The notes under the pieces were generated by a model that worked only from the letters and a program-made list of their open reading frames with translations, made no database searches and was not told the origin of the DNA. Shown one piece after another: positions 1 through 64,000 of a DNA stretch of 64,000 nucleotides (its first letter is position 1; each line of letters begins with the position of its first letter). The position numbers and the translations under genes are program-made. Origin of the DNA: Victivallis vadensis (lineage in GTDB: Bacteria; Verrucomicrobiota; Lentisphaeria; Victivallales; Victivallaceae); assembly GCF_003096415.1 (NCBI RefSeq), contig NZ_QEKH01000009.1, positions 62,001 through 126,000 on the forward strand, in the 5' to 3' direction.

Positions 1-978
1 GATCTTCAACACATCATCGGTGGCCTGCCAGAGCTGTCTGCCCCTGACATCGGCAGCGAACCAGTGTTCATGACCGGGAACCTTCACCGGGTCGGTGTAC
101 TTCCAGAGTACGTCGATGCCGTGCGAAAAGAAAAGCCGACCGCTGGGATCAACCAGATACCATTTACCGTTGTACTTTTCAGTACGAAAACTACCGGTCG
201 CTTTCAGTTGCGGACCGTTTTTCCAACCGCCGTATTCGTTCCATTCGGCAGGACGCGGTGAGGCGGCAAGTTCGGCTTTCTCTTTTTCAAAAGCAGTTTT
301 CAGGTCTACATCGGAATGAATCTTTTCAGGCCAGTCGGCGTGAACGAACTGCCCGTAACGGTCAATAAAAGGAAAATAGTTCTGGATATAGGCGCGCGAA
401 GCCTTCGGGGAAGGCGTAAGTTCTCCCTCCAGCCGCATGTTCGACAGCAGGCAATCGGTCAATCCCGGCAACTCCGGTTCAAACCAACCGTGCAACGCAA
501 AGTCGATCGAAGTGATTCTGGAAGTGTCGATCGTCCGCACACCGGGCAGTCCGGCCGGTCCCTGATAGAGCCAGCGGTGCGGTAACGCAAAGCGCAACGT
601 CCGGGTTTCTCCGGGATTCAGTGAGATGCCCGCGCTGAAAGTACCGGTTTTTTTATTGCGATCGGGCGTTTTCAGGAAGATCAAAAAACGTCCCTGCCGT
701 TTTTTAGAGAGATTGGTCACATCCACCGCAAAATTGCGGCCATGCGACAGGTCAAAGAACTTTTGTTCCTTCGGCGGTAGCAGTGAAACAGCAGGATCGG
801 CATAGGGATCATCGATTCTCAAGTGAAGTGCTCCGTCCCGATAGAAGGCGCTGCCGCCCTTGCTGCTGCGGATCTGTGCCGGAGGCAGCGGCGTACCCGT
901 TTCCGGCGTATCACCGGAAACGGTAAGCCCCGCAAGCAGCAGGGACGGAACAAGCAGAAATTTCCGAAATGTTTTCAT
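1..978 (-). CDS. secreted glycoside hydrolase, beta-agarase-like (partial, 3' end outside window)
   Basis: The first 326 residues are present and the gene runs off the left edge. The ATG at 978 has an AGGAGG box 8 nt upstream. A signal peptide (MKTFRKFLL, then a Leu-rich stretch) indicates export. Residues about 40-190 look like a beta-sandwich or carbohydrate-binding-like region. From about residue 205 the protein has the PFIDRYGQ..DWPEKIHS signature, then GGWKNGPQLKATGSFRTEK and KWYLVDPSGRLFFSHGID. These strings are typical of proteins annotated as beta-agarase or GH50-like clan GH-A hydrolases. The catalytic residues lie beyond the window, so substrate is unknown. The gene lies 37 nt after the Asp-box gene and is probably the last member of the operon 5075-1. 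The family call rests on remembered motifs. Confidence 0.62.
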   Translation of the reverse strand, partial: MKTFRKFLLVPSLLLAGLTVSGDTPETGTPLPPAQIRSSKGGSAFYRDGALHLRIDDPYADPAVSLLPPKEQKFFDLSHGRNFAVDVTNLSKKRQGRFLIFLKTPDRNKKTGTFSAGISLNPGETRTLRFALPHRWLYQGPAGLPGVRTIDTSRITSIDFALHGWFEPELPGLTDCLLSNMRLEGELTPSPKASRAYIQNYFPFIDRYGQFVHADWPEKIHSDVDLKTAFEKEKAELAASPRPAEWNEYGGWKNGPQLKATGSFRTEKYNGKWYLVDPSGRLFFSHGIDVLWKYTDPVKVPGHEHWFAADVRGRQLWQATDDVLKI

Positions 979-1015
979 AATATTTTCCTCCTGTATTAGA
1001 TATGATGGATGCTAT

Positions 1016-4000
1016 TCAAAGTCCAAATTCCCAACGGGTTTGCCAGCGCACCGTCTCGCCGGGACGCAGGCGGATCGCGGTAAAGGGTTCGACACAGAGT
1101 GCCCGGTCCTGCCCGTAAACCGCCAGAGAATGCAACGGCGTATCACCGGTAAGACGCACCGAAGCACCGGTCGCCCGGTTGGTCACGGTAAAGTCATTTG
1201 CCGCCGCCCCGAGTTTTTCAAATCCCGCAAGCTGCGTGTACAACGGGTTGAAGTCGTCGCGCGGAAGCCGGGAAGTGAGCAGCAGTCTCCTCTCTTCCAG
1301 TTTTGCCGCGCCGCGCAGGTCGCCGCTGCCGGAGAAAACCGGATCGAATATGAACTCCACCTGATACTCCGGCCCGACTGGGCGATTGTCGGCAAAGATG
1401 AAATTGTGACCGTAAACTGCGGTTTCAATCGTTTTTTCTCCGGTGTTGCACAACTTATGGCTGACGGTCATCACAGGCCTGGAGAAATCGAGCGTAACGG
1501 TTTTTCCGTATTCATAACCGTAACCGCGCATTGGAGGCAGCCGGTGGAAGAAATGAATTTCGCGGTCGCCGTTTTGCTTTGTCCGCCAGCAACCGGCTTC
1601 AGCGACCGGGAACTTCCGGCGCGACCAGTAGAAACGGTCGTTGATCTTCACCAGATGACCGACACCGATTTTGAGAAATGTGTCGCCGACCTCCGCATCG
1701 GCATAACCCGGAGGCGTTTCCGGGCTGAATTCTTCTGCCGGGCCGCTGCCCGCGTCGTCTCCTTCCGGATCGTGCGGCACCCGGAAATTGCCGAAATATC
1801 GGTGATACCGGGTTCTGACCTGCGCAACCATTCCCGAATGATCGAACCGGCAGCCGCGATAAAAACCGCGTTCGGCATCCGGCGTGTAAAGGACGGCCTC
1901 CAGCGCTCCGTTACGCAGCGTCACCGCGGGATAAGCGTTATCCGCCGCCGTTTCCGGTTCAGCGCGACCGATCCGCGACTCATATCCTTTGTAGACGCCG
2001 CCTCCGAAGCTGGTCACATAAAAGACATCCGGGTTGGCCGGGTCAAAGAACACTCCGGTCGGTCGCCAATAGGGAAACGCTTCCTCACGCCGCCAGCTCT
2101 TCCCGCCGTCGTCGCTGATTTTCAGCCCGTCTCCGAGAATCGATGCGTAAAGGCGTCCCGGGCGATTCGGCGAATAGGTCAGCGCCCAGACACTGTCGGC
2201 AAGCGCCTTGCGCCAGTTTTGGCCCCCGTCCTCCGAAAGATAGAGTCCGCCTTCCTTCCCCTGCCAATCCATGCTGAAAACACAGACCGCCAGCCGCTGC
2301 CCGTCGCGGGAATCGACCGCGAGGTTGACCGGATACGGAGCATCATCGCGCCGGAAGAGCGTCCGCCAGCTTCGGCCGAAGTCGTCGCTGACATACAGCG
2401 CGCCGCCGCGCGGTTTGCCGCGTTCGCGCATATTCACCGTGGCAAGCGCATAAAGCCTGCCGTTGACATGCCGGAGTTTCAGGATCGAAAGATTGTCCGG
2501 CGCGATGCCGCCGTTGCGGGGCTGCCAGTTTTTGCCGCCATTCGTGCTGGCGTAGATTCCTTTGCCGAGTGCGGCGGCAAACAGCGTATCCGGCCTCCCG
2601 TGACTGCCGGGCACAATCAGGATATCGGTCATGGCGGCGTTCGGCAAACTCCGGTCGGCGGCGGCAACCTGCCAGGTTTTGCCGCCGTCGTCGGAACGCA
2701 CCACGCCGCCGCCTGCCTCGTGCATCCGTTCGCGATAGGTGTAAAACGGGATGTCATGCATCGCCGACGTCGCCGCGTAAATCCGCCCCGGTACGCGTGG
2801 ATCGAAGGCGACATTATAGATATTGCTCAACCACGGATAGCCCGGCCGCTGTTTCTGTATTGCCGCCGCATCAAGCACATTGCGCCAGGTGCGTCCCGCC
2901 GTTTCGCTGACGAAACCGCAGTAATCGGTCATCGACAGGAAATGGCGTCCTTTCACATGCGGATCAAAGTTGTAGGACCAGCTGGACATCACGGGCATCC
3001 CCCCGCCGCGCTGTCCGGTGGCTTCCACCGGCATGGCATGCAGCGCCCGCCAACTTCTGCCGCCGTTTTCAGTCAGGTACAGGCCGTTGACCACCGTGAG
3101 CACCCGGTCGGGATCGGCGGGGTCGACGGCCAGCCCGGTCGGACCTCCCCCCCACCCCCAGAGGTCGGAGGTCCAGACTGCGTTGCGGACGTTATAACTT
3201 TTCTGATGCGTGTTGGTGAACAGGAGTGGTTTCCAGCTTTTGCCGCCATCGTTGCTGCCGAACACATTGCCATGTTCCGGCGAATCGTAGCCTTCGATGA
3301 AGTTGAAACGCCCCCGAAGCGTCACATAGACCCGTTGCGGATCGGCATTGGAGGTCTGAATCCACTCATATTCGGGCGGCATGCCCTTGATAACCCGGTG
3401 CGGCAGCCCGCTGCCGCCGACCGGCATCCAGTTTTCTCCGCCGTCGTCGCTGCGGTAAACGCCGGGAGTCACGGAGTCACCGTTCTTCGGAAACAGCTTC
3501 GAGGTCGCGTAAAGCGTGAACCGTTTGCCGTCTCCGCCGCCGGTGGCGTCGCAGAGGCTGAGCTTGCCGTCCTTTTCCGGCAGTCCCCGCCCCAGCTTCT
3601 CCCAATTTTCGCCTCGATCGCGGCTGCGAAGAATCGTTTCAGAACCGAAAACCAGCAAAGTACCGTCTTCACGCGGATCAAAGATCACGGAACGCACGCC
3701 GCTGCGGTTCCAGGTGCCCGCCGGCATGGGCAGCGGCTCGGAAACGTTCCAGCTTTTCCCGCCGTCATCAGTGATGCAGACGCGGACCTCGCGTTTATGT
3801 CGAAACCGGTCGAACACCGCTGCAAGCCGATCCGGGCAATGGGGATCGAAGGCGATCTGGACCGCTCCCGGATGCACTGCACCCGGCTTCGGCTGCCATG
3901 GTCCGTCGACCGGTTCAAAACGGCGGCCGTTGTCAGTCGAACGCATCACCCCCCGAGCCGCCCCCACCCAGACAGTACCGGAATGGTGTGGATCAGGTGT

Positions 4001-4273
4001 CCACGAACTGCGTCCGTTGATTCCGGTGCCGGAGACCTGTAATTCCGCCGACGGGTAAGTATGCCAGAGATACCCGCGATTTCCACTGCGATAGCACGGT
4101 CCCATATCGGAAGAACAGAAAAACACGTTCGGATCGGCGGAACTGAACGCCGGGTACATAAAACGTCCGCCGCCGCCGGGACAAATCTGTTCATACTGCA
4201 CACCATCCGTACCGGCAGCAAACAGACTACCGACAAGACTGAATGAACAAAGCAATAACAATTTCAATCTCAT
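1016..4273 (-). CDS. secreted Asp-box (BNR/sortilin-like) beta-propeller protein with C-terminal mutarotase-like domain
   Basis: This 1085-residue protein has a signal peptide (MRLKLLLLCSFSLVGSLFAA). Residues about 40-770 contain roughly twelve Asp-box loops of the S/T-x-D-x-G-x-x-W type, for example SDDGGENW, SNDGGKSW, SDDGGKTW and SEDGGQNW. This is the pattern of tandem seven-bladed propellers seen in GH74 xyloglucanases, sortilin/VPS10 domains and related exported proteins. From about residue 780 a different domain follows (LEAVLYTPD..GFYRGCRFDHSG), which resembles a galactose-mutarotase-like sandwich family usually found alone. Catalytic residues cannot be assigned, so a glycan-binding or hydrolase role is inferred from the context: agarase-like gene downstream, pseudopilin and LacI upstream. 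It is larger than most single-domain BNR proteins. Confidence 0.72.
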   Translation of the reverse strand: MRLKLLLLCSFSLVGSLFAAGTDGVQYEQICPGGGGRFMYPAFSSADPNVFFCSSDMGPCYRSGNRGYLWHTYPSAELQVSGTGINGRSSWTPDPHHSGTVWVGAARGVMRSTDNGRRFEPVDGPWQPKPGAVHPGAVQIAFDPHCPDRLAAVFDRFRHKREVRVCITDDGGKSWNVSEPLPMPAGTWNRSGVRSVIFDPREDGTLLVFGSETILRSRDRGENWEKLGRGLPEKDGKLSLCDATGGGDGKRFTLYATSKLFPKNGDSVTPGVYRSDDGGENWMPVGGSGLPHRVIKGMPPEYEWIQTSNADPQRVYVTLRGRFNFIEGYDSPEHGNVFGSNDGGKSWKPLLFTNTHQKSYNVRNAVWTSDLWGWGGGPTGLAVDPADPDRVLTVVNGLYLTENGGRSWRALHAMPVEATGQRGGGMPVMSSWSYNFDPHVKGRHFLSMTDYCGFVSETAGRTWRNVLDAAAIQKQRPGYPWLSNIYNVAFDPRVPGRIYAATSAMHDIPFYTYRERMHEAGGGVVRSDDGGKTWQVAAADRSLPNAAMTDILIVPGSHGRPDTLFAAALGKGIYASTNGGKNWQPRNGGIAPDNLSILKLRHVNGRLYALATVNMRERGKPRGGALYVSDDFGRSWRTLFRRDDAPYPVNLAVDSRDGQRLAVCVFSMDWQGKEGGLYLSEDGGQNWRKALADSVWALTYSPNRPGRLYASILGDGLKISDDGGKSWRREEAFPYWRPTGVFFDPANPDVFYVTSFGGGVYKGYESRIGRAEPETAADNAYPAVTLRNGALEAVLYTPDAERGFYRGCRFDHSGMVAQVRTRYHRYFGNFRVPHDPEGDDAGSGPAEEFSPETPPGYADAEVGDTFLKIGVGHLVKINDRFYWSRRKFPVAEAGCWRTKQNGDREIHFFHRLPPMRGYGYEYGKTVTLDFSRPVMTVSHKLCNTGEKTIETAVYGHNFIFADNRPVGPEYQVEFIFDPVFSGSGDLRGAAKLEERRLLLTSRLPRDDFNPLYTQLAGFEKLGAAANDFTVTNRATGASVRLTGDTPLHSLAVYGQDRALCVEPFTAIRLRPGETVRWQTRWEFGL

Positions 4274-4301
4274 AGAGAACTCTCAGATTTGACAGTACAA
4301 T

Positions 4302-5075
4302 TTACGGCAGAGCTTTCAACTCACTTGCACTTTTATTGTCCTGTCTCCAGAAAAGACTGGATGGATCTTTATTCGGGTCTTCGTTGCCAACAGGTACGGC
4401 ACTCTGCTTCCAAGCGGCTGCGTGTCCGTCAATGAAGAGAAAGTTCGTAGCCTGATTGCTGCCATGGCGCATTTTTCCTATGCCATCACCTTCATAAAGA
4501 TAGATTCCGCGGTTTGCTTCGGGATCTACCCAGCTTGTTCCCTTGCGCTTATCAATATCAAAGACTACCGCTCGGTAGGCGGGATTTTTGATTTTCGACC
4601 GCTTAGCCCGGTTTAGGTTCAGATTGAAGCCGTAATGGCATGCCATACCTCTTGCTGCAGTTTCACTTGCTTGTTGCGATGAACATGCAAAAACCGGATA
4701 AGGCCGCCCCTTAGAATCGATATAATAACAATGATCCTTGGTGCCGCCAGCAGCAGCATATACATTCGGCATGTAATATGCCATAAGTACATCAGCCCAT
4801 TTGGTCTGCCCACTGTTATTGAGGTTACCATTATGTTTGAAAAAAATATCATTGTAATCGTCACAATAAAAACTGACGAAGTTGCCGATCTGTTTGAAGT
4901 TATTAAGGCAGGAGATATCATGTGCTTTCGCCCGCGCCTTATTCAGGGCAGGCAGCAACATCGCCGCAAGGATCGCGATAATCGCGATCACAATAAGCAA
5001 CTCTATAAGAGTAAAGCTCATAACCCATTCCCTCTTATCCGGGAGTTTAGTTAATGTCACACGCGTTTTTTTCAT
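4302..5075 (-). CDS. prepilin-type N-terminal methylation domain protein (pseudopilin-like, H-X9-DG family)
   Basis: Of 257 residues, an 18-residue leader precedes the FTLIELL hydrophobic segment, with the conserved Glu at +5 of the mature protein. The residue before Phe is Ser instead of the Gly usual at prepilin peptidase sites. The C-terminal part carries FLFIDGH, the family's His/Asp-Gly signature (prepilin-type processing-associated H-X9-DG domain), although the spacing from the preceding His is 11 here. ATG 5075 has AAAGGA upstream; a shorter start at 5021 (MSFTLIELL) is less likely. It is the first gene of a probable operon with the Asp-box and agarase-like genes and lies 63 nt after the LacI gene. 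A structural surface role, not catalysis, is likely. Confidence 0.8.
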
Positions 5076-5138
5076 TTTTCTGTTCCTTTACATGCTGAGA
5101 ATTGAAATATGGAAAAACTTTCTATATTGGTAAAAAGA

Positions 5139-6179
5139 TTACATCGCTTTCAGCGTGGAGTCGTTCACGGAAAGAACGGCTTCGACCTTCCGGGAGGAGA
5201 AATTCATCTCAGTCACTCCCAGCTGGGCGAGCATCTCCGCCGCGACGAGGTCGGCGATCGCCTCGCAGGGCTCGTGAATATAGGTCACCGGCGGAGCCAT
5301 GTAATCGAGCATCGGAATCCGGTCGAACGTGGCGACCGCGAGGTCGGCGCCGATCCGGCGCCCCGCTTCCGCCGCCGCCTTGTAGACCGCCGGGATGTCG
5401 GCGGCGCTCTGCACGATCAATACATCCACGTCCGGGCAGCGCGCGAGCATCTCGCGGGTCTTTTCGTAACTGTAATGGAGATGGTTTTCCACATCGATCG
5501 GCACCGTGATCCACGCTTCAGGGTCGATGGTCAGCTGCCGGTTGTGGATCAGTTCATAATAGAGCGACTTGCGGACCGAAAAAGAGTCCTCCTCCACAAA
5601 GTAGCTGCTGCCGTCGATGATCACCGACAGCCGCCGATAGCCCTGCGTTTCGAGGTGGGCGAAAAGTTCGGAAATCGCGCTGCGGTAATCCACCCGGATC
5701 ATGTGCTCCGGGTAGAACTCCAGCGCGTTCCAGCCCCGGAACACGTGCGGCATGCCGTTTTTGACCAGCGTGTCGTAGAAGCTCCGGTTGGAGTAGTTGT
5801 ATTCGAGGCAGATGCAGCCGTCGAACAGCCCCTGCGAAACCCAGTTGACCACCTGTTTTTCCCGCTCCGGGTTGAGCATGGTTTCAAAAGCGAACACATT
5901 GTAATTCTGCTTTTCAAAGAGATGGGTCAGCCGCCGGATGTATTCGTTGTAGAACGGCGTCATGCCGACCGCGGTGATCGCGATGGAACGGGTCTTGCCG
6001 CGCACCAGCGCCTGCGCCTGCAAATTCGGCGTGTATCCGAGCCGTTCGGCCACCGCCTCGATCTCGCGGCGGGTTTTCGGGGAAACCCGGTGGAACTGTT
6101 TGGAATTCAGCACCAGCGACACCGTCGCTTCGCTTTTCCCGGTCAGTTCGGCCACCTGTTTCAGTGTGATGCAGCTCAT
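5139..6179 (-). CDS. LacI-family transcriptional regulator
   Basis: This 346-residue protein has the classic LacI arrangement. An N-terminal helix-turn-helix (TLKQVAELTGKSEATVSLVLN, residues 5-25) and hinge helix region (NLQAQALVRGKTRSIAI) are followed by a periplasmic-binding-protein-like sugar-sensing domain. Length is normal for the family. It is co-directional with the downstream pseudopilin/Asp-box/agarase-like genes and is probably their local regulator, responding to a sugar released by those enzymes. The ligand is unknown. A CG-centred inverted repeat upstream (6226-6239) is a candidate operator. Confidence 0.9.
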   Translation of the reverse strand: MSCITLKQVAELTGKSEATVSLVLNSKQFHRVSPKTRREIEAVAERLGYTPNLQAQALVRGKTRSIAITAVGMTPFYNEYIRRLTHLFEKQNYNVFAFETMLNPEREKQVVNWVSQGLFDGCICLEYNYSNRSFYDTLVKNGMPHVFRGWNALEFYPEHMIRVDYRSAISELFAHLETQGYRRLSVIIDGSSYFVEEDSFSVRKSLYYELIHNRQLTIDPEAWITVPIDVENHLHYSYEKTREMLARCPDVDVLIVQSAADIPAVYKAAAEAGRRIGADLAVATFDRIPMLDYMAPPVTYIHEPCEAIADLVAAEMLAQLGVTEMNFSSRKVEAVLSVNDSTLKAM

Positions 6180-6225
6180 GTCAACGTTTAACCTGAATTT
6201 CTGTAACTATACTTTCATAAGTCTT

Positions 6226-6239
6226 GTTAATCGCTTAAC
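6226..6239. promoter_or_regulatory. candidate LacI-type operator
   Basis: GTTAATCGCTTAAC is an almost perfect inverted repeat with a central CG, the usual geometry of LacI-family operators. It lies 47 nt upstream of the LacI start codon and 217 nt upstream of the divergent gene at 6456. A looser CG-centred half-match (GTCAACGTTTAAC) overlaps the region just before the LacI ATG. Autoregulation is inferred. Confidence 0.45.
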
Positions 6240-6455
6240 TTCTCTTTAATTATGTATCATCTTCGGCGTTTTGTCAAGAGCGAAACGAAAATAAAACGGA
6301 ATTTTTTCCGGTTTTCCGGCATCGGCGCGAATCAATCCCATTCTCATTTTCCGCTAACCGAACCTGAACACAGCGGGGATATCTTATCTGCCATAACACC
6401 GGAACCGGAGAAAATTCCGGGAAAAGTCAGTCATACGATCATGGAGTTTTCGACA

Positions 6456-7598
6456 ATGAAAATCATCAGAATCTTCTCTTTCCTGCTGCTGCTCGGCGCC
6501 GCGCTGCTCGCCGCCGCCGGAAAGGCCGAACCGGTCGAAGTGCTGCGGCAAGACGCCCTCGCGGAACTGCGCGCCTTCGCCGCGAAATGGCCGCAGGGCA
6601 ATGCCGCCCGGGCCGCGCGGGCCATCCTGAAACAGGAGGAGGAAGCCCCCGATCCGAACCGCTGGATCGGCGAAACCATCCGTTTCGCCCGGACCGCATT
6701 CCGGGAAAATCCGCCGCAGACCGGAAATGACGAGGCGCGCCGGGCGGCCCAGCTGATCCTCGATTATCCGCTGCGGGTCGAGGATACCGATCCGGCGGTT
6801 CCCGCCGGTTTCGGCAAAGCCTGGCGCGAAACGGTCAATTCGGTCTACCAGCCCGTCTGCGACGCGATGCTCGACGAAATCCTCGCCGCCAGAGTGAAGT
6901 CCGGCGCCCGGATCTGGAAGGTGTACAATATGGGCTTCATCGTGAAAACCCCGAACCACGCATGGTGTCACGACGTGCGTTCCGGCGACACGGTCACGCG
7001 CCGCTTCACGCCGGACCAGCTCGCGAAACTGGTGAAAATTCTCGACGTGATGTTCATTTCGCACAACCACCTCGACCACGTCGGCGCCGATCTGGCGCGG
7101 GAGATGGTCCGGGCCGGAAAGACGGTGGTGCGCCCGACCGACGACACCGTCGCCGAACTCAACGGCGATCCCCATCTGCGCAACCTTTACGGCCGCTTCG
7201 GCAAAACCGTGGAGGTGGACGGGCTGGCCGTCCGCGCCTTCCCCGGCTACCAGAACATCCCGAATCAGGAAGTCCCCTGCTGCGTCTACGCGGTGACCGC
7301 CGACGGCGTGACCGTGACCCACAACGGCGACAACCAGAGCATGCAGCCCTACGAACTGCTAGAAAAAGCGCAGGTCACGCCGGACGTGATGCTGGCCAAC
7401 AGCTGGTCGGGCTTCGCCCCCTATCTCGCGGCAGGCAAACCGAAGCTCGCGATCATCGGGCACGAACACGAACTCAAGCACAAGGTCCGGGGGCGCGATC
7501 CGTGGGTGACCGTCTACAAACGCATCGCCGAAGCCGGGCTGCCCACGCCGGTCAGCGTGATCGACTGCGGCGAAAGCATCATCTATCCCAACAAGTAA
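6456..7598 (+). CDS. exported metallo-beta-lactamase-fold hydrolase (UlaG-like)
   Basis: I chose ATG 6456 because a GGAG box lies 9 nt upstream and the protein then begins with a good signal peptide (MKIIRIFSFLLLLGAALLAAAG). The in-frame extension upstream to 6252 looks non-coding. The 380-residue product has an alpha-helical N-terminal part (about 25-140), then the metal-binding HNHLDH motif at residues 203-208, a VTHNGD segment near 289 and a late GHEHEL. These are hallmarks of the MBL fold, closest in style to UlaG-type lactonases or phosphodiesterases. Most UlaG proteins are cytoplasmic, so the signal peptide is notable. It precedes two pseudopilin genes by 9 nt and is likely in one operon with them. 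Confidence 0.7.
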   Translation: MKIIRIFSFLLLLGAALLAAAGKAEPVEVLRQDALAELRAFAAKWPQGNAARAARAILKQEEEAPDPNRWIGETIRFARTAFRENPPQTGNDEARRAAQLILDYPLRVEDTDPAVPAGFGKAWRETVNSVYQPVCDAMLDEILAARVKSGARIWKVYNMGFIVKTPNHAWCHDVRSGDTVTRRFTPDQLAKLVKILDVMFISHNHLDHVGADLAREMVRAGKTVVRPTDDTVAELNGDPHLRNLYGRFGKTVEVDGLAVRAFPGYQNIPNQEVPCCVYAVTADGVTVTHNGDNQSMQPYELLEKAQVTPDVMLANSWSGFAPYLAAGKPKLAIIGHEHELKHKVRGRDPWVTVYKRIAEAGLPTPVSVIDCGESIIYPNK

Positions 7599-7607
7599 GG
7601 AAACATC

Positions 7608-8372
7608 ATGAGAAGCAATCATTTCACCCTTATCGAGCTGCTCGTCGTGATCGCAATCATTGCGGTCCTGGCCGGAATCCTGCTGCCGTCGCTCGGCATG
7701 GCGCGGGAAAAGGCGCGTGACACCATCTGCAAGACCCAGCTGCGCCAGCTGCATCAGGCGATGACCCTCTACTCCCGCGACAACGACGGCTGGGCGTGCC
7801 CGGCGCGGTTGAACGACAGTTCCGCCGGCGACGTGGTGGACTGGACGCACGCCCTCTACGCCTACGCCCCCTCGAAAGCACTCTACTTCTGCCCGTCGGA
7901 AAAGGAGAGCGGGCCGGAGGACTGGGTGGATGAAAAACTGACCGGCAACCGTTCGGTCAGCTACGGGCTGAATTACTTCGCCTACGGCCTCGGCCCCTCC
8001 ACCGAAAAGAGCAACCTGCGGCAGCCGGCCAAGATGAGCGATATCACCGACGCGGCCCGGCTCGGCGGCGGCAAGGGGATCGTGATGTTCTCCGATTCCG
8101 CGCCGAAAACCGAAGCCGATCCCGCCCAGTACGGCTATATGCTCAGCCCGTATGAGACAGCGCTGAACCATCGTGTCTACACCGGTCCGACTTCCACGAT
8201 CGCCCTGTTCAAGCCGCGCCACAAGGAGGCGGTGAACAACGTCTACCACGACGGGCACGTCGACCAGGCGCGGGCCACGGCGCTGATCGATCCCGAACAG
8301 AAATATGCGATCCCCTTTTCGATTCGCGGCTACTGGTACGTTTCGGTAAGTCCGCTTGAATTGGCGAAATAA
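7608..8372 (+). CDS. prepilin-type N-terminal methylation domain protein with H-X9-DG motif
   Basis: The 254-residue protein starts [12 protein letters not shown], giving a very short leader, a conserved Glu at +5 and a hydrophobic helix. The residue before Phe is His, not Gly. Near the C-terminus it has [14 protein letters not shown], an exact H-X9-DG motif. Family members are secreted or surface pseudopilin-like proteins greatly expanded in Planctomycetota, Verrucomicrobiota and Lentisphaerota. It lies 9 nt after the MBL-fold gene and 17 nt before a second member of the family that it resembles in the middle region ([15 protein letters not shown] versus [15 protein letters not shown]), indicating tandem duplication. 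Confidence 0.85.
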
Positions 8373-8389
8373 ACAGGAAATAATAGAGA

Positions 8390-9151
8390 ATGAGACAACG
8401 CAATTTTACTTTAGTTGAGCTTCTGGTCGTAGTCGGAATCATCGCGCTTCTGGTGGCGATGCTGCTGCCGGCGCTCGCGAAAGCCGAAGCCAAAGGCAAG
8501 GACATCACCTGCCGCAACAACCTGAAACAACAGGGGCTGGCGTTCCACATGTACGTGTCGGACAACGACGACTGGGCCGCACCGGTACGGGTGAACGAAG
8601 GCGGAGGCTCCGCATCAAACGTCCGCGACTGGTCCCACCTGATGCAGGAGGCCTACCTGCCGCAGAAAGAACTGTTCTTCTGCCCGATGGAGAGCCGCTG
8701 CGAATGGACCGGATCCGGCTCCACCGGCAACCGCAGCATCGGTTACGGGCTGAACTACTATCTGTGGGGCCTGACGACCGACCGTTCCAGCAGCAACCTG
8801 CGCCACCCGGTGAAGCTCAGCGTCGCATCGCGGTACATCCGCGGCAACGGCGGCATCGTGCTGGGTGATTCGGCGGTGATGAAACGCTGGAACGGCGCTT
8901 ACGGCGGCGGCAAAGCCCAGTACGGCTACATGATCGACACCTACAACCACAAGAAAGCGATCATCCGCAAGGACGGCCGCGACATGGAGGGCGGCGCGAC
9001 CTACGCCCTCGTCGATCCCCGCCACGACAACGGTGTGAACTATCTGCTCCACGACGGGCATGTGGTCCGCAAAAGCGTGAGCCAGATCCGCAGCGAAGCT
9101 GACTTCGCGCTGCCTTATTCGATCAAAGGCCAGTTCCATACCGAATTCTGA
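8390..9151 (+). CDS. prepilin-type N-terminal methylation domain protein with H-X9-DG motif
   Basis: The 253-residue paralogue of the preceding gene begins [12 protein letters not shown], with Asn before the mature Phe and Glu at +5. The C-terminal [14 protein letters not shown] is an exact H-X9-DG motif. It shares the SYGLNY/GYGLNY block, the CPSE/CPME cysteine position and the QYGYM segment with its neighbour. It is followed after 64 nt by a secreted SGNH hydrolase. The two pseudopilins may form heteromeric assemblies on a type II/IV secretion-like platform encoded elsewhere, which is inference. Confidence 0.85.
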
Positions 9152-9215
9152 GTTGACGATTCCGGCGGCAATGGTTATATTACACAAGCCGGAATCCATT
9201 CAAAAGGGAATCATC

Positions 9216-10370
9216 ATGCTGAAATCACTGCTCCGTTTCGCCGCGCTGTTCTGCTGCGCGGGAGTATTCGCGACGGAATCCACACTCGAACTCGATCCGA
9301 ATATGAAGCTCAAACCGGCCGACGCCGACGGTCTGAAGTACCTGCTCCCGGCGGAGAAACCGCTGCGGCTGACCGGCTTTTGCTGGTACGGTCAGGATCA
9401 CGTCTACCGGCGGCTGCCGGTCAGGCCGGACGGCAAGTTGAGCCGGGGCGTCGAAAATCTCGCATGGAACACCGCCGGCGGACAGGTCGCGTTCCGCTCC
9501 GACACCGGCCGGATCGTGCTGAAGGTCGAAATGCGTTCCAACAACGTGATGTACCACATGGCCCAGACCGGGAGCGCCGGTTTCGACCTCTATGCCGGAG
9601 CGCCCGGCGAACAGCGTTTCTTCGGCGTGACCCGCTTTCCGTCCGGAGCAAAGGAATATACCGCCCAGCTCTTCAAAGGCGAACGCAGAATGCGTGACTT
9701 CACGATCAACTTCCCGCTCTATGCGGGCGTGAAACAGGTATTCATCGGCGTCGACGCCGACGCGAAAGTGGAAGCGCCCCCCGCATGGAAGGACGACCGC
9801 CCGATCGTGATCTACGGCACTTCGATCACCCAGGGCGGCTGCGCGTCCCGGCCCGGCATGGCTTATACGAACCTGCTGAGCCGCCGCCTGAACCGCCCGG
9901 TGATAAACCTCGGCTTCTCCGGCAACGGCAAGGGCGAGCCGGAAGTCGCCGCCGAAATCGCGAAGATCAAAGATCCGGCGCTGATCGTGCTCGACTACGA
10001 GGCGAACGTGCACCGGGCCGACTTGATGCAAAAAACCTTGGCGCCCTTCATCGGCATCCTGCGCAAATCCCATCCCACCGTGCCGATCCTGCTCCTGACC
10101 AAAGTGCGCTACGCCGCCGAAGGCCGCGACCTGAAGCGGGGCAACGACCTGCCGCGCCCCGGCCATGTACAGGCAGTGCAGAAAGTCGAACGCGACACCT
10201 TCGACGCATTGAGCAGGAACGACCCGAATCTCCATTTCCACTCCGGCGACGACCTGCTCGGCCCGGATTTCGACGAATGCTCGGTGGACGGAGTCCATCC
10301 GACCGACCTCGGCTTCTACCGTATGGCCGAAAAACTCGAACCGGTCATCCGCAGCATCCTGCCCCGCTAG
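9216..10370 (+). CDS. secreted SGNH/GDSL hydrolase with N-terminal GxDLY domain
   Basis: Start 9216 is supported by AAAGGGA upstream and by the signal peptide MLKSLLRFAALFCCAGVFA. The 384-residue product carries the GFDLY motif of the GxDLY domain (Pfam family of that name) in its first half. An SGNH esterase domain follows: block I YGTSITQGG with the nucleophile Ser, block II GFSGNG, and block V DGVHPTDLG with the catalytic Asp and His. Enzymes of this architecture are carbohydrate O-acyl esterases or uncharacterised lipase-like hydrolases. Together with the MBL-fold protein it makes the enzymatic part of this locus. The substrate is unknown. A hairpin-rich repeat starts 9 nt after its stop codon. 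Confidence 0.82.
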   Translation: MLKSLLRFAALFCCAGVFATESTLELDPNMKLKPADADGLKYLLPAEKPLRLTGFCWYGQDHVYRRLPVRPDGKLSRGVENLAWNTAGGQVAFRSDTGRIVLKVEMRSNNVMYHMAQTGSAGFDLYAGAPGEQRFFGVTRFPSGAKEYTAQLFKGERRMRDFTINFPLYAGVKQVFIGVDADAKVEAPPAWKDDRPIVIYGTSITQGGCASRPGMAYTNLLSRRLNRPVINLGFSGNGKGEPEVAAEIAKIKDPALIVLDYEANVHRADLMQKTLAPFIGILRKSHPTVPILLLTKVRYAAEGRDLKRGNDLPRPGHVQAVQKVERDTFDALSRNDPNLHFHSGDDLLGPDFDECSVDGVHPTDLGFYRMAEKLEPVIRSILPR

Positions 10371-10379
10371 AATGGGGAT

Positions 10380-10727
10380 GCCTCCGGCGGCCGGGGGCGC
10401 TTCGCCCCCCGGTCCCCCAGACCGGCAAGGTGCCGGCGCCGGGTACGGTTTCGAGCTTTTTGCTGCGCAAAAATCTCAAAACCGGAGGTAGTATCTATCA
10501 GTTTATTTGCTCTATCGACCATTTACCGCACCGGCACGTTGCCGGTCGGGGCCGAACGTCGGCTTCGGTAACCGGACGAAGTGCCCTTGCCACCGGAGGT
10601 AATTTGTGCGCTACAGCGCCCAGCTACCGGAGCCTGATTGAAAATCAGGCCGCGTAGTGCACAAGGTCTGTAAACCGCAGGGTTGCAGACCCGCCTGCCG
10701 CGAAAGCGGCAGGGTTCCCCTACACTC
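10380..10727 (+). repeat. structured intergenic repeat, copy E1 of a tandem pair
   Basis: This is the first of two tandem copies with a 348-bp period, filling most of the 885-bp gap between the SGNH and GntR genes. I see a series of hairpins: 10391-10412 (CCGGGGGCG-CTT-CGCCCCCCGG), 10422-10436 (CCGGCA-AGG-TGCCGG), a long one containing AGCTTTTTGC/GCAAAAATCT, 10531-10545 (CCGGCA-CGT-TGCCGG), a stem pairing 10604-10614 with 10654-10664 around the hairpin 10632-10650, and a GCCTGCCGC-GAAA-GCGGCAGG hairpin. No convincing protein is encoded. The element starts 9 nt downstream of the SGNH stop codon. Confidence 0.85.
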
Positions 10728-11079
10728 GCCTCCGGCGGCCGGGGGCGCTTCGCCCCCCCGGTCCCCCAGACCGGCAAGGTGCCGGCGCCGGGTACGGTTT
10801 CGAGCTTTTTGCTGCGCAAAAATCTCAAAACCGGAGGTAGTATCTATCAGTTTATTTGCTCTATCGGCCATTTACCGCATCGGCACGTTGCCGGTCGGGG
10901 CCGAACGTCGGCTTCGGTAACCGGACGAAGTGCCTTGCCCGCCGGAGGCAACCCGCACGCGCCAGCGCCCAACACCCGGAGCCGGATCGCAGATCCGGCC
11001 GCGGCGTGTGCGAGGTCTGGAGGCCAAAGACCGTAAGACCCGCCTGCCGCGAAAGCGGCAGGCTTCCCCCACGCGAATC
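10728..11079 (+). repeat. structured intergenic repeat, copy E2 of a tandem pair
   Basis: This second copy is nearly identical to E1 over its first 215 bp, then diverged in sequence but not in fold. The stem 10954-10963 with 11003-11012 and the inner hairpin 10981-10999 replace the E1 stems by compensatory changes. The GCCTGCCGC-GAAA-GCGGCAGGC hairpin is retained. The start of a third, truncated copy (GCCTCCGCCG) follows at 11080. The remaining stretch to 11200 holds a CTTGGAGTGCGGAG motif at 11122 shared with other intergenic sites. Confidence 0.85.
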
Positions 11080-11206
11080 GCCTCCGCCGATTCGAAAAAC
11101 CACTGCGTACTGCCCAACCGCCTTGGAGTGCGGAGCCCGCAGGGGCGGCAAAGCCGACTTCAGCGCCGCTTTACCAAATTTTTTTCAACTTTTTTTGATT
11201 TGCCTC

Positions 11207-11243
11207 TTGGCATTCACATAGCAATCTGCTATAATATATAGCA
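11207..11243 (+). promoter_or_regulatory. promoter and overlapping operator of the GntR-type regulator
   Basis: TTGGCA (11207-11212), a 17-nt spacer and TATAAT (11230-11235) make a near-consensus sigma-70 promoter. Two overlapping inverted repeats cover the -10: ATAGCA-ATC-TGCTAT (11218-11232) and TGCTATA-ATA-TATAGCA (11227-11243). The result is three alternating half-sites. Binding here would block RNA polymerase, so the adjacent regulator probably represses itself. Confidence 0.72.
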
Positions 11244-11255
11244 AGACAGGATTAC

Positions 11256-12371
11256 ATGGAGATTTCTGCTATGCAAGTCAGGACACTGGGGAAAAGGACG
11301 GCGGACATCCGGGACCATCTGCTCCGGCAGATCGAGATCGGCAATTTTTCGCGGGGAGCCGCGCTGCCGTCGGAACGGGAGCTGGCCGAACAGCTCGACG
11401 CCAGCTACATGACGATCCGCAAGGCGATCGGCCAACTGGTGCAGGAGCGGTATCTGGAACGGGTTCCGCGGGTCGGCACCTTCGTTTCTTCGCAGATTCC
11501 GGCCGGCAAGGTCCAGCGCCAGCTGGGCATCATCGTCCCGGCGTGGACCGCGCCGGAAAACTCCGACTTCATCATGTACGCGAGCGAAGCCGCCGAACAG
11601 GATGACTGGCTGCCGAAGCTCTACTTCGCCCGCCACTGGGAAGACCGCACCCTGACCGACGCGTGGCAGAACTGCGATGCTCTGCTCTGCTTTGCGCCGC
11701 AGCCGATCAACCGGATGCCGGAGGAGCTGCTGAACCGGTTCCGCAGCCATCAGAAGCCGGTGGTGCTGATCGGCGTCCCGGCGCACCACTTCGGGTTGGA
11801 CACGGTCGCGGGTTCGATGGAGCTGGAGCTGGGGGTGCTTCTCGACCGGCTGGCGCAGGCCGGACACACCCGCATCGCGCTGGTCGAACAGTACAGCCTG
11901 ATGAACGACCAGCTCGAACTCGACACGCCGACCTTCTATTCGGTCTGGAAGCAGCGGATCACCGAAACCCTCGGCGCGGAGGCGGTCTCCGAACTGAGCA
12001 TTCTGGTGGAAACGCCCCGCTTCGAGCTGCCGCACCGGGCGATCTACGAGAAGCTGAAGGTGTTCGGCCGCAAGCCTCCCTTCACCGCGATCATCACGCG
12101 GGTTCCGTTTGTGTGGGGCGTGGCGGCGGCGCTGACCGACCTCGGCCTGAAGATACCGGAGGATGTATCGCTGGTTTCAAACGGCGACCGTCAGGAGGTT
12201 CCTTTTTATCGTCCCCGGCTCAGCTACCTGAAAGTACCGCTGCGCGACCACGCTTTCAAGGCGCTCGAACTGATCCGTGCCCGCGAACAGAATCCCGCGC
12301 TGCCGGTCCAGTACGCGATGATCCAGCCCGTATTCGTCGAAGGCGAAACGCTCAAACAACTCAATCATTGA
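11256..12371 (+). CDS. GntR-family regulator with LacI-type sensor domain
   Basis: The 371-residue protein has an N-terminal GntR winged helix-turn-helix (LPSERELAEQLDASYMTIRKAI, about residues 42-65, then a GTFVS wing) joined to a periplasmic-binding-protein-like sugar-sensing domain. This is the AraR-type arrangement. Either ATG 11256 (AGGA 4 nt upstream) or ATG 11271 (GGAG 9 nt upstream) may be the start. It is followed after 20 nt by a secreted glycosidase and a pseudopilin, so it is likely the operon's own regulator, with the operator overlapping its promoter. The ligand is unknown. Confidence 0.85.
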   Translation: MEISAMQVRTLGKRTADIRDHLLRQIEIGNFSRGAALPSERELAEQLDASYMTIRKAIGQLVQERYLERVPRVGTFVSSQIPAGKVQRQLGIIVPAWTAPENSDFIMYASEAAEQDDWLPKLYFARHWEDRTLTDAWQNCDALLCFAPQPINRMPEELLNRFRSHQKPVVLIGVPAHHFGLDTVAGSMELELGVLLDRLAQAGHTRIALVEQYSLMNDQLELDTPTFYSVWKQRITETLGAEAVSELSILVETPRFELPHRAIYEKLKVFGRKPPFTAIITRVPFVWGVAAALTDLGLKIPEDVSLVSNGDRQEVPFYRPRLSYLKVPLRDHAFKALELIRAREQNPALPVQYAMIQPVFVEGETLKQLNH

Positions 12372-12391
12372 CCAACCGCAGGAGAAGTATC

Positions 12392-14863
12392 ATGTATCGC
12401 TCAAAATTTGCGTTAATAGAATTTCTGATTGTTTCAATAATGACGATGGCCGCCCCTGCCGCCGTCCCCGGAGCAGAGTTTGGAATCACGGCTGAGGCCC
12501 CCGGAGCGGCATTCACTTCACGCGAGAAGCCGGAATTCAGGCTTGCCGTTCCGGAAGATTTTTCCGGGGAGTGGCAACTGCGAGACTGGGATGGCGCCTT
12601 GCTGAAAACCGGCACGGCAACAGATCCGGAACTTGTACTTGCTCCGCTTGAATGCGGTTATTACGTTCTGACCGTAACCGGACAAAACGGACAAAAAAGC
12701 GAACGCAGCTTTGCCGTTGTCCGCGACCCCGCCGACCGGAATCCCGGTGGGCCGCAGCCCTTTGCGCTCGATGCCGCCGTCAGTTGGCTCGGACGTCCCG
12801 ATCCGAAGAATCCTTTCTTTAAAGGCGAAGGCTTCGACACAATCATCGAGCTGGCCCGCCGCGCCGGCTGTCCGCTTGTACGGGAACGGCTCAGTTGGGG
12901 TGAAACCAACCCGGAACCCGGCGTCTACCGCTGGAAACAGTACGGCAGCAACGCTCAAAAGCTCGCCGAAAAAAGCGTAGGCATCTCCGGCATGTTCCAC
13001 GATTCACCGAAGTGGACGCGGACGCACTCTCCGAAACTGCCGGATGATCTCGCGGCGCTCCATGACTACGCACGCACACTCTCATCGACCTTCAAGGGAC
13101 GGATTACCGACTGGGAGTTCTGGAATGAACAGGATATCGGTTTCGCGCCGGAACCGGCCTGGGATTACGCCGCCGCCCTCAAAGCCGCCGCCCTTGGTTT
13201 CAAGGCGGGTGATCCTGACGTTCCGGTGCTGCTGGGCGGCATCGCATTTACGCCGCTGGCCAACTGCAACGCGGTGGCGATGCTCAATGACGCGGCGGCC
13301 TATATCGACATATTCAACGTCCACTGTTACCGGCCGCTGACTGATTTTTCCGATGCCGTCACCAACATCCGCGCGCTGATGAACCGCGCCGGGATTGCCG
13401 GCATGCCGCTCTGGATCACCGAACTGGGCTGTCTCTCCGAAGGCTCCGGCAGGGCTTCAAGCGGCGTGCCGGGCACCAAAGCCCACACGCCGGACCAGGA
13501 GTTGCTGGTCGCGGAATATCTGGTCAAAAGCCAGCTAACGCTTCAGGCGCTCGGAGTGGAAAAGAGCTTCTTTTTCGTTCTCGCCCCCTACAATGAGATC
13601 GGCGGAGCCAAGGACTGGGGGCTGATGCGCCGCGATTACACCGTCAAGCCCGGCTACGCCGCCTACGCGAACCTGACCGACCGTCTCGGGGCGGCCACAT
13701 TCGAGGGGCGGTATGAGACCGGCGTTCCGCAGGTGGACGCCTTGCTCTACCGGATGCCGGACAGCACTCAGACGCTGGTGTTCTGGAGCCGTTCCGAATT
13801 TGAAACGCAGGGCACCGTTCCCGGAATTACCACGCAAAACCGTTTTGCCCGCGTCTTCACCCAGAAACGTATTCCGCCGGGTGCCCGGCTCTTTGACCTG
13901 ACCGGCATGGAACGTCCGCTGAAACGCGAAACAACGGGCGGCATTCAGTTGACCGCCACTCGCTTTCCTGCCTACCTGACCGGACTTTCCGGCCTGAAGG
14001 CAAAAGCTGTCTCTCCCGCCGTCCGACCGGTGCGCGTCGATGTTTCCGATATGGACCGCACCATCGTGGCCAAAGCGACCATGCTCGACGGTTTCTCAAT
14101 CGCCCGCACCAAAGACAGCATCGACTGGGAAGGAGACTCCGGCAGGATGCGCATTGAATTGTACAATTTCTCCGACACGAAAAAGCGCGGACGGCTCCGT
14201 ATTTCCGGCGGCAGGGTCGAAGGGGTCCCCGCCGAGGTCACGATTCCCGCCCGCGGCAGAACCGAATTCATCCTCCGTTTCCAGCCGGAAGTGGATCAAA
14301 AGAGCTTTGCGGGGCAATTTGAACTCAACGGGGAGTTCAGCGGCAGACGGATCAGCCGCCTCCACATTCCGGTCCTCGCCCGGCATCTGATGGCCTCCGG
14401 CATGACTTCAGTTCCCTTCAAGAACCTGATGGACCCGTCCAACTGGCGCGCCAGTTCCTCCGGCAAGCTGAATATCAGCTATGACAAACAGGAACAGGCG
14501 GTAAAGTTCGACGTCAAGTTCCGTCCCCAGACCGATCGCTGGATTTACCCGGAATACATCCTCCAGCTGCCGCAGGAATCCCTGAAGGATGCCGCAGGCA
14601 TCGCTTTCGAGGTCAAAGCAGAACCTGCCGGCGCGATCAAGCAGATGCTCGCAATGTTCGTGAACGACCTCAGCAACGACCGAGGCAAGGCCGTCTGGCT
14701 TCAGGTCAATCCGCCGGATGCCAAATGGCAGGAACGGGTCGTTTCCTTCCACCCGGAAATCCCGAAGCCGGATAAAATCAGGATGCTCCGGATCGGGTTC
14801 AATCTCGGGAAAGACCATTTCACCTATTACCTGCGCAATTTCCGGATTCTCTACAACCACTGA
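12392..14863 (+). CDS. exported clan GH-A glycoside hydrolase with prepilin-like N-terminus
   Basis: ATG 12392 follows an AGGAGA box, giving an 823-residue protein. The catalytic barrel (about 120-430) shows the acid/base motif WEFWNEQD with Glu246 and the nucleophile motif WITELG with Glu344, as in GH39/GH5/GH51-type retaining enzymes. An N-terminal beta-sandwich (30-115) and a C-terminal region (about 470-823) with probable carbohydrate-binding-like folds surround it. The N-terminus is odd: MYRSKFALIEFLIV resembles the prepilin [11 protein letters not shown] pattern, with Phe at +1 and Glu at +5, before an Ala-rich segment. It may be a normal signal peptide or a pilin-like anchor. The next gene, 18 nt downstream, is a true pseudopilin. 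Confidence 0.78.
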   Translation: MYRSKFALIEFLIVSIMTMAAPAAVPGAEFGITAEAPGAAFTSREKPEFRLAVPEDFSGEWQLRDWDGALLKTGTATDPELVLAPLECGYYVLTVTGQNGQKSERSFAVVRDPADRNPGGPQPFALDAAVSWLGRPDPKNPFFKGEGFDTIIELARRAGCPLVRERLSWGETNPEPGVYRWKQYGSNAQKLAEKSVGISGMFHDSPKWTRTHSPKLPDDLAALHDYARTLSSTFKGRITDWEFWNEQDIGFAPEPAWDYAAALKAAALGFKAGDPDVPVLLGGIAFTPLANCNAVAMLNDAAAYIDIFNVHCYRPLTDFSDAVTNIRALMNRAGIAGMPLWITELGCLSEGSGRASSGVPGTKAHTPDQELLVAEYLVKSQLTLQALGVEKSFFFVLAPYNEIGGAKDWGLMRRDYTVKPGYAAYANLTDRLGAATFEGRYETGVPQVDALLYRMPDSTQTLVFWSRSEFETQGTVPGITTQNRFARVFTQKRIPPGARLFDLTGMERPLKRETTGGIQLTATRFPAYLTGLSGLKAKAVSPAVRPVRVDVSDMDRTIVAKATMLDGFSIARTKDSIDWEGDSGRMRIELYNFSDTKKRGRLRISGGRVEGVPAEVTIPARGRTEFILRFQPEVDQKSFAGQFELNGEFSGRRISRLHIPVLARHLMASGMTSVPFKNLMDPSNWRASSSGKLNISYDKQEQAVKFDVKFRPQTDRWIYPEYILQLPQESLKDAAGIAFEVKAEPAGAIKQMLAMFVNDLSNDRGKAVWLQVNPPDAKWQERVVSFHPEIPKPDKIRMLRIGFNLGKDHFTYYLRNFRILYNH

Positions 14864-14881
14864 TCAGAAAGGAAACGCAAG

Positions 14882-15601
14882 ATGAAAAAAAGCAATTTCA
14901 CCCTCATTGAACTGCTCATCGTCATCGCGATCATCGCCATTCTCGCCGCCATGCTGCTGCCCGCCCTGAACCAGGCGCGCAAAAAAGCGAAGATCATGTC
15001 CTGCGCCAACAACCTGAAAACCCTGGGAACTTATACGCAGCTTTACTGCGGTGATTACGCCGACATGCTGCCGCCGCTGTGCAACCAGAAAAACAGTGAA
15101 CTCTGGACCTCCGTACTTCACAACTACATCACGCCCGGCGCCGACTGGAGAATCAGCACAACCAATATCTTCGTGACAACCGCCGGGGCGGAAGACGCCG
15201 GAACTTTCTCCAGAGGGCGCAGGAGTTTCTTCGTCTGCCCAATCGCCCGGGAAATCGGCCGGACCGTGACTCCGACCTACGGGCGCAATGCGCTGTTTCC
15301 CTTCAACCCGGCTTCACCGACCTCCACGCAGTGGTTCGGCTCCGCCAAACTGAGCCGATTCAAACGCCCGGCCGGAACCGTACTCTACGGCGACACCTAT
15401 CCGGACAGCGCCGGAAGCCTGATGCAGGGCAGTCATTACCTGAAAGCCTCCATGCTGAACGGCGTCTGCGGCAACCTCCACAACGACGGCGACCGACTCA
15501 ATATCTGCTGGGCCGACGGCCACGTCAGCAGTACAGCCGCCGCCGCGCTGAAAGGGGAACATGAAGCCGGAGAGCCGGCGAGTGTCTGGACCTGTTACTG
15601 A
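14882..15601 (+). CDS. prepilin-type N-terminal methylation domain protein (pseudopilin-like)
   Basis: The 239-residue protein begins [14 protein letters not shown], with Asn before the mature Phe and Glu at +5. A GAAAGGAAA box lies ahead of the ATG. The C-terminal [11 protein letters not shown] matches the DGH part of the family signature, with an 11-residue gap to the preceding His. It is the last gene of the operon with the GntR-type regulator and the glycosidase. Confidence 0.84.
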
Positions 15602-15634
15602 TCCGAATCCTGTCCGGAGCGCGGAAAGCGCCGC

Positions 15635-16978
15635 TTATACCCGGCGGTTCTTCCAGCGGCCGCTCCAGAGGTAGAGGAACGACGCGAGGCCGATCGTCAG
15701 CGCGTAGGTCGAATCGCACAGCCAGCAGAGCGCCACGCTCGAACGCAGCACGATCACCACAATATAGATCGCGACGCCGTACACCACCGTCGCGATCAAT
15801 TCAATCAGCAGCGCCACGCGGGTGTTGCCGGTGCCGGAAACCGCGTTGTAGACGATGTACGCCCCCGTCTGGATCATCGTGTTGATCACAATCGCGTACA
15901 TCGTTTCGCGCGTCGCGTCGATCAGCACCGCGCTGTCGGTGAAGATCCGCAAAATCGGATTCGGGAAAAGCGCGAAGATCACCAGAAACGCGCCGCTGCC
16001 GATGAAGGCCAGCCCCGCCGTGCGGCGGATCAGCTTCAGCACCTGGTCGGAGTGCCCGGCGCCGATCAGGTTGCTGACCAGCGAGCTTGTGACCGTCGCG
16101 AACGCGCTGAACATCATAAATGAGATGTTCGACACGCTGCGGATGATGTTCACCACCGCCAGCGGCTGTTCGCCGAGGTGTTCCACCGCCAGAAAGAAGC
16201 CGAACCAGATTCCGACCGCGATGAAAAGCTGGAGCATCGTCCAGACCGAAGTATCCATGATTTCGCGCAGCAGCTTCCAGTCAAAGCGCCCGAACACATT
16301 CAGCGCGTACTTTTCCACATCCACCCGCCGCCGGGTGTAGACGATGAAAAACACCAGCCCGGCCGCCTCCGCGATCACCGATGCGATCGCCGCGCCAGCC
16401 ACGCCCAGCACCGGAAAGCCGCACTTGCCGAAGATCAGCACGTAATTGAACAGCACATTGGTCAGCAGCATCACCACCGAGCTGAGCGTCAGCACCTTCG
16501 TGTCGGTGACCGCGACGAAAAACGCCCGGAACATCACCGCGACGAAGACCACGAAAAATCCGAGGCTGCGCCAGTTCACATAACGCATGGTTTCGGCGTA
16601 CACCGCATCCGAGGTGATCGCCGGACGCAGCACCAGCGGCGTCAGGAAATAAGAGAGCAAAAACAGCCCCGCCGCCAGCGCCGCCATAAACCGGCAGCCG
16701 CAATAGAAGATGCGGCCGATTTCGGCCACCCTGCCCTCGCCGTTGCGGCGGGCCATGATGATCTGCGCACCGATGCTGAAGCCGAAACCGATCATATAGA
16801 CCGCGAGATAGTAAATACTGCCGAGCGCGGCCGCACCGAGTTCAACTTCACCGACGCGGCCGAGAAAGGCGGTGTCGGTCATGCCGATCAGGTGCTGCAT
16901 CAACAGACTGACCATCACCGGCCAGGTGAGAAGCCAGATGCGGCGGCAGCTCAAAGAAGATAAGTCGAAAGTTTCCAT
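15635..16978 (-). CDS. MATE-family multidrug/sodium antiporter
   Basis: I set the start at ATG 16978 (METFDLSSLSCRRIWLLTWP). A longer reading to 17137 would run through a repeated hairpin and lacks family similarity. The 447-residue protein has about 12 hydrophobic segments and the typical MATE opening PVMVSLLMQHLIGMTDTAFLG, which repeats the family fold in its second half. Members export cationic drugs or metabolites in exchange for sodium or protons at the inner membrane. It lies downstream of lacZ on the same strand but is separated by about 230 nt containing hairpins, so co-transcription is uncertain. Confidence 0.88.
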   Translation of the reverse strand: METFDLSSLSCRRIWLLTWPVMVSLLMQHLIGMTDTAFLGRVGEVELGAAALGSIYYLAVYMIGFGFSIGAQIIMARRNGEGRVAEIGRIFYCGCRFMAALAAGLFLLSYFLTPLVLRPAITSDAVYAETMRYVNWRSLGFFVVFVAVMFRAFFVAVTDTKVLTLSSVVMLLTNVLFNYVLIFGKCGFPVLGVAGAAIASVIAEAAGLVFFIVYTRRRVDVEKYALNVFGRFDWKLLREIMDTSVWTMLQLFIAVGIWFGFFLAVEHLGEQPLAVVNIIRSVSNISFMMFSAFATVTSSLVSNLIGAGHSDQVLKLIRRTAGLAFIGSGAFLVIFALFPNPILRIFTDSAVLIDATRETMYAIVINTMIQTGAYIVYNAVSGTGNTRVALLIELIATVVYGVAIYIVVIVLRSSVALCWLCDSTYALTIGLASFLYLWSGRWKNRRV

Positions 16979-17009
16979 AGTTCTGATACAAGATTCAAAG
17001 TCCACCGCG

Positions 17010-17115
17010 CCGGCACGTTGCCGGTCGGATAAGCTCCAAGCATCCGCAATAATAAAAGCCGGGACCGCTTGGAAAGCGGAGATGAGTCTCCGCACTCCAA
17101 AGTTTTCGTCCCGGC
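17010..17115 (-). repeat. dispersed intergenic hairpin elements between lacZ and the MATE gene
   Basis: 17010-17024 is CCGGCA-CGT-TGCCGG, a member of the CGGCA-N3-TGCCG hairpin family. 17058-17115 is a compound hairpin: GCCGGGAC pairs with GTCCCGGC, enclosing 17068-17102, whose reverse complement begins CTTTGGAGTGCGGAGA. The inner part is nearly the same as 31071-31102. The rest of the 232-bp gap shows no gene. Confidence 0.65.
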
Positions 17116-17210
17116 AGAAACGGCACGCTCCGGCCAATCGGATAGAGACTGCCCTCGCAACGGCTCCGCGCTCCGAACCGCCCGCTCAGATACGCTTCGC
17201 GGCTATTTTT

Positions 17211-21612
<4,402 letters not shown>

Positions 21613-21616
21613 AACC

Positions 21617-21919
21617 TTATCGTTCCAAAATTGCTTTGAGTTGTTCCGCCGTGATGCCGGAAAGCTCCAGCACCTTGCTGCGCCCGGTCTGCCCCGAACG
21701 CAGCTCCACCGCGCTCTTCGGCAGGCCGCTCCACTCCGCGAAAAGACGGCAAAGCAACTGATTCGCCTTGCCGTCCACCGGGGGAGCCTGAAGCGCGATT
21801 TTCACCGCGTCGCCGTACATCCCGACCACCGCGTTCCGGCTCGCTCCGGGCTGCACCCGGAGCGAAACCAGACAGCCGCCCTTCGTCGCCTTAAAGGCTG
21901 TTTCCGACAGAACCGGCAT
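21617..21919 (-). CDS. DUF167 (YggU-family) protein
   Basis: This 100-residue protein has the family core VSLRVQPGASRNAVVG, then VKIALQAPPVDGKANQLL and SGQTGRSKVLELSG. The family is small, conserved and of unknown function. The gene overlaps the end of ftsH by 29 nt and precedes apgM by 4 nt, suggesting translational coupling. The start at 21919 lacks a strong ribosome binding site, consistent with coupling. Confidence 0.88.
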   Translation of the reverse strand: MPVLSETAFKATKGGCLVSLRVQPGASRNAVVGMYGDAVKIALQAPPVDGKANQLLCRLFAEWSGLPKSAVELRSGQTGRSKVLELSGITAEQLKAILER

Positions 21920-24002
21920 CGGTCGTGGGCCGGATCTCCTTCGCCTCGCCCGGCACGTCGTCGTGCGCGGTCGCTTCCGGCGTGAAGCCCAGCAGTACGT
22001 TGATTTCGTCGATCGAAAGCGTCTCGCGCTCCAGCAGCGCCTGCGCGAGCTTTTCCAGCTCGTCGCGGTGCAGTTTCAGGCATTCGCGCGCCTCGTTCAT
22101 CGCGGTCATGACCAGCCGGCGCACTTCGAGATCAATTTCGCGGGCGGTCTCGGGACTGCACGGGTCCTGCTGCGGCATGTCGATCCGGACATGCGGATGG
22201 GGCTGGAAGTCGCCGCACTTGGCCGGCCCGATCTTCTCGGACATGCCGAAAATGCAGACCATCCGCCGCGCGATCGAGGTGAGGTGGTTGATATCGCTCG
22301 ACGCGCCCGTCGTGATATCCCCGATCACCAGCTCCTCGGCGGCGCGCCCGCCCATCGTCATCGCCATTTCGGCTTCGAGTTCGAGCTTGCTCTTGGTGTA
22401 CACATCCTCCTTGGGCATCGTGAACGTCGCCCCCAGATACGCCTGGCCGCGCGGAATGATCGTGACCTTATGCACCGGCGTGCAATGCTCGTTGTGCAGC
22501 GCCACCAGCGCGTGCCCGGCCTCATGGTACGCGGTCAGGCGGCGTTCGCGCTCGGTGATCTTGCGGCTGCGGCGCTCGGTGCCGTAGCTGACCTTGTCGC
22601 GCGCCTCCTCCAGATCGTCCTGCACCACCATCTCGCGGTTGCGGCGGGCGGCCAGCAGCGCGGCTTCGTTGCAGAGGTTCGCGAGGTCCGCGCCGCTGAA
22701 GCCGGGCGTGGTCCGGGCGATCACGTCCAGATCGATCGCGGGATCGACCTTGATCTTTTTCACATGCACGTCGAGAATCTTGCGGCGGCCGGTGATATCC
22801 GGCAGGTCCATCACCACCTGCCGGTCGAACCGGCCCGGACGCAGCAGCGCCGGATCCAGCACATCGGGCCGGTTGGTCGCGGCCAGCACGATCACGCCGG
22901 CGCGGCTTTCCAGGCCGTCCATCTCGACCAGCATCGCATTCAAGGTCTGCTCGCGCTCGTCGTGGCCGCCGCCCCAGCCGGAGAAGCGGGAACGGCCCAC
23001 CGCGTCGATTTCGTCGATGAAGATCAGACAGGGGGTGTTCTTGCGCGCCTGCTCGAACATGTCGCGCACCCGGCTCGCGCCGACGCCGACGAACATTTCC
23101 ACGAAATCCGAACCGCTGATCGAGAAGAACGGCACGCCCGCCTCGCAGGCCACCGCCTTCGCCAGCATCGTCTTGCCGGTGCCGGGATCGCCGGTCAGCA
23201 GGCATCCCTTCGGAATCTGGCCGCCGACCAGCTGGAAGCGCAGCGGGTCCTTCAGGTACTCGACGATCTCGCTGATCTCCTCTTTGGCCTCGTCGGCTCC
23301 GGCGATGTCGTCGAACTTCACGTGCAGCTCGTCCGGCGGAATCATCCGCGCCTTGCTCTTGCCGAAATCCATCGCGCCGCGGCCGGACATCTTCATCTGG
23401 CGCATCGTCACGAAGTAGATCAACCCGACGATCACCACCAGCGGCAGCACGCCGACGAACAGGATGTTCCAGAATCCGGCGTTGTTGGTGTCCACCTTGA
23501 TCACCGCGCCGCTCTCCTTGAGCATGCCGTTCAGCTGTTCGGTAAAGATCACGCGGGTCTTGTAGCGGCCGGTGCCGTCGTTCTTTTTCGCATCCGCCGG
23601 AACCGCCTTGTCCGCCGCGGTCGGAGCGGCGGTCGGAACCGTCGCCACCGGCATCTCCGGCGCGGGCTCCTTCAGGAATACGCCGTCCACGGTGAAAATA
23701 CGGTCGGTTTCACCGGTCATATTCGCGGTTTTAATCTGCTTTTTCGTCAGCAGGCTTTCAAATTCGCTCTGAGAGAGGTTGAGCATCTTCTCCGGCCCCA
23801 CTCCCTTGAGCATCACCAGCGCGCCGATCACCAGCAGCACGACCAGCCAGACCAGTCCGGCGCGGGTCGGGCGCGGCGCGCCCGATTTCTGCTTTCCGGG
23901 CGGCGGATTATTGCGCGGCGGAGGCGGGGTGTTCTCCCGCCCGGGGCGCTCGTCTCCGAGCCGCTTCGGATCGCCGTTTTCGTTTTTCTTTTCGTTATCC
24001 AT
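21891..24002 (-). CDS. ftsH: ATP-dependent zinc metalloprotease FtsH
   Basis: I chose ATG 24002 because AGGAAA lies 7 nt upstream; TTG or ATG codons slightly upstream are alternatives. The 703-residue protein has a cytosolic Pro-rich N-terminus ([11 protein letters not shown]), a first membrane segment at about 48-66, a periplasmic region with an Ala/Pro-rich linker, and a second membrane segment at about 177-199. The AAA module carries Walker A GDPGTGKT (271-278), Walker B LIFIDEID and the second region of homology [17 protein letters not shown]. The zinc protease motif HEAGH is at about 493-497. It degrades membrane and short-lived proteins. The roughly 45-residue N-terminal extension before the first membrane helix is longer than in E. 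coli. Confidence 0.96.
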
Positions 24003-24115
24003 GCAAATTTCCTGCTCCTCCATAACCAAAACTGCCGTCCGGCAATCCCGCGGGACCGCACGGACGGTATTGACTCGATACTCCTCTTCCGCTCACAGAA
24101 AAGAATCCGAAACTT

Positions 24116-24652
24116 CTATATGCTCATCATCCGGATCACCAGCCAGACCACCAGCCCGACCAGCCCCAGCCCGACCAGCCCCAGCACACCGATCAGCGCC
24201 ATCTGGACCATCGCGTGACGTTTGGCCTCCTGCTTCGCGAACGGATTCATGTTGGACAGGGCCGGAACCGTCGAGATGTTGCTGTCGATACTGGAAATGT
24301 CAATGGTATGCGTCTGGGTGAAACCCGAATTGTCCGTCTCCTCGTTGCTGTCGAACAGCACTTCGACGCCGCCGAACAGGATCAGATCGGAATTTTTCAG
24401 CGTCTGCTCTCCGGTCACCGCGACATTGTTGATGCGCGTGCCGTTGGTGCTGTCGTTATCCCGCAGCACATAGACCGTCTTGCCGTCCACTTCGCGCCGG
24501 AAGATATCCGCATGATGCCCGCTCAAGCTCGAATCCTTGATACAGATATCGTTGCTGTCGCGGCGCCCGATGCTCATTTCGTCCTTGTCGATCTCGAACG
24601 TCTTGCCCCGGAGTTTTTCGAACAAAACCGTCAGTTTCGGATTATCAGCCAT
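24116..24652 (-). CDS. FHA-domain membrane protein (tail-anchored)
   Basis: ATG 24652 (MADNPKLTVLFEKLRGK) has AGGCGGGA upstream and is preferred over 24670. The 178-residue product has an FHA phosphothreonine-binding domain at about 5-105: SIGRRDSNDICI, SLSGHHADI and DSTNGTRIN match the conserved GR, SxxH and NG positions. A linker and one hydrophobic C-terminal helix (about 148-175) anchor it in the membrane with FHA in the cytoplasm. It probably starts an operon with ftsH 113 nt downstream. A PP2C-type phosphatase nearby hints at Ser/Thr phosphosignalling, but no kinase gene is visible here. Confidence 0.85.
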   Translation of the reverse strand: MADNPKLTVLFEKLRGKTFEIDKDEMSIGRRDSNDICIKDSSLSGHHADIFRREVDGKTVYVLRDNDSTNGTRINNVAVTGEQTLKNSDLILFGGVEVLFDSNEETDNSGFTQTHTIDISSIDSNISTVPALSNMNPFAKQEAKRHAMVQMALIGVLGLVGLGLVGLVVWLVIRMMSI

Positions 24653-24715
24653 ATTCCCGCCTGTCGTCAAAAAAATTTATATCAAAATTCTGTTAAAACA
24701 CAAAATACCTTACCG

Positions 24716-24743
24716 CAATATACTACTCCTGTGCTGATTTGCA
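24716..24743 (-). promoter_or_regulatory. promoter for the FHA-ftsH operon
   Basis: On the minus strand, TTGCAA (24743-24738), a 16-nt spacer and TATATT (24721-24716) lie 64 nt before the FHA start codon in an AT-rich gap. It is a good sigma-70 match seen by eye. Confidence 0.55.
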
Positions 24744-24782
24744 ACAGTTTTTTTCATATTTGTTCAGAAAAATCGGCAGATT

Positions 24783-25748
24783 TCACCCCGCGAAAAAGCA
24801 GGCGCAGCGCCTCGCGCTCCCGTCCGGAGAAACCAGCGGCGGCGCTTCCGCCGCGCACTTCGGCTGCGACCGCGGGCAGCGCGGATGAAACGGACAGCCG
24901 GAAGGCGGCGAAAGCGGCGACGGCACATCCCCCGGCAGCACGATCCGTTTGCGCCCGTTTGCATCCAGCGTCGGCACCGCCGAAAGCAGCGCCTGCGTAT
25001 AAGGGTGCCGCGGACTCCCGACCAGCTCACGCGCCGGAGCCTCCTCCACCACATGCCCGAGGTACATCACCAGAATCCGCGACGAAATATGCTCCACCAC
25101 CGCGAGGTCGTGGGCGATGAACAGGAAGCTGGTGCGGGTTTCGCGCCGGATGTCGTCCAGCAGATTGATGATCGACGCCTGCACACTGACATCCAGCGCC
25201 GAAACCGGTTCGTCCGCGACGATGAAACGCGGCTCGGCGGCCAGCGCCCGCGCGATGCCGATCCGCTGCCGCTGGCCGCCGGAAAACTGATGCGGATAGC
25301 GGTTCAGCGCCTCCGCCGTCAGGCCGACCCGCTCCAGCAGAGCGGCGGCCCGCTCCAGCCGTTCCGCGCGGTTCAGCCTGAAATGAAGCGCCAGCACCTC
25401 GTCCAGCGCCTGAAAAATGGTCAACCGGGGATTCAACGAACCGTAGGGGTCCTGGAAAATCATCTGGAAGTTCTTGCGGGCGCGGCGCAGTTCGCGCCCC
25501 TTCAGCGCCGCCATATCGCGGCCGTCGAGCATCACCCGCCCCGCCGCCGGATTCTCCAACCGGACCAGCGCCCGCCCCAGCGTACTCTTGCCGCAGCCGG
25601 ACTCGCCGACCAGTCCCAGCGTTTCGCCCGCCTCCAGCGAAAAGGAAACACCGTCCACCGCGCGCAGGTACCGCTTCGGCCGGAACCAGCCGCCGCGCAC
25701 CGGATAATAGACCTTCAGGTCTTCGACCTCCAGCAACGCCATCCTCAC
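24783..25748 (-). CDS. oligopeptide/dipeptide ABC transporter ATP-binding protein (OppF/DppF-like)
   Basis: The 321-residue ATPase has Walker A GESGCGKST, the Q-loop FQMIFQDPYGSLNPR, the signature FSGGQRQR, Walker B RFIVADEPVSALD and the H-loop LFIAHDLAVVEH. The C-terminal oligopeptide-transporter extension follows, with HPYTQALLSAVP and a Cys cluster (GCPFHPRCPRSQPKC). No OppA/B/C/D genes adjoin it. The GTG start at 25748 overlaps the stop of the PP2C gene (GTGA); ATG 25742 is an alternative. Coupling to a phosphatase instead of a permease is unusual. Confidence 0.9.
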   Translation of the reverse strand: MRMALLEVEDLKVYYPVRGGWFRPKRYLRAVDGVSFSLEAGETLGLVGESGCGKSTLGRALVRLENPAAGRVMLDGRDMAALKGRELRRARKNFQMIFQDPYGSLNPRLTIFQALDEVLALHFRLNRAERLERAAALLERVGLTAEALNRYPHQFSGGQRQRIGIARALAAEPRFIVADEPVSALDVSVQASIINLLDDIRRETRTSFLFIAHDLAVVEHISSRILVMYLGHVVEEAPARELVGSPRHPYTQALLSAVPTLDANGRKRIVLPGDVPSPLSPPSGCPFHPRCPRSQPKCAAEAPPLVSPDGSARRCACFFAG

Positions 25749-26512
25749 GCCCCCCCGTCCGGGAAAGCGACCACCGCGGTGATGTTATCGCGGCCGCCGC
25801 CCAGCAGAGCGGCCCGCATCAGCCCGCCGACCGCCTCGCGGGGCGTCGCGGCCTTCTTCAGCTCTTCGGTCATGCGTTCGGCCAGAATGCAGCGGTAAAC
25901 ACCGTCCGAACAGAGCAGATAACGGCTCTCGGGGCCGCGCGGGAAATGCCTGACCTCCAGCTCCAGCTCCGAACGCGGCCCGACCGCCCGCGCGATCATG
26001 CCGCCATAAGCGACGCTGTGCCCGGAGAGGTCCCGGCCGTATTCGCGGATATACTCCGCCGAAAGCGTATGGTCCACCGAAAGCTGGCGGAGCTGCCGGT
26101 CGGCATCCAGCTCATACAGCCGGCTGTCGCCCGCCGCCCCCATCACCAGCGCATCCCGGAAAAAAATCACCGCGATCAGCGTGCTGGCCATCGGACGCGC
26201 CTGCTGCTCGCAGTAGTTCCGCTGAAAAATCTTGCGGTTGATCTCCCGCATCGAATCGCGCAGGAATTTATCCGCCGCATAGGGCGAATCCAGATTGCCC
26301 GCGGAGGCGTCCAGAAAACCGCGCGCAAGGTCGCGGCAGCAGATCAGACTGGCGATTTCACCGTGGCAATGCCCGCCGACGCCGTCCGCGACCACCGCCA
26401 GCGCGGCGTCACGGTCCGGGCGGTTGATCACGCAGAAGCTGTCCTCGTTATGTTTCCTGACCAGTCCGGAGTTACTCTCCCCCGCGATGGCGATTCCGGC
26501 ACGATTCGACAC
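25745..26512 (-). CDS. PP2C-family serine/threonine protein phosphatase
   Basis: The 255-residue cytosolic protein shows the PP2C motifs in order: GLVRKHNEDSF, ALAVVADGVGGHCHGE (metal-binding DGVGG), ASTLIAV, GAAGDSRLYEL, LLCSDGVYRCI and GGGRDNITAVV. It would remove phosphate from Ser/Thr on proteins such as FHA partners. It begins with GTG at 26512, diverges from a lipoprotein gene, and is translationally coupled to the OppF-like ATPase. The 116-bp gap upstream has no other gene. Confidence 0.9.
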   Translation of the reverse strand: MSNRAGIAIAGESNSGLVRKHNEDSFCVINRPDRDAALAVVADGVGGHCHGEIASLICCRDLARGFLDASAGNLDSPYAADKFLRDSMREINRKIFQRNYCEQQARPMASTLIAVIFFRDALVMGAAGDSRLYELDADRQLRQLSVDHTLSAEYIREYGRDLSGHSVAYGGMIARAVGPRSELELEVRHFPRGPESRYLLCSDGVYRCILAERMTEELKKAATPREAVGGLMRAALLGGGRDNITAVVAFPDGGA

Positions 26513-26629
26513 GATATGATCCGCAATTTCCTGAATTTATTACACGGAACCCCTTGCAAAGGATTCCAGATTCGTATCTATTATAGTCTGACACCGCTGC
26601 GAATGCAAACCAGAATGATGGGAAAAAAC

Positions 26630-27163
26630 ATGGAAACTCTGTTCAAACGTCTGTTTTTGCCGCCGGCAATCCTGCTGGGCCTCCTGCTGTTCCTCTCCGG
26701 GTGCGCCAACTCGGCGGCGCGGCGCGACGCACGCCGGGCCGCCTTCGAGCCGCTGCGCCCTGATCCGGCCTACCGGCTGCTTCCGGACCGCCCCCTCCAT
26801 CTCAAGAGTCCGGCGAAAGCTAAAAGCAAGCCGGCCGACGCCGACGCCCTCCCCGAGAATCCCGCACAGCGCATCGTGACTCCCCCCGTGATCTGGCTCG
26901 CCAACGACCTTGCCGAAGCGGGATTTGAAAACACGGCCAGCAGATTCCACGGCCAGACCGTCGAGGTCTATTTCATCGCGAAAAAGCCCTTCAAGGGTAC
27001 GTTGCTCGCCGTCGGACGCAATGACAAAAACCAGGAGATCACCCGCGTCAAGGTTCCGGTCGAATTCGCTGCCGAAGACGCCCGTTTCGTGACCTTCGAG
27101 CTTCCCGGCAAACTTGCGCCCAATGAGCTCAAGCTCGTCGTCATCGACCGGCTCGCCCGGTGA
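26630..27163 (+). CDS. lipoprotein of unknown function
   Basis: ATG 26630 is preferred, with TGGGA upstream. The 177-residue product begins METLFKRLFLPPAILLGL and has the lipobox LSGC, so it should be lipidated at Cys24 or so. A low-complexity KSPAKAKSK linker follows, then a compact beta-rich region (VEVYFIAKKPFKGTLLAVG...). I recognise no family. Its 3' end overlaps the convergent HEAT-like gene by 23 bp. Confidence 0.72.
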   Translation: METLFKRLFLPPAILLGLLLFLSGCANSAARRDARRAAFEPLRPDPAYRLLPDRPLHLKSPAKAKSKPADADALPENPAQRIVTPPVIWLANDLAEAGFENTASRFHGQTVEVYFIAKKPFKGTLLAVGRNDKNQEITRVKVPVEFAAEDARFVTFELPGKLAPNELKLVVIDRLAR

Positions 27164-27968
27164 TTCTGAGGATGGCTCCGGCGGCGGCGTTGGCGATTTC
27201 CGGTTCGGGCGAGTCGAGATATCCGGCCAGTTCTGCGAGGTCCTCCGCCGTCCCGGCTTCGCCCAGTGCGGCGAGATGGAAACGCAGCACCTTTTCCGCA
27301 GTTCCGTCGGGAAGCGCCCGGAGCCGCCGCCGGACAACATCCGTCCCGGCCTTCCCGTGACAGGCCAGCGCCCACAAAGTGAAAGCGGCAAGCTGGGAAT
27401 CCGCCGGCTCCCGCTCCAGCAGGCGCCGGAGCGCCATCTCACGCGCTTCAGGCAGCTCCGGCAGGAAGGCGCTTGCATACGCACAGGTCAGCGCGGGCGG
27501 GCCGCCGTTTTCCAGCCCGGCGGTCACACGCCGGGCGGCTCCGGCGTCGCCGTTGGCGGCCAGCAGCCACAGCGCGTATCCGGCGGCCGGGGAGTCGGGA
27601 CCGTTCACGATATCCCATAACTGCCGCCGCTCCTCTGGAGAAAACCGGATTGCGAGCTTGGCGGCGCTTTCCAGCGCATGACACTGCTCCGGCGCGGAAC
27701 CGTCGAGCGCCCGGCGGCGCAGGACTTCCTCGTACTCGCGCCGTCCGGCGGCGATCCGCACCCGGTACTGGCCGATCCGCACCTGCGGCGACTCGGAGTC
27801 CGCCGGAAATTCGGCGAACGGCCCCAGCGCCTCCGCCGCGCGAACCTGCCGGAAGCCCCCGGCGGTTTCGACCTCATGGCGCAGCCGGGCTTCGGCGCGC
27901 GCCGCCGGATCGCTTCCGGCATGACACCCCGCCAGCGCGGCCAGCAGCAGCAATTGCGGAATCTTCAT
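27141..27968 (-). CDS. HEAT-repeat-like lipoprotein
   Basis: The 275-residue protein has a signal peptide ending in the lipobox LAGC (MKIPQLLLLAALAGC). The rest is alpha-helical, Ala/Leu/Glu-rich and repetitive, with segments such as AGYALWLLAANGDAGAARR, AAFTLWALACHGKAG and LRFHLAALGEAGTAEDL spaced like HEAT repeats. This suggests a scaffold. Its start overlaps the stop of the sialidase-like gene by 4 bp, so the two are probably co-translated. Confidence 0.75.
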   Translation of the reverse strand: MKIPQLLLLAALAGCHAGSDPAARAEARLRHEVETAGGFRQVRAAEALGPFAEFPADSESPQVRIGQYRVRIAAGRREYEEVLRRRALDGSAPEQCHALESAAKLAIRFSPEERRQLWDIVNGPDSPAAGYALWLLAANGDAGAARRVTAGLENGGPPALTCAYASAFLPELPEAREMALRRLLEREPADSQLAAFTLWALACHGKAGTDVVRRRLRALPDGTAEKVLRFHLAALGEAGTAEDLAELAGYLDSPEPEIANAAAGAILRITGRAGR

Positions 27969-29656
27969 GGCCGGAAGAACGCCCCTTCGATAAAGCAGTT
28001 GTCGTGCTCTTTATCGCTCATATAGTAGACGGCGAGCACTTCGCCGTTGTCCAGCTCGATGCTGACCGGATAGCCGAGATCCCCGTTGACGCCGTCGTTC
28101 CGCAGCACGATTTCCCGGTCGATATCCCAGGTCTTGCCGCCGTCCCGGCTGACGCAGGCGCGCACTCCCATCGGCTGATAACGGTAGCCGTAGGTCGCCA
28201 GCAGCCGCCCGTCCTTCAGCACCAGCAGATGCTGCGGATAGCCGCGCACCGGGGTCTTGACCGGCTCGCTCCAGCTCCTGCCCTGATCGTGCGAAAAACT
28301 GATCCGCATATAACCGTCAACCGGCGAAGGAACGCGGATCGCGGTCACGAAAGTGCCGTCCGGCAGGATCGCGGTATGCGGTTCCTCATACAGGGCGGCC
28401 AGCATGCCGGACTTCTTCGGCATTTCCGCGACGGTGCCGATCCTCTGCCAGTTCTTCGCGTCGGGCGTGCCCCGGTAGAAATAGACCTGCCGTTTGCCCC
28501 CGTCGTTGCCGAGCGAGGGTTGATAGAGCGTGCCGTCCGCCGCGACGGCGGGACCGTGCGGCGCGAAGCCCGGCACCTTCACCGGTCTGCCGAACGTCCG
28601 GCCGCCGTCGTCGCTGAACAAATAGTGCGAGCCGCCGAACTTCTCCGGCCCCGCCTGTCTGATATAGGCGGTCTCCTGCGGAAACTCTCCGGCGGTGTTG
28701 CCGTAGAACATCCAGCTGTTCCAGCCGCCGTGGGTCAGCAGCACCCGTCCGTCGGGCAGCGTCTGGATCGAGGGATCGCGTTCGTCGGTCTCGGTGTCGG
28801 CCACCGCGACCGGAGCCGACCAGTTTCTGCCGCCGTCTTTGGAGTAGACGATGCAGATTCTCCCATAGGGGCACACATGCGCCTCCCCTTCCCGGAACAC
28901 CGCCGCGAGGTCGCCGCCCGGCAGCTTCGCCACTCCCGGAAACGCGAGGTGCCGCCCCTTGACCGCGCTGATCACGGTATGGCGCACGCCGGGTGAAACC
29001 GGCTTATTCGACAGTTCAGCCTCCTGCCCGGCTCCATCGATCGCAAAAGGCGTGGTGATCTTCACATTGCGGATGCTGCCGTTGAAGCCCCGGCTGGACT
29101 TCGCAAGCGCGGTGGCGCCGAGCAGGAATTGCAACTTGTCGAGTTTCGGCGATACGTTCAGCACGGCGCTCTGCGCGGGAGCGTCGTCCAATTGCAGCGT
29201 GCAGCGTCCGGCGGCGGGATCGACCGCGAACACCACTTTATGCCATGCGCCGGCCTTGTAAGGAGAAGGAAGCATGATTTGGTCATACCCCTTAGTGGAT
29301 GCGTCATTCAGCAGGACTTTCAGCATCTTGTCTCCGTCTTTGGAGTTGGGGTCAGCCTGAAAGTGCAGCGAAATACTTCCGGCTTCCAGCAGCCGCGGGA
29401 AAGGATTGGTCTGGACGGCTTCGTCCTGAAATTCCAGTTCGATCCGGCCGCCCTGCCGGAAATCGAAGTTCTGCGGAATCTTCGCCGCCGCCGCATCCGT
29501 CGCGGAAGCGGTGAATTTGAGCGAAGCGCCGAAAGCGTCCGTGACGATCTGCGGAGCCTTCGCCCCGGCTTCCGCCTTCGCCGGCTCCAGCAGGAATTCG
29601 GCAGCTCCCAGCGACGCCGCCAGCAGCAATGAGGACAACAAAAACGTCTGTTTCAT
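27965..29656 (-). CDS. secreted BNR-type sialidase-like hydrolase with N-terminal LamG-like domain
   Basis: ATG 29656 has TAGGAG upstream; a longer frame would extend into tandem repeats. The 563-residue protein has a signal peptide (MKQTFLLSSLLLAASLGAAE), a concanavalin/LamG-like beta-sandwich (about 30-205) and a six-bladed propeller with four Asp boxes: SKDGGRNW, SDDGGRTF, SHDQGRSW and SRDGGKTW. AVFREGEAHV and RDPSIQTLPDGRVLL match the BNR_2 sialidase-like family. The catalytic Tyr/Glu were not assigned, so sialidase activity is inferred, strengthened by nanA about 3 kb away. It would act outside the cytoplasm on host or mucin glycans. Confidence 0.8.
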   Translation of the reverse strand: MKQTFLLSSLLLAASLGAAEFLLEPAKAEAGAKAPQIVTDAFGASLKFTASATDAAAAKIPQNFDFRQGGRIELEFQDEAVQTNPFPRLLEAGSISLHFQADPNSKDGDKMLKVLLNDASTKGYDQIMLPSPYKAGAWHKVVFAVDPAAGRCTLQLDDAPAQSAVLNVSPKLDKLQFLLGATALAKSSRGFNGSIRNVKITTPFAIDGAGQEAELSNKPVSPGVRHTVISAVKGRHLAFPGVAKLPGGDLAAVFREGEAHVCPYGRICIVYSKDGGRNWSAPVAVADTETDERDPSIQTLPDGRVLLTHGGWNSWMFYGNTAGEFPQETAYIRQAGPEKFGGSHYLFSDDGGRTFGRPVKVPGFAPHGPAVAADGTLYQPSLGNDGGKRQVYFYRGTPDAKNWQRIGTVAEMPKKSGMLAALYEEPHTAILPDGTFVTAIRVPSPVDGYMRISFSHDQGRSWSEPVKTPVRGYPQHLLVLKDGRLLATYGYRYQPMGVRACVSRDGGKTWDIDREIVLRNDGVNGDLGYPVSIELDNGEVLAVYYMSDKEHDNCFIEGAFFRP

Positions 29657-29661
29657 AAAAA

Positions 29662-30164
29662 CTCCTATGTTCCCCGAAAAGTTGCCGCCCTTCGGCCACG
29701 GGCCTCGGGCCTTTTCGCTCCGCGAAAAGCTTCGGGTACTTTTCGTGGGCCCCGCTCTCCGGTGTTCCGCATGCTCTGCAATGCTCACACCTGCGAGAAA
29801 GGCATTGTTAATATTTCGACGGTATTGGCATACCGTCCTCTCCTATGTTCCCCGAAAAGTTGCCGCCCTTCGGCCACGGGCCTCGGGCCTTTTCGCTCCG
29901 CGAAAACCTTCGGGTACTTTTCGTGGGCCCCGCTCTCCGGTGTTCCGCATGCTCTGCAATGCTCACACCTGCGAAAAAGGCATTGTTAATATTCCGACGG
30001 TATTGGCATACCGTCCTCTCCTATGTTCCCCGAAAAGTTGCCGCCCTTCGGCCACGGGCCTCGGGCCTTTTCGCTCCGCGAAAACCTTCGGGTACTTTTC
30101 GCGGGTCCCGCTCTCCGGTGTTCCGCATGCTTTGCAATGCTCACACCTGCGAGAAAGGCATTTT
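29662..30164. repeat. 178-bp tandem repeat, about 2.8 copies
   Basis: Three near-identical units start at 29662, 29840 and 30018, an exact 178-bp period. Differences are few, for example AAGCTTCGG versus AACCTTCGG and CGTGGGCCC versus CGCGGGTCC. Each full unit ends (plus strand) with a GACGGTAT-TGGC-ATACCGTC hairpin. Read on the minus strand, the unit ends GGGGAACATAGGAG, which supplies the ribosome binding site of the sialidase-like gene in the copy next to it. The third copy breaks off at about 30164. No protein is supported. Confidence 0.93.
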
Positions 30165-30182
30165 AAGTGTCGGGTTGAATAC

Positions 30183-30995
<813 letters not shown>

Positions 30996-31070
30996 ATTCC
31001 CTCCTTGGTAAGCAGGTTGTTCATTTCTGAAGTTATGTTTACATACCGGCCCCAGCCGTCCGAAGTCAAC

Positions 31071-31102
31071 CTTGGAGTGCGGAGATTTATCTCCGCTTCA
31101 AG
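31071..31102. repeat. dispersed hairpin (CTTGGAGTGCGGAG type)
   Basis: An imperfect stem of about 14 bp with a TT loop. The sequence begins CTTGGAGTGCGGAGAT and returns as ATCTCCGCTTCAAG. It matches the reverse complement of 17068-17102 and shares its first 14 bases with 11122-11135. The 31103-31430 stretch beyond it is GC-rich with short hairpins, and I see no gene in it. Confidence 0.6.
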
Positions 31103-31430
31103 TCTCACGTGATCATGTAATAATACATAAGTTGCATTTACCTTTCCATGCCATTACAGGTCACAAACTGGGCGTTACGTCTTGTGCGGATGGCTCCGGA
31201 GGGCCACAATCGCCCTCCGGACCTCCCCGCTCGCCTCGGGACTCCCGTTGACTTGCAAAGCACTTCCATTCACGGGCGGGGCTAGCGCCCCTTACTTGCC
31301 GGGCTGCACCCGTCAACTTCTCACCGTTCGCTGCGCTCACTACGCCGAAGGGGCTTCGCTCTCTACGTTCGGCTTCGTCACTATCGTTCCTCGTTACTTG
31401 CTGGGGCAAGTAATGCTCTCACATTCGTTC

Positions 31431-31890
31431 GCGGCGCGAACCCGCGCTTGTTGTGCGCCGCGTAAATGGCGACGTGGCCTTACTTATATGCCACGTAAAT
31501 AGTCTTGGAGACCAACCAAGGCTCGCCTGTTCCAGCAGCCGCACGCCCCCCCCGGAGGGGCATTGGCGTGCGCCCCCGGCAGCGGCACCTTGCCGCCGCG
31601 GCGCGAACCCGCGCTTGTTGTGCGCCGCGTAAATGGCGACGTGGCCTTACTTATATGCCACGTAAATAGTCTTGGAGACCAACCAAGGCTCGCCTGTTCC
31701 AGCAGCCGCACGCCCCCCGGAGGGGCATTGGCGTGCGCACCCGGCAGCGGCACCTTGCCGCCGCGGCGCGAACCCGCGCTTGTTGTGCGCCGCGTAAAAG
31801 GCGGCACGACCTTACTTATGTACCGCGTAAATGGTCTTGGAGACCAACCAATGCCTGCCAGCGCCAGCCGCCCGCACGCCGCCGGATGTA
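31431..31890. repeat. 165-167-bp tandem repeat, about 2.8 copies
   Basis: Units start at 31431, 31598 and 31763. The 2-bp length difference comes from a C-tract. Each of the first two units ends with a GCGGCA-CCT-TGCCGC hairpin (31582-31596 and 31747-31761) that belongs to the dispersed CGGCA-N3-TGCCG family. The last unit ends about 5 nt before the stop codon of the FCD-GntR gene, and on that strand the hairpin reads GCGGCAAGGTGCCGC. No protein is supported. Confidence 0.88.
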
Positions 31891-31894
31891 CGCC

Positions 31895-32551
31895 TTATTT
31901 CCTGACCAGTTTTCGCATCAGCTTGCGGGCATAGGCGATATGCTCGGCGAGCAGCTTGCGCGCCAGCTTCGGATTACCCGCTTCGATCGCATCGACGATC
32001 CGCTCGTGTTCAAGATCGATATCGTGCCTGTTGAAGTTCGGCCGGTCTTTCAGCAGGTAACGGGTCACGTTGAACACGGTGGAAAGCACCAGATAGTTAT
32101 GCACGAGCGCCTGAAGCGTTTCCGAGCCGCAGCTGTCGCAGATCAGCGCGTGGAACTGCCGATCGCCGGTATCCGTTTCATCGAGGTTCGCGGCGTGGCG
32201 GCGGCGGTCGCAGCAGCTGCGCAGTTCGGCGATCAGTTCCGGGGAAGCGCCGTTTTCGGCCAGTTTCGCGACAGCCAGTCCTTCGAGGGCTTCGCGGATT
32301 TCATACATATCGCAAAGCTCGTCCAGCGTGGGCGTGCGGATTTCATAGCCGGAGTTGGCGGTGGCATCGACCACGCCTTCGCGTTCAAGCCGGATCAGCG
32401 CTTCGCGCACCGGAGTGCGCGACACGTCATAGCGCCTGGCGAGGCTTTCGGTGGTCAACTTGTCACCGGGCAGGAAACTGCCCTGCTGCAGATCGTCCAG
32501 CAGCCGCTGGTGCACGAATTCGGCGGTGTTGCCGCGAGTCTTGGCGATCAT
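31895..32551 (-). CDS. FadR-type GntR regulator with FCD domain (NanR-like)
   Basis: The 218-residue protein has a winged helix-turn-helix (TTESLARRYDVSRTPVREALIRLEREG, about 34-60) and an alpha-helical FCD ligand domain. The FCD metal-binding His/Asp residues are spread through DRQFHALI, DLEHERIVDAI and EHIAYARK. ATG 32551 has AAAGGA upstream. It is divergent from nanA, and both promoters carry the same operator, so it probably represses nanA, the symporter and itself until the ligand (likely N-acetylneuraminate) is present. The ligand is inferred from context. Confidence 0.88.
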   Translation of the reverse strand: MIAKTRGNTAEFVHQRLLDDLQQGSFLPGDKLTTESLARRYDVSRTPVREALIRLEREGVVDATANSGYEIRTPTLDELCDMYEIREALEGLAVAKLAENGASPELIAELRSCCDRRRHAANLDETDTGDRQFHALICDSCGSETLQALVHNYLVLSTVFNVTRYLLKDRPNFNRHDIDLEHERIVDAIEAGNPKLARKLLAEHIAYARKLMRKLVRK

Positions 32552-32590
32552 TCTGGAATCCTTTCGGCTTAATCGTTCTTCACAATTCTA

Positions 32591-32619
32591 ATTATACCAA
32601 ACTGTATCCAATTTGTCAA
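32591..32619 (-). promoter_or_regulatory. promoter and operator of the FCD-GntR gene
   Basis: On the minus strand a perfect TTGACA (32619-32614), a 17-nt spacer and a perfect TATAAT (32596-32591). The operator TATAC-N6-GTATC (32593-32608) overlaps the -10 and spacer, and is the mirror image of the site in front of nanA. Confidence 0.8.
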
Positions 32620-32669
32620 TAGCATTTATAAAAAAATTAGAAATATTTTCATTATTTGAACATATCCTC

Positions 32670-32698
32670 TTGACATTTTGTATACAGTTTGGTATAAT
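32670..32698 (+). promoter_or_regulatory. promoter and operator of nanA
   Basis: TTGACA (32670-32675), 17 nt and TATAAT (32693-32698) form a full-consensus promoter. The perfect inverted repeat TATAC-AGTTTG-GTATA (32681-32696) covers the spacer and -10. The two operators on the divergent promoters share the same N6 core in opposite orientation. Confidence 0.83.
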
Positions 32699-32750
32699 AG
32701 AGAGCAAGGAACTTTCCCCAAACACAACATCTGACAGGAGTTTTCCCATC

Positions 32751-33659
32751 ATGACGACCCGAATTTTCAAGGGACTGGTCGCGGCGTCCTACACGCCGAT
32801 GCACGAAGATGAATCCATTGCGCCGGAGGTGATCGCGCCGCTGGTCGATTACGCGGTGCGGCAGAGGTTCGCCGGATTGTTCGCGATCGGCTCCACCGGC
32901 GAATTTCCGTCGCTGACCATGCAGGAGCGCAAGACAGTGGCGGAAGTCTATATCCGCGAAGCGGCCGGACGCATCCCGGTGATCGTGAATGTCGGCTCCT
33001 GCAGCTTCCGCGAATCGGCGGAACTCGCGGCCCACGCCGCCGCGGCCGGAGCCGACGCGATCTGCGCGATCGCCCCTTTTTACTTCCGTCCCGAAACGGT
33101 GCGGGACCTCGCGGAGTTCATCAAGCGGATCGCCCCGGCCTGCGACGGCCGCCCGCTCTACCTCTATCACGCTCCCGGCATCACCGGCGTCAACCTGCCG
33201 ATGAGCGAATTCGTGAAGATCATGCTCGACGAGGTGCCGAACTTCGCCGGGATCAAGTTCACCAACGAGAACCTCTGCGAATTCGAGCGGTGCGCCGCAC
33301 TCGGCAAAGACCGTATCCAGATGATGTTCGGGCGGGATGAAATGCTGCTCGGCGCACTGGCGATGGGAGCGCAGGCCGGAGTCGGCACCACCTTCAACTA
33401 CCTGCCGAAAATCTACCGGGGCGTGATCGACGCCTTCGAGGCCGGAGACATGGAAAAAGCGCGCTCCTTCATGGAACTGTCCCACCGCGCGGTCGCGATT
33501 TCGGCCCGCTACGGGCTGGCTTCAATCAAGGTCTTCATGAAGTTCGCCGGAATCGACGCCGGGCCGATGCGCTCGCCGGTCGGACGGCTGAGCGCCGAAC
33601 AGGAAAACCGCTTCCGCCGGGAACTCTCCCTCGCGGGGCTTGACGGCTATATCGGCTGA
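32751..33659 (+). CDS. nanA: N-acetylneuraminate lyase / DapA-superfamily aldolase
   Basis: ATG 32751 follows CAGGAG by 10 nt. The 302-residue TIM-barrel protein has the carboxylate-binding GSTGE (47-51), the catalytic Tyr139 in YLYHAPG and the Schiff-base Lys169 in AGIKFTNENL. These match N-acetylneuraminate lyases, which split sialic acid into N-acetylmannosamine and pyruvate in the cytoplasm. The neighbouring NanR-like regulator, the symporter and the sialidase-like gene support this over dihydrodipicolinate synthase. nanE, nanK, nagA and nagB are not in the window. Confidence 0.88.
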   Translation: MTTRIFKGLVAASYTPMHEDESIAPEVIAPLVDYAVRQRFAGLFAIGSTGEFPSLTMQERKTVAEVYIREAAGRIPVIVNVGSCSFRESAELAAHAAAAGADAICAIAPFYFRPETVRDLAEFIKRIAPACDGRPLYLYHAPGITGVNLPMSEFVKIMLDEVPNFAGIKFTNENLCEFERCAALGKDRIQMMFGRDEMLLGALAMGAQAGVGTTFNYLPKIYRGVIDAFEAGDMEKARSFMELSHRAVAISARYGLASIKVFMKFAGIDAGPMRSPVGRLSAEQENRFRRELSLAGLDGYIG

Positions 33660-33679
33660 ACGCCGGAAAGGGAGGAACG

Positions 33680-35215
33680 ATGAACCTGATCGACTATGCG
33701 GTGATCGCGCTCTATCTGCTGCTGAGCCTTGCGCTCGGCTGCCGGGTCGGCCATAAACAGAAAAACACCGAGGATTATTTCCTCTCCGGCCGCCGGATGA
33801 AGTGGTGGCCGATCGCGATCGCGCTGTTCGCGTCGCTGTTCAGTTCGATCAGCTACATCGCCATGCCGGGCGAGGCGTACAACTACGGCTGCACGATGCT
33901 GCTGCTCGGGCTGACCGGAGTGATCGCACTGCCGGTGATGCTGTTCGTTTTCCTGAAATTCTTCTACAATATGAAGCTGTGGACGGTCAACGAATACCTT
34001 GAAAACCGCTTCTCCACCACCGTACGGGTGATCTGCGGCGGGCTGTTTCTCGCGGCCCGCTGCTTCTATCTCGGCGTAGTGCTCTACGCGACCGCGATGC
34101 TGCTGGCGAACTCCTTCGGGATTTCGCCGTGGGCGGGGATTCTGGTGGTCGGCATCGTTTCGACGGTCTACACCTATTTCGGCGGCATGGAGGCGGTGAT
34201 CTGGACCGACGTGATGCAGTTCATCGTGCTGATGGGCGGAATCCTGTTGGTGATCGGCATGGTCGCGTGGGAGACTCCCGGCGGCGTCGGCGGCATCTGG
34301 AACATCGCCGCCGAACATGGCCGCACCTTCAACATCGGCCCCGGCTCCGGTTTCTGGGACCCCAGCATGACGCAGCGGATCACTTTCTGGCCGATCCTGA
34401 TCGGGCTGCCCTTCGCGCTGTTTCTGCCGGCGGTCGACCAGGTGAATCTGCAGCGGTGCATGACCTGCCGGGACTTCCGGGAAGTGGCGCGCGCGGTCTC
34501 GTGGTCCACGCTCGGCAACTGGCCGATCTGCTTTATCTTCTACTTCGCCGGGCTGGCGGTGTTCGCCTACTACCGGGTGCTCCATCCCGCGCTGGGCGAA
34601 GGGCTGAACGGCGACGACGCCTTCTGCCGCTTCATCTCCACCGAACTGCCGGTAGGGGCGCGCGGCGTGCTGGTCGCCGGAGTGCTGGCGGCAGTGATGT
34701 CCACGATCAGCGCAGTCGAAAATTCACTCGCGACAGTCTGGATCAAGGACGTCTACCAACGCGTGCTGCGCCCCGGCCGCGAAGACCTCCATTACATGAA
34801 AGCCGCCAAACTGACCACCCTGCTGCTCGGCGCATTCGCCTGCGCCTTCGGAATCACCGTGCTGGTGGTCTTCAACGGGCGGAACATCCCCCTCCTTGAG
34901 GTATCGAACGTGATCCTCGGAATGCTCGGCACCTTCTCCGGCATGATCTTCGCCCTCGGACTGCTGACCTACCGCACCAATTCCGGAGGGATGATCGCCG
35001 GAATCATCGCCGGAGTGCCGGTCACGGTCTACACCTACGTTTTCCGCTATCTGCTGGCCCCGCCGGACGAACGGATGAGTTTCCTGCTGATCAGCCTCTA
35101 TCCGATGGCGACAATCCTGCTCGTCGGTTATCTCTGGAGCCTCGCCGCCGGAGGCGCCGCCCCCGGAAGCGGCAAATATGTGATCTGGAGCCGCTGGTTC
35201 CCCAGAAACGAATAA
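33680..35215 (+). CDS. sodium:solute symporter (SSS family), probable sialic acid transporter
   Basis: The 511-residue protein has about 13 membrane segments and SSS family landmarks: an N-terminal NTEDYFLSGRRMKWWPI block, SSISYIAMPGEAY, a YTYFGGMEAVIWTDVMQF segment and the LFLPAVDQVNLQRCMTCRD loop. It lies 20 nt after nanA and is very likely co-transcribed, so it probably imports N-acetylneuraminate with sodium, as SiaT/NanT-type SSS carriers do. Substrate is inferred from context. A repeat arm begins 4 nt after its stop codon. Confidence 0.88.
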   Translation: MNLIDYAVIALYLLLSLALGCRVGHKQKNTEDYFLSGRRMKWWPIAIALFASLFSSISYIAMPGEAYNYGCTMLLLGLTGVIALPVMLFVFLKFFYNMKLWTVNEYLENRFSTTVRVICGGLFLAARCFYLGVVLYATAMLLANSFGISPWAGILVVGIVSTVYTYFGGMEAVIWTDVMQFIVLMGGILLVIGMVAWETPGGVGGIWNIAAEHGRTFNIGPGSGFWDPSMTQRITFWPILIGLPFALFLPAVDQVNLQRCMTCRDFREVARAVSWSTLGNWPICFIFYFAGLAVFAYYRVLHPALGEGLNGDDAFCRFISTELPVGARGVLVAGVLAAVMSTISAVENSLATVWIKDVYQRVLRPGREDLHYMKAAKLTTLLLGAFACAFGITVLVVFNGRNIPLLEVSNVILGMLGTFSGMIFALGLLTYRTNSGGMIAGIIAGVPVTVYTYVFRYLLAPPDERMSFLLISLYPMATILLVGYLWSLAAGGAAPGSGKYVIWSRWFPRNE

Positions 35216-35219
35216 CCGC

Positions 35220-35512
35220 GCCCGGGATTTCGCCTTCGGCGGGCAGGGCGCTTCGCCCCTGCACCCCGACCGGCAAGGTGCCGGCGCCGAATACTTGAGA
35301 TCCGGGAAAACCGTTCCGGTTTCCCCTCCGGGAGGGGGAGGCTCCGGTAGAAACAGGCAAGGTTGTACAGGAGCGGCACACCGCTCCGGTCGGCGACCGC
35401 GTCGGCTTTTTTGCCGACGCCGGGCACTCCCTGCGCCTGCTGCCGCCGGAGGTCACGCTCGGAACGGCTATATGCTGACCAGATGATGTGAAGTTACCCT
35501 GATGGAGGCTGA
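35220..35512 (+). repeat. structured inverted-repeat element, left arm (E3)
   Basis: Hairpins in order: 35243-35262 (GCAGGGCG-CTT-CGCCCCTGC), 35270-35284 (CCGGCA-AGG-TGCCGG), a GGGAAAACCG-TTC-CGGTTTCCC stem, 35370-35387 (GGAGCGG-CACA-CCGCTCC) and 35399-35420 (GCGTCGGC-TTTTTT-GCCGACGC). The arm starts 4 nt after the symporter stop. It matches the reverse complement of 35637-35933 along nearly its whole length. The 124-bp centre (35513-35636) holds a short ACAGGCGAG/CTCGCCTGT inverted repeat and no gene. Confidence 0.85.
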
Positions 35513-35636
35513 ACTCTACTTGTCTTTCACTACAGGCGAGGTCCGGTAAGGCTCGCACTCCAAGATGCTCGCCTGTGATATCATAATTGCATTGTTGCCT
35601 GACCTCACCTTGCCTATACCGGCAGATAAATTCTTA

Positions 35637-35933
35637 TCAGCCTCCATCAGGGTATCTGTCTATTACCCGGTCAGCATCTGGAGGTTCCGAGCGTGACCTC
35701 CGGCGGCAGCAGGCGCAGGAAGTGCCTAAAGCCTGCAAAAAAGCAGGCTTTGCGCCGACCGGAGCGGTGTGCCGCTCCTGTATAACCATGCCTGTCTCCA
35801 TCAGGGCCTCCCCCACCCGGAGGGAAAACCGTTCCGGTTTTCCCGGATCTCAAGTATTCGGCGCCGGCACCTTGCCGGTCGGGTTCCAAGGGCGAAGCGC
35901 CTTGGTCGCTCCGAAAGGAGCGAAATCCCAGGC
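35637..35933 (-). repeat. structured inverted-repeat element, right arm (E4)
   Basis: This is the reverse-complement counterpart of E3 and abuts the stop codon of the DUF486 gene, reading away from it. The same hairpin series is kept, but several stems have different sequences: 35728-35751 pairs AAAGCCTGC with GCAGGCTTT around six A/T bases where E3 has GCGTCGGC/GCCGACGC, and 35886-35905 pairs CCAAGG with CCTTGG where E3 has GCAGG/CCTGC. The CGGCA-N3-TGCCG hairpin is at 35864-35878. Confidence 0.85.
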
Positions 35934-36284
35934 TCAGCCGCGGAAGATGAAGAAGACCGCGCCGGCGATGCAGAGCGCGGCGTAGAGGTAGTTCCACGAC
36001 AGCCCCTCTTTCATATAGAAAATCGAGAACGGCACGAACACGCTCAGCGCGATCACCTCCTGCAGAATTTTCAACTGGCCGAGCGAGAGCGCGGTGTGGC
36101 CGATCCGGTTGGCGGGGACCTGAAGCAGATATTCGAACAACGCGATGCCCCAGCTGACGAGCGCGGCGATGTACCACACGCGGTTCGACAGGTTTTTCAG
36201 GTGGCCGTACCAGGCGAACGTCATAAAGACATTCGACAATAACAGCAATCCGACGGTCTTGACGACAGGATGAAGTGTAAGCAT
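35934..36284 (-). CDS. DUF486 (DMT-superfamily) small membrane protein
   Basis: I chose ATG 36284 (MLTLHPVVKTVGLLLLSN), where the family normally begins; an upstream TTG overlapping the previous stop is possible. The 116-residue protein has four hydrophobic segments and the DUF486 signatures NVFMTFAWYGHLKNLSNR, SWGIALFEYLLQVPANRIG and LKILQEVI, and ends ...GAVFFIFRG. Function is unknown, although DUF486 belongs to the drug/metabolite transporter superfamily. The length is typical. Confidence 0.9.
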   Translation of the reverse strand: MLTLHPVVKTVGLLLLSNVFMTFAWYGHLKNLSNRVWYIAALVSWGIALFEYLLQVPANRIGHTALSLGQLKILQEVIALSVFVPFSIFYMKEGLSWNYLYAALCIAGAVFFIFRG

Positions 36285-36331
36285 ATTTTCTGAATTCCAA
36301 CGCAAGAAAAGACGAAATACAATACTTCCGG

Positions 36332-37528
36332 TCAACGGCGGCGGCGACGGCGGTTTCCGGTCAATGCGGCGGAAAGCGCCCTTTCGGCGGCGGTCAGCTC
36401 CTCCAGCAACGCTTCGCGGACCGGAAGCGCAGCATCCTGAAATTCTTCCCCATATTCCAGCAGCAGTCCGGCACGGGCCACCAGCCGCTCCGAAATCGGT
36501 TCCGCCGCCGCGAAATGCGGCAGCCGGAAACGTTCCAGGTACTCTCCGGCCCGCCGGCCGCAGCCGACGCCGATCGCGGGGATCAGCTTATTCAGCCCCA
36601 GCAGGATCACCGGGAAACTGTTCCCGATCACGAGATCGCAGCAGCCGAGCCCCCCCAGCAGCTCCTCCACGGAATGAAATTCGCCGATGCGTGCCACTTC
36701 ATCCGCGCGCGCCATGCCGGAACGCAGCTTTTCCAGCCGGGAACGCCCCTCCGGCGACTCCGCCACCAGCAGGAAACGCACCTTCAGTTCTTCCGCCATC
36801 CGCTCCAGCAACGCACCCGTTCCGGGCGGAATCGCCTCCCTCCCGCCGAAAGCCACCGCAGCCATCCGCCCCTCCCGGATCAGGAACTCATCCGACGGCA
36901 GCACCGCCGACGTGGCCAGCAGCAACGAATCGGCGCCGGCAATTCCATTGACGCCGCGCTGATACCGGCGCAGCTCTTCCAGAGACGGCGCATCCGCAGC
37001 AGCCGCGAACCGGCAGGTACGCAAACCGTGCTCCAGACAGTGACGGGCCCGGGCCTGCTTCCGTTCGCCGAACCGCCGGAAAAAGGAGAGCCCCGCCAGC
37101 TTCGCCAGCCGGGAAAACACTCCGCCCCTTCCGCGCTCTGCTCCGCTTTCCGCCGTCGCACCCCGTTCGAGGCCGACACCCCACACAAACGCGGCCACCC
37201 CGTGATGCGACGCGAACTCCAGCAGCTCCGCGCCGGGCATCAGCTCACCGCCCGAAACCGGAGTTCCGATCCAGCCGAAAGCATCATACTGCCGGATCGT
37301 CTCGCGCAACTGTTCCACCGGCACTCCGCCGGGAAAACCGTAAGCGGGGACACCGTTCTCCCCCGCAATATGCAGTTCCGCTTTCGGAAATACCCGCCGC
37401 AGCGACTCCGCCGCATACCGCAACTCCGCCGCCTTCACCATATCACCGGCCGGGAACACGCCTCCCAGCAATATCTTTTTCGCCGCTTCCGGCTTCTCCC
37501 TCCGGGACGGAGGATTGGCTCTTCTCAT
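36332..37528 (-). CDS. polysaccharide pyruvyl transferase-like protein (tentative)
   Basis: The 398-residue cytosolic protein begins with Arg/Lys-rich residues and then KKILLGGVFPAGDMVKAAELRYAAESL, compatible with a Rossmann-like nucleotide fold. The C-terminal part has CDLVIGNSFPVILLGLNKLIPAIGVGCGRRAGEYLERF, which recalls the LHxxILA..P.I.I.Y motif region of CsaB/WcaK-type pyruvyl transferases. The match is weak, with no clear His, and the call stays tentative. It ends with a run of Arg residues. It begins 1 nt after the hybrid kinase stop, so they are co-transcribed. Confidence 0.45.
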   Translation of the reverse strand: MRRANPPSRREKPEAAKKILLGGVFPAGDMVKAAELRYAAESLRRVFPKAELHIAGENGVPAYGFPGGVPVEQLRETIRQYDAFGWIGTPVSGGELMPGAELLEFASHHGVAAFVWGVGLERGATAESGAERGRGGVFSRLAKLAGLSFFRRFGERKQARARHCLEHGLRTCRFAAAADAPSLEELRRYQRGVNGIAGADSLLLATSAVLPSDEFLIREGRMAAVAFGGREAIPPGTGALLERMAEELKVRFLLVAESPEGRSRLEKLRSGMARADEVARIGEFHSVEELLGGLGCCDLVIGNSFPVILLGLNKLIPAIGVGCGRRAGEYLERFRLPHFAAAEPISERLVARAGLLLEYGEEFQDAALPVREALLEELTAAERALSAALTGNRRRRRR

Positions 37529-37529
37529 C

Positions 37530-40037
37530 TTATCTCTCCACCTTGACCAGGTTCAGAATCTTGTCAAGCTTTTCCAGCGTAATCGGCTTGAGCAGCAGTT
37601 GATCAAAGCTTGACAGGTCGAAATTGCACTGCGCCTCCGTATCCGCGGTGACCGCGACGAAAGGCATCATCTCACACCCCGGAATCTTCCGGACCTCCAC
37701 CGCGAATTCACAGCCGTTCATATTCGGCATCCAGATATCGGAAAACACCGCTTTGGGCCGATCGCCGGCCTGCAGCCGCGCCAATGCTTCAGCCGCACCG
37801 TCGAATACCACGCAATTCAGCTTCAGAGCGCGGAACATCGAAAGCATCACCTTGCGGTTCATCACCACATCGTCCACCACCCAGACTTCATCCAGCTGCC
37901 GCTCACCCGCGGGAAATTCCTCCGCGCTCACCACCGGAAGCGCCGCCACGCTTTCCGTCTCCCGGTATTCCACGCCCGAAAAGACGATCCGGAAACGGCT
38001 GCCCCGGCCCGGTTCACTCTCCAGCAGCACCTCGCCGTTCATCTTTTCCGCAAGCCGCCGGACGATCGCCAGGCCGAGGCCGGTTCCTTCCGAAGCATCC
38101 CCACCCGCATCTCCGGTCCGGGACTGCACAAACGGTTCGAAGATCTTCTTCTGGTCTTCCGGAGTGATGCCGGAACCGGTGTCGGTCACGGCGATCTCCA
38201 GCTCCGCCTGGTTTCCCGTTCCTTTCCGGACAGCGGCCATGACCGTGACCGACCCGGAAACAGTAAATTTGACCGCATTTCCAAGCAGGTTGTACAGAAT
38301 CTGCCGCAGGCGGCTCGCGCTGAAATGAAACTCAGGCAGAGAAGAGGGGATTTCCATACGCAGCGCCAGCTGCTTTTGGCGCAGCTGCGGCTCGAAGATC
38401 CGGCCGACATCGCCCAGAACCGTCTCCAGCCGGATCCAGCCATAGATGATTTCCAGTTTGTCGGCGTCGATTTTGGAAATTTCCAGCACGTCGTTGATCA
38501 ACGCCAGCAATGATTCGCCCGCGGCATTGATCGCCTCGACACTTTCGAGCGCTTCCGCCGGCAGCCCTTCGTTCTTCAGAATCTCACTGAAGCCGATGAT
38601 CGCATTCAACGGCGTGCGGATCTCATGGCTCATGGTGGCCAGGAAAGTGCTCTTGGCGCGGTTGGCGACTTCAGCCTCCTTCAGGCTGCCCCGGATCTTC
38701 GCCTCCGTCTCCTTGCGGTTGGTCACATCCACCAGAGTATGAATCACATTGATGATTTCACCGTCGTCGTCCAGCACCGGGACCGCGGACGCGATATAAC
38801 TGCGCCCGCCGATCTCCACATCGAGAACGGCGGGACGGCGGGTGCGGAAGCTCTCGGAGACCGGACATTTGTCGAAATCCGGCCCGCAGCCGCAGAAATT
38901 CTGATAGCACGGCTCCGCCAGCAGCTCCGCCTCGCTTTTCCCGGCGATCGCAGCCGCGGCGGGGTTCACCTTGATCAGGTGCTCCCGGCCGTCCAGCAGC
39001 ATGATCGCGGTATCGATATGGTCGATGATCATGCTCTTCTCGCGCTCACTGCGCTTGAGCTGCTCAAGGCTGCGCCGCTTTTCCGCCGCCAGCGACAGAA
39101 TCCGGGAGATCGCGACAATCGCCCGGTCCTCCATTTTGTTCAGCACCTCCTCGCCGCCGCGGAACAGCAGCACCGCAAAACCGTCCAGCCGCTCGCTGAC
39201 CCGGATGCCGGAAGCCAATGCCGACCGGAATCCCGGTCGCCCCGCCGCTCCGGTACAGAGCTGACGCAGCACCGGATCGGAAGAGGAGAGTACGCCGCCG
39301 CGCACCACCTCCCCCTTTTCCATCCGTTCCAGCCAGTCGCCGCCGGGAGCCAGCTCCAGGTGCTCCGGCAACTTCGCCGCATTGCCGGAACCGGCAGCCT
39401 GCCAGCCGTACTCCAGCACCGCCCGCCCTTCACCGGCTTCGAGGCGGTAAATGCCGCAGGCGTCGCCAAGCTCATGCGTCGAAACAATCCGCATCACCTC
39501 GTCCGTCACATCGGCGGTTCCGGAATCCGGAATCAGCGCCTCCAGGCAACGGTTGACCGTGCGTTCCAGATTCACATACCCTTCCAGCTGTTCGTGGAGC
39601 CGGTCGCGTTCTTCTTCAAGCTGCAGGTGTTCGGTGATGTCCACCGCCGCCATCGCCACCGCCGGCTTGCCGAATACGTTCGGATCAACGCCGGAAAAGC
39701 GCAGCCTCCACTGACGCCCTTCAAAACGGAGTTCGGCCAGGCGCGGATGCCCGGTCAGCAGCACATCGTCGATCGTGTAACGCAGATTGATGCCCGCCTC
39801 CTTCTCCAGCATCGCGGTATCCTCGAAGTCGGGGACCGGAAACCCATGCTCCTCCCGGGTGGTCACCTGCCGGAACAGCAGCCGCCCTTCCCCGTCGAAC
39901 AGCAGCATGGAAACCGGCATCAGGCGAAACAGCTCCCCGGTCCGGCGGCCGCGGCGCCGGCACACAAGCAAACACGCAACGACGCCGCCGGCGCCCAGAA
40001 GAATCACACCGGCCAGAGAACAGAGTAAAACGTGCAT
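37530..40037 (-). CDS. hybrid sensor histidine kinase/response regulator
   Basis: The 835-residue protein has one N-terminal membrane helix (about 5-27), a PAS-like domain (about 35-135), a GAF-like region (about 155-320), and a second PAS (about 330-440) with the Cys cluster CYQNFCGCGPDFDKC that might bind a metal or sense redox. HisKA has the H-box SHEIRTPLN (His471). HATPase has NAVKFT, DTGSGI and GTGLGLAIV. A C-terminal receiver has VVDD, phosphoacceptor Asp in FSDIWMPNMNG and Lys in LLKP. It should autophosphorylate and pass phosphate internally. The output partner is unknown, and the EPS region lies across a divergent gap. Confidence 0.92.
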   Translation of the reverse strand: MHVLLCSLAGVILLGAGGVVACLLVCRRRGRRTGELFRLMPVSMLLFDGEGRLLFRQVTTREEHGFPVPDFEDTAMLEKEAGINLRYTIDDVLLTGHPRLAELRFEGRQWRLRFSGVDPNVFGKPAVAMAAVDITEHLQLEEERDRLHEQLEGYVNLERTVNRCLEALIPDSGTADVTDEVMRIVSTHELGDACGIYRLEAGEGRAVLEYGWQAAGSGNAAKLPEHLELAPGGDWLERMEKGEVVRGGVLSSSDPVLRQLCTGAAGRPGFRSALASGIRVSERLDGFAVLLFRGGEEVLNKMEDRAIVAISRILSLAAEKRRSLEQLKRSEREKSMIIDHIDTAIMLLDGREHLIKVNPAAAAIAGKSEAELLAEPCYQNFCGCGPDFDKCPVSESFRTRRPAVLDVEIGGRSYIASAVPVLDDDGEIINVIHTLVDVTNRKETEAKIRGSLKEAEVANRAKSTFLATMSHEIRTPLNAIIGFSEILKNEGLPAEALESVEAINAAGESLLALINDVLEISKIDADKLEIIYGWIRLETVLGDVGRIFEPQLRQKQLALRMEIPSSLPEFHFSASRLRQILYNLLGNAVKFTVSGSVTVMAAVRKGTGNQAELEIAVTDTGSGITPEDQKKIFEPFVQSRTGDAGGDASEGTGLGLAIVRRLAEKMNGEVLLESEPGRGSRFRIVFSGVEYRETESVAALPVVSAEEFPAGERQLDEVWVVDDVVMNRKVMLSMFRALKLNCVVFDGAAEALARLQAGDRPKAVFSDIWMPNMNGCEFAVEVRKIPGCEMMPFVAVTADTEAQCNFDLSSFDQLLLKPITLEKLDKILNLVKVER

Positions 40038-40222
40038 TGGTCCGCCCCCGCAACAGAATTATTGACAGATGGATTCCCCCCGAAAAACAACTGCGATCTG
40101 TTTTCCCGATTTCCGGCGGTATCCGACATAACGATTCCGCGCCTAATATAGCATTCGCCTCGCACATATTCAACGTAAAAAAACAAATAAATCAAACCGC
40201 TTTATATTATCAATTTTTCCGC

Positions 40223-40251
40223 TTGATTTTTTCGGAATTTCATGCTATTAT
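40223..40251 (+). promoter_or_regulatory. promoter of the kinase-phosphodiesterase-flippase operon
   Basis: TTGATT (40223-40228), a 17-nt spacer and TATTAT (40246-40251) in an AT-rich gap. The ATG at 40242 falls inside the spacer, which argues that translation of the next gene begins at 40314. Confidence 0.55.
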
Positions 40252-40313
40252 ATAAAAATACAGGGCATGTTGAGCCTGCAACAAATTTCAGATTGGGGAA
40301 ATCAGGTCAGCCG

Positions 40314-41414
40314 ATGATCAATCAAAACATAGAAAAGATCAAGGAAGCATTTTTTTCCCAGCTCAGCCATAACCTGATGACTCACGCCAGCAATATCATC
40401 GGTTTCTCGGAGTTGATGAAAAACGAGGAACTCCGGCAGGAGGACAAACTCCAGTATATCCAGTTTGTGATCGAGCTGTCCAATATGATCCTGACCCTTG
40501 CCGAAGACGTGAAGTCGCTGAACAAGCTCTCCCCGGAAAGTTTCGCGCTCAACGAGAGCAAGGCGAACCTGAACAGCTTCATGGATGAAATTTACAACGC
40601 CGCGCAGAACAGCAATGAAATCGCCGACGGCGTCAGATTCACGCTCCGCAAGACCCTCCGCGATCAGGACGCCACTTTCCTGATCGATAAAAACAAGATT
40701 TTCAAAATGCTCAACACGCTGCTGCGCAACTCCTTTGAATCCACGGTTTCCGGCGGCATCGAATTCGGCTACCATCTGCTGCATGACGCGGAAAAGCTGG
40801 AGTTTTTCGTTTTCGACACCGGGCGCGGCATGACGGCGGAGCAGCAGAAAAAGCTTTTCGATATGGAGAGCGTTTCAAAACAGCGCAACCGCGGCCTCGG
40901 CCTGATCGTGATGAAAATGACGCTGGACGAATTGGGCGAACAGCTCCGCATCGAATCGAAACCGGGCGAAGGCACCCGGATTTACTTCACTCTCCCCTTC
41001 CGGCGGCAGCAGGCCGCGGCCGGGGCGAAACCCGATTCCGCCGCCCCCGACTGGCACGGGAAAAAAGTGCTGGTCGTGGACGACAACAAGATGAACTATC
41101 TTCTGATCTGTAAAATGCTTTTCTCCACCGGAGCGGAATTCGTGTGGGCCTCCAACGCCGCCGAGTGCCTGGCGCAACTTGACACGGGGCGGTTCGACTG
41201 TGTGCTGATGGATGTGGAAATGCCCGGCATGAACGGCTTCGAGGCCTCGAAGATCATCAAGCAGACCTTCCCCGGGCTGCCCGTGATCATCGTGACCGCC
41301 CACCTCGGCGAAAATGTCGCCCGACGCTGCCTCGAATGCGGGATCGACGACTATATCATCCAACCCGTCCACACCAAAGTGCTTTACGAGCAGCTCGGCA
41401 AATTTCTGGATTGA
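40314..41414 (+). CDS. histidine kinase-like protein with C-terminal receiver and atypical H-box
   Basis: From ATG 40314 the 366-residue protein has no membrane segment. A HisKA-like dimerisation helix has SHNLMTHASNIIGF: the His (about 19) is present, but the usual E-I/L-R-T-P after it is replaced. An HATPase domain (NTLLRNSFEST, DTGRGM, RGLGLIVMKM, GEGTRIYFTLP) follows, then a canonical receiver with VVDDN, Asp in LMDVEMPGMNG and a switch region VTAHLG. The receiver lacks a clear KP and has IIQPVH instead. It is 6 nt before the phosphodiesterase gene, so it likely controls or reports on the polysaccharide machinery. Confidence 0.86.
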   Translation: MINQNIEKIKEAFFSQLSHNLMTHASNIIGFSELMKNEELRQEDKLQYIQFVIELSNMILTLAEDVKSLNKLSPESFALNESKANLNSFMDEIYNAAQNSNEIADGVRFTLRKTLRDQDATFLIDKNKIFKMLNTLLRNSFESTVSGGIEFGYHLLHDAEKLEFFVFDTGRGMTAEQQKKLFDMESVSKQRNRGLGLIVMKMTLDELGEQLRIESKPGEGTRIYFTLPFRRQQAAAGAKPDSAAPDWHGKKVLVVDDNKMNYLLICKMLFSTGAEFVWASNAAECLAQLDTGRFDCVLMDVEMPGMNGFEASKIIKQTFPGLPVIIVTAHLGENVARRCLECGIDDYIIQPVHTKVLYEQLGKFLD

Positions 41415-41420
41415 CGGGCA

Positions 41421-42578
41421 ATGAAAACACGCGTGGAGCTCTATTTGTTTATCGACGCTCTCGGCTGGAATATCGTCCGGGAGCACGGTTTCTGCCGGGA
41501 GCTGCTGCCTTATCAGGCGAAGGTGCGCACCCAGTTCGGCTACTCGTCGGGAGCGGTGCCGACCATTCTCTCCGGTAAAACGCCCCGCGAACACGGTCAT
41601 TTCAGCTGCTTTTATTATTCGCCGGAAACTTCGCCGTTCCGCTGGATGCGTCTGCTGCCGCTCGCGCTGATGCCCGACGCGCTGTTCAACCGGCACCGGA
41701 TCCGGCACCGGCTCGCGAAGCTGATCGCGAAACGGAACGGTTACACCGGTTATTTCGAGCTGTATTCCCTGCCTTACTCCCATTTGCCCAGCTTCGACTA
41801 CAGTGAGAAAAACGACATCTTCGCGCCGGGCGGACTGCGGAAGGTGCCGAACCTCGCGGATGTATGGCAGCGGCAGAAACGCCGGAGCCACATCTCCGAC
41901 TGGCGGCTGCCGTCACGGGAAAACCTGCGCATCGGCGAAGAGCTGCTCCGCCAAGGCAAAACCGACTCGCTGTTCCTTTACACGGCGGAACTGGACTCCT
42001 TTCTGCACTTTCACGTCTCCGAACCGGAACGGGTCGCGGAAAAGCTCCGGGAATATGAACGGGCCGTGATGCGGCTGCTCGAAGCCGCTTCCTCGTCCGG
42101 CCGGGAGTGCGCGCTGCATGTGATCTCCGACCACGGCATGACGCCGCTGGCTGGCGCCTGCGACCTCGGCAGGCTGCTGGCCGGACGCGGGCTGCGGTTC
42201 GGCGAAGGCCATGCGTCGGTGCTGGACTCCACAATGGCCCGCTTCTGGATTTTCGATCCGCAATTGCGTTCCCGCCTCGCCGCGGCGCTGGCCGATGCTC
42301 CGGGGCACTTCCTCTCCGAAGCGGAAAAACAGCGCTTCGGCATCGATTTTCCCGACCGTCAGTACGGAGATGAGATTTTCCTGCTGGATCCGGGCATCCA
42401 GATCGCCCCTTCGGACATGGGGCGGCGGCCGCTGCCGGGCATGCACGGCTTCACACCGGACGATTCCGATTCCGACGCCGCTTTCCTTTCCAATGTCGAA
42501 CCGGCGGAATACCCCGCCTGGATCGGAGATTATTTCACACTGATGACCTCCGGGGGCACCGATGGCCGGCGCGGCTGA
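41421..42578 (+). CDS. alkaline phosphatase-superfamily phosphodiesterase/hydrolase
   Basis: The 385-residue protein begins VELYLFIDALGWN, with the first metal-binding Asp, and continues with FGYSSGAVPTILSGKTP, where the nucleophile Thr/Ser lies. ELDSFLHFH, VISDHGM and GMHGFTPDD supply further metal ligands, the pattern of type I phosphodiesterases and nucleotide pyrophosphatases. There is no signal peptide. Placed between the kinase and a Wzx-type flippase, with a 17-bp overlap into the latter, it might process a nucleotide sugar or lipid-linked intermediate, or transfer phospho-substituents. That role is inferred. Confidence 0.78.
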   Translation: MKTRVELYLFIDALGWNIVREHGFCRELLPYQAKVRTQFGYSSGAVPTILSGKTPREHGHFSCFYYSPETSPFRWMRLLPLALMPDALFNRHRIRHRLAKLIAKRNGYTGYFELYSLPYSHLPSFDYSEKNDIFAPGGLRKVPNLADVWQRQKRRSHISDWRLPSRENLRIGEELLRQGKTDSLFLYTAELDSFLHFHVSEPERVAEKLREYERAVMRLLEAASSSGRECALHVISDHGMTPLAGACDLGRLLAGRGLRFGEGHASVLDSTMARFWIFDPQLRSRLAAALADAPGHFLSEAEKQRFGIDFPDRQYGDEIFLLDPGIQIAPSDMGRRPLPGMHGFTPDDSDSDAAFLSNVEPAEYPAWIGDYFTLMTSGGTDGRRG

Positions 42579-44103
42579 ACACTCCGCCCTGACCGGCGCA
42601 ATCCTGAAGGGTACCGCCACCAACTATCTGCGCGTCGCGGTCAAGCTGGTCAAGACGGTGATGCTGACCCGTATCCTGCAATACCATCTCGGCGTGGATT
42701 TCTACGGCTACTGGACACTGTTATGGGCGGTTTTCGGCTACGCGACGCTGCTGGAATTCGGCTTCGGACGCACCATGCAGAAGTACACCGCCGAAGGAGT
42801 CGACACCCCGGAGCGGCTGCTCTCCTTCAACCGGATCTTCTCGGCGGTGCTGGCCAGCTACCTCGGCATCGCACTGGCGCTGCTGGCCATTTCCGCGCTG
42901 CTCGCGGTAAACCTTGAATCAGTCTTCCGGCTGCCGGAGGGCGATACCGGTTACTACCGCACCGTGTTCTGGGTGTTCGGAATCGGCTGCGCGGTAGTTT
43001 TCCCCACCGGCATCTGCACGGAAATCCTGGCCGGCATGCATAAAATCCACTGGCGGAACTGGGTGATCATCCTGAACCAGCTCCTTGAGCTGGCCGGCAT
43101 CTGGCTGACGTTCCGCCTCGGCGGGTCGCTGCTGGCGATCGCGGTGTTCACCTGTGCGAACAACCTGTTCAGCAACATCGTGATGGCGGCGACGATCCGG
43201 CGGCGGATTCCGGGTATCCGCTTCACCTTCAGCGGACTGAGCGTGGCCACCTTCCGCCGCATCGCCGACTTCAGCGTCTTCAGCTATCTGATGAGCATCG
43301 CGGCATTGGTGATCTTCAGGACCGACCGGGTGGTGCTGGGAGTCTGCTCCGGCATTGCGGCGGTGGCGGTCTATCAGTTCGGCACCCGGATTCCGGAGCT
43401 TTTCCAGTACTTCACCGGGCAGCTCACCGAAACCATGGGGCCGACCGCCTCGCGTCTCTACCTGCGCGGCGAACACGAGGAGCTGCGCCGCTACATGCTG
43501 ATCGCTTCGAAGGTCAACGTTTTCCTCGGCGCCGGAGCGCTGGTGGGCGCCGGTTTCCTGGCCGCGCCGATCCTGAAAGCGTGGCTGGACCTCGACAGTG
43601 CCGAAGTATTGAACATCACTTATGTGATGCTGTTTTCGGGTTTTCTTTCCGTCGCGTTCCGCGACACGGCCAATGTGTTCATGCAGATGTCGGGGCGGCA
43701 CCGGATTATCGCGGTGTCGGTGATTTTTGAAGCGGTGTTCAACCTGGGATTGAGCCTGGCGCTGGTGTTCCGCTATCACGCGCTCGGCGTCGCAATCGGC
43801 ACGCTGATTCCCAATGCGCTGCTGGCGCTCTTCGTGATGTTTCCGCTGGCCGCCGGCCATATGAAACTCGGCTTATGGGAGTATTTCACCCGGGTTTATC
43901 TGCCGGTCATCCCGGCGGCGCTGCTGACGGCGCTGGCTCTGTGGGGTTTCCGGCACTTCATCTCCGAGTGGAACTGGCCGCTGATCCTCACCGCCGCCGC
44001 CGTTGCCGGAATCCTCTATCCGGCCGCCGCGGGGATGCTGCTTTTCACCGCCGCGGAGCGCCGGGCGCTTCTTGACCGCTGCCGCAGCCTTGCGGCGCGC
44101 TGA
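42562..44103 (+). CDS. polysaccharide flippase (Wzx/MOP superfamily)
   Basis: The 513-residue integral membrane protein has about 12-14 hydrophobic helices. Its N-terminus (KGTATNYLRVAVKLVKTVMLTRIL) and GVDFYGYWTLLWAVFGYATLLEFGFG are typical of Wzx/RfbX O-antigen flippases, which move undecaprenyl-linked repeat units across the inner membrane. It overlaps the phosphodiesterase gene by 17 bp, and its 3' end overlaps the convergent polymerase gene by 231 bp. It is the only component of the Wzx/Wzy set on the plus strand. Confidence 0.9.
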   Translation: MAGAAEHSALTGAILKGTATNYLRVAVKLVKTVMLTRILQYHLGVDFYGYWTLLWAVFGYATLLEFGFGRTMQKYTAEGVDTPERLLSFNRIFSAVLASYLGIALALLAISALLAVNLESVFRLPEGDTGYYRTVFWVFGIGCAVVFPTGICTEILAGMHKIHWRNWVIILNQLLELAGIWLTFRLGGSLLAIAVFTCANNLFSNIVMAATIRRRIPGIRFTFSGLSVATFRRIADFSVFSYLMSIAALVIFRTDRVVLGVCSGIAAVAVYQFGTRIPELFQYFTGQLTETMGPTASRLYLRGEHEELRRYMLIASKVNVFLGAGALVGAGFLAAPILKAWLDLDSAEVLNITYVMLFSGFLSVAFRDTANVFMQMSGRHRIIAVSVIFEAVFNLGLSLALVFRYHALGVAIGTLIPNALLALFVMFPLAAGHMKLGLWEYFTRVYLPVIPAALLTALALWGFRHFISEWNWPLILTAAAVAGILYPAAAGMLLFTAAERRALLDRCRSLAAR

Positions 44104-45411
44104 CTTGGACAGCGTATCCAACGCGCAGACCGACGCGAACGCCAGCATCAGTTCGTAATAGTTCGCCGACTGCTTAAGCACCCATTCCAACGACGACTGG
44201 CAGTAGATCGCCGCCAGCCCCCCCGCCCAGCCGATACATAAAAAGCGCCACGAATTCCCCTTCAGCCGCACGATCAGCCGCAGGTTGAGGCAGTAATAAT
44301 AGAGCAGCATCATCAGAAACACCGCCAGCGTGATCCAGCCGCATTCCGAGGCGATCATCAGATAAACGGTCTCCACCAGCTGCCAGCGGTAGATGCGCGG
44401 CGCAACCTCCATCGAACGTTCCGACAGCGGAAGCCCGACGGTATACTCCTGATTCATCGTCTCGCCGAACTGATTGAGGCCGACTCCCAGAAAGCGGGAA
44501 TTCGCCATCTCCGCAGCCGCCACCGCCAAAGCGATCCGGTCGTTCTTCGACTCGACCGGCGCGTTGGTGTACCGCAGATAGACGTGCTCCGCCACCTTGG
44601 CCATCACCGCCGCCGCGCAGAGCATCAGCAGCGTGGTGATCAGCACCTTGCGCCGGTTCACGCCGCACAGGTTCGAGATTGCGAAGGTCAGAATACAGCC
44701 GAGCGCATAACAGAACATTCCTCCCCGCGACAGTGAAAATACCACCATCAGCGAACAGCACCCGAACGTCCATACATAGATGCCGACCCGCTTCGCCCCC
44801 TCCCGGCAGTTATAGGCCGCCGACAGGAACACCGTCCCCAGCAGCGCCATATACATGCACATCGAATTCTGGTGGGGGAACGTACTGCGGAGCTGATAGC
44901 CGTTGTCCAGATATTTCTCCTTCAACCCGTTCAGGAACACAAACATCACGACCGCAATCAGGCAGTTGAGCATAAACCGGAGGTTGGCCGGATTCAGCAG
45001 CAGATTGTACATCACCAGGAAAAAGAAATAGAACCGGACCATCTTCCACAGTTCGAACCACGAAAAGATCGGCTGCGCCGCATTCCAGATCGACAGCGCG
45101 CTCAATCCGGTGTAGATCACGTACCAGTACCACCCCGCCGGCGTCCAGCGGAACTTCCGCCGTTCGCCCAGCAGCGTGAGAAACAACACCAGCACGCAAA
45201 GGTCGACCACCGTGACCTCAAAGCCGCGCGCGCTGCCCCGGTACCACTCCATCGACTCGAAGTTGATGTGCAGCCGCAGAAAGCAGGTCAGGAAGATCGC
45301 GCCGAAGATCATCACCTTGCGGAACAGTGTGCTCCGCAGCGACAACGCCACCGCGAACGGCACGCCGAGGAACACGGCCGCGAAAAAGATGATGAACTTG
45401 TATTCCGACAT
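43873..45411 (-). CDS. O-antigen ligase/polymerase-family membrane protein (Wzy/WaaL-like)
   Basis: The 512-residue protein has about 11-12 membrane helices and a large periplasmic loop near GVGLNQFGETMN, as in the Wzy_C/O-antigen ligase family. LSRGG (about 235) is the common family motif. It would polymerise exopolysaccharide repeat units. The last 65 or so residues (RRKAAAAVKKRPALRGGEKQ and onward) are hydrophilic, low-complexity and antisense to the flippase C-terminus, suggesting a lost original stop codon. It is the final gene of the minus-strand EPS operon, 8 nt after the wza-like gene. Confidence 0.82.
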   Translation of the reverse strand: MSEYKFIIFFAAVFLGVPFAVALSLRSTLFRKVMIFGAIFLTCFLRLHINFESMEWYRGSARGFEVTVVDLCVLVLFLTLLGERRKFRWTPAGWYWYVIYTGLSALSIWNAAQPIFSWFELWKMVRFYFFFLVMYNLLLNPANLRFMLNCLIAVVMFVFLNGLKEKYLDNGYQLRSTFPHQNSMCMYMALLGTVFLSAAYNCREGAKRVGIYVWTFGCCSLMVVFSLSRGGMFCYALGCILTFAISNLCGVNRRKVLITTLLMLCAAAVMAKVAEHVYLRYTNAPVESKNDRIALAVAAAEMANSRFLGVGLNQFGETMNQEYTVGLPLSERSMEVAPRIYRWQLVETVYLMIASECGWITLAVFLMMLLYYYCLNLRLIVRLKGNSWRFLCIGWAGGLAAIYCQSSLEWVLKQSANYYELMLAFASVCALDTLSKSARRKAAAAVKKRPALRGGEKQHPRGGRIEDSGNGGGGEDQRPVPLGDEVPETPQSQRRQQRRRDDRQINPGEILP

Positions 45412-45419
45412 CCCGGAGC

Positions 45420-46490
45420 CTACTTGATTCCCATGTAGAGCGCCGCGTTTCCGAACGGCCCGGCCAACAAATTCAGCATCTGCAGCGTCGGCAGGAACTG
45501 ATTGATCCAGTTGATGTTGTACGCGGAAAGCCCGGATTTCGGGATGAACACCATGTCGTTGGGGGCCAGCGGAAAATCGACCTCCCTGCCCTCCAGAATA
45601 TTCGCGAGGTTGATCTTGAACACCGTCTCCTTTTCCGGCGTGCCGCGGAACACCAGCGCATAATCGCCGTGGGTGTCCTTCAAACCGGCGGCGAACACCA
45701 GCGCCTTGGCCAGCGTCAGATCCACCTTGTAAAGGACATGGCGGGCCGAATTGACCTCACCGAGCACATACACCGACGAATCCATCGCCGACAGCAAATA
45801 GATGTAATCGCCGTTGCGCAGCGGGATATTGTGACGCATGTCCCCTTTGAGCAGCGCCTTTTCAAAGCTGACCGGCAGTTTCCTGCCGTCGCGCAGGATA
45901 TAGGAGGTTTTCAGATCGGCCGTCTCCACACTCTCGCCGCGGGAATCGCCGTGGGCGATCCCCCAGGCGGTCGCCATCGCATCCTGCAGCCGCATGCCGG
46001 TGCTGAGCGGATACCGGCCGGGGCGTTCCACCCGGCCGCCGATCGTATATGCGAAACCTTTGACCTGCCGCGGAATCAGCGCGACCTTCGGATTCCTGAT
46101 ATATTTGTCCGCCCGGCGCTTCAGCTCATCGGTGGCTTCCGGCAGGGTCAGGCCGCCGATTTTGCAGGCGCCCAGAAGCGGTATGCCGACGTAGCCGTCC
46201 GGCGTGACCGTCAACTCGTAGACTTTCAAATCCTCATGTTCATAGACATTGAAGTCGAAAACATCGCTCGGACTGATCCGGTAGGGATCGTCCGGCAGCT
46301 TCTGCAGCGCCTCAAGCTCCGCCGCATTCTCCTGTTCCACCTGTTCCGCCTTCTTCAGCACCTCCGTCATCTCCCTGCCCGGCAGCACTTCCCAGATTTC
46401 GATCTGCGGCGGCGGCTCGGAAGAGGTCGAACACCCCGCCGACACCAGCAGCACCCCGGCCGCCGCACCCGACAACAGACTACGCATCAT
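45420..46490 (-). CDS. polysaccharide export outer-membrane lipoprotein (Wza-like, SLBB domains)
   Basis: The 356-residue protein has a signal peptide with lipobox SAGC. A coiled stretch (KKAEQVEQENAAELEAL) is followed by the Poly_export domain (YRISPSDVFDFNVYEHEDL, DGYVGIPLLG) and SLBB beta-grasp repeats (YTIGGRVERPGRYPL, VYVLGEVNSARHVLY). This family forms the outer-membrane channel for capsule or EPS. The C-terminal segment WINQFLPTLQMLNLLAGPFG may be the amphipathic barrel helix. It is 3 nt from the Wzc-like gene. Confidence 0.92.
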   Translation of the reverse strand: MMRSLLSGAAAGVLLVSAGCSTSSEPPPQIEIWEVLPGREMTEVLKKAEQVEQENAAELEALQKLPDDPYRISPSDVFDFNVYEHEDLKVYELTVTPDGYVGIPLLGACKIGGLTLPEATDELKRRADKYIRNPKVALIPRQVKGFAYTIGGRVERPGRYPLSTGMRLQDAMATAWGIAHGDSRGESVETADLKTSYILRDGRKLPVSFEKALLKGDMRHNIPLRNGDYIYLLSAMDSSVYVLGEVNSARHVLYKVDLTLAKALVFAAGLKDTHGDYALVFRGTPEKETVFKINLANILEGREVDFPLAPNDMVFIPKSGLSAYNINWINQFLPTLQMLNLLAGPFGNAALYMGIK

Positions 46491-46493
46491 AAC

Positions 46494-48515
46494 TCACACC
46501 ACCCATTTGCTTAACCCGGCAGGAATATCGTACAGCAGCCCGGAAACCGCCGGCTCTCTGCCGCCTTGCCGCAATGCCCGGATATCCGCCGAAATCTTCA
46601 GTTTGCTTTCACAGTCGAACCGGGCGGCGAAGATCACATCGCCGCAGCTTTCGCAGATGATCTCGAAAAGCCGCCGGTCCTCTTCCGGCTTTCCGATCGT
46701 CCACACCACGATATCGTACTTTTTGAGTTCCCCGCGCATCATCCGGAGCCGTTCCGGTTCGGGAGGCGTGAAAAACGACATCTCATCCAGCTTGAAATAG
46801 AGCGTCCGGCCTGCGTCCGGCTCCGGCGGAGCGGCGGCAAGTCCGTACAGATAATCGTTCACCAGATAGCGCGCCGATTTCTCCGGCAGCTCCGAGCAGA
46901 CCGAGATCCGCAGCGTATCGATGTCCTTGAGCATCAGCACATCGTTACATTTGTCGACGAACGCCTCCGCCTCTTTCCGGGAGTCGTAGGAGACCATCGC
47001 GACCATCGCTTCCGGCTTCTCCGCCAGATCGCGGATATGGTCGACCAGCATCTGAAGCTGGGCATAGTATTCGCTGCGGTTGTCCGAAGCGAGCTCGCAG
47101 ACCGCGCCGATGCACGGCACTCCCAGCCCCGCCTCGAAATCGTCCCCGGAACGGACCCGCAGGTTCAGCGCCTCTTTCCCCAGCACCGTTCCCGCCGTCC
47201 CCAGAAACGCCAGGATCAGGCCGCCCAGCGACAGCACCAGCCGCCGCCGCGCAATCCCCTGCGTCGGCTGCGCCGCATGTTCGTAAATCGAAATATCGCA
47301 GAACGGGGAGTTCGCCGCCAGATTCTGCATGTGGCAGGATTTTTCCAACTCGCCCAGCAGCTCCTTCTTCTGCTTCAGGATCGCAACCATCTGTTCATAG
47401 GCGGGAATCAGCCTGACGATTTTCGCCTCCTGATTCCGCAACACCTGCAGCGATTCCCCGATCGTACTGATGTTATGGCCGGCGGCGGTGAACTCGGATT
47501 GCGCCCGGACGATATCCGCCTCGATGAAGCGGTAGGTCGGATTCACTCCCTGGATCACCTTGCTCGGCTTCTGCGACGCCCCGTTGACCGCCGCGCGTTC
47601 TTTGAGCACCTTGAGCGTCATGGCCGCCTTCTGGACGATCGGATTGTCGTCGGTATACTGCATGCGCAGTCCGGCGAGTTCCATCTCCTTGCGCTGGATC
47701 TCCATCTTGTCTTCGTCATAGGTTTCGGAAACCGTCCGGATCGTCGGGGGCGTCGCCGCCAGCTGTTTGCGCAGCTCTTCGAGCTTGCTCTCGGCCGCCT
47801 GCGCGGTAGCGCGGTCGTCCAGCTGCCTTGCTTCCAGCGCCCGGATCTGGGAAGAACAGCGCTCCAGCGCTTCCGTCAGCGAAATCCCGCCGAAATCTTC
47901 CATCTGTTTCTTCAGCTCCCGCTCCCGGTTTTCAATATCAAGCTTCAGCTCCTCCTGATTCCTGCGGTAGTTGTTGTAGCTCTCCACATGCTTGCTCTTC
48001 TGGGTATTCTTGTAATCCTCCAGGAAAACCCCGGCGATGGCGTCGGCCAGCTCGGCGGCGGTCTTCGGATCGGCGGCGCGCGCGCTGATCACAAACAGAT
48101 TGTCCCGGCTTTTCTTGCGGGTAATGGTCGTATTGTCATACACATCCTGAAAAGAGACGTTTGAACCGCTCAGACGCCGGCATACCTCCAGGATGTTGTT
48201 GCGTGAACGGATCATATCGACCACCACCTCATTTGAAAGCGGCTTGAATGCGTCGACCGCGCCCTCGATTTTCTGATAATCCCGCTCCACGCGCAGCAGA
48301 GTCGTGTTCGCCTCGAACACCCGGCCGCAGAACAGAGTGACCGCCAGGAAGATCAAACCGCCCGCCAATGGCGGCACCAGCACGATCCAGACCCATTTTT
48401 TATAAAGCGCCAATCCCCACAGCCGGATATCCCGGCGCAGGAGCGACAGGGAAAAGCTGCCGATCTTCAGCTCGCCTTTCCTCTCCTGCGGTTCTTCTTC
48501 CCATTCGAATTCCAT
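46494..48515 (-). CDS. Wzc-like polysaccharide co-polymerase with degenerate ATPase domain
   Basis: The 673-residue protein has a cytosolic start, a first membrane helix at about 42-65, and a Wzz domain with long coiled-coil segments (about 175-420, rich in Glu/Lys/Gln). A PTQGIARRRLVLSLGGLILAF segment is the second membrane helix. The C-terminal approximately 200 residues occupy the place of the BY-kinase, but where a P-loop should be it reads VAMVSYDSRKEAEAFV, with no GKT/S. No Tyr-rich tail is present. It probably sets chain length without kinase activity. Confidence 0.84.
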   Translation of the reverse strand: MEFEWEEEPQERKGELKIGSFSLSLLRRDIRLWGLALYKKWVWIVLVPPLAGGLIFLAVTLFCGRVFEANTTLLRVERDYQKIEGAVDAFKPLSNEVVVDMIRSRNNILEVCRRLSGSNVSFQDVYDNTTITRKKSRDNLFVISARAADPKTAAELADAIAGVFLEDYKNTQKSKHVESYNNYRRNQEELKLDIENRERELKKQMEDFGGISLTEALERCSSQIRALEARQLDDRATAQAAESKLEELRKQLAATPPTIRTVSETYDEDKMEIQRKEMELAGLRMQYTDDNPIVQKAAMTLKVLKERAAVNGASQKPSKVIQGVNPTYRFIEADIVRAQSEFTAAGHNISTIGESLQVLRNQEAKIVRLIPAYEQMVAILKQKKELLGELEKSCHMQNLAANSPFCDISIYEHAAQPTQGIARRRLVLSLGGLILAFLGTAGTVLGKEALNLRVRSGDDFEAGLGVPCIGAVCELASDNRSEYYAQLQMLVDHIRDLAEKPEAMVAMVSYDSRKEAEAFVDKCNDVLMLKDIDTLRISVCSELPEKSARYLVNDYLYGLAAAPPEPDAGRTLYFKLDEMSFFTPPEPERLRMMRGELKKYDIVVWTIGKPEEDRRLFEIICESCGDVIFAARFDCESKLKISADIRALRQGGREPAVSGLLYDIPAGLSKWVV

Positions 48516-48537
48516 TGCGGTTCATCCTTTCCGCGGC

Positions 48538-49623
48538 TCAATTGCACCGTTCCCATGCGTACAGGAACCTCCCGCTTGCGCCGTTTCTATCAATATACCG
48601 GGGAAACTCCACTTTTTCAAGCAAAATACTTGATATTTCAACATATAAATCATACCGCGGCTGTCGGAAATACGGAACGAGCGGCAAACGGCAGCGGAAC
48701 CGGCGCACCGGATTCTTCATCCGTTCCCGCCGGCCCCGGTCCTCCGGGAACGGTCCGGCCAAACGCAGATACGCCTCCAATTCCCCGGCGTTTTCCACAA
48801 ATGCTCCCGCCAGCTCCGACCAGAAGCTCCACCAGAACTCCCGGAACAGCTTCAAAGCGGCGGGAAACTCCCGGTTCAACTCTTCCGCCGACAGCTCGCA
48901 CGGCTCGAACTTGTAAGCAAGCGCCCGCCGGTAGCCGTCAAGCTGCGCGGCGGGAAAACCGGAATCCTCCGCCAGCGCGGCGGAACGCTCCTGCGCCCGC
49001 GCCCGGTAATTATGAGTCAGGATCAGCCGCGCATCCCCGATCGCCAGCAATGCCTTGAACAAGTTCCGGGCTGCAAACCGGCGGTTTTCCGCGGAATCCT
49101 CATCCAGCTTCGCGGCGGCAAGCAGCAGGCCCGCGGCGCGGTTCAGCAGCAGCCGCGCCGCTTCGGAAACCGGCAGGAGGCTCCAGTCGCTCAGCCGCCA
49201 GCGCTCCAGACACGCGGGATCGCCCCAGACCAGGCGGCAACCGGCCCGCAGCTCCTGCCACATCAGGGTATAAGGCATATGCTCCAGCTCGCCGGCGGAC
49301 CGGGCCGGTCCGAAATCGACGTCCACACCGATCTCCTCATCGAAGCCCTTGCCGAACTCCCGCATCGCACAGTCCAGCGCCTTGCGGCGGCGGCGCGGGA
49401 GCGGCCTGGAGATCACGAAAAAATCGAGATCGTTGAACAGCTCCGCGTCCCCGTCCGGTTTGCGGAAAACCCCGCCCTCGCCGCGCCCGTAGCCGCCGCC
49501 GAGCAGCACCGCAGCGATTTCCCGGCTTTCCGGCAGAGCGCCGATCCGCGCGGCCAGCCGCTCCAGGAACGCTTCCAGCCGGGATTCCAGCTCCGGGGCA
49601 TCTGAATGACAGTATTTTCCCAT
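48538..49623 (-). CDS. nucleotidyltransferase-fold protein in EPS operon
   Basis: The 361-residue cytosolic protein contains AAVLLGGGYGRGEGG (about 37-51), then NDLDFFVIS and VDVDFGPARS. This is the G-G/S ... DxD ... D arrangement of pol-beta-type nucleotidyltransferases (minimal NTase fold). The rest is alpha-helical and Arg-rich. A substrate cannot be assigned. Position between the sugar-nucleotide transferase-like and Wzc-like genes suggests a role in EPS synthesis or its control. Confidence 0.6.
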   Translation of the reverse strand: MGKYCHSDAPELESRLEAFLERLAARIGALPESREIAAVLLGGGYGRGEGGVFRKPDGDAELFNDLDFFVISRPLPRRRRKALDCAMREFGKGFDEEIGVDVDFGPARSAGELEHMPYTLMWQELRAGCRLVWGDPACLERWRLSDWSLLPVSEAARLLLNRAAGLLLAAAKLDEDSAENRRFAARNLFKALLAIGDARLILTHNYRARAQERSAALAEDSGFPAAQLDGYRRALAYKFEPCELSAEELNREFPAALKLFREFWWSFWSELAGAFVENAGELEAYLRLAGPFPEDRGRRERMKNPVRRFRCRLPLVPYFRQPRYDLYVEISSILLEKVEFPRYIDRNGASGRFLYAWERCN

Positions 49624-49627
49624 CGCC

Positions 49628-51025
49628 TCACCTCTCCCGGAACAGATTGCGCACCAGCGTCCGGCACAGCAGTTTCAGGTTGAACCAGAGTCCGGCATGA
49701 TGGGAGTAATAGAATTCGTCCAGCTCGATCTGCACCGGATCGTCTTCGTGTTCGAGCATCTCCGAATAGTTGAACACGCCGAGGTGGTAGTTGCCGAAGC
49801 GTTCCAGCAATTCGCGCACCTCCGCCGAAACCGGGAGCGGGTGATTGCCCACCAGCCGGATCCGGTTCATCATCGCCAGCACCACCAGATGAGTTTTGTG
49901 CAAACTGAATTTGTAGAAGAGCCGGTCGCACCAGATCCGGGCGGGCGCCCGGTAGAGGTTCAGCCTGATCCACCGGGTCGCCCGGTGATCCACAAAATAG
50001 ATTCCCGGAGTCGGGCGGACCGACAGGAAGGGGCGCAGCAGCAGCCACGGTGCCGCCTGCGCCAGCAGGATGCCGCCGCCGCAGACCATCGCCACCGCCC
50101 AATGGAAGAGCTGCCCCGGAAGCCGGGAGGAAACGCCGATCAGGATAAATTCATCCAGCACATCCACATAGGTGCCGCTGTACGGGTCGATCAGCCGGTT
50201 CCGGCAGATGATCTTGTTGCGGATCTCCAGTTCCGGTCCCACATAGGTATTGTCCATCACGATCGAATTGATCATTGAAGTTCCGGCATCGATCAGCGAA
50301 TTGCAGCCGACGATCGCGCCCGGCCCCGCCGCAGTCCGTTCGGAAAGCCGGGAGTTGTCGCCGAGCATCACCGGTTTGTTCACCTCCGCCCGCAGCGGGA
50401 TTTCCACCCCCGCGCCGATATAGATATCCTCGTCACGGCAATAGCTGTGCATCACGTAGTTACGGGCCTCGCCGGAAACCAGCCGCATCGAAAGCTCGTA
50501 ATAGTTTTTCACCGAATCCAGCGACAGCAGGTCGCCCGGGCGGAGCCGGCGGCTCTCCGCCAATCCTTCCAGCGTGAAATTCCGGCAGCGCTCCCGGCCG
50601 GCCACGAACAGGCCCCGCTCCCCGCGGAGCACCTTGCCCCGAACTTCATCCGGCGCGACCTCGATCTTCACTCCGGCGTCCATCCGGCAGGCGAAGAAGA
50701 GGTAGCCGCTGATCAGGAACAGGTCGTCGCCGCCGATCATCCCGGCATTGCGGAGCAGGATCTCACGCAACGGCTGCCCTTCGCGGCAGATGCCGTAGCT
50801 GATTTCGCAATTCCAGCGGGAACCGCCGCCGTAATACTCCCGCAGCCGCGCATCCGGCCGGCTCTGCAGCACCCGGATTTCGCGGATGCCGCACAGGTTG
50901 CAGAAGTCGAGCACATATTCCAGCAGCGGCTTATTGCCGATGCTCAGCAGGAACGGACTGGAAAGCCCGAACGCCTCCCGCAGACAGAGCGTATCCTCCC
51001 ACGGGCAGATGATGATCGCCTTCAT
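49628..51025 (-). CDS. nucleotidyltransferase/left-handed beta-helix protein with degenerate sugar-transferase-like tail
   Basis: The 465-residue protein starts MKAIIICPWEDTLCLREAFG and has SIGNKPLLEYVLDFCNLCGI, as in sugar-nucleotide pyrophosphorylases (NTP_transferase), although the GGxGxRL loop is not recognisable. Hexapeptide-like repeats follow (IYIGAGVEIPLRAEVNKPVM, then AAGPGAIVGCNSLID). The last about 160 residues have a hydrophobic stretch and IRLVGNHPLP...GLWFNLKLLCRTLVRNLF, which echoes the C-terminal part of bacterial sugar transferases without their catalytic DE and PRP residues. It may be a non-catalytic partner. Confidence 0.65.
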   Translation of the reverse strand: MKAIIICPWEDTLCLREAFGLSSPFLLSIGNKPLLEYVLDFCNLCGIREIRVLQSRPDARLREYYGGGSRWNCEISYGICREGQPLREILLRNAGMIGGDDLFLISGYLFFACRMDAGVKIEVAPDEVRGKVLRGERGLFVAGRERCRNFTLEGLAESRRLRPGDLLSLDSVKNYYELSMRLVSGEARNYVMHSYCRDEDIYIGAGVEIPLRAEVNKPVMLGDNSRLSERTAAGPGAIVGCNSLIDAGTSMINSIVMDNTYVGPELEIRNKIICRNRLIDPYSGTYVDVLDEFILIGVSSRLPGQLFHWAVAMVCGGGILLAQAAPWLLLRPFLSVRPTPGIYFVDHRATRWIRLNLYRAPARIWCDRLFYKFSLHKTHLVVLAMMNRIRLVGNHPLPVSAEVRELLERFGNYHLGVFNYSEMLEHEDDPVQIELDEFYYSHHAGLWFNLKLLCRTLVRNLFRER

Positions 51026-51028
51026 CGG

Positions 51029-51736
51029 TCAATACGCCCCCTTTCCGGTCAGCACGGCGGGAACGGTCTTCAACAGGATCCACAGATCGCGCCACAGGCT
51101 GCGGCTCATGATATACTCCTTGTCCAGCGCCACCTGCTGCCTGAAGGGGATATCGCTGCGGCCGGAAACCTGCCAGATGCAGGTGATGCCGGGCTTGACC
51201 GTCAGCCGCTTGCGGTCTTCAAGGGTGTATTCCGCCACCTCCGACGGCAGCGGCGGGCGCGGCCCGACCAGGCTCATGTCGCCGACCACCACGTTGAACA
51301 GCTGCGGCAGCTCGTCGATGCTGAATTTGCGGATGAAACGGCCGAACCGGGTCACACGCGGATCTTTCTGCATTTTGAAAATCACGCCGTCCTTCGACTC
51401 GTTCGCCTTCAACAGCTCCTGCCGGCGCTGCTCGGCGTCGATGTACATCGAGCGGAATTTATAGAAATTGAACGGCCTGCCGTCCCGGCCGATCCGCTTC
51501 TGCTTGAAGATCACCGGCCCCGGCGATTCGAGCCGGATCACCGCCGCGCACACCAGAAACACCGGCGACAGCACCAGGATTCCCAGCGAAGCGCACGTCA
51601 CGTCCACCACCGTTTTGAACAGGTAGGAGCCGCGGACCGTGACCTGCCACAAAAAGAGCTTCCACTTGACCTTGCGCTTACACTTCCCCTGATGGATCAG
51701 ATAATCCATCAACTCGTCTTTTTCGTCCCGGTCCAA
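51029..51736 (-). CDS. bacterial sugar transferase (initiating glycosyl-1-phosphate transferase, WbaP/WcaJ family)
   Basis: The 235-residue protein has one membrane/re-entrant segment (VDVTCASLGILVLSPVFLV), then RLESPGPVIFKQKRIGRDGRPF, FYKFRSMY, the catalytic FSIDELPQLFNVVVGDMSLVGPRP and GITCIWQVSGRSD. It would attach the first sugar phosphate to undecaprenyl phosphate. TTG 51736 is the preferred start because a full GGAGGTGATC sits 8 nt upstream, measured from GGAGG; GTG 51745 and ATG 51709 are in-frame alternatives. It overlaps nothing and lies 5 nt after the GT4-GT26 fusion. Confidence 0.93.
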   Translation of the reverse strand: MDRDEKDELMDYLIHQGKCKRKVKWKLFLWQVTVRGSYLFKTVVDVTCASLGILVLSPVFLVCAAVIRLESPGPVIFKQKRIGRDGRPFNFYKFRSMYIDAEQRRQELLKANESKDGVIFKMQKDPRVTRFGRFIRKFSIDELPQLFNVVVGDMSLVGPRPPLPSEVAEYTLEDRKRLTVKPGITCIWQVSGRSDIPFRQQVALDKEYIMSRSLWRDLWILLKTVPAVLTGKGAY

Positions 51737-51739
51737 AAA

Positions 51740-51749
51740 GATCACCTCC
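51740..51749 (-). promoter_or_regulatory. extended Shine-Dalgarno sequence for the sugar transferase
   Basis: GGAGGTGATC on the minus strand is complementary to the 3' end of 16S rRNA over ten bases. It overlaps the stop codon of the upstream fusion gene (TGA 51744-51742) and makes the TTG at 51736 the likely start. Confidence 0.65.
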
Positions 51750-54045
51750 GTGAAAGTTGCCGGCGGACGACCCGCCACAGAAACAGCGGGTTGCCGATGA
51801 TATAACGCCTGAAGAGCCGCCGCGGCTCCATCAGCAGCCGAAAGCTCCATTCCATGCCGATTTCGCGCATCCACAGCGGCGCGCGCCGGATCCGGCCGGA
51901 ATAGAAGTCGAACAGTCCGCCGACGCCGATCCGCACCGGCGCCGCGAGCTGTTCTCCCCAGCGCTCCAGCCACTTCTCCTGCCGGGGCACGCCGAAGGCG
52001 ACCAGCAGAATGTCCGCGCCGGAAGCGTTGATCGCGGCGACCACCTGCTCCGCGCCGGCGTCGAGGTCGAAGCAGCCGTCCCGGACTCCGGAGAATTTCA
52101 GGCGCGGATACGACTCCAGCGTTTTTCGCCGCATGGTTTCGACCACGCCGGGGCGGGCCCCCAGCAGATAAATCGAAAAGCCGTTTTTTTCCGCCATTTC
52201 GCACAGGTGCGGATACATGTCCGAACCGTTGATGTTTTCCCGGAGGCGCTGCCCGGTCAGTTTCCCGGCGATCACCAGCCCGATCCCGTCGGCCAGCACC
52301 TCGAAACGCTCCTTCATCAGCCGGAAGTACTCCGGGTCGCGGCAGGCGATATTGAAGCAGTCCGGGTTCATAAAGGCGACCTGCAGCCGTTTCCGCTCGC
52401 GGATGCACTCTTTGAAATGGTCGAGCGCCTCGCGCATCGACCGGTTCCGCACCTCCAGACCCAGCAGATGAAACTTCTCCTCCTCCCGGCCCGCGCCGCC
52501 GAAGAGCAGCGCCGGAAAGGTGCGCAGCACCAGCCCGAGGTCGCTCCACAGCGACCGGTGCATTTGTTTGCGTTCCCGCAGCGCCCCCTGAACCGCCAGC
52601 CGTCCCGACCGGTGGATAAAATCCGGAGTGAATACGCCCGGCCGGTCGAAGCAGGCCAGCTCCGGCTCAAAGTCGCGCAACGGGTCTCCGACCAGCCCGA
52701 TCCGGCCCGCCAGCACATAAGCGAAACGCGGCGAACCGCGCCACAGCGCCGACTCCGACCGCACTTCCGGCAGCCGCAGCGGACGCCCGGCAAGATCGAA
52801 CACCCGCCGGAAACGCAGCTTTCCGCACAGCGCGCCCAGCAGCAGGCCGGGCACCGAAACAATACAGAATCCCGCCAGGGCCAGGATATATTCCACCGCG
52901 ACGACCACCGCTCCGGGACGGTGGCGGCGGCGTTCGAAGAGTCCGCCCAATGCGGCAACGTGCTTCTCCCATGAGAACTCCGCCGCTCTCCGGAATCCGG
53001 CCCGCCGCAATGCGGCAACCTCCTCCGGGTCGTCCAATACCGCAGTCAGCGCTGCGGCGATCCCCTCCGGCAGCTCAGGGTCGAACAGCCGAGCGGCCCC
53101 CTCGCCGATCTCACCAAGCGACGAGGTTTCCGAACAGGCCGTCGGGGCCCCGCAGGCCATCGCCTCGACCAGCGACAGCCCGAATCCCTCGAAACGGGAC
53201 GGGAACACATACAGCGCACACCGCCGGTAAAGCGCAGGCAGATCCGCCGAGGCGACGAAACCGGCCAGCCGGATCCGGGCCGCATCGGGCGAGGCGGCGG
53301 CGGCGCGGTGTATTTCCTCCGCCCCGTTCCAGTCGCTGCCGCCGAGCACGAGGCGGTATTTTTCCTTCAGCGCGGGAGCCAGCAGTCCGTAAGCCCGGAT
53401 CAGGCCGGTGTGATTCTTGCCGGGATGCTCCAACCGCGACACATAGAGCAGAAACGCTTCTTCCCCGGAGTATTTTTCCACGCGCGCCGCATCGTCCGGC
53501 TGCGGCTCCGCCGAAAACATCTCCCGGTCATAGCCGTTGCAGATCACGCTGATCTTCGCCAGCGCGATTTCCCAGAACTTCACCAGGTCCGCGGCGGTGC
53601 TTTCGCTGATCGCGACCACCCTCGCCAGACGGCGCACCGCGAAGGGGAGCAGCTTCATCACATAGAGCATCCGGAAAGGATCGTACTTGGTTTTCACATG
53701 GTACTGCGACAGGTCGTGCACCACGCCGACCGTGAAGGTGCGGCAGAACAGCATCGCCCGGCGGTTCGCGGCGGGCAGGAAGATCGCGTCGAACTCCCGC
53801 TGCCGGATCGTGAGAGGCAGCACGAAAAGATGCCACAGCATATTGAAAAGCGGCCGGTCCAGCCACGCCGGAATGCTCCGGTAACGGATATGCTCCGACT
53901 CCGGCAGCAGCGGCCGGTCGGCGTCGAAAGCCGCCACCGTCAGTTCATGATGCTCGGCCAGCTGCCGCAACACATTCACGATATAGACGGAAATGCCCGA
54001 CTTGCCGTGATCGAAACAGCTCACACAACAGAAAATCTTCGCCAT
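51742..54045 (-). CDS. fusion glycosyltransferase: GT4 + sugar-transferase-like middle + WecG/TagA GT26
   Basis: This 767-residue protein joins three parts. Residues about 1-370 are a GT4 enzyme: GKSGISVYIVNVL, VAISESTAADL, LYVSRLEHPGKNH and the nucleotide-sugar motif FPSRFEGFGLSLVEAMACG. Residues about 380-545 hold hydrophobic segments and GRIGLVGDPLRDF...SLWSDLGLVLRTFPALLF, resembling a degenerate sugar transferase tail. Residues about 550-767 are a WecG/TagA/CpsF GT26 domain: FMNPDCFNIA, ADGIGLVIAGKL, YLLGARPG and VAFGVPRQEKWL. It could add two sugars in sequence to the lipid carrier. The parts are usually separate proteins. Confidence 0.85.
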   Translation of the reverse strand: MAKIFCCVSCFDHGKSGISVYIVNVLRQLAEHHELTVAAFDADRPLLPESEHIRYRSIPAWLDRPLFNMLWHLFVLPLTIRQREFDAIFLPAANRRAMLFCRTFTVGVVHDLSQYHVKTKYDPFRMLYVMKLLPFAVRRLARVVAISESTAADLVKFWEIALAKISVICNGYDREMFSAEPQPDDAARVEKYSGEEAFLLYVSRLEHPGKNHTGLIRAYGLLAPALKEKYRLVLGGSDWNGAEEIHRAAAASPDAARIRLAGFVASADLPALYRRCALYVFPSRFEGFGLSLVEAMACGAPTACSETSSLGEIGEGAARLFDPELPEGIAAALTAVLDDPEEVAALRRAGFRRAAEFSWEKHVAALGGLFERRRHRPGAVVVAVEYILALAGFCIVSVPGLLLGALCGKLRFRRVFDLAGRPLRLPEVRSESALWRGSPRFAYVLAGRIGLVGDPLRDFEPELACFDRPGVFTPDFIHRSGRLAVQGALRERKQMHRSLWSDLGLVLRTFPALLFGGAGREEEKFHLLGLEVRNRSMREALDHFKECIRERKRLQVAFMNPDCFNIACRDPEYFRLMKERFEVLADGIGLVIAGKLTGQRLRENINGSDMYPHLCEMAEKNGFSIYLLGARPGVVETMRRKTLESYPRLKFSGVRDGCFDLDAGAEQVVAAINASGADILLVAFGVPRQEKWLERWGEQLAAPVRIGVGGLFDFYSGRIRRAPLWMREIGMEWSFRLLMEPRRLFRRYIIGNPLFLWRVVRRQLSRR

Positions 54046-54049
54046 CGCC

Positions 54050-55174
54050 CTAATCCCGCACCAGTTTCAGAATCCGCTCAGCAAACAATTCCGGCCGGAA
54101 ACGCTCCACGGAACGCCGTCCCGCTTCACCCATCTTCGCCGCCAACGCCGGATCCGCGAGCAGCCGCCCGATTCCCGCCGCCAATCCGTCCACATCGCCC
54201 GGCGGAACCGCGATGCCGTTCACGCCGTCCTCCAGCCACTCCGTCACGCCGCCGACCGCAAAGCCGACCACCGGGATGCCGCGCGCCATCGCCTCGACTC
54301 CCGCCAGTCCGAACGGCTCCTGCCAGCGCGACGGAAACACCGCCAGCCGCACATTCCCCGCCCGCGTCCACGGTTCTGGATCGAAATCGACAAATTCGAC
54401 CCGGCCGCGCAAATCCGGCCCGGCCATCACCGCGTCGAGCAGCTTCCGGTCGCGGTTGCGGCCGATCACGACCGCCCGGCCCGGCTGCCGCACCCGCGCG
54501 AACGCCCGCAAAAACAGGTCCGCTCCCTTGCCCCGCAGAATCTGGCCGACGAACACCGCCGCCGGTTCGCCTTCTCCCGGCGGAACAGGGTCCGCACCGG
54601 GACACGGCGGCGGAATCTTGTGCAGCAGCAGCGGGTCAAAACCGTTCATCGCCAGCTCTTCCAGCATGAAATCCGACGCCGCGGCCACCATGCCGCACCG
54701 GCGCGCCGCCGCCAGCGTCCGCTCGAATGCCGCAAACGGCGGCACTCCCCAGCGCCCCGACTCGCCCTTGACCACCGGGGCGCAACAGAAACAGCGCAGC
54801 CTGCCATACGGCTTCCAGCAATTCCGGCGCCGCAGCAACGTATATTTGTGCCGTCTCGGACAGCAGAAATCGTGATCGTGCACATAGAGCAGAGTACGGT
54901 TCTTCCGGTTCCAGCCGTCCAGCACGGCCGGATCGGCGGCCCGGTGCAGAATCACCAGATCGAACCCCTCCGGAAATTCCCCCCAGGGAACCAGCCCGTC
55001 GAAACCGACGGCGAATCCGTCCGCGTTTCCCGTCGTCCGGAACGAGCCGTACACCTCGCATCCGGCGGCGCGCAGCGCGGCGGCGGCATCGAACACAAAC
55101 CGCTCGATCCCTCCGCAAAAATATCCCTTCTCGGAGACCTGACAGATCCGCACTGCGTCACCGCCGTTTCTCAT
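54050..55174 (-). CDS. GT4-family glycosyltransferase
   Basis: ATG 55174 has GAGGAG upstream. The 374-residue product has EKGYFCGGIERFVFD at the N-terminus (acceptor loop), then AVFVGQILRGKGADLFLRAF and FPSRWQEPFGLAGVEAMARGIPVVGF, the GT4 E-x7-E donor site. A Cys-rich run in the middle (DHDFCCPRRHK, CFCCAP) is unusual for this family. It overlaps the upstream GT4 gene by 17 bp. Confidence 0.9.
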   Translation of the reverse strand: MRNGGDAVRICQVSEKGYFCGGIERFVFDAAAALRAAGCEVYGSFRTTGNADGFAVGFDGLVPWGEFPEGFDLVILHRAADPAVLDGWNRKNRTLLYVHDHDFCCPRRHKYTLLRRRNCWKPYGRLRCFCCAPVVKGESGRWGVPPFAAFERTLAAARRCGMVAAASDFMLEELAMNGFDPLLLHKIPPPCPGADPVPPGEGEPAAVFVGQILRGKGADLFLRAFARVRQPGRAVVIGRNRDRKLLDAVMAGPDLRGRVEFVDFDPEPWTRAGNVRLAVFPSRWQEPFGLAGVEAMARGIPVVGFAVGGVTEWLEDGVNGIAVPPGDVDGLAAGIGRLLADPALAAKMGEAGRRSVERFRPELFAERILKLVRD

Positions 55175-56396
55175 TGCAAAGCTCCTCATAGAAGGCTTCC
55201 AGCCGGGCGACAATCCGGGGCCACCGGTAGTTTTCCTCCAGATCGCGTTCCGCCCCTTCGCAGATGCGGCCGCGCAATTCCCGGTCGGCGCGCGCCGCCC
55301 GGCACTTCTCAATCAGTTCGTTCAGGTCGGCCGAATCAAAAGCGAGGCCGTTTTCTCCGTCACGCACCAGATGCTCCAGACCGCCCACCCGGGCCGCCAC
55401 CACCGGCAGCCCCGCCGACCACGCCTCCAGCACCACAATGCCGAACGGCTCATGGCGGGACGGCAGCACGAAAAGATCGGCGCAGCGGTAAGCGGCGACC
55501 AGTTCGGGAGACGACGGCTGGAAACCGGGAATGATCGTCACGCACTCCTCCAGCGCGTTTTCCGCGATATAGGCTTTCATCCGCGCAAAATAATCGGTCG
55601 CGGTGATCGGCCCGACCAGCAGCAAATGCAAATCCGGCATCTCCCCGCGGAGCCATTTCATCATTTTGAGCAGCTGCATCTGATTTTTCTGATAGTCGAT
55701 CCGGGAGACGCAGAGCACCACGAACTTTTCCCGCCCGATCCCGTAACGGCGGCGGAAGCCCGGATCCGGAGCCGTCCGGAACCGCTCCGGATCCACTCCG
55801 TTCGGCAGATAGATCACATTCTTCTCCGGGAACTTCGCCGCGACGCGCCGGTATTCGTCATAGCCGACGCAGACGATCCCGTCCGCGCGCGACATCGGGT
55901 CGAAGTTCTCAAACCGGACCAGGTCCAGCAGCCTGCCGTAGTTCAACGAATGTTCCAGCGGGCGGCACATCTCGCGGATCTCGCCTTCCGGCACATTCAG
56001 CGCACCGCCGTGCAGCGACATCACGAAAGGAATCCGCACCCGCCGCGCCGTCCTGCACGCCTGCACCGCGAGATGCCCCATCGTATGGCAGTGAATCACA
56101 TCGGCCTTTTCCGTCTCCAGAGCCCGGATCAGCGCGGGCGAAAAGGGATTGCCGCCCTTCTTGTCCAGCATCCGGCGGCGCATTTTCGACAGCGGGAAAT
56201 AGGGATATGAGTAGCCGAAGCGGGAAATGCGGATGCCGGAGACCTCCTCATCCCCCGTCCGATCCAGCGCGGATGTGCAGAAAATCCGGGCGCCGTGTCC
56301 GTCGCGCAACAATTCGCGCGCCGTGTTGAACACCACGGTTTCGGTACCGCCCCACTCCTGGAAACTCATCCGGCGCAACAGGTTCGCTATCTGCAT
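55158..56396 (-). CDS. GT4-family glycosyltransferase
   Basis: The 412-residue protein has the GT4 pattern: EWGGTETVVFNTARELL near the N-terminus, VIHCHTMGHLA, YLPNGVDPERF, VSRIDYQKNQMQLL and LPSRHEPFGIVVLEAWSAGLPVVA with the E-x7-E donor site. It belongs to the retaining GT-B enzymes and would add one sugar of the EPS repeat unit in the cytoplasm. It overlaps the GT2 gene by 10 bp. Confidence 0.92.
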   Translation of the reverse strand: MQIANLLRRMSFQEWGGTETVVFNTARELLRDGHGARIFCTSALDRTGDEEVSGIRISRFGYSYPYFPLSKMRRRMLDKKGGNPFSPALIRALETEKADVIHCHTMGHLAVQACRTARRVRIPFVMSLHGGALNVPEGEIREMCRPLEHSLNYGRLLDLVRFENFDPMSRADGIVCVGYDEYRRVAAKFPEKNVIYLPNGVDPERFRTAPDPGFRRRYGIGREKFVVLCVSRIDYQKNQMQLLKMMKWLRGEMPDLHLLLVGPITATDYFARMKAYIAENALEECVTIIPGFQPSSPELVAAYRCADLFVLPSRHEPFGIVVLEAWSAGLPVVAARVGGLEHLVRDGENGLAFDSADLNELIEKCRAARADRELRGRICEGAERDLEENYRWPRIVARLEAFYEELCNEKRR

Positions 56397-57250
56397 AATA
56401 CCCTCGCTTCACGTTTGGAGTTGTCACGCCGGCCGCGGTACAGCGAACGGCGCTGAAGATACCGGTAACGGATTCCGGCCGCGACGGTACCGGCTTCGCC
56501 CCGCCTGGCGAGGTACGCGAAATCCCGGAACGTTTCAGCCAGGAACGGCAGCAGGAAGTTCCGGAAGAAACCGGTCTCCCCGCCGAAAATGGCGGCGTCA
56601 GCCCATCCTTCATTGTAGAAACGGGTCCGCAATTGCGCCGGAGTGTAGTTGTGGGAGTGCTCGACCCGGGCCTCCGGCACATAGACCAGTTTGCGCCCCT
56701 CCAGCGCCATGCGGTGCGCCCACTCCACGTCCTCCGAATAACGGAACTCCGGGTTGAACGGCCGCTCCAGCAGCAGCTTCCGCGGAATCGCCGAGGACGC
56801 CAGCGAAAAGAAAAATTTCCATTTCGCCGCAATGGAGCCGTCGCCGAACGCCCGCTCGTTATCCTTGCGGACCAGGGCGAACGCGTCGGGGCGCGGCAGC
56901 TGATTTGCGAAAGCCGCGGCAACCGTCCCCTCGCTCTCCTCCAACGGCCGCACCAGCTTTTCCAGCCAGCTTTCATCCAGCGGAACGCAGTCGGAATTGT
57001 TGAAAACCAGCACGTCGCCGGAGGCGATCCGGGCCGCTTCATTCACCACCCGGCCCGGCAGGTAATCCCCGGCCCGGCCGTTCACCAGCCGGTCCGGCTT
57101 GAAGGAACGGACGATTTCCAGCGTGCCGTCGGTCGAGCCGGAGTCGAAGACGATCAGCTCCGCCTCCCGGCTTTGGCGGCGCAGCATCTCCAGCGTCCGC
57201 CGGATGCACCCCTCGTCATTGAAGGAACGCACGATCAGAGAGAGTTTCAT
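56387..57250 (-). CDS. GT2-family glycosyltransferase
   Basis: The 287-residue protein begins KLSLIVRSFNDEGCIRRTLE, has FDSGSTDGTLEIV, FNNSDCVPLDESWLE (DxD-like) and SEDVEWAHRMALEGRKLVYVP with the ED base. These are GT-A, GT2 motifs for an inverting transferase using a metal-bound nucleotide sugar. Its ATG overlaps the stop of the RsbU-like gene by 4 bp (ATGA), tying its translation to the signalling protein. Confidence 0.92.
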   Translation of the reverse strand: MKLSLIVRSFNDEGCIRRTLEMLRRQSREAELIVFDSGSTDGTLEIVRSFKPDRLVNGRAGDYLPGRVVNEAARIASGDVLVFNNSDCVPLDESWLEKLVRPLEESEGTVAAAFANQLPRPDAFALVRKDNERAFGDGSIAAKWKFFFSLASSAIPRKLLLERPFNPEFRYSEDVEWAHRMALEGRKLVYVPEARVEHSHNYTPAQLRTRFYNEGWADAAIFGGETGFFRNFLLPFLAETFRDFAYLARRGEAGTVAAGIRYRYLQRRSLYRGRRDNSKREARVLCR

Positions 57251-58875
57251 TTCCCGCCTTTCTGCAGGTCGAAATAGAGTTTGGAAACGTTCAGCCCGTG
57301 ATAATTCTTCCGGAAAAAACCGTCCGACAGATTTGCAATCAGCTGCAATCCCCGCCCTGCTTCGGCATCCATCAGGAAGTCGTCGAAACCGCCGCCCTCC
57401 TCCGGCTTCGGCAATTCGATTTCGAATTTCCGCGCCCGGTCCAGAAACGTCACCTCCACCCGGCCGTTCTCCAATGCGACCGACACCATGATCTTCGGCC
57501 GGATGCGCGGCCGGGTCGCAAAACCGTGCATGATGATGTTGTTGAAAAATTCCACGGAAGCCAGCTCTATCTCCAGCAGTTTGAACTCATCCACCCCCGC
57601 CCCTTTCAGCGCCCGGTGCAGCTCCTCGGAAAAGGTCTTGCTGTTGGCCATGTCCACCGTATACGCCGCCGAAAGCTTTACCGCCGCCGAAGTGGAATCC
57701 CGCCGCCCGAAAGAGATGATCGAAACGTCGTCGCTGGTTTCGGTATATCCGGCCTCCTCGATGCACTCCGCCAGCAGATAGGGGATCTGCCCCTGGCTGA
57801 TATCGACATTGGATTCCACCAGCAGTTTCACAAACTCCTCGCGGGACATCTTGTTGCTGTTGATGTCGCAGGTATCCATCACACCGTCGGTCATCGAAAA
57901 ATAACGGCAGTCGCGGTCAAACGTTTCGTGAATCACATCCTCCGCCGTATATTCGAACTCCTGAAACCAGCCGATCGGAATCCCGCCTTTCATACCGGGA
58001 TCGCGGTAGTCGATCCGGTGCTCGCGCTCATCGTAACGGAAAAGCCCCATATGGCCGGCGCTGATATAATCGAGCGTCTCCTTTTCGCAGTCCGCCAGCA
58101 CCGCGAGACAGGTCATATAACCGCGATGGTCGAATTCGGTACAGAAATAAGCGTTCAGCCGGTTGAACAGCTCCGGCAGCAGGTTGTCAGGATCGGCCGC
58201 CTGCTCGATAATGGTCTTGCTCCACCCCATCACCACGCTCATCTGCATCGCGGCAGAAATTCCATGCCCGGCCACGTCGCCGATAAAGATCAGATAGCGC
58301 CGCCCTCCCAGTTCGATCAGGTTGTAAAGGTCGCCGCCGATCCCGTACATCGGTTCATAAAGAGAGGAGAGAAAAAGGTCATTGTTGCAGACAATCCAGT
58401 CCGGCAGCAGCAGCGCCTGCATCCGGGAAGCGGCGCGGATATCATTGACCACACTGGAATAGTGCTTGATCTGCAGATGGGATTTCCGGTAACGCTCGAT
58501 CGCTTCGCGGACACACTCCAGAAACTTCTGCGGCATGATCGGCTTGCTGACCAGCACCACTTCACCGTCCGCGGAAAAGTGTTCCACCAATTCACCGTGC
58601 GCCGAATAATCGAGGAAACCCGGTATGATCACCGGCACGATCGAATCGATCCGGCGGAACATATCCAGAAACGCCGCGGCGCTCTCGTCCAGAATCGACA
58701 CGGCGTAAATCACCGCGCTGCAACCGCTCTTCCGATGGAATTCCGCCGCTGCCTCCTGCGAGCTGAACACTTCGACCCGGTAGGGTTCGTTCTTCAGGAT
58801 TTCGAGAATCAGTGTACGGGTCGCCCGGTCATCATCGACGACAATCACCGTAGTCTCGTCACCTTTCGCCGACAT
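57247..58875 (-). CDS. RsbU/SpoIIE-like phosphatase with N-terminal pseudo-receiver and C-terminal RsbW-like ATPase
   Basis: ATG 58875 follows GGAGAAAC. The 542-residue protein has three parts. The receiver-like domain (about 5-120) keeps VVDDDRATR and VSKP, but the phosphoacceptor Asp position reads SAVIYAVS. The PP2C/SpoIIE domain (about 150-385) has GIGGDLYNLI, FIGDVAGHGISAAM, SMTDGVMD and TSDDVSIISF. The HATPase_c_2 domain (about 400-542) has ELASVEFFNNIIMHGF. It would dephosphorylate the neighbouring STAS protein and perhaps also bind or phosphorylate it, a partner-switch circuit. Genes are 19 nt apart. Confidence 0.88.
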   Translation of the reverse strand: MSAKGDETTVIVVDDDRATRTLILEILKNEPYRVEVFSSQEAAAEFHRKSGCSAVIYAVSILDESAAAFLDMFRRIDSIVPVIIPGFLDYSAHGELVEHFSADGEVVLVSKPIMPQKFLECVREAIERYRKSHLQIKHYSSVVNDIRAASRMQALLLPDWIVCNNDLFLSSLYEPMYGIGGDLYNLIELGGRRYLIFIGDVAGHGISAAMQMSVVMGWSKTIIEQAADPDNLLPELFNRLNAYFCTEFDHRGYMTCLAVLADCEKETLDYISAGHMGLFRYDEREHRIDYRDPGMKGGIPIGWFQEFEYTAEDVIHETFDRDCRYFSMTDGVMDTCDINSNKMSREEFVKLLVESNVDISQGQIPYLLAECIEEAGYTETSDDVSIISFGRRDSTSAAVKLSAAYTVDMANSKTFSEELHRALKGAGVDEFKLLEIELASVEFFNNIIMHGFATRPRIRPKIMVSVALENGRVEVTFLDRARKFEIELPKPEEGGGFDDFLMDAEAGRGLQLIANLSDGFFRKNYHGLNVSKLYFDLQKGGK

Positions 58876-58894
58876 ACCGTTTCTCCGGCAATAT

Positions 58895-59233
58895 TCAGAC
58901 GGCAAATGACTTGACGGCAGTACCCAGATCGTCGAAAATATCGAAGACACGATAGGCGCGGGTGATTTCGAAAATCATCCTTACCTTGGTGCTCAGGTTG
59001 GCAAGCTTCAGCAGCCCGCCGTTCTCCTGGGAGAAACGCAGACAGAAGACGATCACTCCCAATCCGGTGCTGTCCAGAAATTCCAGCTCCTGCAGATCCA
59101 TCGCCACTTTGGGGGCCTGGGCGGCCAGGCGGCGATACTGCGACTTCAGTATTTCGGAATTTTCAGCGTCGACCCGGTCCGTCATCAGTCTGATGACCAG
59201 GACGTCGTCAATCATTTCGTGTTTGATTTCCAT
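58895..59233 (-). CDS. STAS-domain anti-sigma-factor antagonist (RsbV/SpoIIAA-like)
   Basis: The 112-residue protein has DVLVIRLMTDRVDAENSEIL and LEFLDSTGLGVIVF, with the phosphorylatable Ser in DSTGLG, as in SpoIIAA and RsbV. It is the first gene of the EPS operon and precedes the RsbU-like phosphatase. In the family, phosphorylated STAS proteins release their partner, and dephosphorylation by RsbU-type enzymes reactivates them. The target here could be an anti-sigma factor or an EPS enzyme. Confidence 0.92.
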   Translation of the reverse strand: MEIKHEMIDDVLVIRLMTDRVDAENSEILKSQYRRLAAQAPKVAMDLQELEFLDSTGLGVIVFCLRFSQENGGLLKLANLSTKVRMIFEITRAYRVFDIFDDLGTAVKSFAV

Positions 59234-59272
59234 AATGTAACCTTAATCATGATGTTCCAGTCTGCCGCTATT

Positions 59273-59300
59273 AATATATACAATAAATTTTCATTTTCAA
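59273..59300 (-). promoter_or_regulatory. promoter of the EPS/partner-switch operon
   Basis: On the minus strand TTGAAA (59300-59295), a 16-nt spacer and TATATT (59278-59273) lie about 40 nt before the STAS start codon in an AT-rich gap. Confidence 0.5.
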
Positions 59301-59368
59301 GTTTATAACTCAAAAAATAAATATTTCAACTTTATTTTTCCAGTTGATATTTTCCTCCGTTTTTGAGC

Positions 59369-59397
59369 TTGAAAAATCGCTTTGCGCATCTTATACT
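59369..59397 (+). promoter_or_regulatory. promoter of the aldo/keto reductase gene
   Basis: TTGAAA (59369-59374), a 17-nt spacer and TATACT (59392-59397), 39 nt before the ATG at 59436. Confidence 0.6.
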
Positions 59398-59435
59398 ACA
59401 TGCAAGCCATCAAATACGGGAAAGGGAAATATTCC

Positions 59436-60563
59436 ATGATTTACCACGACTTCGGCAAAACCGGCTTCCGGATCTCCGCACTCGGCTTCGGAGCCATGCG
59501 GCTGCCGATTCCGGAAAACGCCGACCGGGAGGCCACCGCCGACCTCGGCGACGCCGTCGAACTGCTCCGGCACGGCATCCGTTCCGGCATCAACTACATC
59601 GACACCGCCTATTTCTACTGCAACGGCCGCAGCGAGCTCGCTGTCGGACTCGCGCTGGAGGACGGCTGGCGCGACCGGGTCGCCCTCTCCACCAAACTGC
59701 CGGTAGGGGACGTGAAAAAGCCGGACGACGCCCGCCGCATCCTGGAGGATCAGCTGCGCAAGCTGCGCACCGACCATATCGACTTCTACCACTTCCACGG
59801 CATCGGCCGGGACGCCTTCGACAACATCATCCGCCCGCTGAAGCTGATCGAGCTGATGGAGAAATGCAAGGACGAGGGGCTGATCCGCCACCTCTCCTTC
59901 TCCTTCCACGATCCGAATCCCCATACCATGATCGAACTTCTGGATACCGGCGCCTTTTCCTCGGTGCTCTGCCAGTACAACCTGCTCGACCGCAGCAACC
60001 TCGCCGGTATCCGCCACGCCCGTGAGCTCGGCGTCGGCGTGGTGGTGATGGGGCCGGTCGGCGGCGGACGCCTCGCCTTCAAGGGCGGCGTATTCGAAGA
60101 CGCCCTCGGCGGCAGGCTCTCCACACCGGAGCTGGCGGTCCGTTTCGTGCTCAGCACGCCCGGCGTCTGCTGCGCCCTCTCCGGCATGGGCGATGCCGGA
60201 ATGGTCGACGGCAATGTGCGTGTCGCCTCCTCCGACACCCGCCTGACGGAAGCGGAACTCGCCGCCGTCGACCGGGTCGCCGCCGATTGCGACAAACTCA
60301 AATCGCTCTACTGCACCGGCTGCAACTACTGCACTCCGGTCTGCCCGGCCAAGGTCAACATTCCGCGCTGCTTCGAAGCACTGATCTACGACCGGGTCTA
60401 CAACCTCGCCCGGACCGCCGAACAGCGCTACCGGGCGATCCCCGGCAACGACAAAGAGCGCAACGCCTCCGCCTGTGTCGGCTGCGGCGCCTGCGAGAAG
60501 AAGTGCCCGCAGCACATTCCGATCCGTCAGCGGCTCCGGGAGTGTGTCGAACGGTTCCGTTAG
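59436..60563 (+). CDS. aldo/keto reductase with C-terminal 4Fe-4S ferredoxin domain
   Basis: ATG 59436 has AAAGGGA upstream. The 375-residue protein begins GKTGFRISALGFGAMRLP and has GINYIDTAYFYCNG (catalytic Asp and Tyr) and a Lys in STKLP, the AKR tetrad region. The C-terminal part has two clusters of Cys: CTGCNYCTPVCPAKVNI and CVGCGACEKKCPQHIPI, binding 4Fe-4S centres. Such enzymes are common in anaerobes and probably move electrons between a carbonyl substrate and ferredoxin. It is monocistronic, with a terminator at its 3' end. Confidence 0.9.
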   Translation: MIYHDFGKTGFRISALGFGAMRLPIPENADREATADLGDAVELLRHGIRSGINYIDTAYFYCNGRSELAVGLALEDGWRDRVALSTKLPVGDVKKPDDARRILEDQLRKLRTDHIDFYHFHGIGRDAFDNIIRPLKLIELMEKCKDEGLIRHLSFSFHDPNPHTMIELLDTGAFSSVLCQYNLLDRSNLAGIRHARELGVGVVVMGPVGGGRLAFKGGVFEDALGGRLSTPELAVRFVLSTPGVCCALSGMGDAGMVDGNVRVASSDTRLTEAELAAVDRVAADCDKLKSLYCTGCNYCTPVCPAKVNIPRCFEALIYDRVYNLARTAEQRYRAIPGNDKERNASACVGCGACEKKCPQHIPIRQRLRECVERFR

Positions 60564-60575
60564 AAACCGTTTTTT
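60550..60575 (+). terminator. rho-independent terminator after the aldo/keto reductase
   Basis: AACGGTT (60550-60556) pairs with AACCGTT (60565-60571) across an 8-nt loop that includes the stop codon, followed by a T-run to 60575. The stem is short but the T-tract is good. Confidence 0.6.
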
Positions 60576-60609
60576 CTTCCGGTTTCCGCCCGATTGCCCC
60601 GTGACGGAG

Positions 60610-60660
60610 TTGACAATTGCAGCAGGAGCGGTTATACTATAAAATTGAAACTGTTTCAAT
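60610..60660 (+). promoter_or_regulatory. promoter and operator of the LacI-family gene
   Basis: TTGACA (60610-60615), 17 nt and TATACT (60633-60638) form the promoter. A perfect palindrome ATTGAAAC-T-GTTTCAAT (60644-60660) lies just downstream of the -10, near the transcription start, and is a likely autoregulatory operator. Confidence 0.78.
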
Positions 60661-60675
60661 CGAGGGAGAAGTCGC

Positions 60676-61641
60676 ATGGCCACCGACATCAACACACTTG
60701 CGGAGATCTGCGGAGTCTCCAAATCGACTATTTCACGGGTTTTCACCGGCCGGGCCAAAGTCAGCGAGGAGCTCCGCAACCGGGTTCTGCAGGCGGCGCG
60801 CGAATTGAACTACCGCCCCCAACAGGTAATGGCGCGGGACTGTGTCGCAATCGTGGTCAACGATCTGCCCAACCCGAACCGGCGCACCAGTTTTTCGGAA
60901 CGGATCCTCAATCAGGCGGTATTCGAAATCACCCGGCGCAATCTGCTGTCGGAAATCATTTCCGTGGATGAATTGGCCCGTCTCTACAACGGTTACACCA
61001 AAGCGGTGCTGCTGCTGATGTCCGAAAACTACATCGAGCAGCACCTCGAACAATTCCGGCGGCTTTCGATGCCGATTCTGACCGTAAACAAACAGTATGA
61101 TTTCAGTTCGTCGGTCAATACCGACCACGGCGAAGGCGTCCGGCTTGCGCTGGAGCACCTCCACGCCGAGGGACACCGCCGGATCGGCCTGACCGTCGAC
61201 CGCTTCAACAATCAGGCCGGACGCGAACGGCTCGAAGCCTACCGCAAATTCATGACCGCCGCCGGGCTGCCGGAGCTGCCGGTCGTGCAGTACACCGACC
61301 AGGATTACGCCGGTTCCAGCGCCGGGCTGACCACCCTGCTCGATTCGCAGCCGACTGCGTTGATCGCCTGTGGCGAAGGTGTCGCCTTGCCGGTGTTCCA
61401 CGAGCTTCAGGAGCGCGGATTCCGGATTCCGGACGACATCTCCCTCATCACCGGCGAACTCGCCGGCGTCTCATGCTGGATGACCCCGGAGCTGACCACA
61501 ATAGACCAGGACCTCGACGCCCTCGCCCGCGCCACCATCACCCAGTTGGTCACCCGTATCCGCAACCCGCAGCTTCCGCGCAGTTCCAGCTGGCTGCCGA
61601 CGACCCTGATCAAGCGTAACAGCGTGAAAAAAATACAGTGA
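60676..61641 (+). CDS. LacI-family transcriptional regulator
   Basis: The 321-residue protein has the HTH DINTLAEICGVSKSTISRVFTG, a hinge region (ELNYRPQQVMAR) and a sugar-binding-protein-like sensor with GHRRIGLTVDR and ISLITGELAG. A GAGGGAG box precedes ATG 60676. The operator palindrome upstream and the cupin lipoprotein gene 74 nt downstream suggest a small regulon. The ligand is unknown. Confidence 0.9.
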   Translation: MATDINTLAEICGVSKSTISRVFTGRAKVSEELRNRVLQAARELNYRPQQVMARDCVAIVVNDLPNPNRRTSFSERILNQAVFEITRRNLLSEIISVDELARLYNGYTKAVLLLMSENYIEQHLEQFRRLSMPILTVNKQYDFSSSVNTDHGEGVRLALEHLHAEGHRRIGLTVDRFNNQAGRERLEAYRKFMTAAGLPELPVVQYTDQDYAGSSAGLTTLLDSQPTALIACGEGVALPVFHELQERGFRIPDDISLITGELAGVSCWMTPELTTIDQDLDALARATITQLVTRIRNPQLPRSSSWLPTTLIKRNSVKKIQ

Positions 61642-61715
61642 CCGTGTTTGTCCGTAAAATCGGTTGTACCGGCGCTGCAGCCGGAGTTGCACCAAACCAA
61701 AGAGGAGGAATCACC

Positions 61716-62168
61716 ATGCTCAGACAACTGTCCGCCGTCGCCGCATCCGCCGCATTCATCACACTGCTGGGGAGCGGATGCTCCACCCCGCAGCCGATCG
61801 TGCGCAATTATCTTGCGGCCGAACCGACCCGCGATGCAAAACTCGGCAACGCCAAACTCAAACTCTTTCTCGACGAAAAGCTCGGGGATGAAAATATCCC
61901 CTGCTCCATGCTCTACGTCGAACTGCCCCACGACGAAACCATGGCCCTCCGGCGCCTGGAAAGCGCCGAAACCATCCTCGTTCAGTCCGGCAGCGGCATC
62001 CTGACCGTAAACGGCAGAAAAATTCCGGTCGGCCCCGGCAGCGCGGTCTTCATCCCCGCCGGAGCCACCCAGAAACTCTTCAACAACAGTTCCGAAACCA
62101 TGAAGTACATCTCCGTGATCGTCCCGCCCTTCCGCGACGACGAATGCGAATTCATCGATCAGGACTGA
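61716..62168 (+). CDS. cupin-domain lipoprotein
   Basis: ATG 61716 has AGAGGAGGAA upstream. The 150-residue protein has a signal peptide with lipobox GSGC, then a single cupin domain: ETILVQSGSGILTVNGRKIPVGPGSAVFIPAGATQKLFN matches the cupin motifs, although His ligands of motif 1 are not evident, so metal binding is doubtful. A small-molecule-binding or enzyme-like role on the periplasmic side is possible. It probably shares a transcript with the LacI gene. Confidence 0.75.
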   Translation: MLRQLSAVAASAAFITLLGSGCSTPQPIVRNYLAAEPTRDAKLGNAKLKLFLDEKLGDENIPCSMLYVELPHDETMALRRLESAETILVQSGSGILTVNGRKIPVGPGSAVFIPAGATQKLFNNSSETMKYISVIVPPFRDDECEFIDQD

Positions 62169-62179
62169 AACCGGGGTGT

Positions 62180-62234
62180 CTCCGGCGGCCGGTGGCAGAT
62201 ATCGCCCACAGAACAAATAAACTGATAGATACTA
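62180..62234. repeat. rearranged fragment of the 10.4-kb repeat family
   Basis: CTCCGGCGGCCGG (62180-62192) matches the start of E1/E2. ACAAATAAACTGATAGATACT (62213-62233 region) is the reverse complement of an internal E1/E2 segment (GTATCTATCAGTTTATTTGC). The fragment begins 11 nt after the cupin stop and fills the gap to phoU. It is a degraded or internally rearranged copy. Confidence 0.7.
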
Positions 62235-62239
62235 ACCCC

Positions 62240-62905
62240 TTATTCGGGAAGGCCGCCGTGGCGGACGATCTTGCCGAGTTCGAGGTAGATCACGTCCTCG
62301 CAGATGTTGGTGGTGCAGTCGCCGATCCGTTCGAGGTGGCGGGAGATGAAGATCACTGAAATATAGTATTCCGCCAGTTCGGGGTGTTGCTTGATCAGCT
62401 CCTCGGAGCGTTCGATCACCTCCCGGTTCAGTTCGTCGATCCGGTCGTCCATGCGGATGGTTTCGTTGGCTTCGAGGCAGTTGCGCGCCACCAGCGCGTC
62501 GAGGGCGGCTTTCAGCATCTGCCGGGCGATCTCCATCTGCGGAGCGAAGTCGATCTTCTCCTCCGGGAACACGCCGAAATCGAGTTGATGCAACACCTGT
62601 TTGGCGATGTTCACCGCGAGGTCGCCGATCCGTTCAAGCTCGTTGTTGACCTTCAGAAAGGTGACGATGTAGCGGAGGTCGCCGGCGACCGGCTGGTGGA
62701 GGGCCAGAATTTTCAGGCACTCCTCCTCGATCATGATCTCTTCGCGGTCGATCGCGTCGTCCTGCTCGATCACGCGGCGGGCGAGCGTTTCATCCGCCTG
62801 CTGCGCCGCCTCGACGGCCTGCTGCACCGCGTGTTCCACCTGCGCGGCAAGGTCGCTGACCATCCGCTTCAGCCGGACGATTTCCTGTGCGAGATGTTCT
62901 CTCAT
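62240..62905 (-). CDS. phoU: phosphate uptake regulator PhoU
   Basis: ATG 62905 has AGGAAAA upstream. The 221-residue protein has two PhoU helical repeats, with DLRYIVTFLKVNNELERIGDLAVNIAK and EYYISVIFISRHLERIGDCTTNICED each carrying the E-R-I-G-D metal-binding signature. PhoU links the Pst transporter to PhoR-type signalling and limits phosphate uptake. It follows pstB by 50 nt. Confidence 0.95.
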   Translation of the reverse strand: MREHLAQEIVRLKRMVSDLAAQVEHAVQQAVEAAQQADETLARRVIEQDDAIDREEIMIEEECLKILALHQPVAGDLRYIVTFLKVNNELERIGDLAVNIAKQVLHQLDFGVFPEEKIDFAPQMEIARQMLKAALDALVARNCLEANETIRMDDRIDELNREVIERSEELIKQHPELAEYYISVIFISRHLERIGDCTTNICEDVIYLELGKIVRHGGLPE

Positions 62906-62955
62906 ATCTGTTTTCCTGTCGATAAAGGTTTGGTTATGATGCCAATGCGCATGAA

Positions 62956-63735
62956 TCACCCGAACCGGCCGGTGATGTACTCCTCGGTCTTCTTCTCGGA
63001 GGGATTCGTGAAGATTTTCTCGGTCCTGTCGTATTCGACGATCCGGCCCTTGTAGAAGAATGCGGTGTAGTCGCTGATGCGCGACGCCTGCTGCATGTTG
63101 TGGGTCACGATCACCACGGTGAATTTCTCGCGCAGTTCCAGCACCAGATCCTCGATCTTCAACGTGGCGACGGGGTCGACCGCGCTGGTGGGTTCGTCCA
63201 TCAGCAGGATTTCCGGTTCGGCGGCGATCGCGCGGGCGATGCAGAGGCGCTGCTGCTGGCCGCCGGAGAGGGCGAGGCCGGACTTCTTGAGCTTGTCCTT
63301 GACCTCGTCCCACAGCGAAGCGCCTTTCAGGGCGGCCTCGACCCGGTCGGCGATCTCACTCCTGGAGAGCTTGAAGTGCAGCCGCATCGGATACGCGACG
63401 TTGTCGAAGACCGACATCGGGAACGGCGTCGGCTTCTGGAAGATCATCCCGACCTTGCGGCGCAGTTCGAGCACGTCCACCGCCGGATCGAGGATGTTCC
63501 GCCCGTCGATCAGCACCTGCCCATCGGCGCGCTGGCCGCGGTAAAGTTCGAAGATGCGGTTGTACACCCGCAGATGGGTGGACTTGCCGCAGCCGGAAGG
63601 GCCGATCACCGCGGTGATCCGGTTCGCCCGGATGTCGAGATTGTTGTCGAACAGCGACTGGACGGCTTTCGTATAGAAGAAGTTCAAATTCCGTACCGAT
63701 ATTTTGACCGGACTGTGATCCGCTTCAGCGTTCAT
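62956..63735 (-). CDS. pstB: phosphate ABC transporter ATP-binding protein PstB
   Basis: ATG 63735 follows AAGGAGAAA. The 259-residue ATPase has Walker [13 protein letters not shown], the Q-loop [12 protein letters not shown] typical of PstB, signature [13 protein letters not shown], Walker [14 protein letters not shown] and the H-loop [10 protein letters not shown]. The His after KST replaces the more usual Phe. The gene overlaps the end of pstA by 11 bp. Confidence 0.96.
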
Positions 63736-64000
63736 GATGTTTCTCCTTGAAGATGATTCGGGTTGCGATATTGAGCAGAAGCACCATCGCCGTGACCACC
63801 AGCGCCGCACCCCAGCCGGCGGCGTGCTGCTCGTCGAACGGAGAGTTGGTGGAGTATTCCGTGATCAGCACCGGCAGATTCGCGGTCGGCCCCTCAAAGT
63901 AGTTTTTCGGCCAGCTGTCGCTCCAGAGCGCGGTGAACAGCAGCGGGGCGGTTTCGCCGCTGACGCGGGCGACCGCGAGCAGAATGCCGGTGATCAGGCC
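63725..64000 (-). CDS. pstA: phosphate ABC transporter permease PstA (partial, C-terminal 91 residues)
   Basis: The frame reads [29 protein letters not shown] at the right edge, the conserved PstA EAA-loop region. It continues through [38 protein letters not shown] and ends in KEKHHER before a TGA at 63727-63725. The gene extends beyond the window. The stop overlaps the start of pstB by 11 bp, so they are co-translated. Confidence 0.9.

Follow-up and report, generated by a model that had tools for sequence, protein, structure and literature searches.

Downstream of an SGNH/GDSL hydrolase gene of Victivallis vadensis, two tandem copies of a structured non-coding element lie within the 64,000-nucleotide stretch of DNA analyzed here (the window). 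They differ by changes that fall on both sides of their stems, which an earlier note had read as selection for an RNA or single-stranded DNA structure. Is this locus a conserved RNA, or can a DNA repeat acquire compensated changes by other means?

The positions given in the earlier note proved exact when read off the sequence (Table 1). Copy 1 starts 9 nt 3' of the hydrolase stop codon, and the copies are identical at 209/216 sites over the first 215 positions and at 93/127 in the remainder. In the P6 stem of copy 1, TGTGCGCTAC (10605-10614) pairs with GTAGTGCACA (10654-10663); in copy 2, CGCACGCGCC (10954-10963) pairs with GGCGTGTGCG (11003-11012). Both sides are changed in five of the ten pairs, a G-T being retained at pair 6, and the enclosed hairpin passes from GCCTGATT/AATCAGGC to GCCGGATC/GATCCGGC with two further double changes, seven in total. 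A GAAA-capped hairpin is indeed found in both copies. The P6/H7 alleles of copy 2 are private, occurring in no other of 85 copies of the repeat; pair 6 is nevertheless G-T in both window copies, while it is G-C in nearly all others.

Table 1. Features of the repeat locus (positions refer to the window).
Feature	Position	Strand	Evidence
TAG stop codon of the upstream SGNH/GDSL hydrolase gene (ORF 9153-10370)	10368..10370	+	Pfam GDSL/SGNH
Repeat copy 1	10380..10720	+	sequence and genome search
Mini-hairpin GCC-TCC-GGC, 5' end of copy 1	10380..10388	+	
Hairpin H1, CCGGGGGCG-CTT-CGCCCCCCGG, copy 1	10391..10412	+	
Hairpin H2, CCGGCA-AGG-TGCCGG, copy 1; alternative allele elsewhere CCGGGT-AGC-ACCCGG	10422..10436	+	
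Hairpin H3, A/T-rich; 3-nt loop in both orientations among copies (TGC/GCA, TAC/GTA)	10447..10483	+	
Hairpin H4, ACCGGCA-CGT-TGCCGGT, copy 1; alternative allele ACCGGGT-GCT-ACCCGGT in about half of the copies	10530..10546	+	
Hairpin CCGAACGTCGGCTTCGG, H5 slot of both window copies; elsewhere also in the mirrored slot	10552..10568	+	
Mini-hairpin ACC-GGA-GGT; alleles in other copies GTC..GAC, GCC..GGC	10592..10600	+	
P6 stem-loop, copy 1; arms 10604-10614 and 10654-10664, encloses H7 (10632-10650)	10604..10664	+	covariation alignments
Hairpin H8, GGTCT..AGACC, copy 1	10665..10691	+	covariation alignments
Hairpin H9, GAAA loop, copy 1	10693..10713	+	
Repeat copy 2	10728..11070	+	sequence and genome search
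P6 stem-loop, copy 2; arms 10954-10963 and 11003-11012, encloses H7 (10981-10999)	10954..11012	+	
Hairpin H8, copy 2	11014..11040	+	
Hairpin H9, GAAA loop, copy 2	11042..11063	+	

The unit of about 330-350 bp is a chain of about ten local hairpins, which follow each other from 5' to 3' as the mini-hairpin GCC-TCC-GGC, H1, H2, H3, a variable stretch, H4, H5, the mini-hairpin ACC-GGA-GGT, P6 enclosing H7, H8, H9 and a terminal TTCCCC. The variable stretch (about 45 nt) differs in all 36 aligned copies. P6 has two 5' segments (GCTAC twice) able to compete for one 3' arm, and copies differ in which of the two fits. Folded as RNA, both copies beat all 100 dinucleotide shuffles (z -9.26 for copy 1 and -7.22 for copy 2); copy 1 folded as single-stranded DNA gives z -8.31. 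Two long-range pairings were rejected: the P1 stem of the minimum-energy fold, whose 5' strand GCCTCCGGC is constant although its supposed partner occurs as GTC..GAC, ACC..GGT and GCC..GGC, so that local hairpins fit better, and a pairing of H2 with H4, whose alleles lack significant linkage (p 0.07). In line with the earlier note, which recognized no known RNA in the fold, the element belongs to no Rfam family: the window gave no match above the curated score, and the further matches were all weak, among them an opposite-strand match of Acido-Lenti-1 RNA (RF01687) over H8-H9 (18.6 bits, E 0.13), which with a gathering score of 37 bits does not make the element a member.

The pairing was followed through the copies found elsewhere. 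In a plain MAFFT alignment of 13 copies, 94.4% of cells pair and double changes occur in 12 of the 28 pairs. An alignment of 85 copies, fitted to the structure, gives 94.2% pairing cells for the 28-pair fold and 168 double-change cells, where shuffles average 41; its pairing beats every shuffle on all measures except the number of further pair types, and every slid control fails. The stems pair more than chance allows, and the proposal of a real non-coding fold kept through compensated changes is borne out by the fold z-scores and by these comparisons with shuffles. G+C-rich intergenic DNA does make stable folds, from which fortuitous pairing might arise, but the z-scores, the excess of double changes and the failure of the slid controls already refute composition as the explanation, and we give it practically no credence.

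Pairing beyond chance could stem from a functional 3'-UTR RNA element whose fold is selected in each mRNA, for example to protect the 3' end, to direct termination or anti-termination or to modulate ribosome release, in which case the double changes are true compensatory evolution. The covariation in the 28-pair fold is in its favor, as are the nearly invariant GGTCT/AGACC helix and the conserved GCT/AGC bits in two species; the type of mismatch, however, is not. Transition in a G-C pair yields G-U when the C changes and A-C when the G changes; selection on a transcript tolerates G-U and removes A-C, whereas change at the DNA level is blind to the difference. The stems hold 56 G-U against 59 A-C overall (p 0.85 against equality; 3' module 40:46, 5' half 16:13), counts which, the copies being related and not independent, read recent mutation. 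The lack of a G-U excess fits strand-symmetric DNA change and not transcript selection. Four predicted tRNAs, used as a positive control, gave seven G-U and no A-C, the prediction program itself rewarding G-U. Covariation is not supported here as proof of selection for an RNA. Since pairing persists in two species and in the private allele of copy 2, some long-term constraint on pairing is likely. The interpretation of the earlier note is partly supported: fold and covariation are confirmed, the RNA part is not supported, given the G-U count and the reshuffling of whole-hairpin alleles, and a single-stranded DNA or cruciform role may still apply.

Differences between copies amount to a few whole-hairpin alleles per slot: two for H4 (Table 1), three main stems for H5 and four main forms of the mini-hairpin. 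The slots are near linkage equilibrium, most slot pairs showing nearly all combinations with permutation p values of 0.2-1 (H4xH5, 6/6 combinations, p 0.32; H3xH4, 4/4, p 0.52; H5xH8, 12/12, p 0.65). Only H5 and the mini-hairpin beside it are clearly linked (p 0.002); linkage is borderline for H2xH3 (0.04), H1xH4 (0.05), H2xH8 (0.06) and H2xH4 (0.07), in 21 tests without correction. Internal deletions and extra hairpins also occur. Alleles that change as blocks and reassort speak against compensatory evolution of a selected transcript. Template switching between inverted repeats yields arm homogenization and spacer inversion (PMC8604942); by this published signature the H3 loop, which at least 6 of 35 copies carry inverted, is counted as a sign of template switching. 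Besides the H5 slot, the CCGAACGTCGGCTTCGG hairpin occupies, in reverse, a mirrored place in the H1-H2 region of further copies; its sites in the genome include C9:72552, C9:72901, C13:5587, C16:10591 and C21:35930, and a nearly identical stretch is present in another genus (locus L037, genome G016).

The earlier note had described the element as a tandem one; it is instead a dispersed repeat with more than 50 copies in the genome. A search of the organism's own genome (G000; 5.2 Mb, 99.5% complete) returned 81 matches, some 30 of which approach full length and often lie in tandem, for instance at a 332-bp pitch in contig 32. With a covariance model of the 3' module (P6, H7, H8), 56 copies are detected in G000 and 24 in a congeneric sister species (G005); both counts are minima, the number scored per genome having been capped. 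The G005 copies preserve the order P6-H7-H8-H9-TTCCCC with different sequence. Allowing for weak matches that may escape it, the model finds no copy in the other 196 genomes of the class. Exact-pattern scans of genome contigs, from which near-identical records were possibly left out, and of viral contigs gave no match, and an open-access literature search retrieved no report of such a repeat in this phylum. That nearly all relatives do without the element argues against an RNA function in 3' UTRs.

At one locus of G000 (L055, C19:97000-100500) a small lipoprotein-like gene has been duplicated together with the repeat, giving the order element-gene-element-gene. A related element with G+C-rich hairpins lies inside prepilin-like genes (L032, L039, L045 and L035; species G002 and G003, both congeneric, and G035 from a different genus), which have a native start, FTLIELLVV, the element in open frame (339, 453 or 396 bp) and then a second 16-residue motif. 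This second motif looks element-borne, and prepilin peptidase could cut off the insert along with the leader. Prepilin-like genes with FTLIELLVV-type N-termini also lie near the repeat in the window (7608-8372, 8390-9151 and 14882-15601), where they carry no inserted element.

A co-oriented gene ends just upstream of the repeat in 62 of 67 array-level loci, after correction of shadow ORFs by hand. Because convergent sites always have a co-oriented upstream gene, co-directional pairs form the informative subset, and among these the orientation is sense in 32 cases and antisense in 5 (p 7e-6). Divergent gene pairs have no copy between them. The gap from stop codon to element, read by hand for copies with an identifiable 5' end, has a median of 11 nt (range 1-42) and is at most 15 nt in 30/41. 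This strict position after stop codons, together with the sense bias, is what a 3'-UTR RNA would lead one to expect; the genes upstream, which share no function (sulfatase, AcrB-type transporter, phosphoglycerate kinase, NadA and histidinol dehydrogenase are among them), speak against it. Two neighboring SGNH-like genes, judged by eye, each have an element behind them (L011, C10:5528-8855 in G000), like the SGNH gene of the window.

In sister species the asd orthologs stop at the same site, and in at least six of these species an intrinsic terminator occupies the place that the element has in G000, which favors a 3'-UTR RNA. The element, however, ends in TTCCCC, a poor U-tract that does not qualify as an intrinsic terminator, and such terminators are not generally lacking in G000. 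At pgk the element directly follows an intrinsic terminator. A terminator-like site occurs within 250 nt after the last copy at 3 of 55 G000 loci, and such sites are scored, by the program alone, inside 14 of the 55 elements. A genome-wide swap of intrinsic terminators for the element found no support: counts based on crude gene calls were 5/40 gene ends in G000 and ranged from 1/16 to 6/18 in relatives. Taking both sides together, we regard an RNA selected in the 3' UTR as unlikely.

The restriction to two species, the occurrence of copies both dispersed and in tandem, the short direct repeats at array ends (e.g., GACTTTGCCTCCGG) and the pgk copy placed directly 3' of a terminator would all suit a non-autonomous transposable element, inserted at gene 3' ends by a host recombinase that recognizes single-stranded DNA hairpins. 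No transposase or insertion signature emerged: the Y1 transposase (RAYT, PF01797) has no match in G000 and two in G005, and the reverse transcriptase (sole match in G000 at C20:94502-95083) and the IS110 fragment, one each in G000, do not match the distribution of the repeat, so that all three were rejected as movers. Around the arrays there is no clear target-site duplication, and no fully alignable empty site was established. Judged as a MITE, the element has ends (GGGGA..TTCCCC) that may hint at terminal inverted repeats, and flanks without clear duplication. Transposition of this kind, which overlaps with the explanation we prefer, is possible but rather doubtful.

Resting on the observed family, its position behind stop codons, the pairing, the block alleles and their reassortment, we propose that the element is probably a lineage-specific, high-copy, modular palindromic DNA repeat of REP/BIME type. 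Copies would have spread through some mobile or duplicative process, and their hairpins would be swapped, and would stay palindromic, through template switching at replication and short-patch ectopic recombination, a route to compensated changes that bypasses G-U intermediates. Less certainly, the upstream mRNA may run through the copies and end with them as its 3' UTR, where, by analogy with REPs, they might hold back 3' exonucleases or ribosomes ending translation. The position at stop codons could reflect either targeting or tolerance. A bolder version, which we consider improbable, is that hairpin exchange is active, about 20-nt palindromic cassettes being swapped slot by slot among more than 50 copies, fast enough for hairpins about 20 bp apart to reach linkage equilibrium, perhaps by means of a recombinase or polymerase that works on folded single-stranded DNA, with the combinatorial chains marking gene 3' ends.

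The REP/BIME-type repeat that we propose can be set beside known systems. REPs are found 3' of genes, some of them no more than 15 nt from the stop codon, and are reported to stall ribosomes there (PMC12306157); their families include sub-families that differ in complementary residues of the stem, and they form tandem clusters (PMC3733652). The present repeat shares these traits, consisting of many dispersed intergenic palindromes 3' of genes and near stop codons, in tandem clusters and with alternative complementary stems. Its unit, however, spans about 330 bp and about ten hairpins, some ten times the 20-40 bp of a REP, and G000 lacks the RAYT transposase that accompanies REP/RAYT systems. 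The GTAG or CGTC tag that REPs have at the foot of one hairpin is missing, GTAG here sitting inside P6; G-T pairing, often seen in GTAG REPs (PMC3733652), contrasts with the absence of a G-U excess here, and hairpin alleles here reassort by slot. With BIMEs the repeat shares the general idea, units combined in varied order and number, as seen in its nearly unlinked slots, internal deletions and extra hairpins, but not the E. coli motifs. The repeat works like a BIME and is, by the tests made, no member of a REP/RAYT family. bcr1 of the Bacillus cereus group (about 150-167 bp) is confined to one species group, looks mobile and has a conserved secondary structure (PMC2267715); the present element resembles it, compared by description, in these respects and differs in being twice as long, modular and tied to stop codons.

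The element is probably a new relative, of unusual size, of the palindromic repeats known from bacteria and not a new riboswitch. Its case suggests that covariation, on which claims of a functional RNA usually rest, can arise in a dispersed palindromic DNA repeat through whole-hairpin exchange; comparing G-U with A-C pairs and testing linkage between hairpins help to tell RNA selection from such exchange. With dozens of natural copies, the family offers a system in which the origin of mosaics of the REP/BIME type and their link with stop codons could be measured directly.
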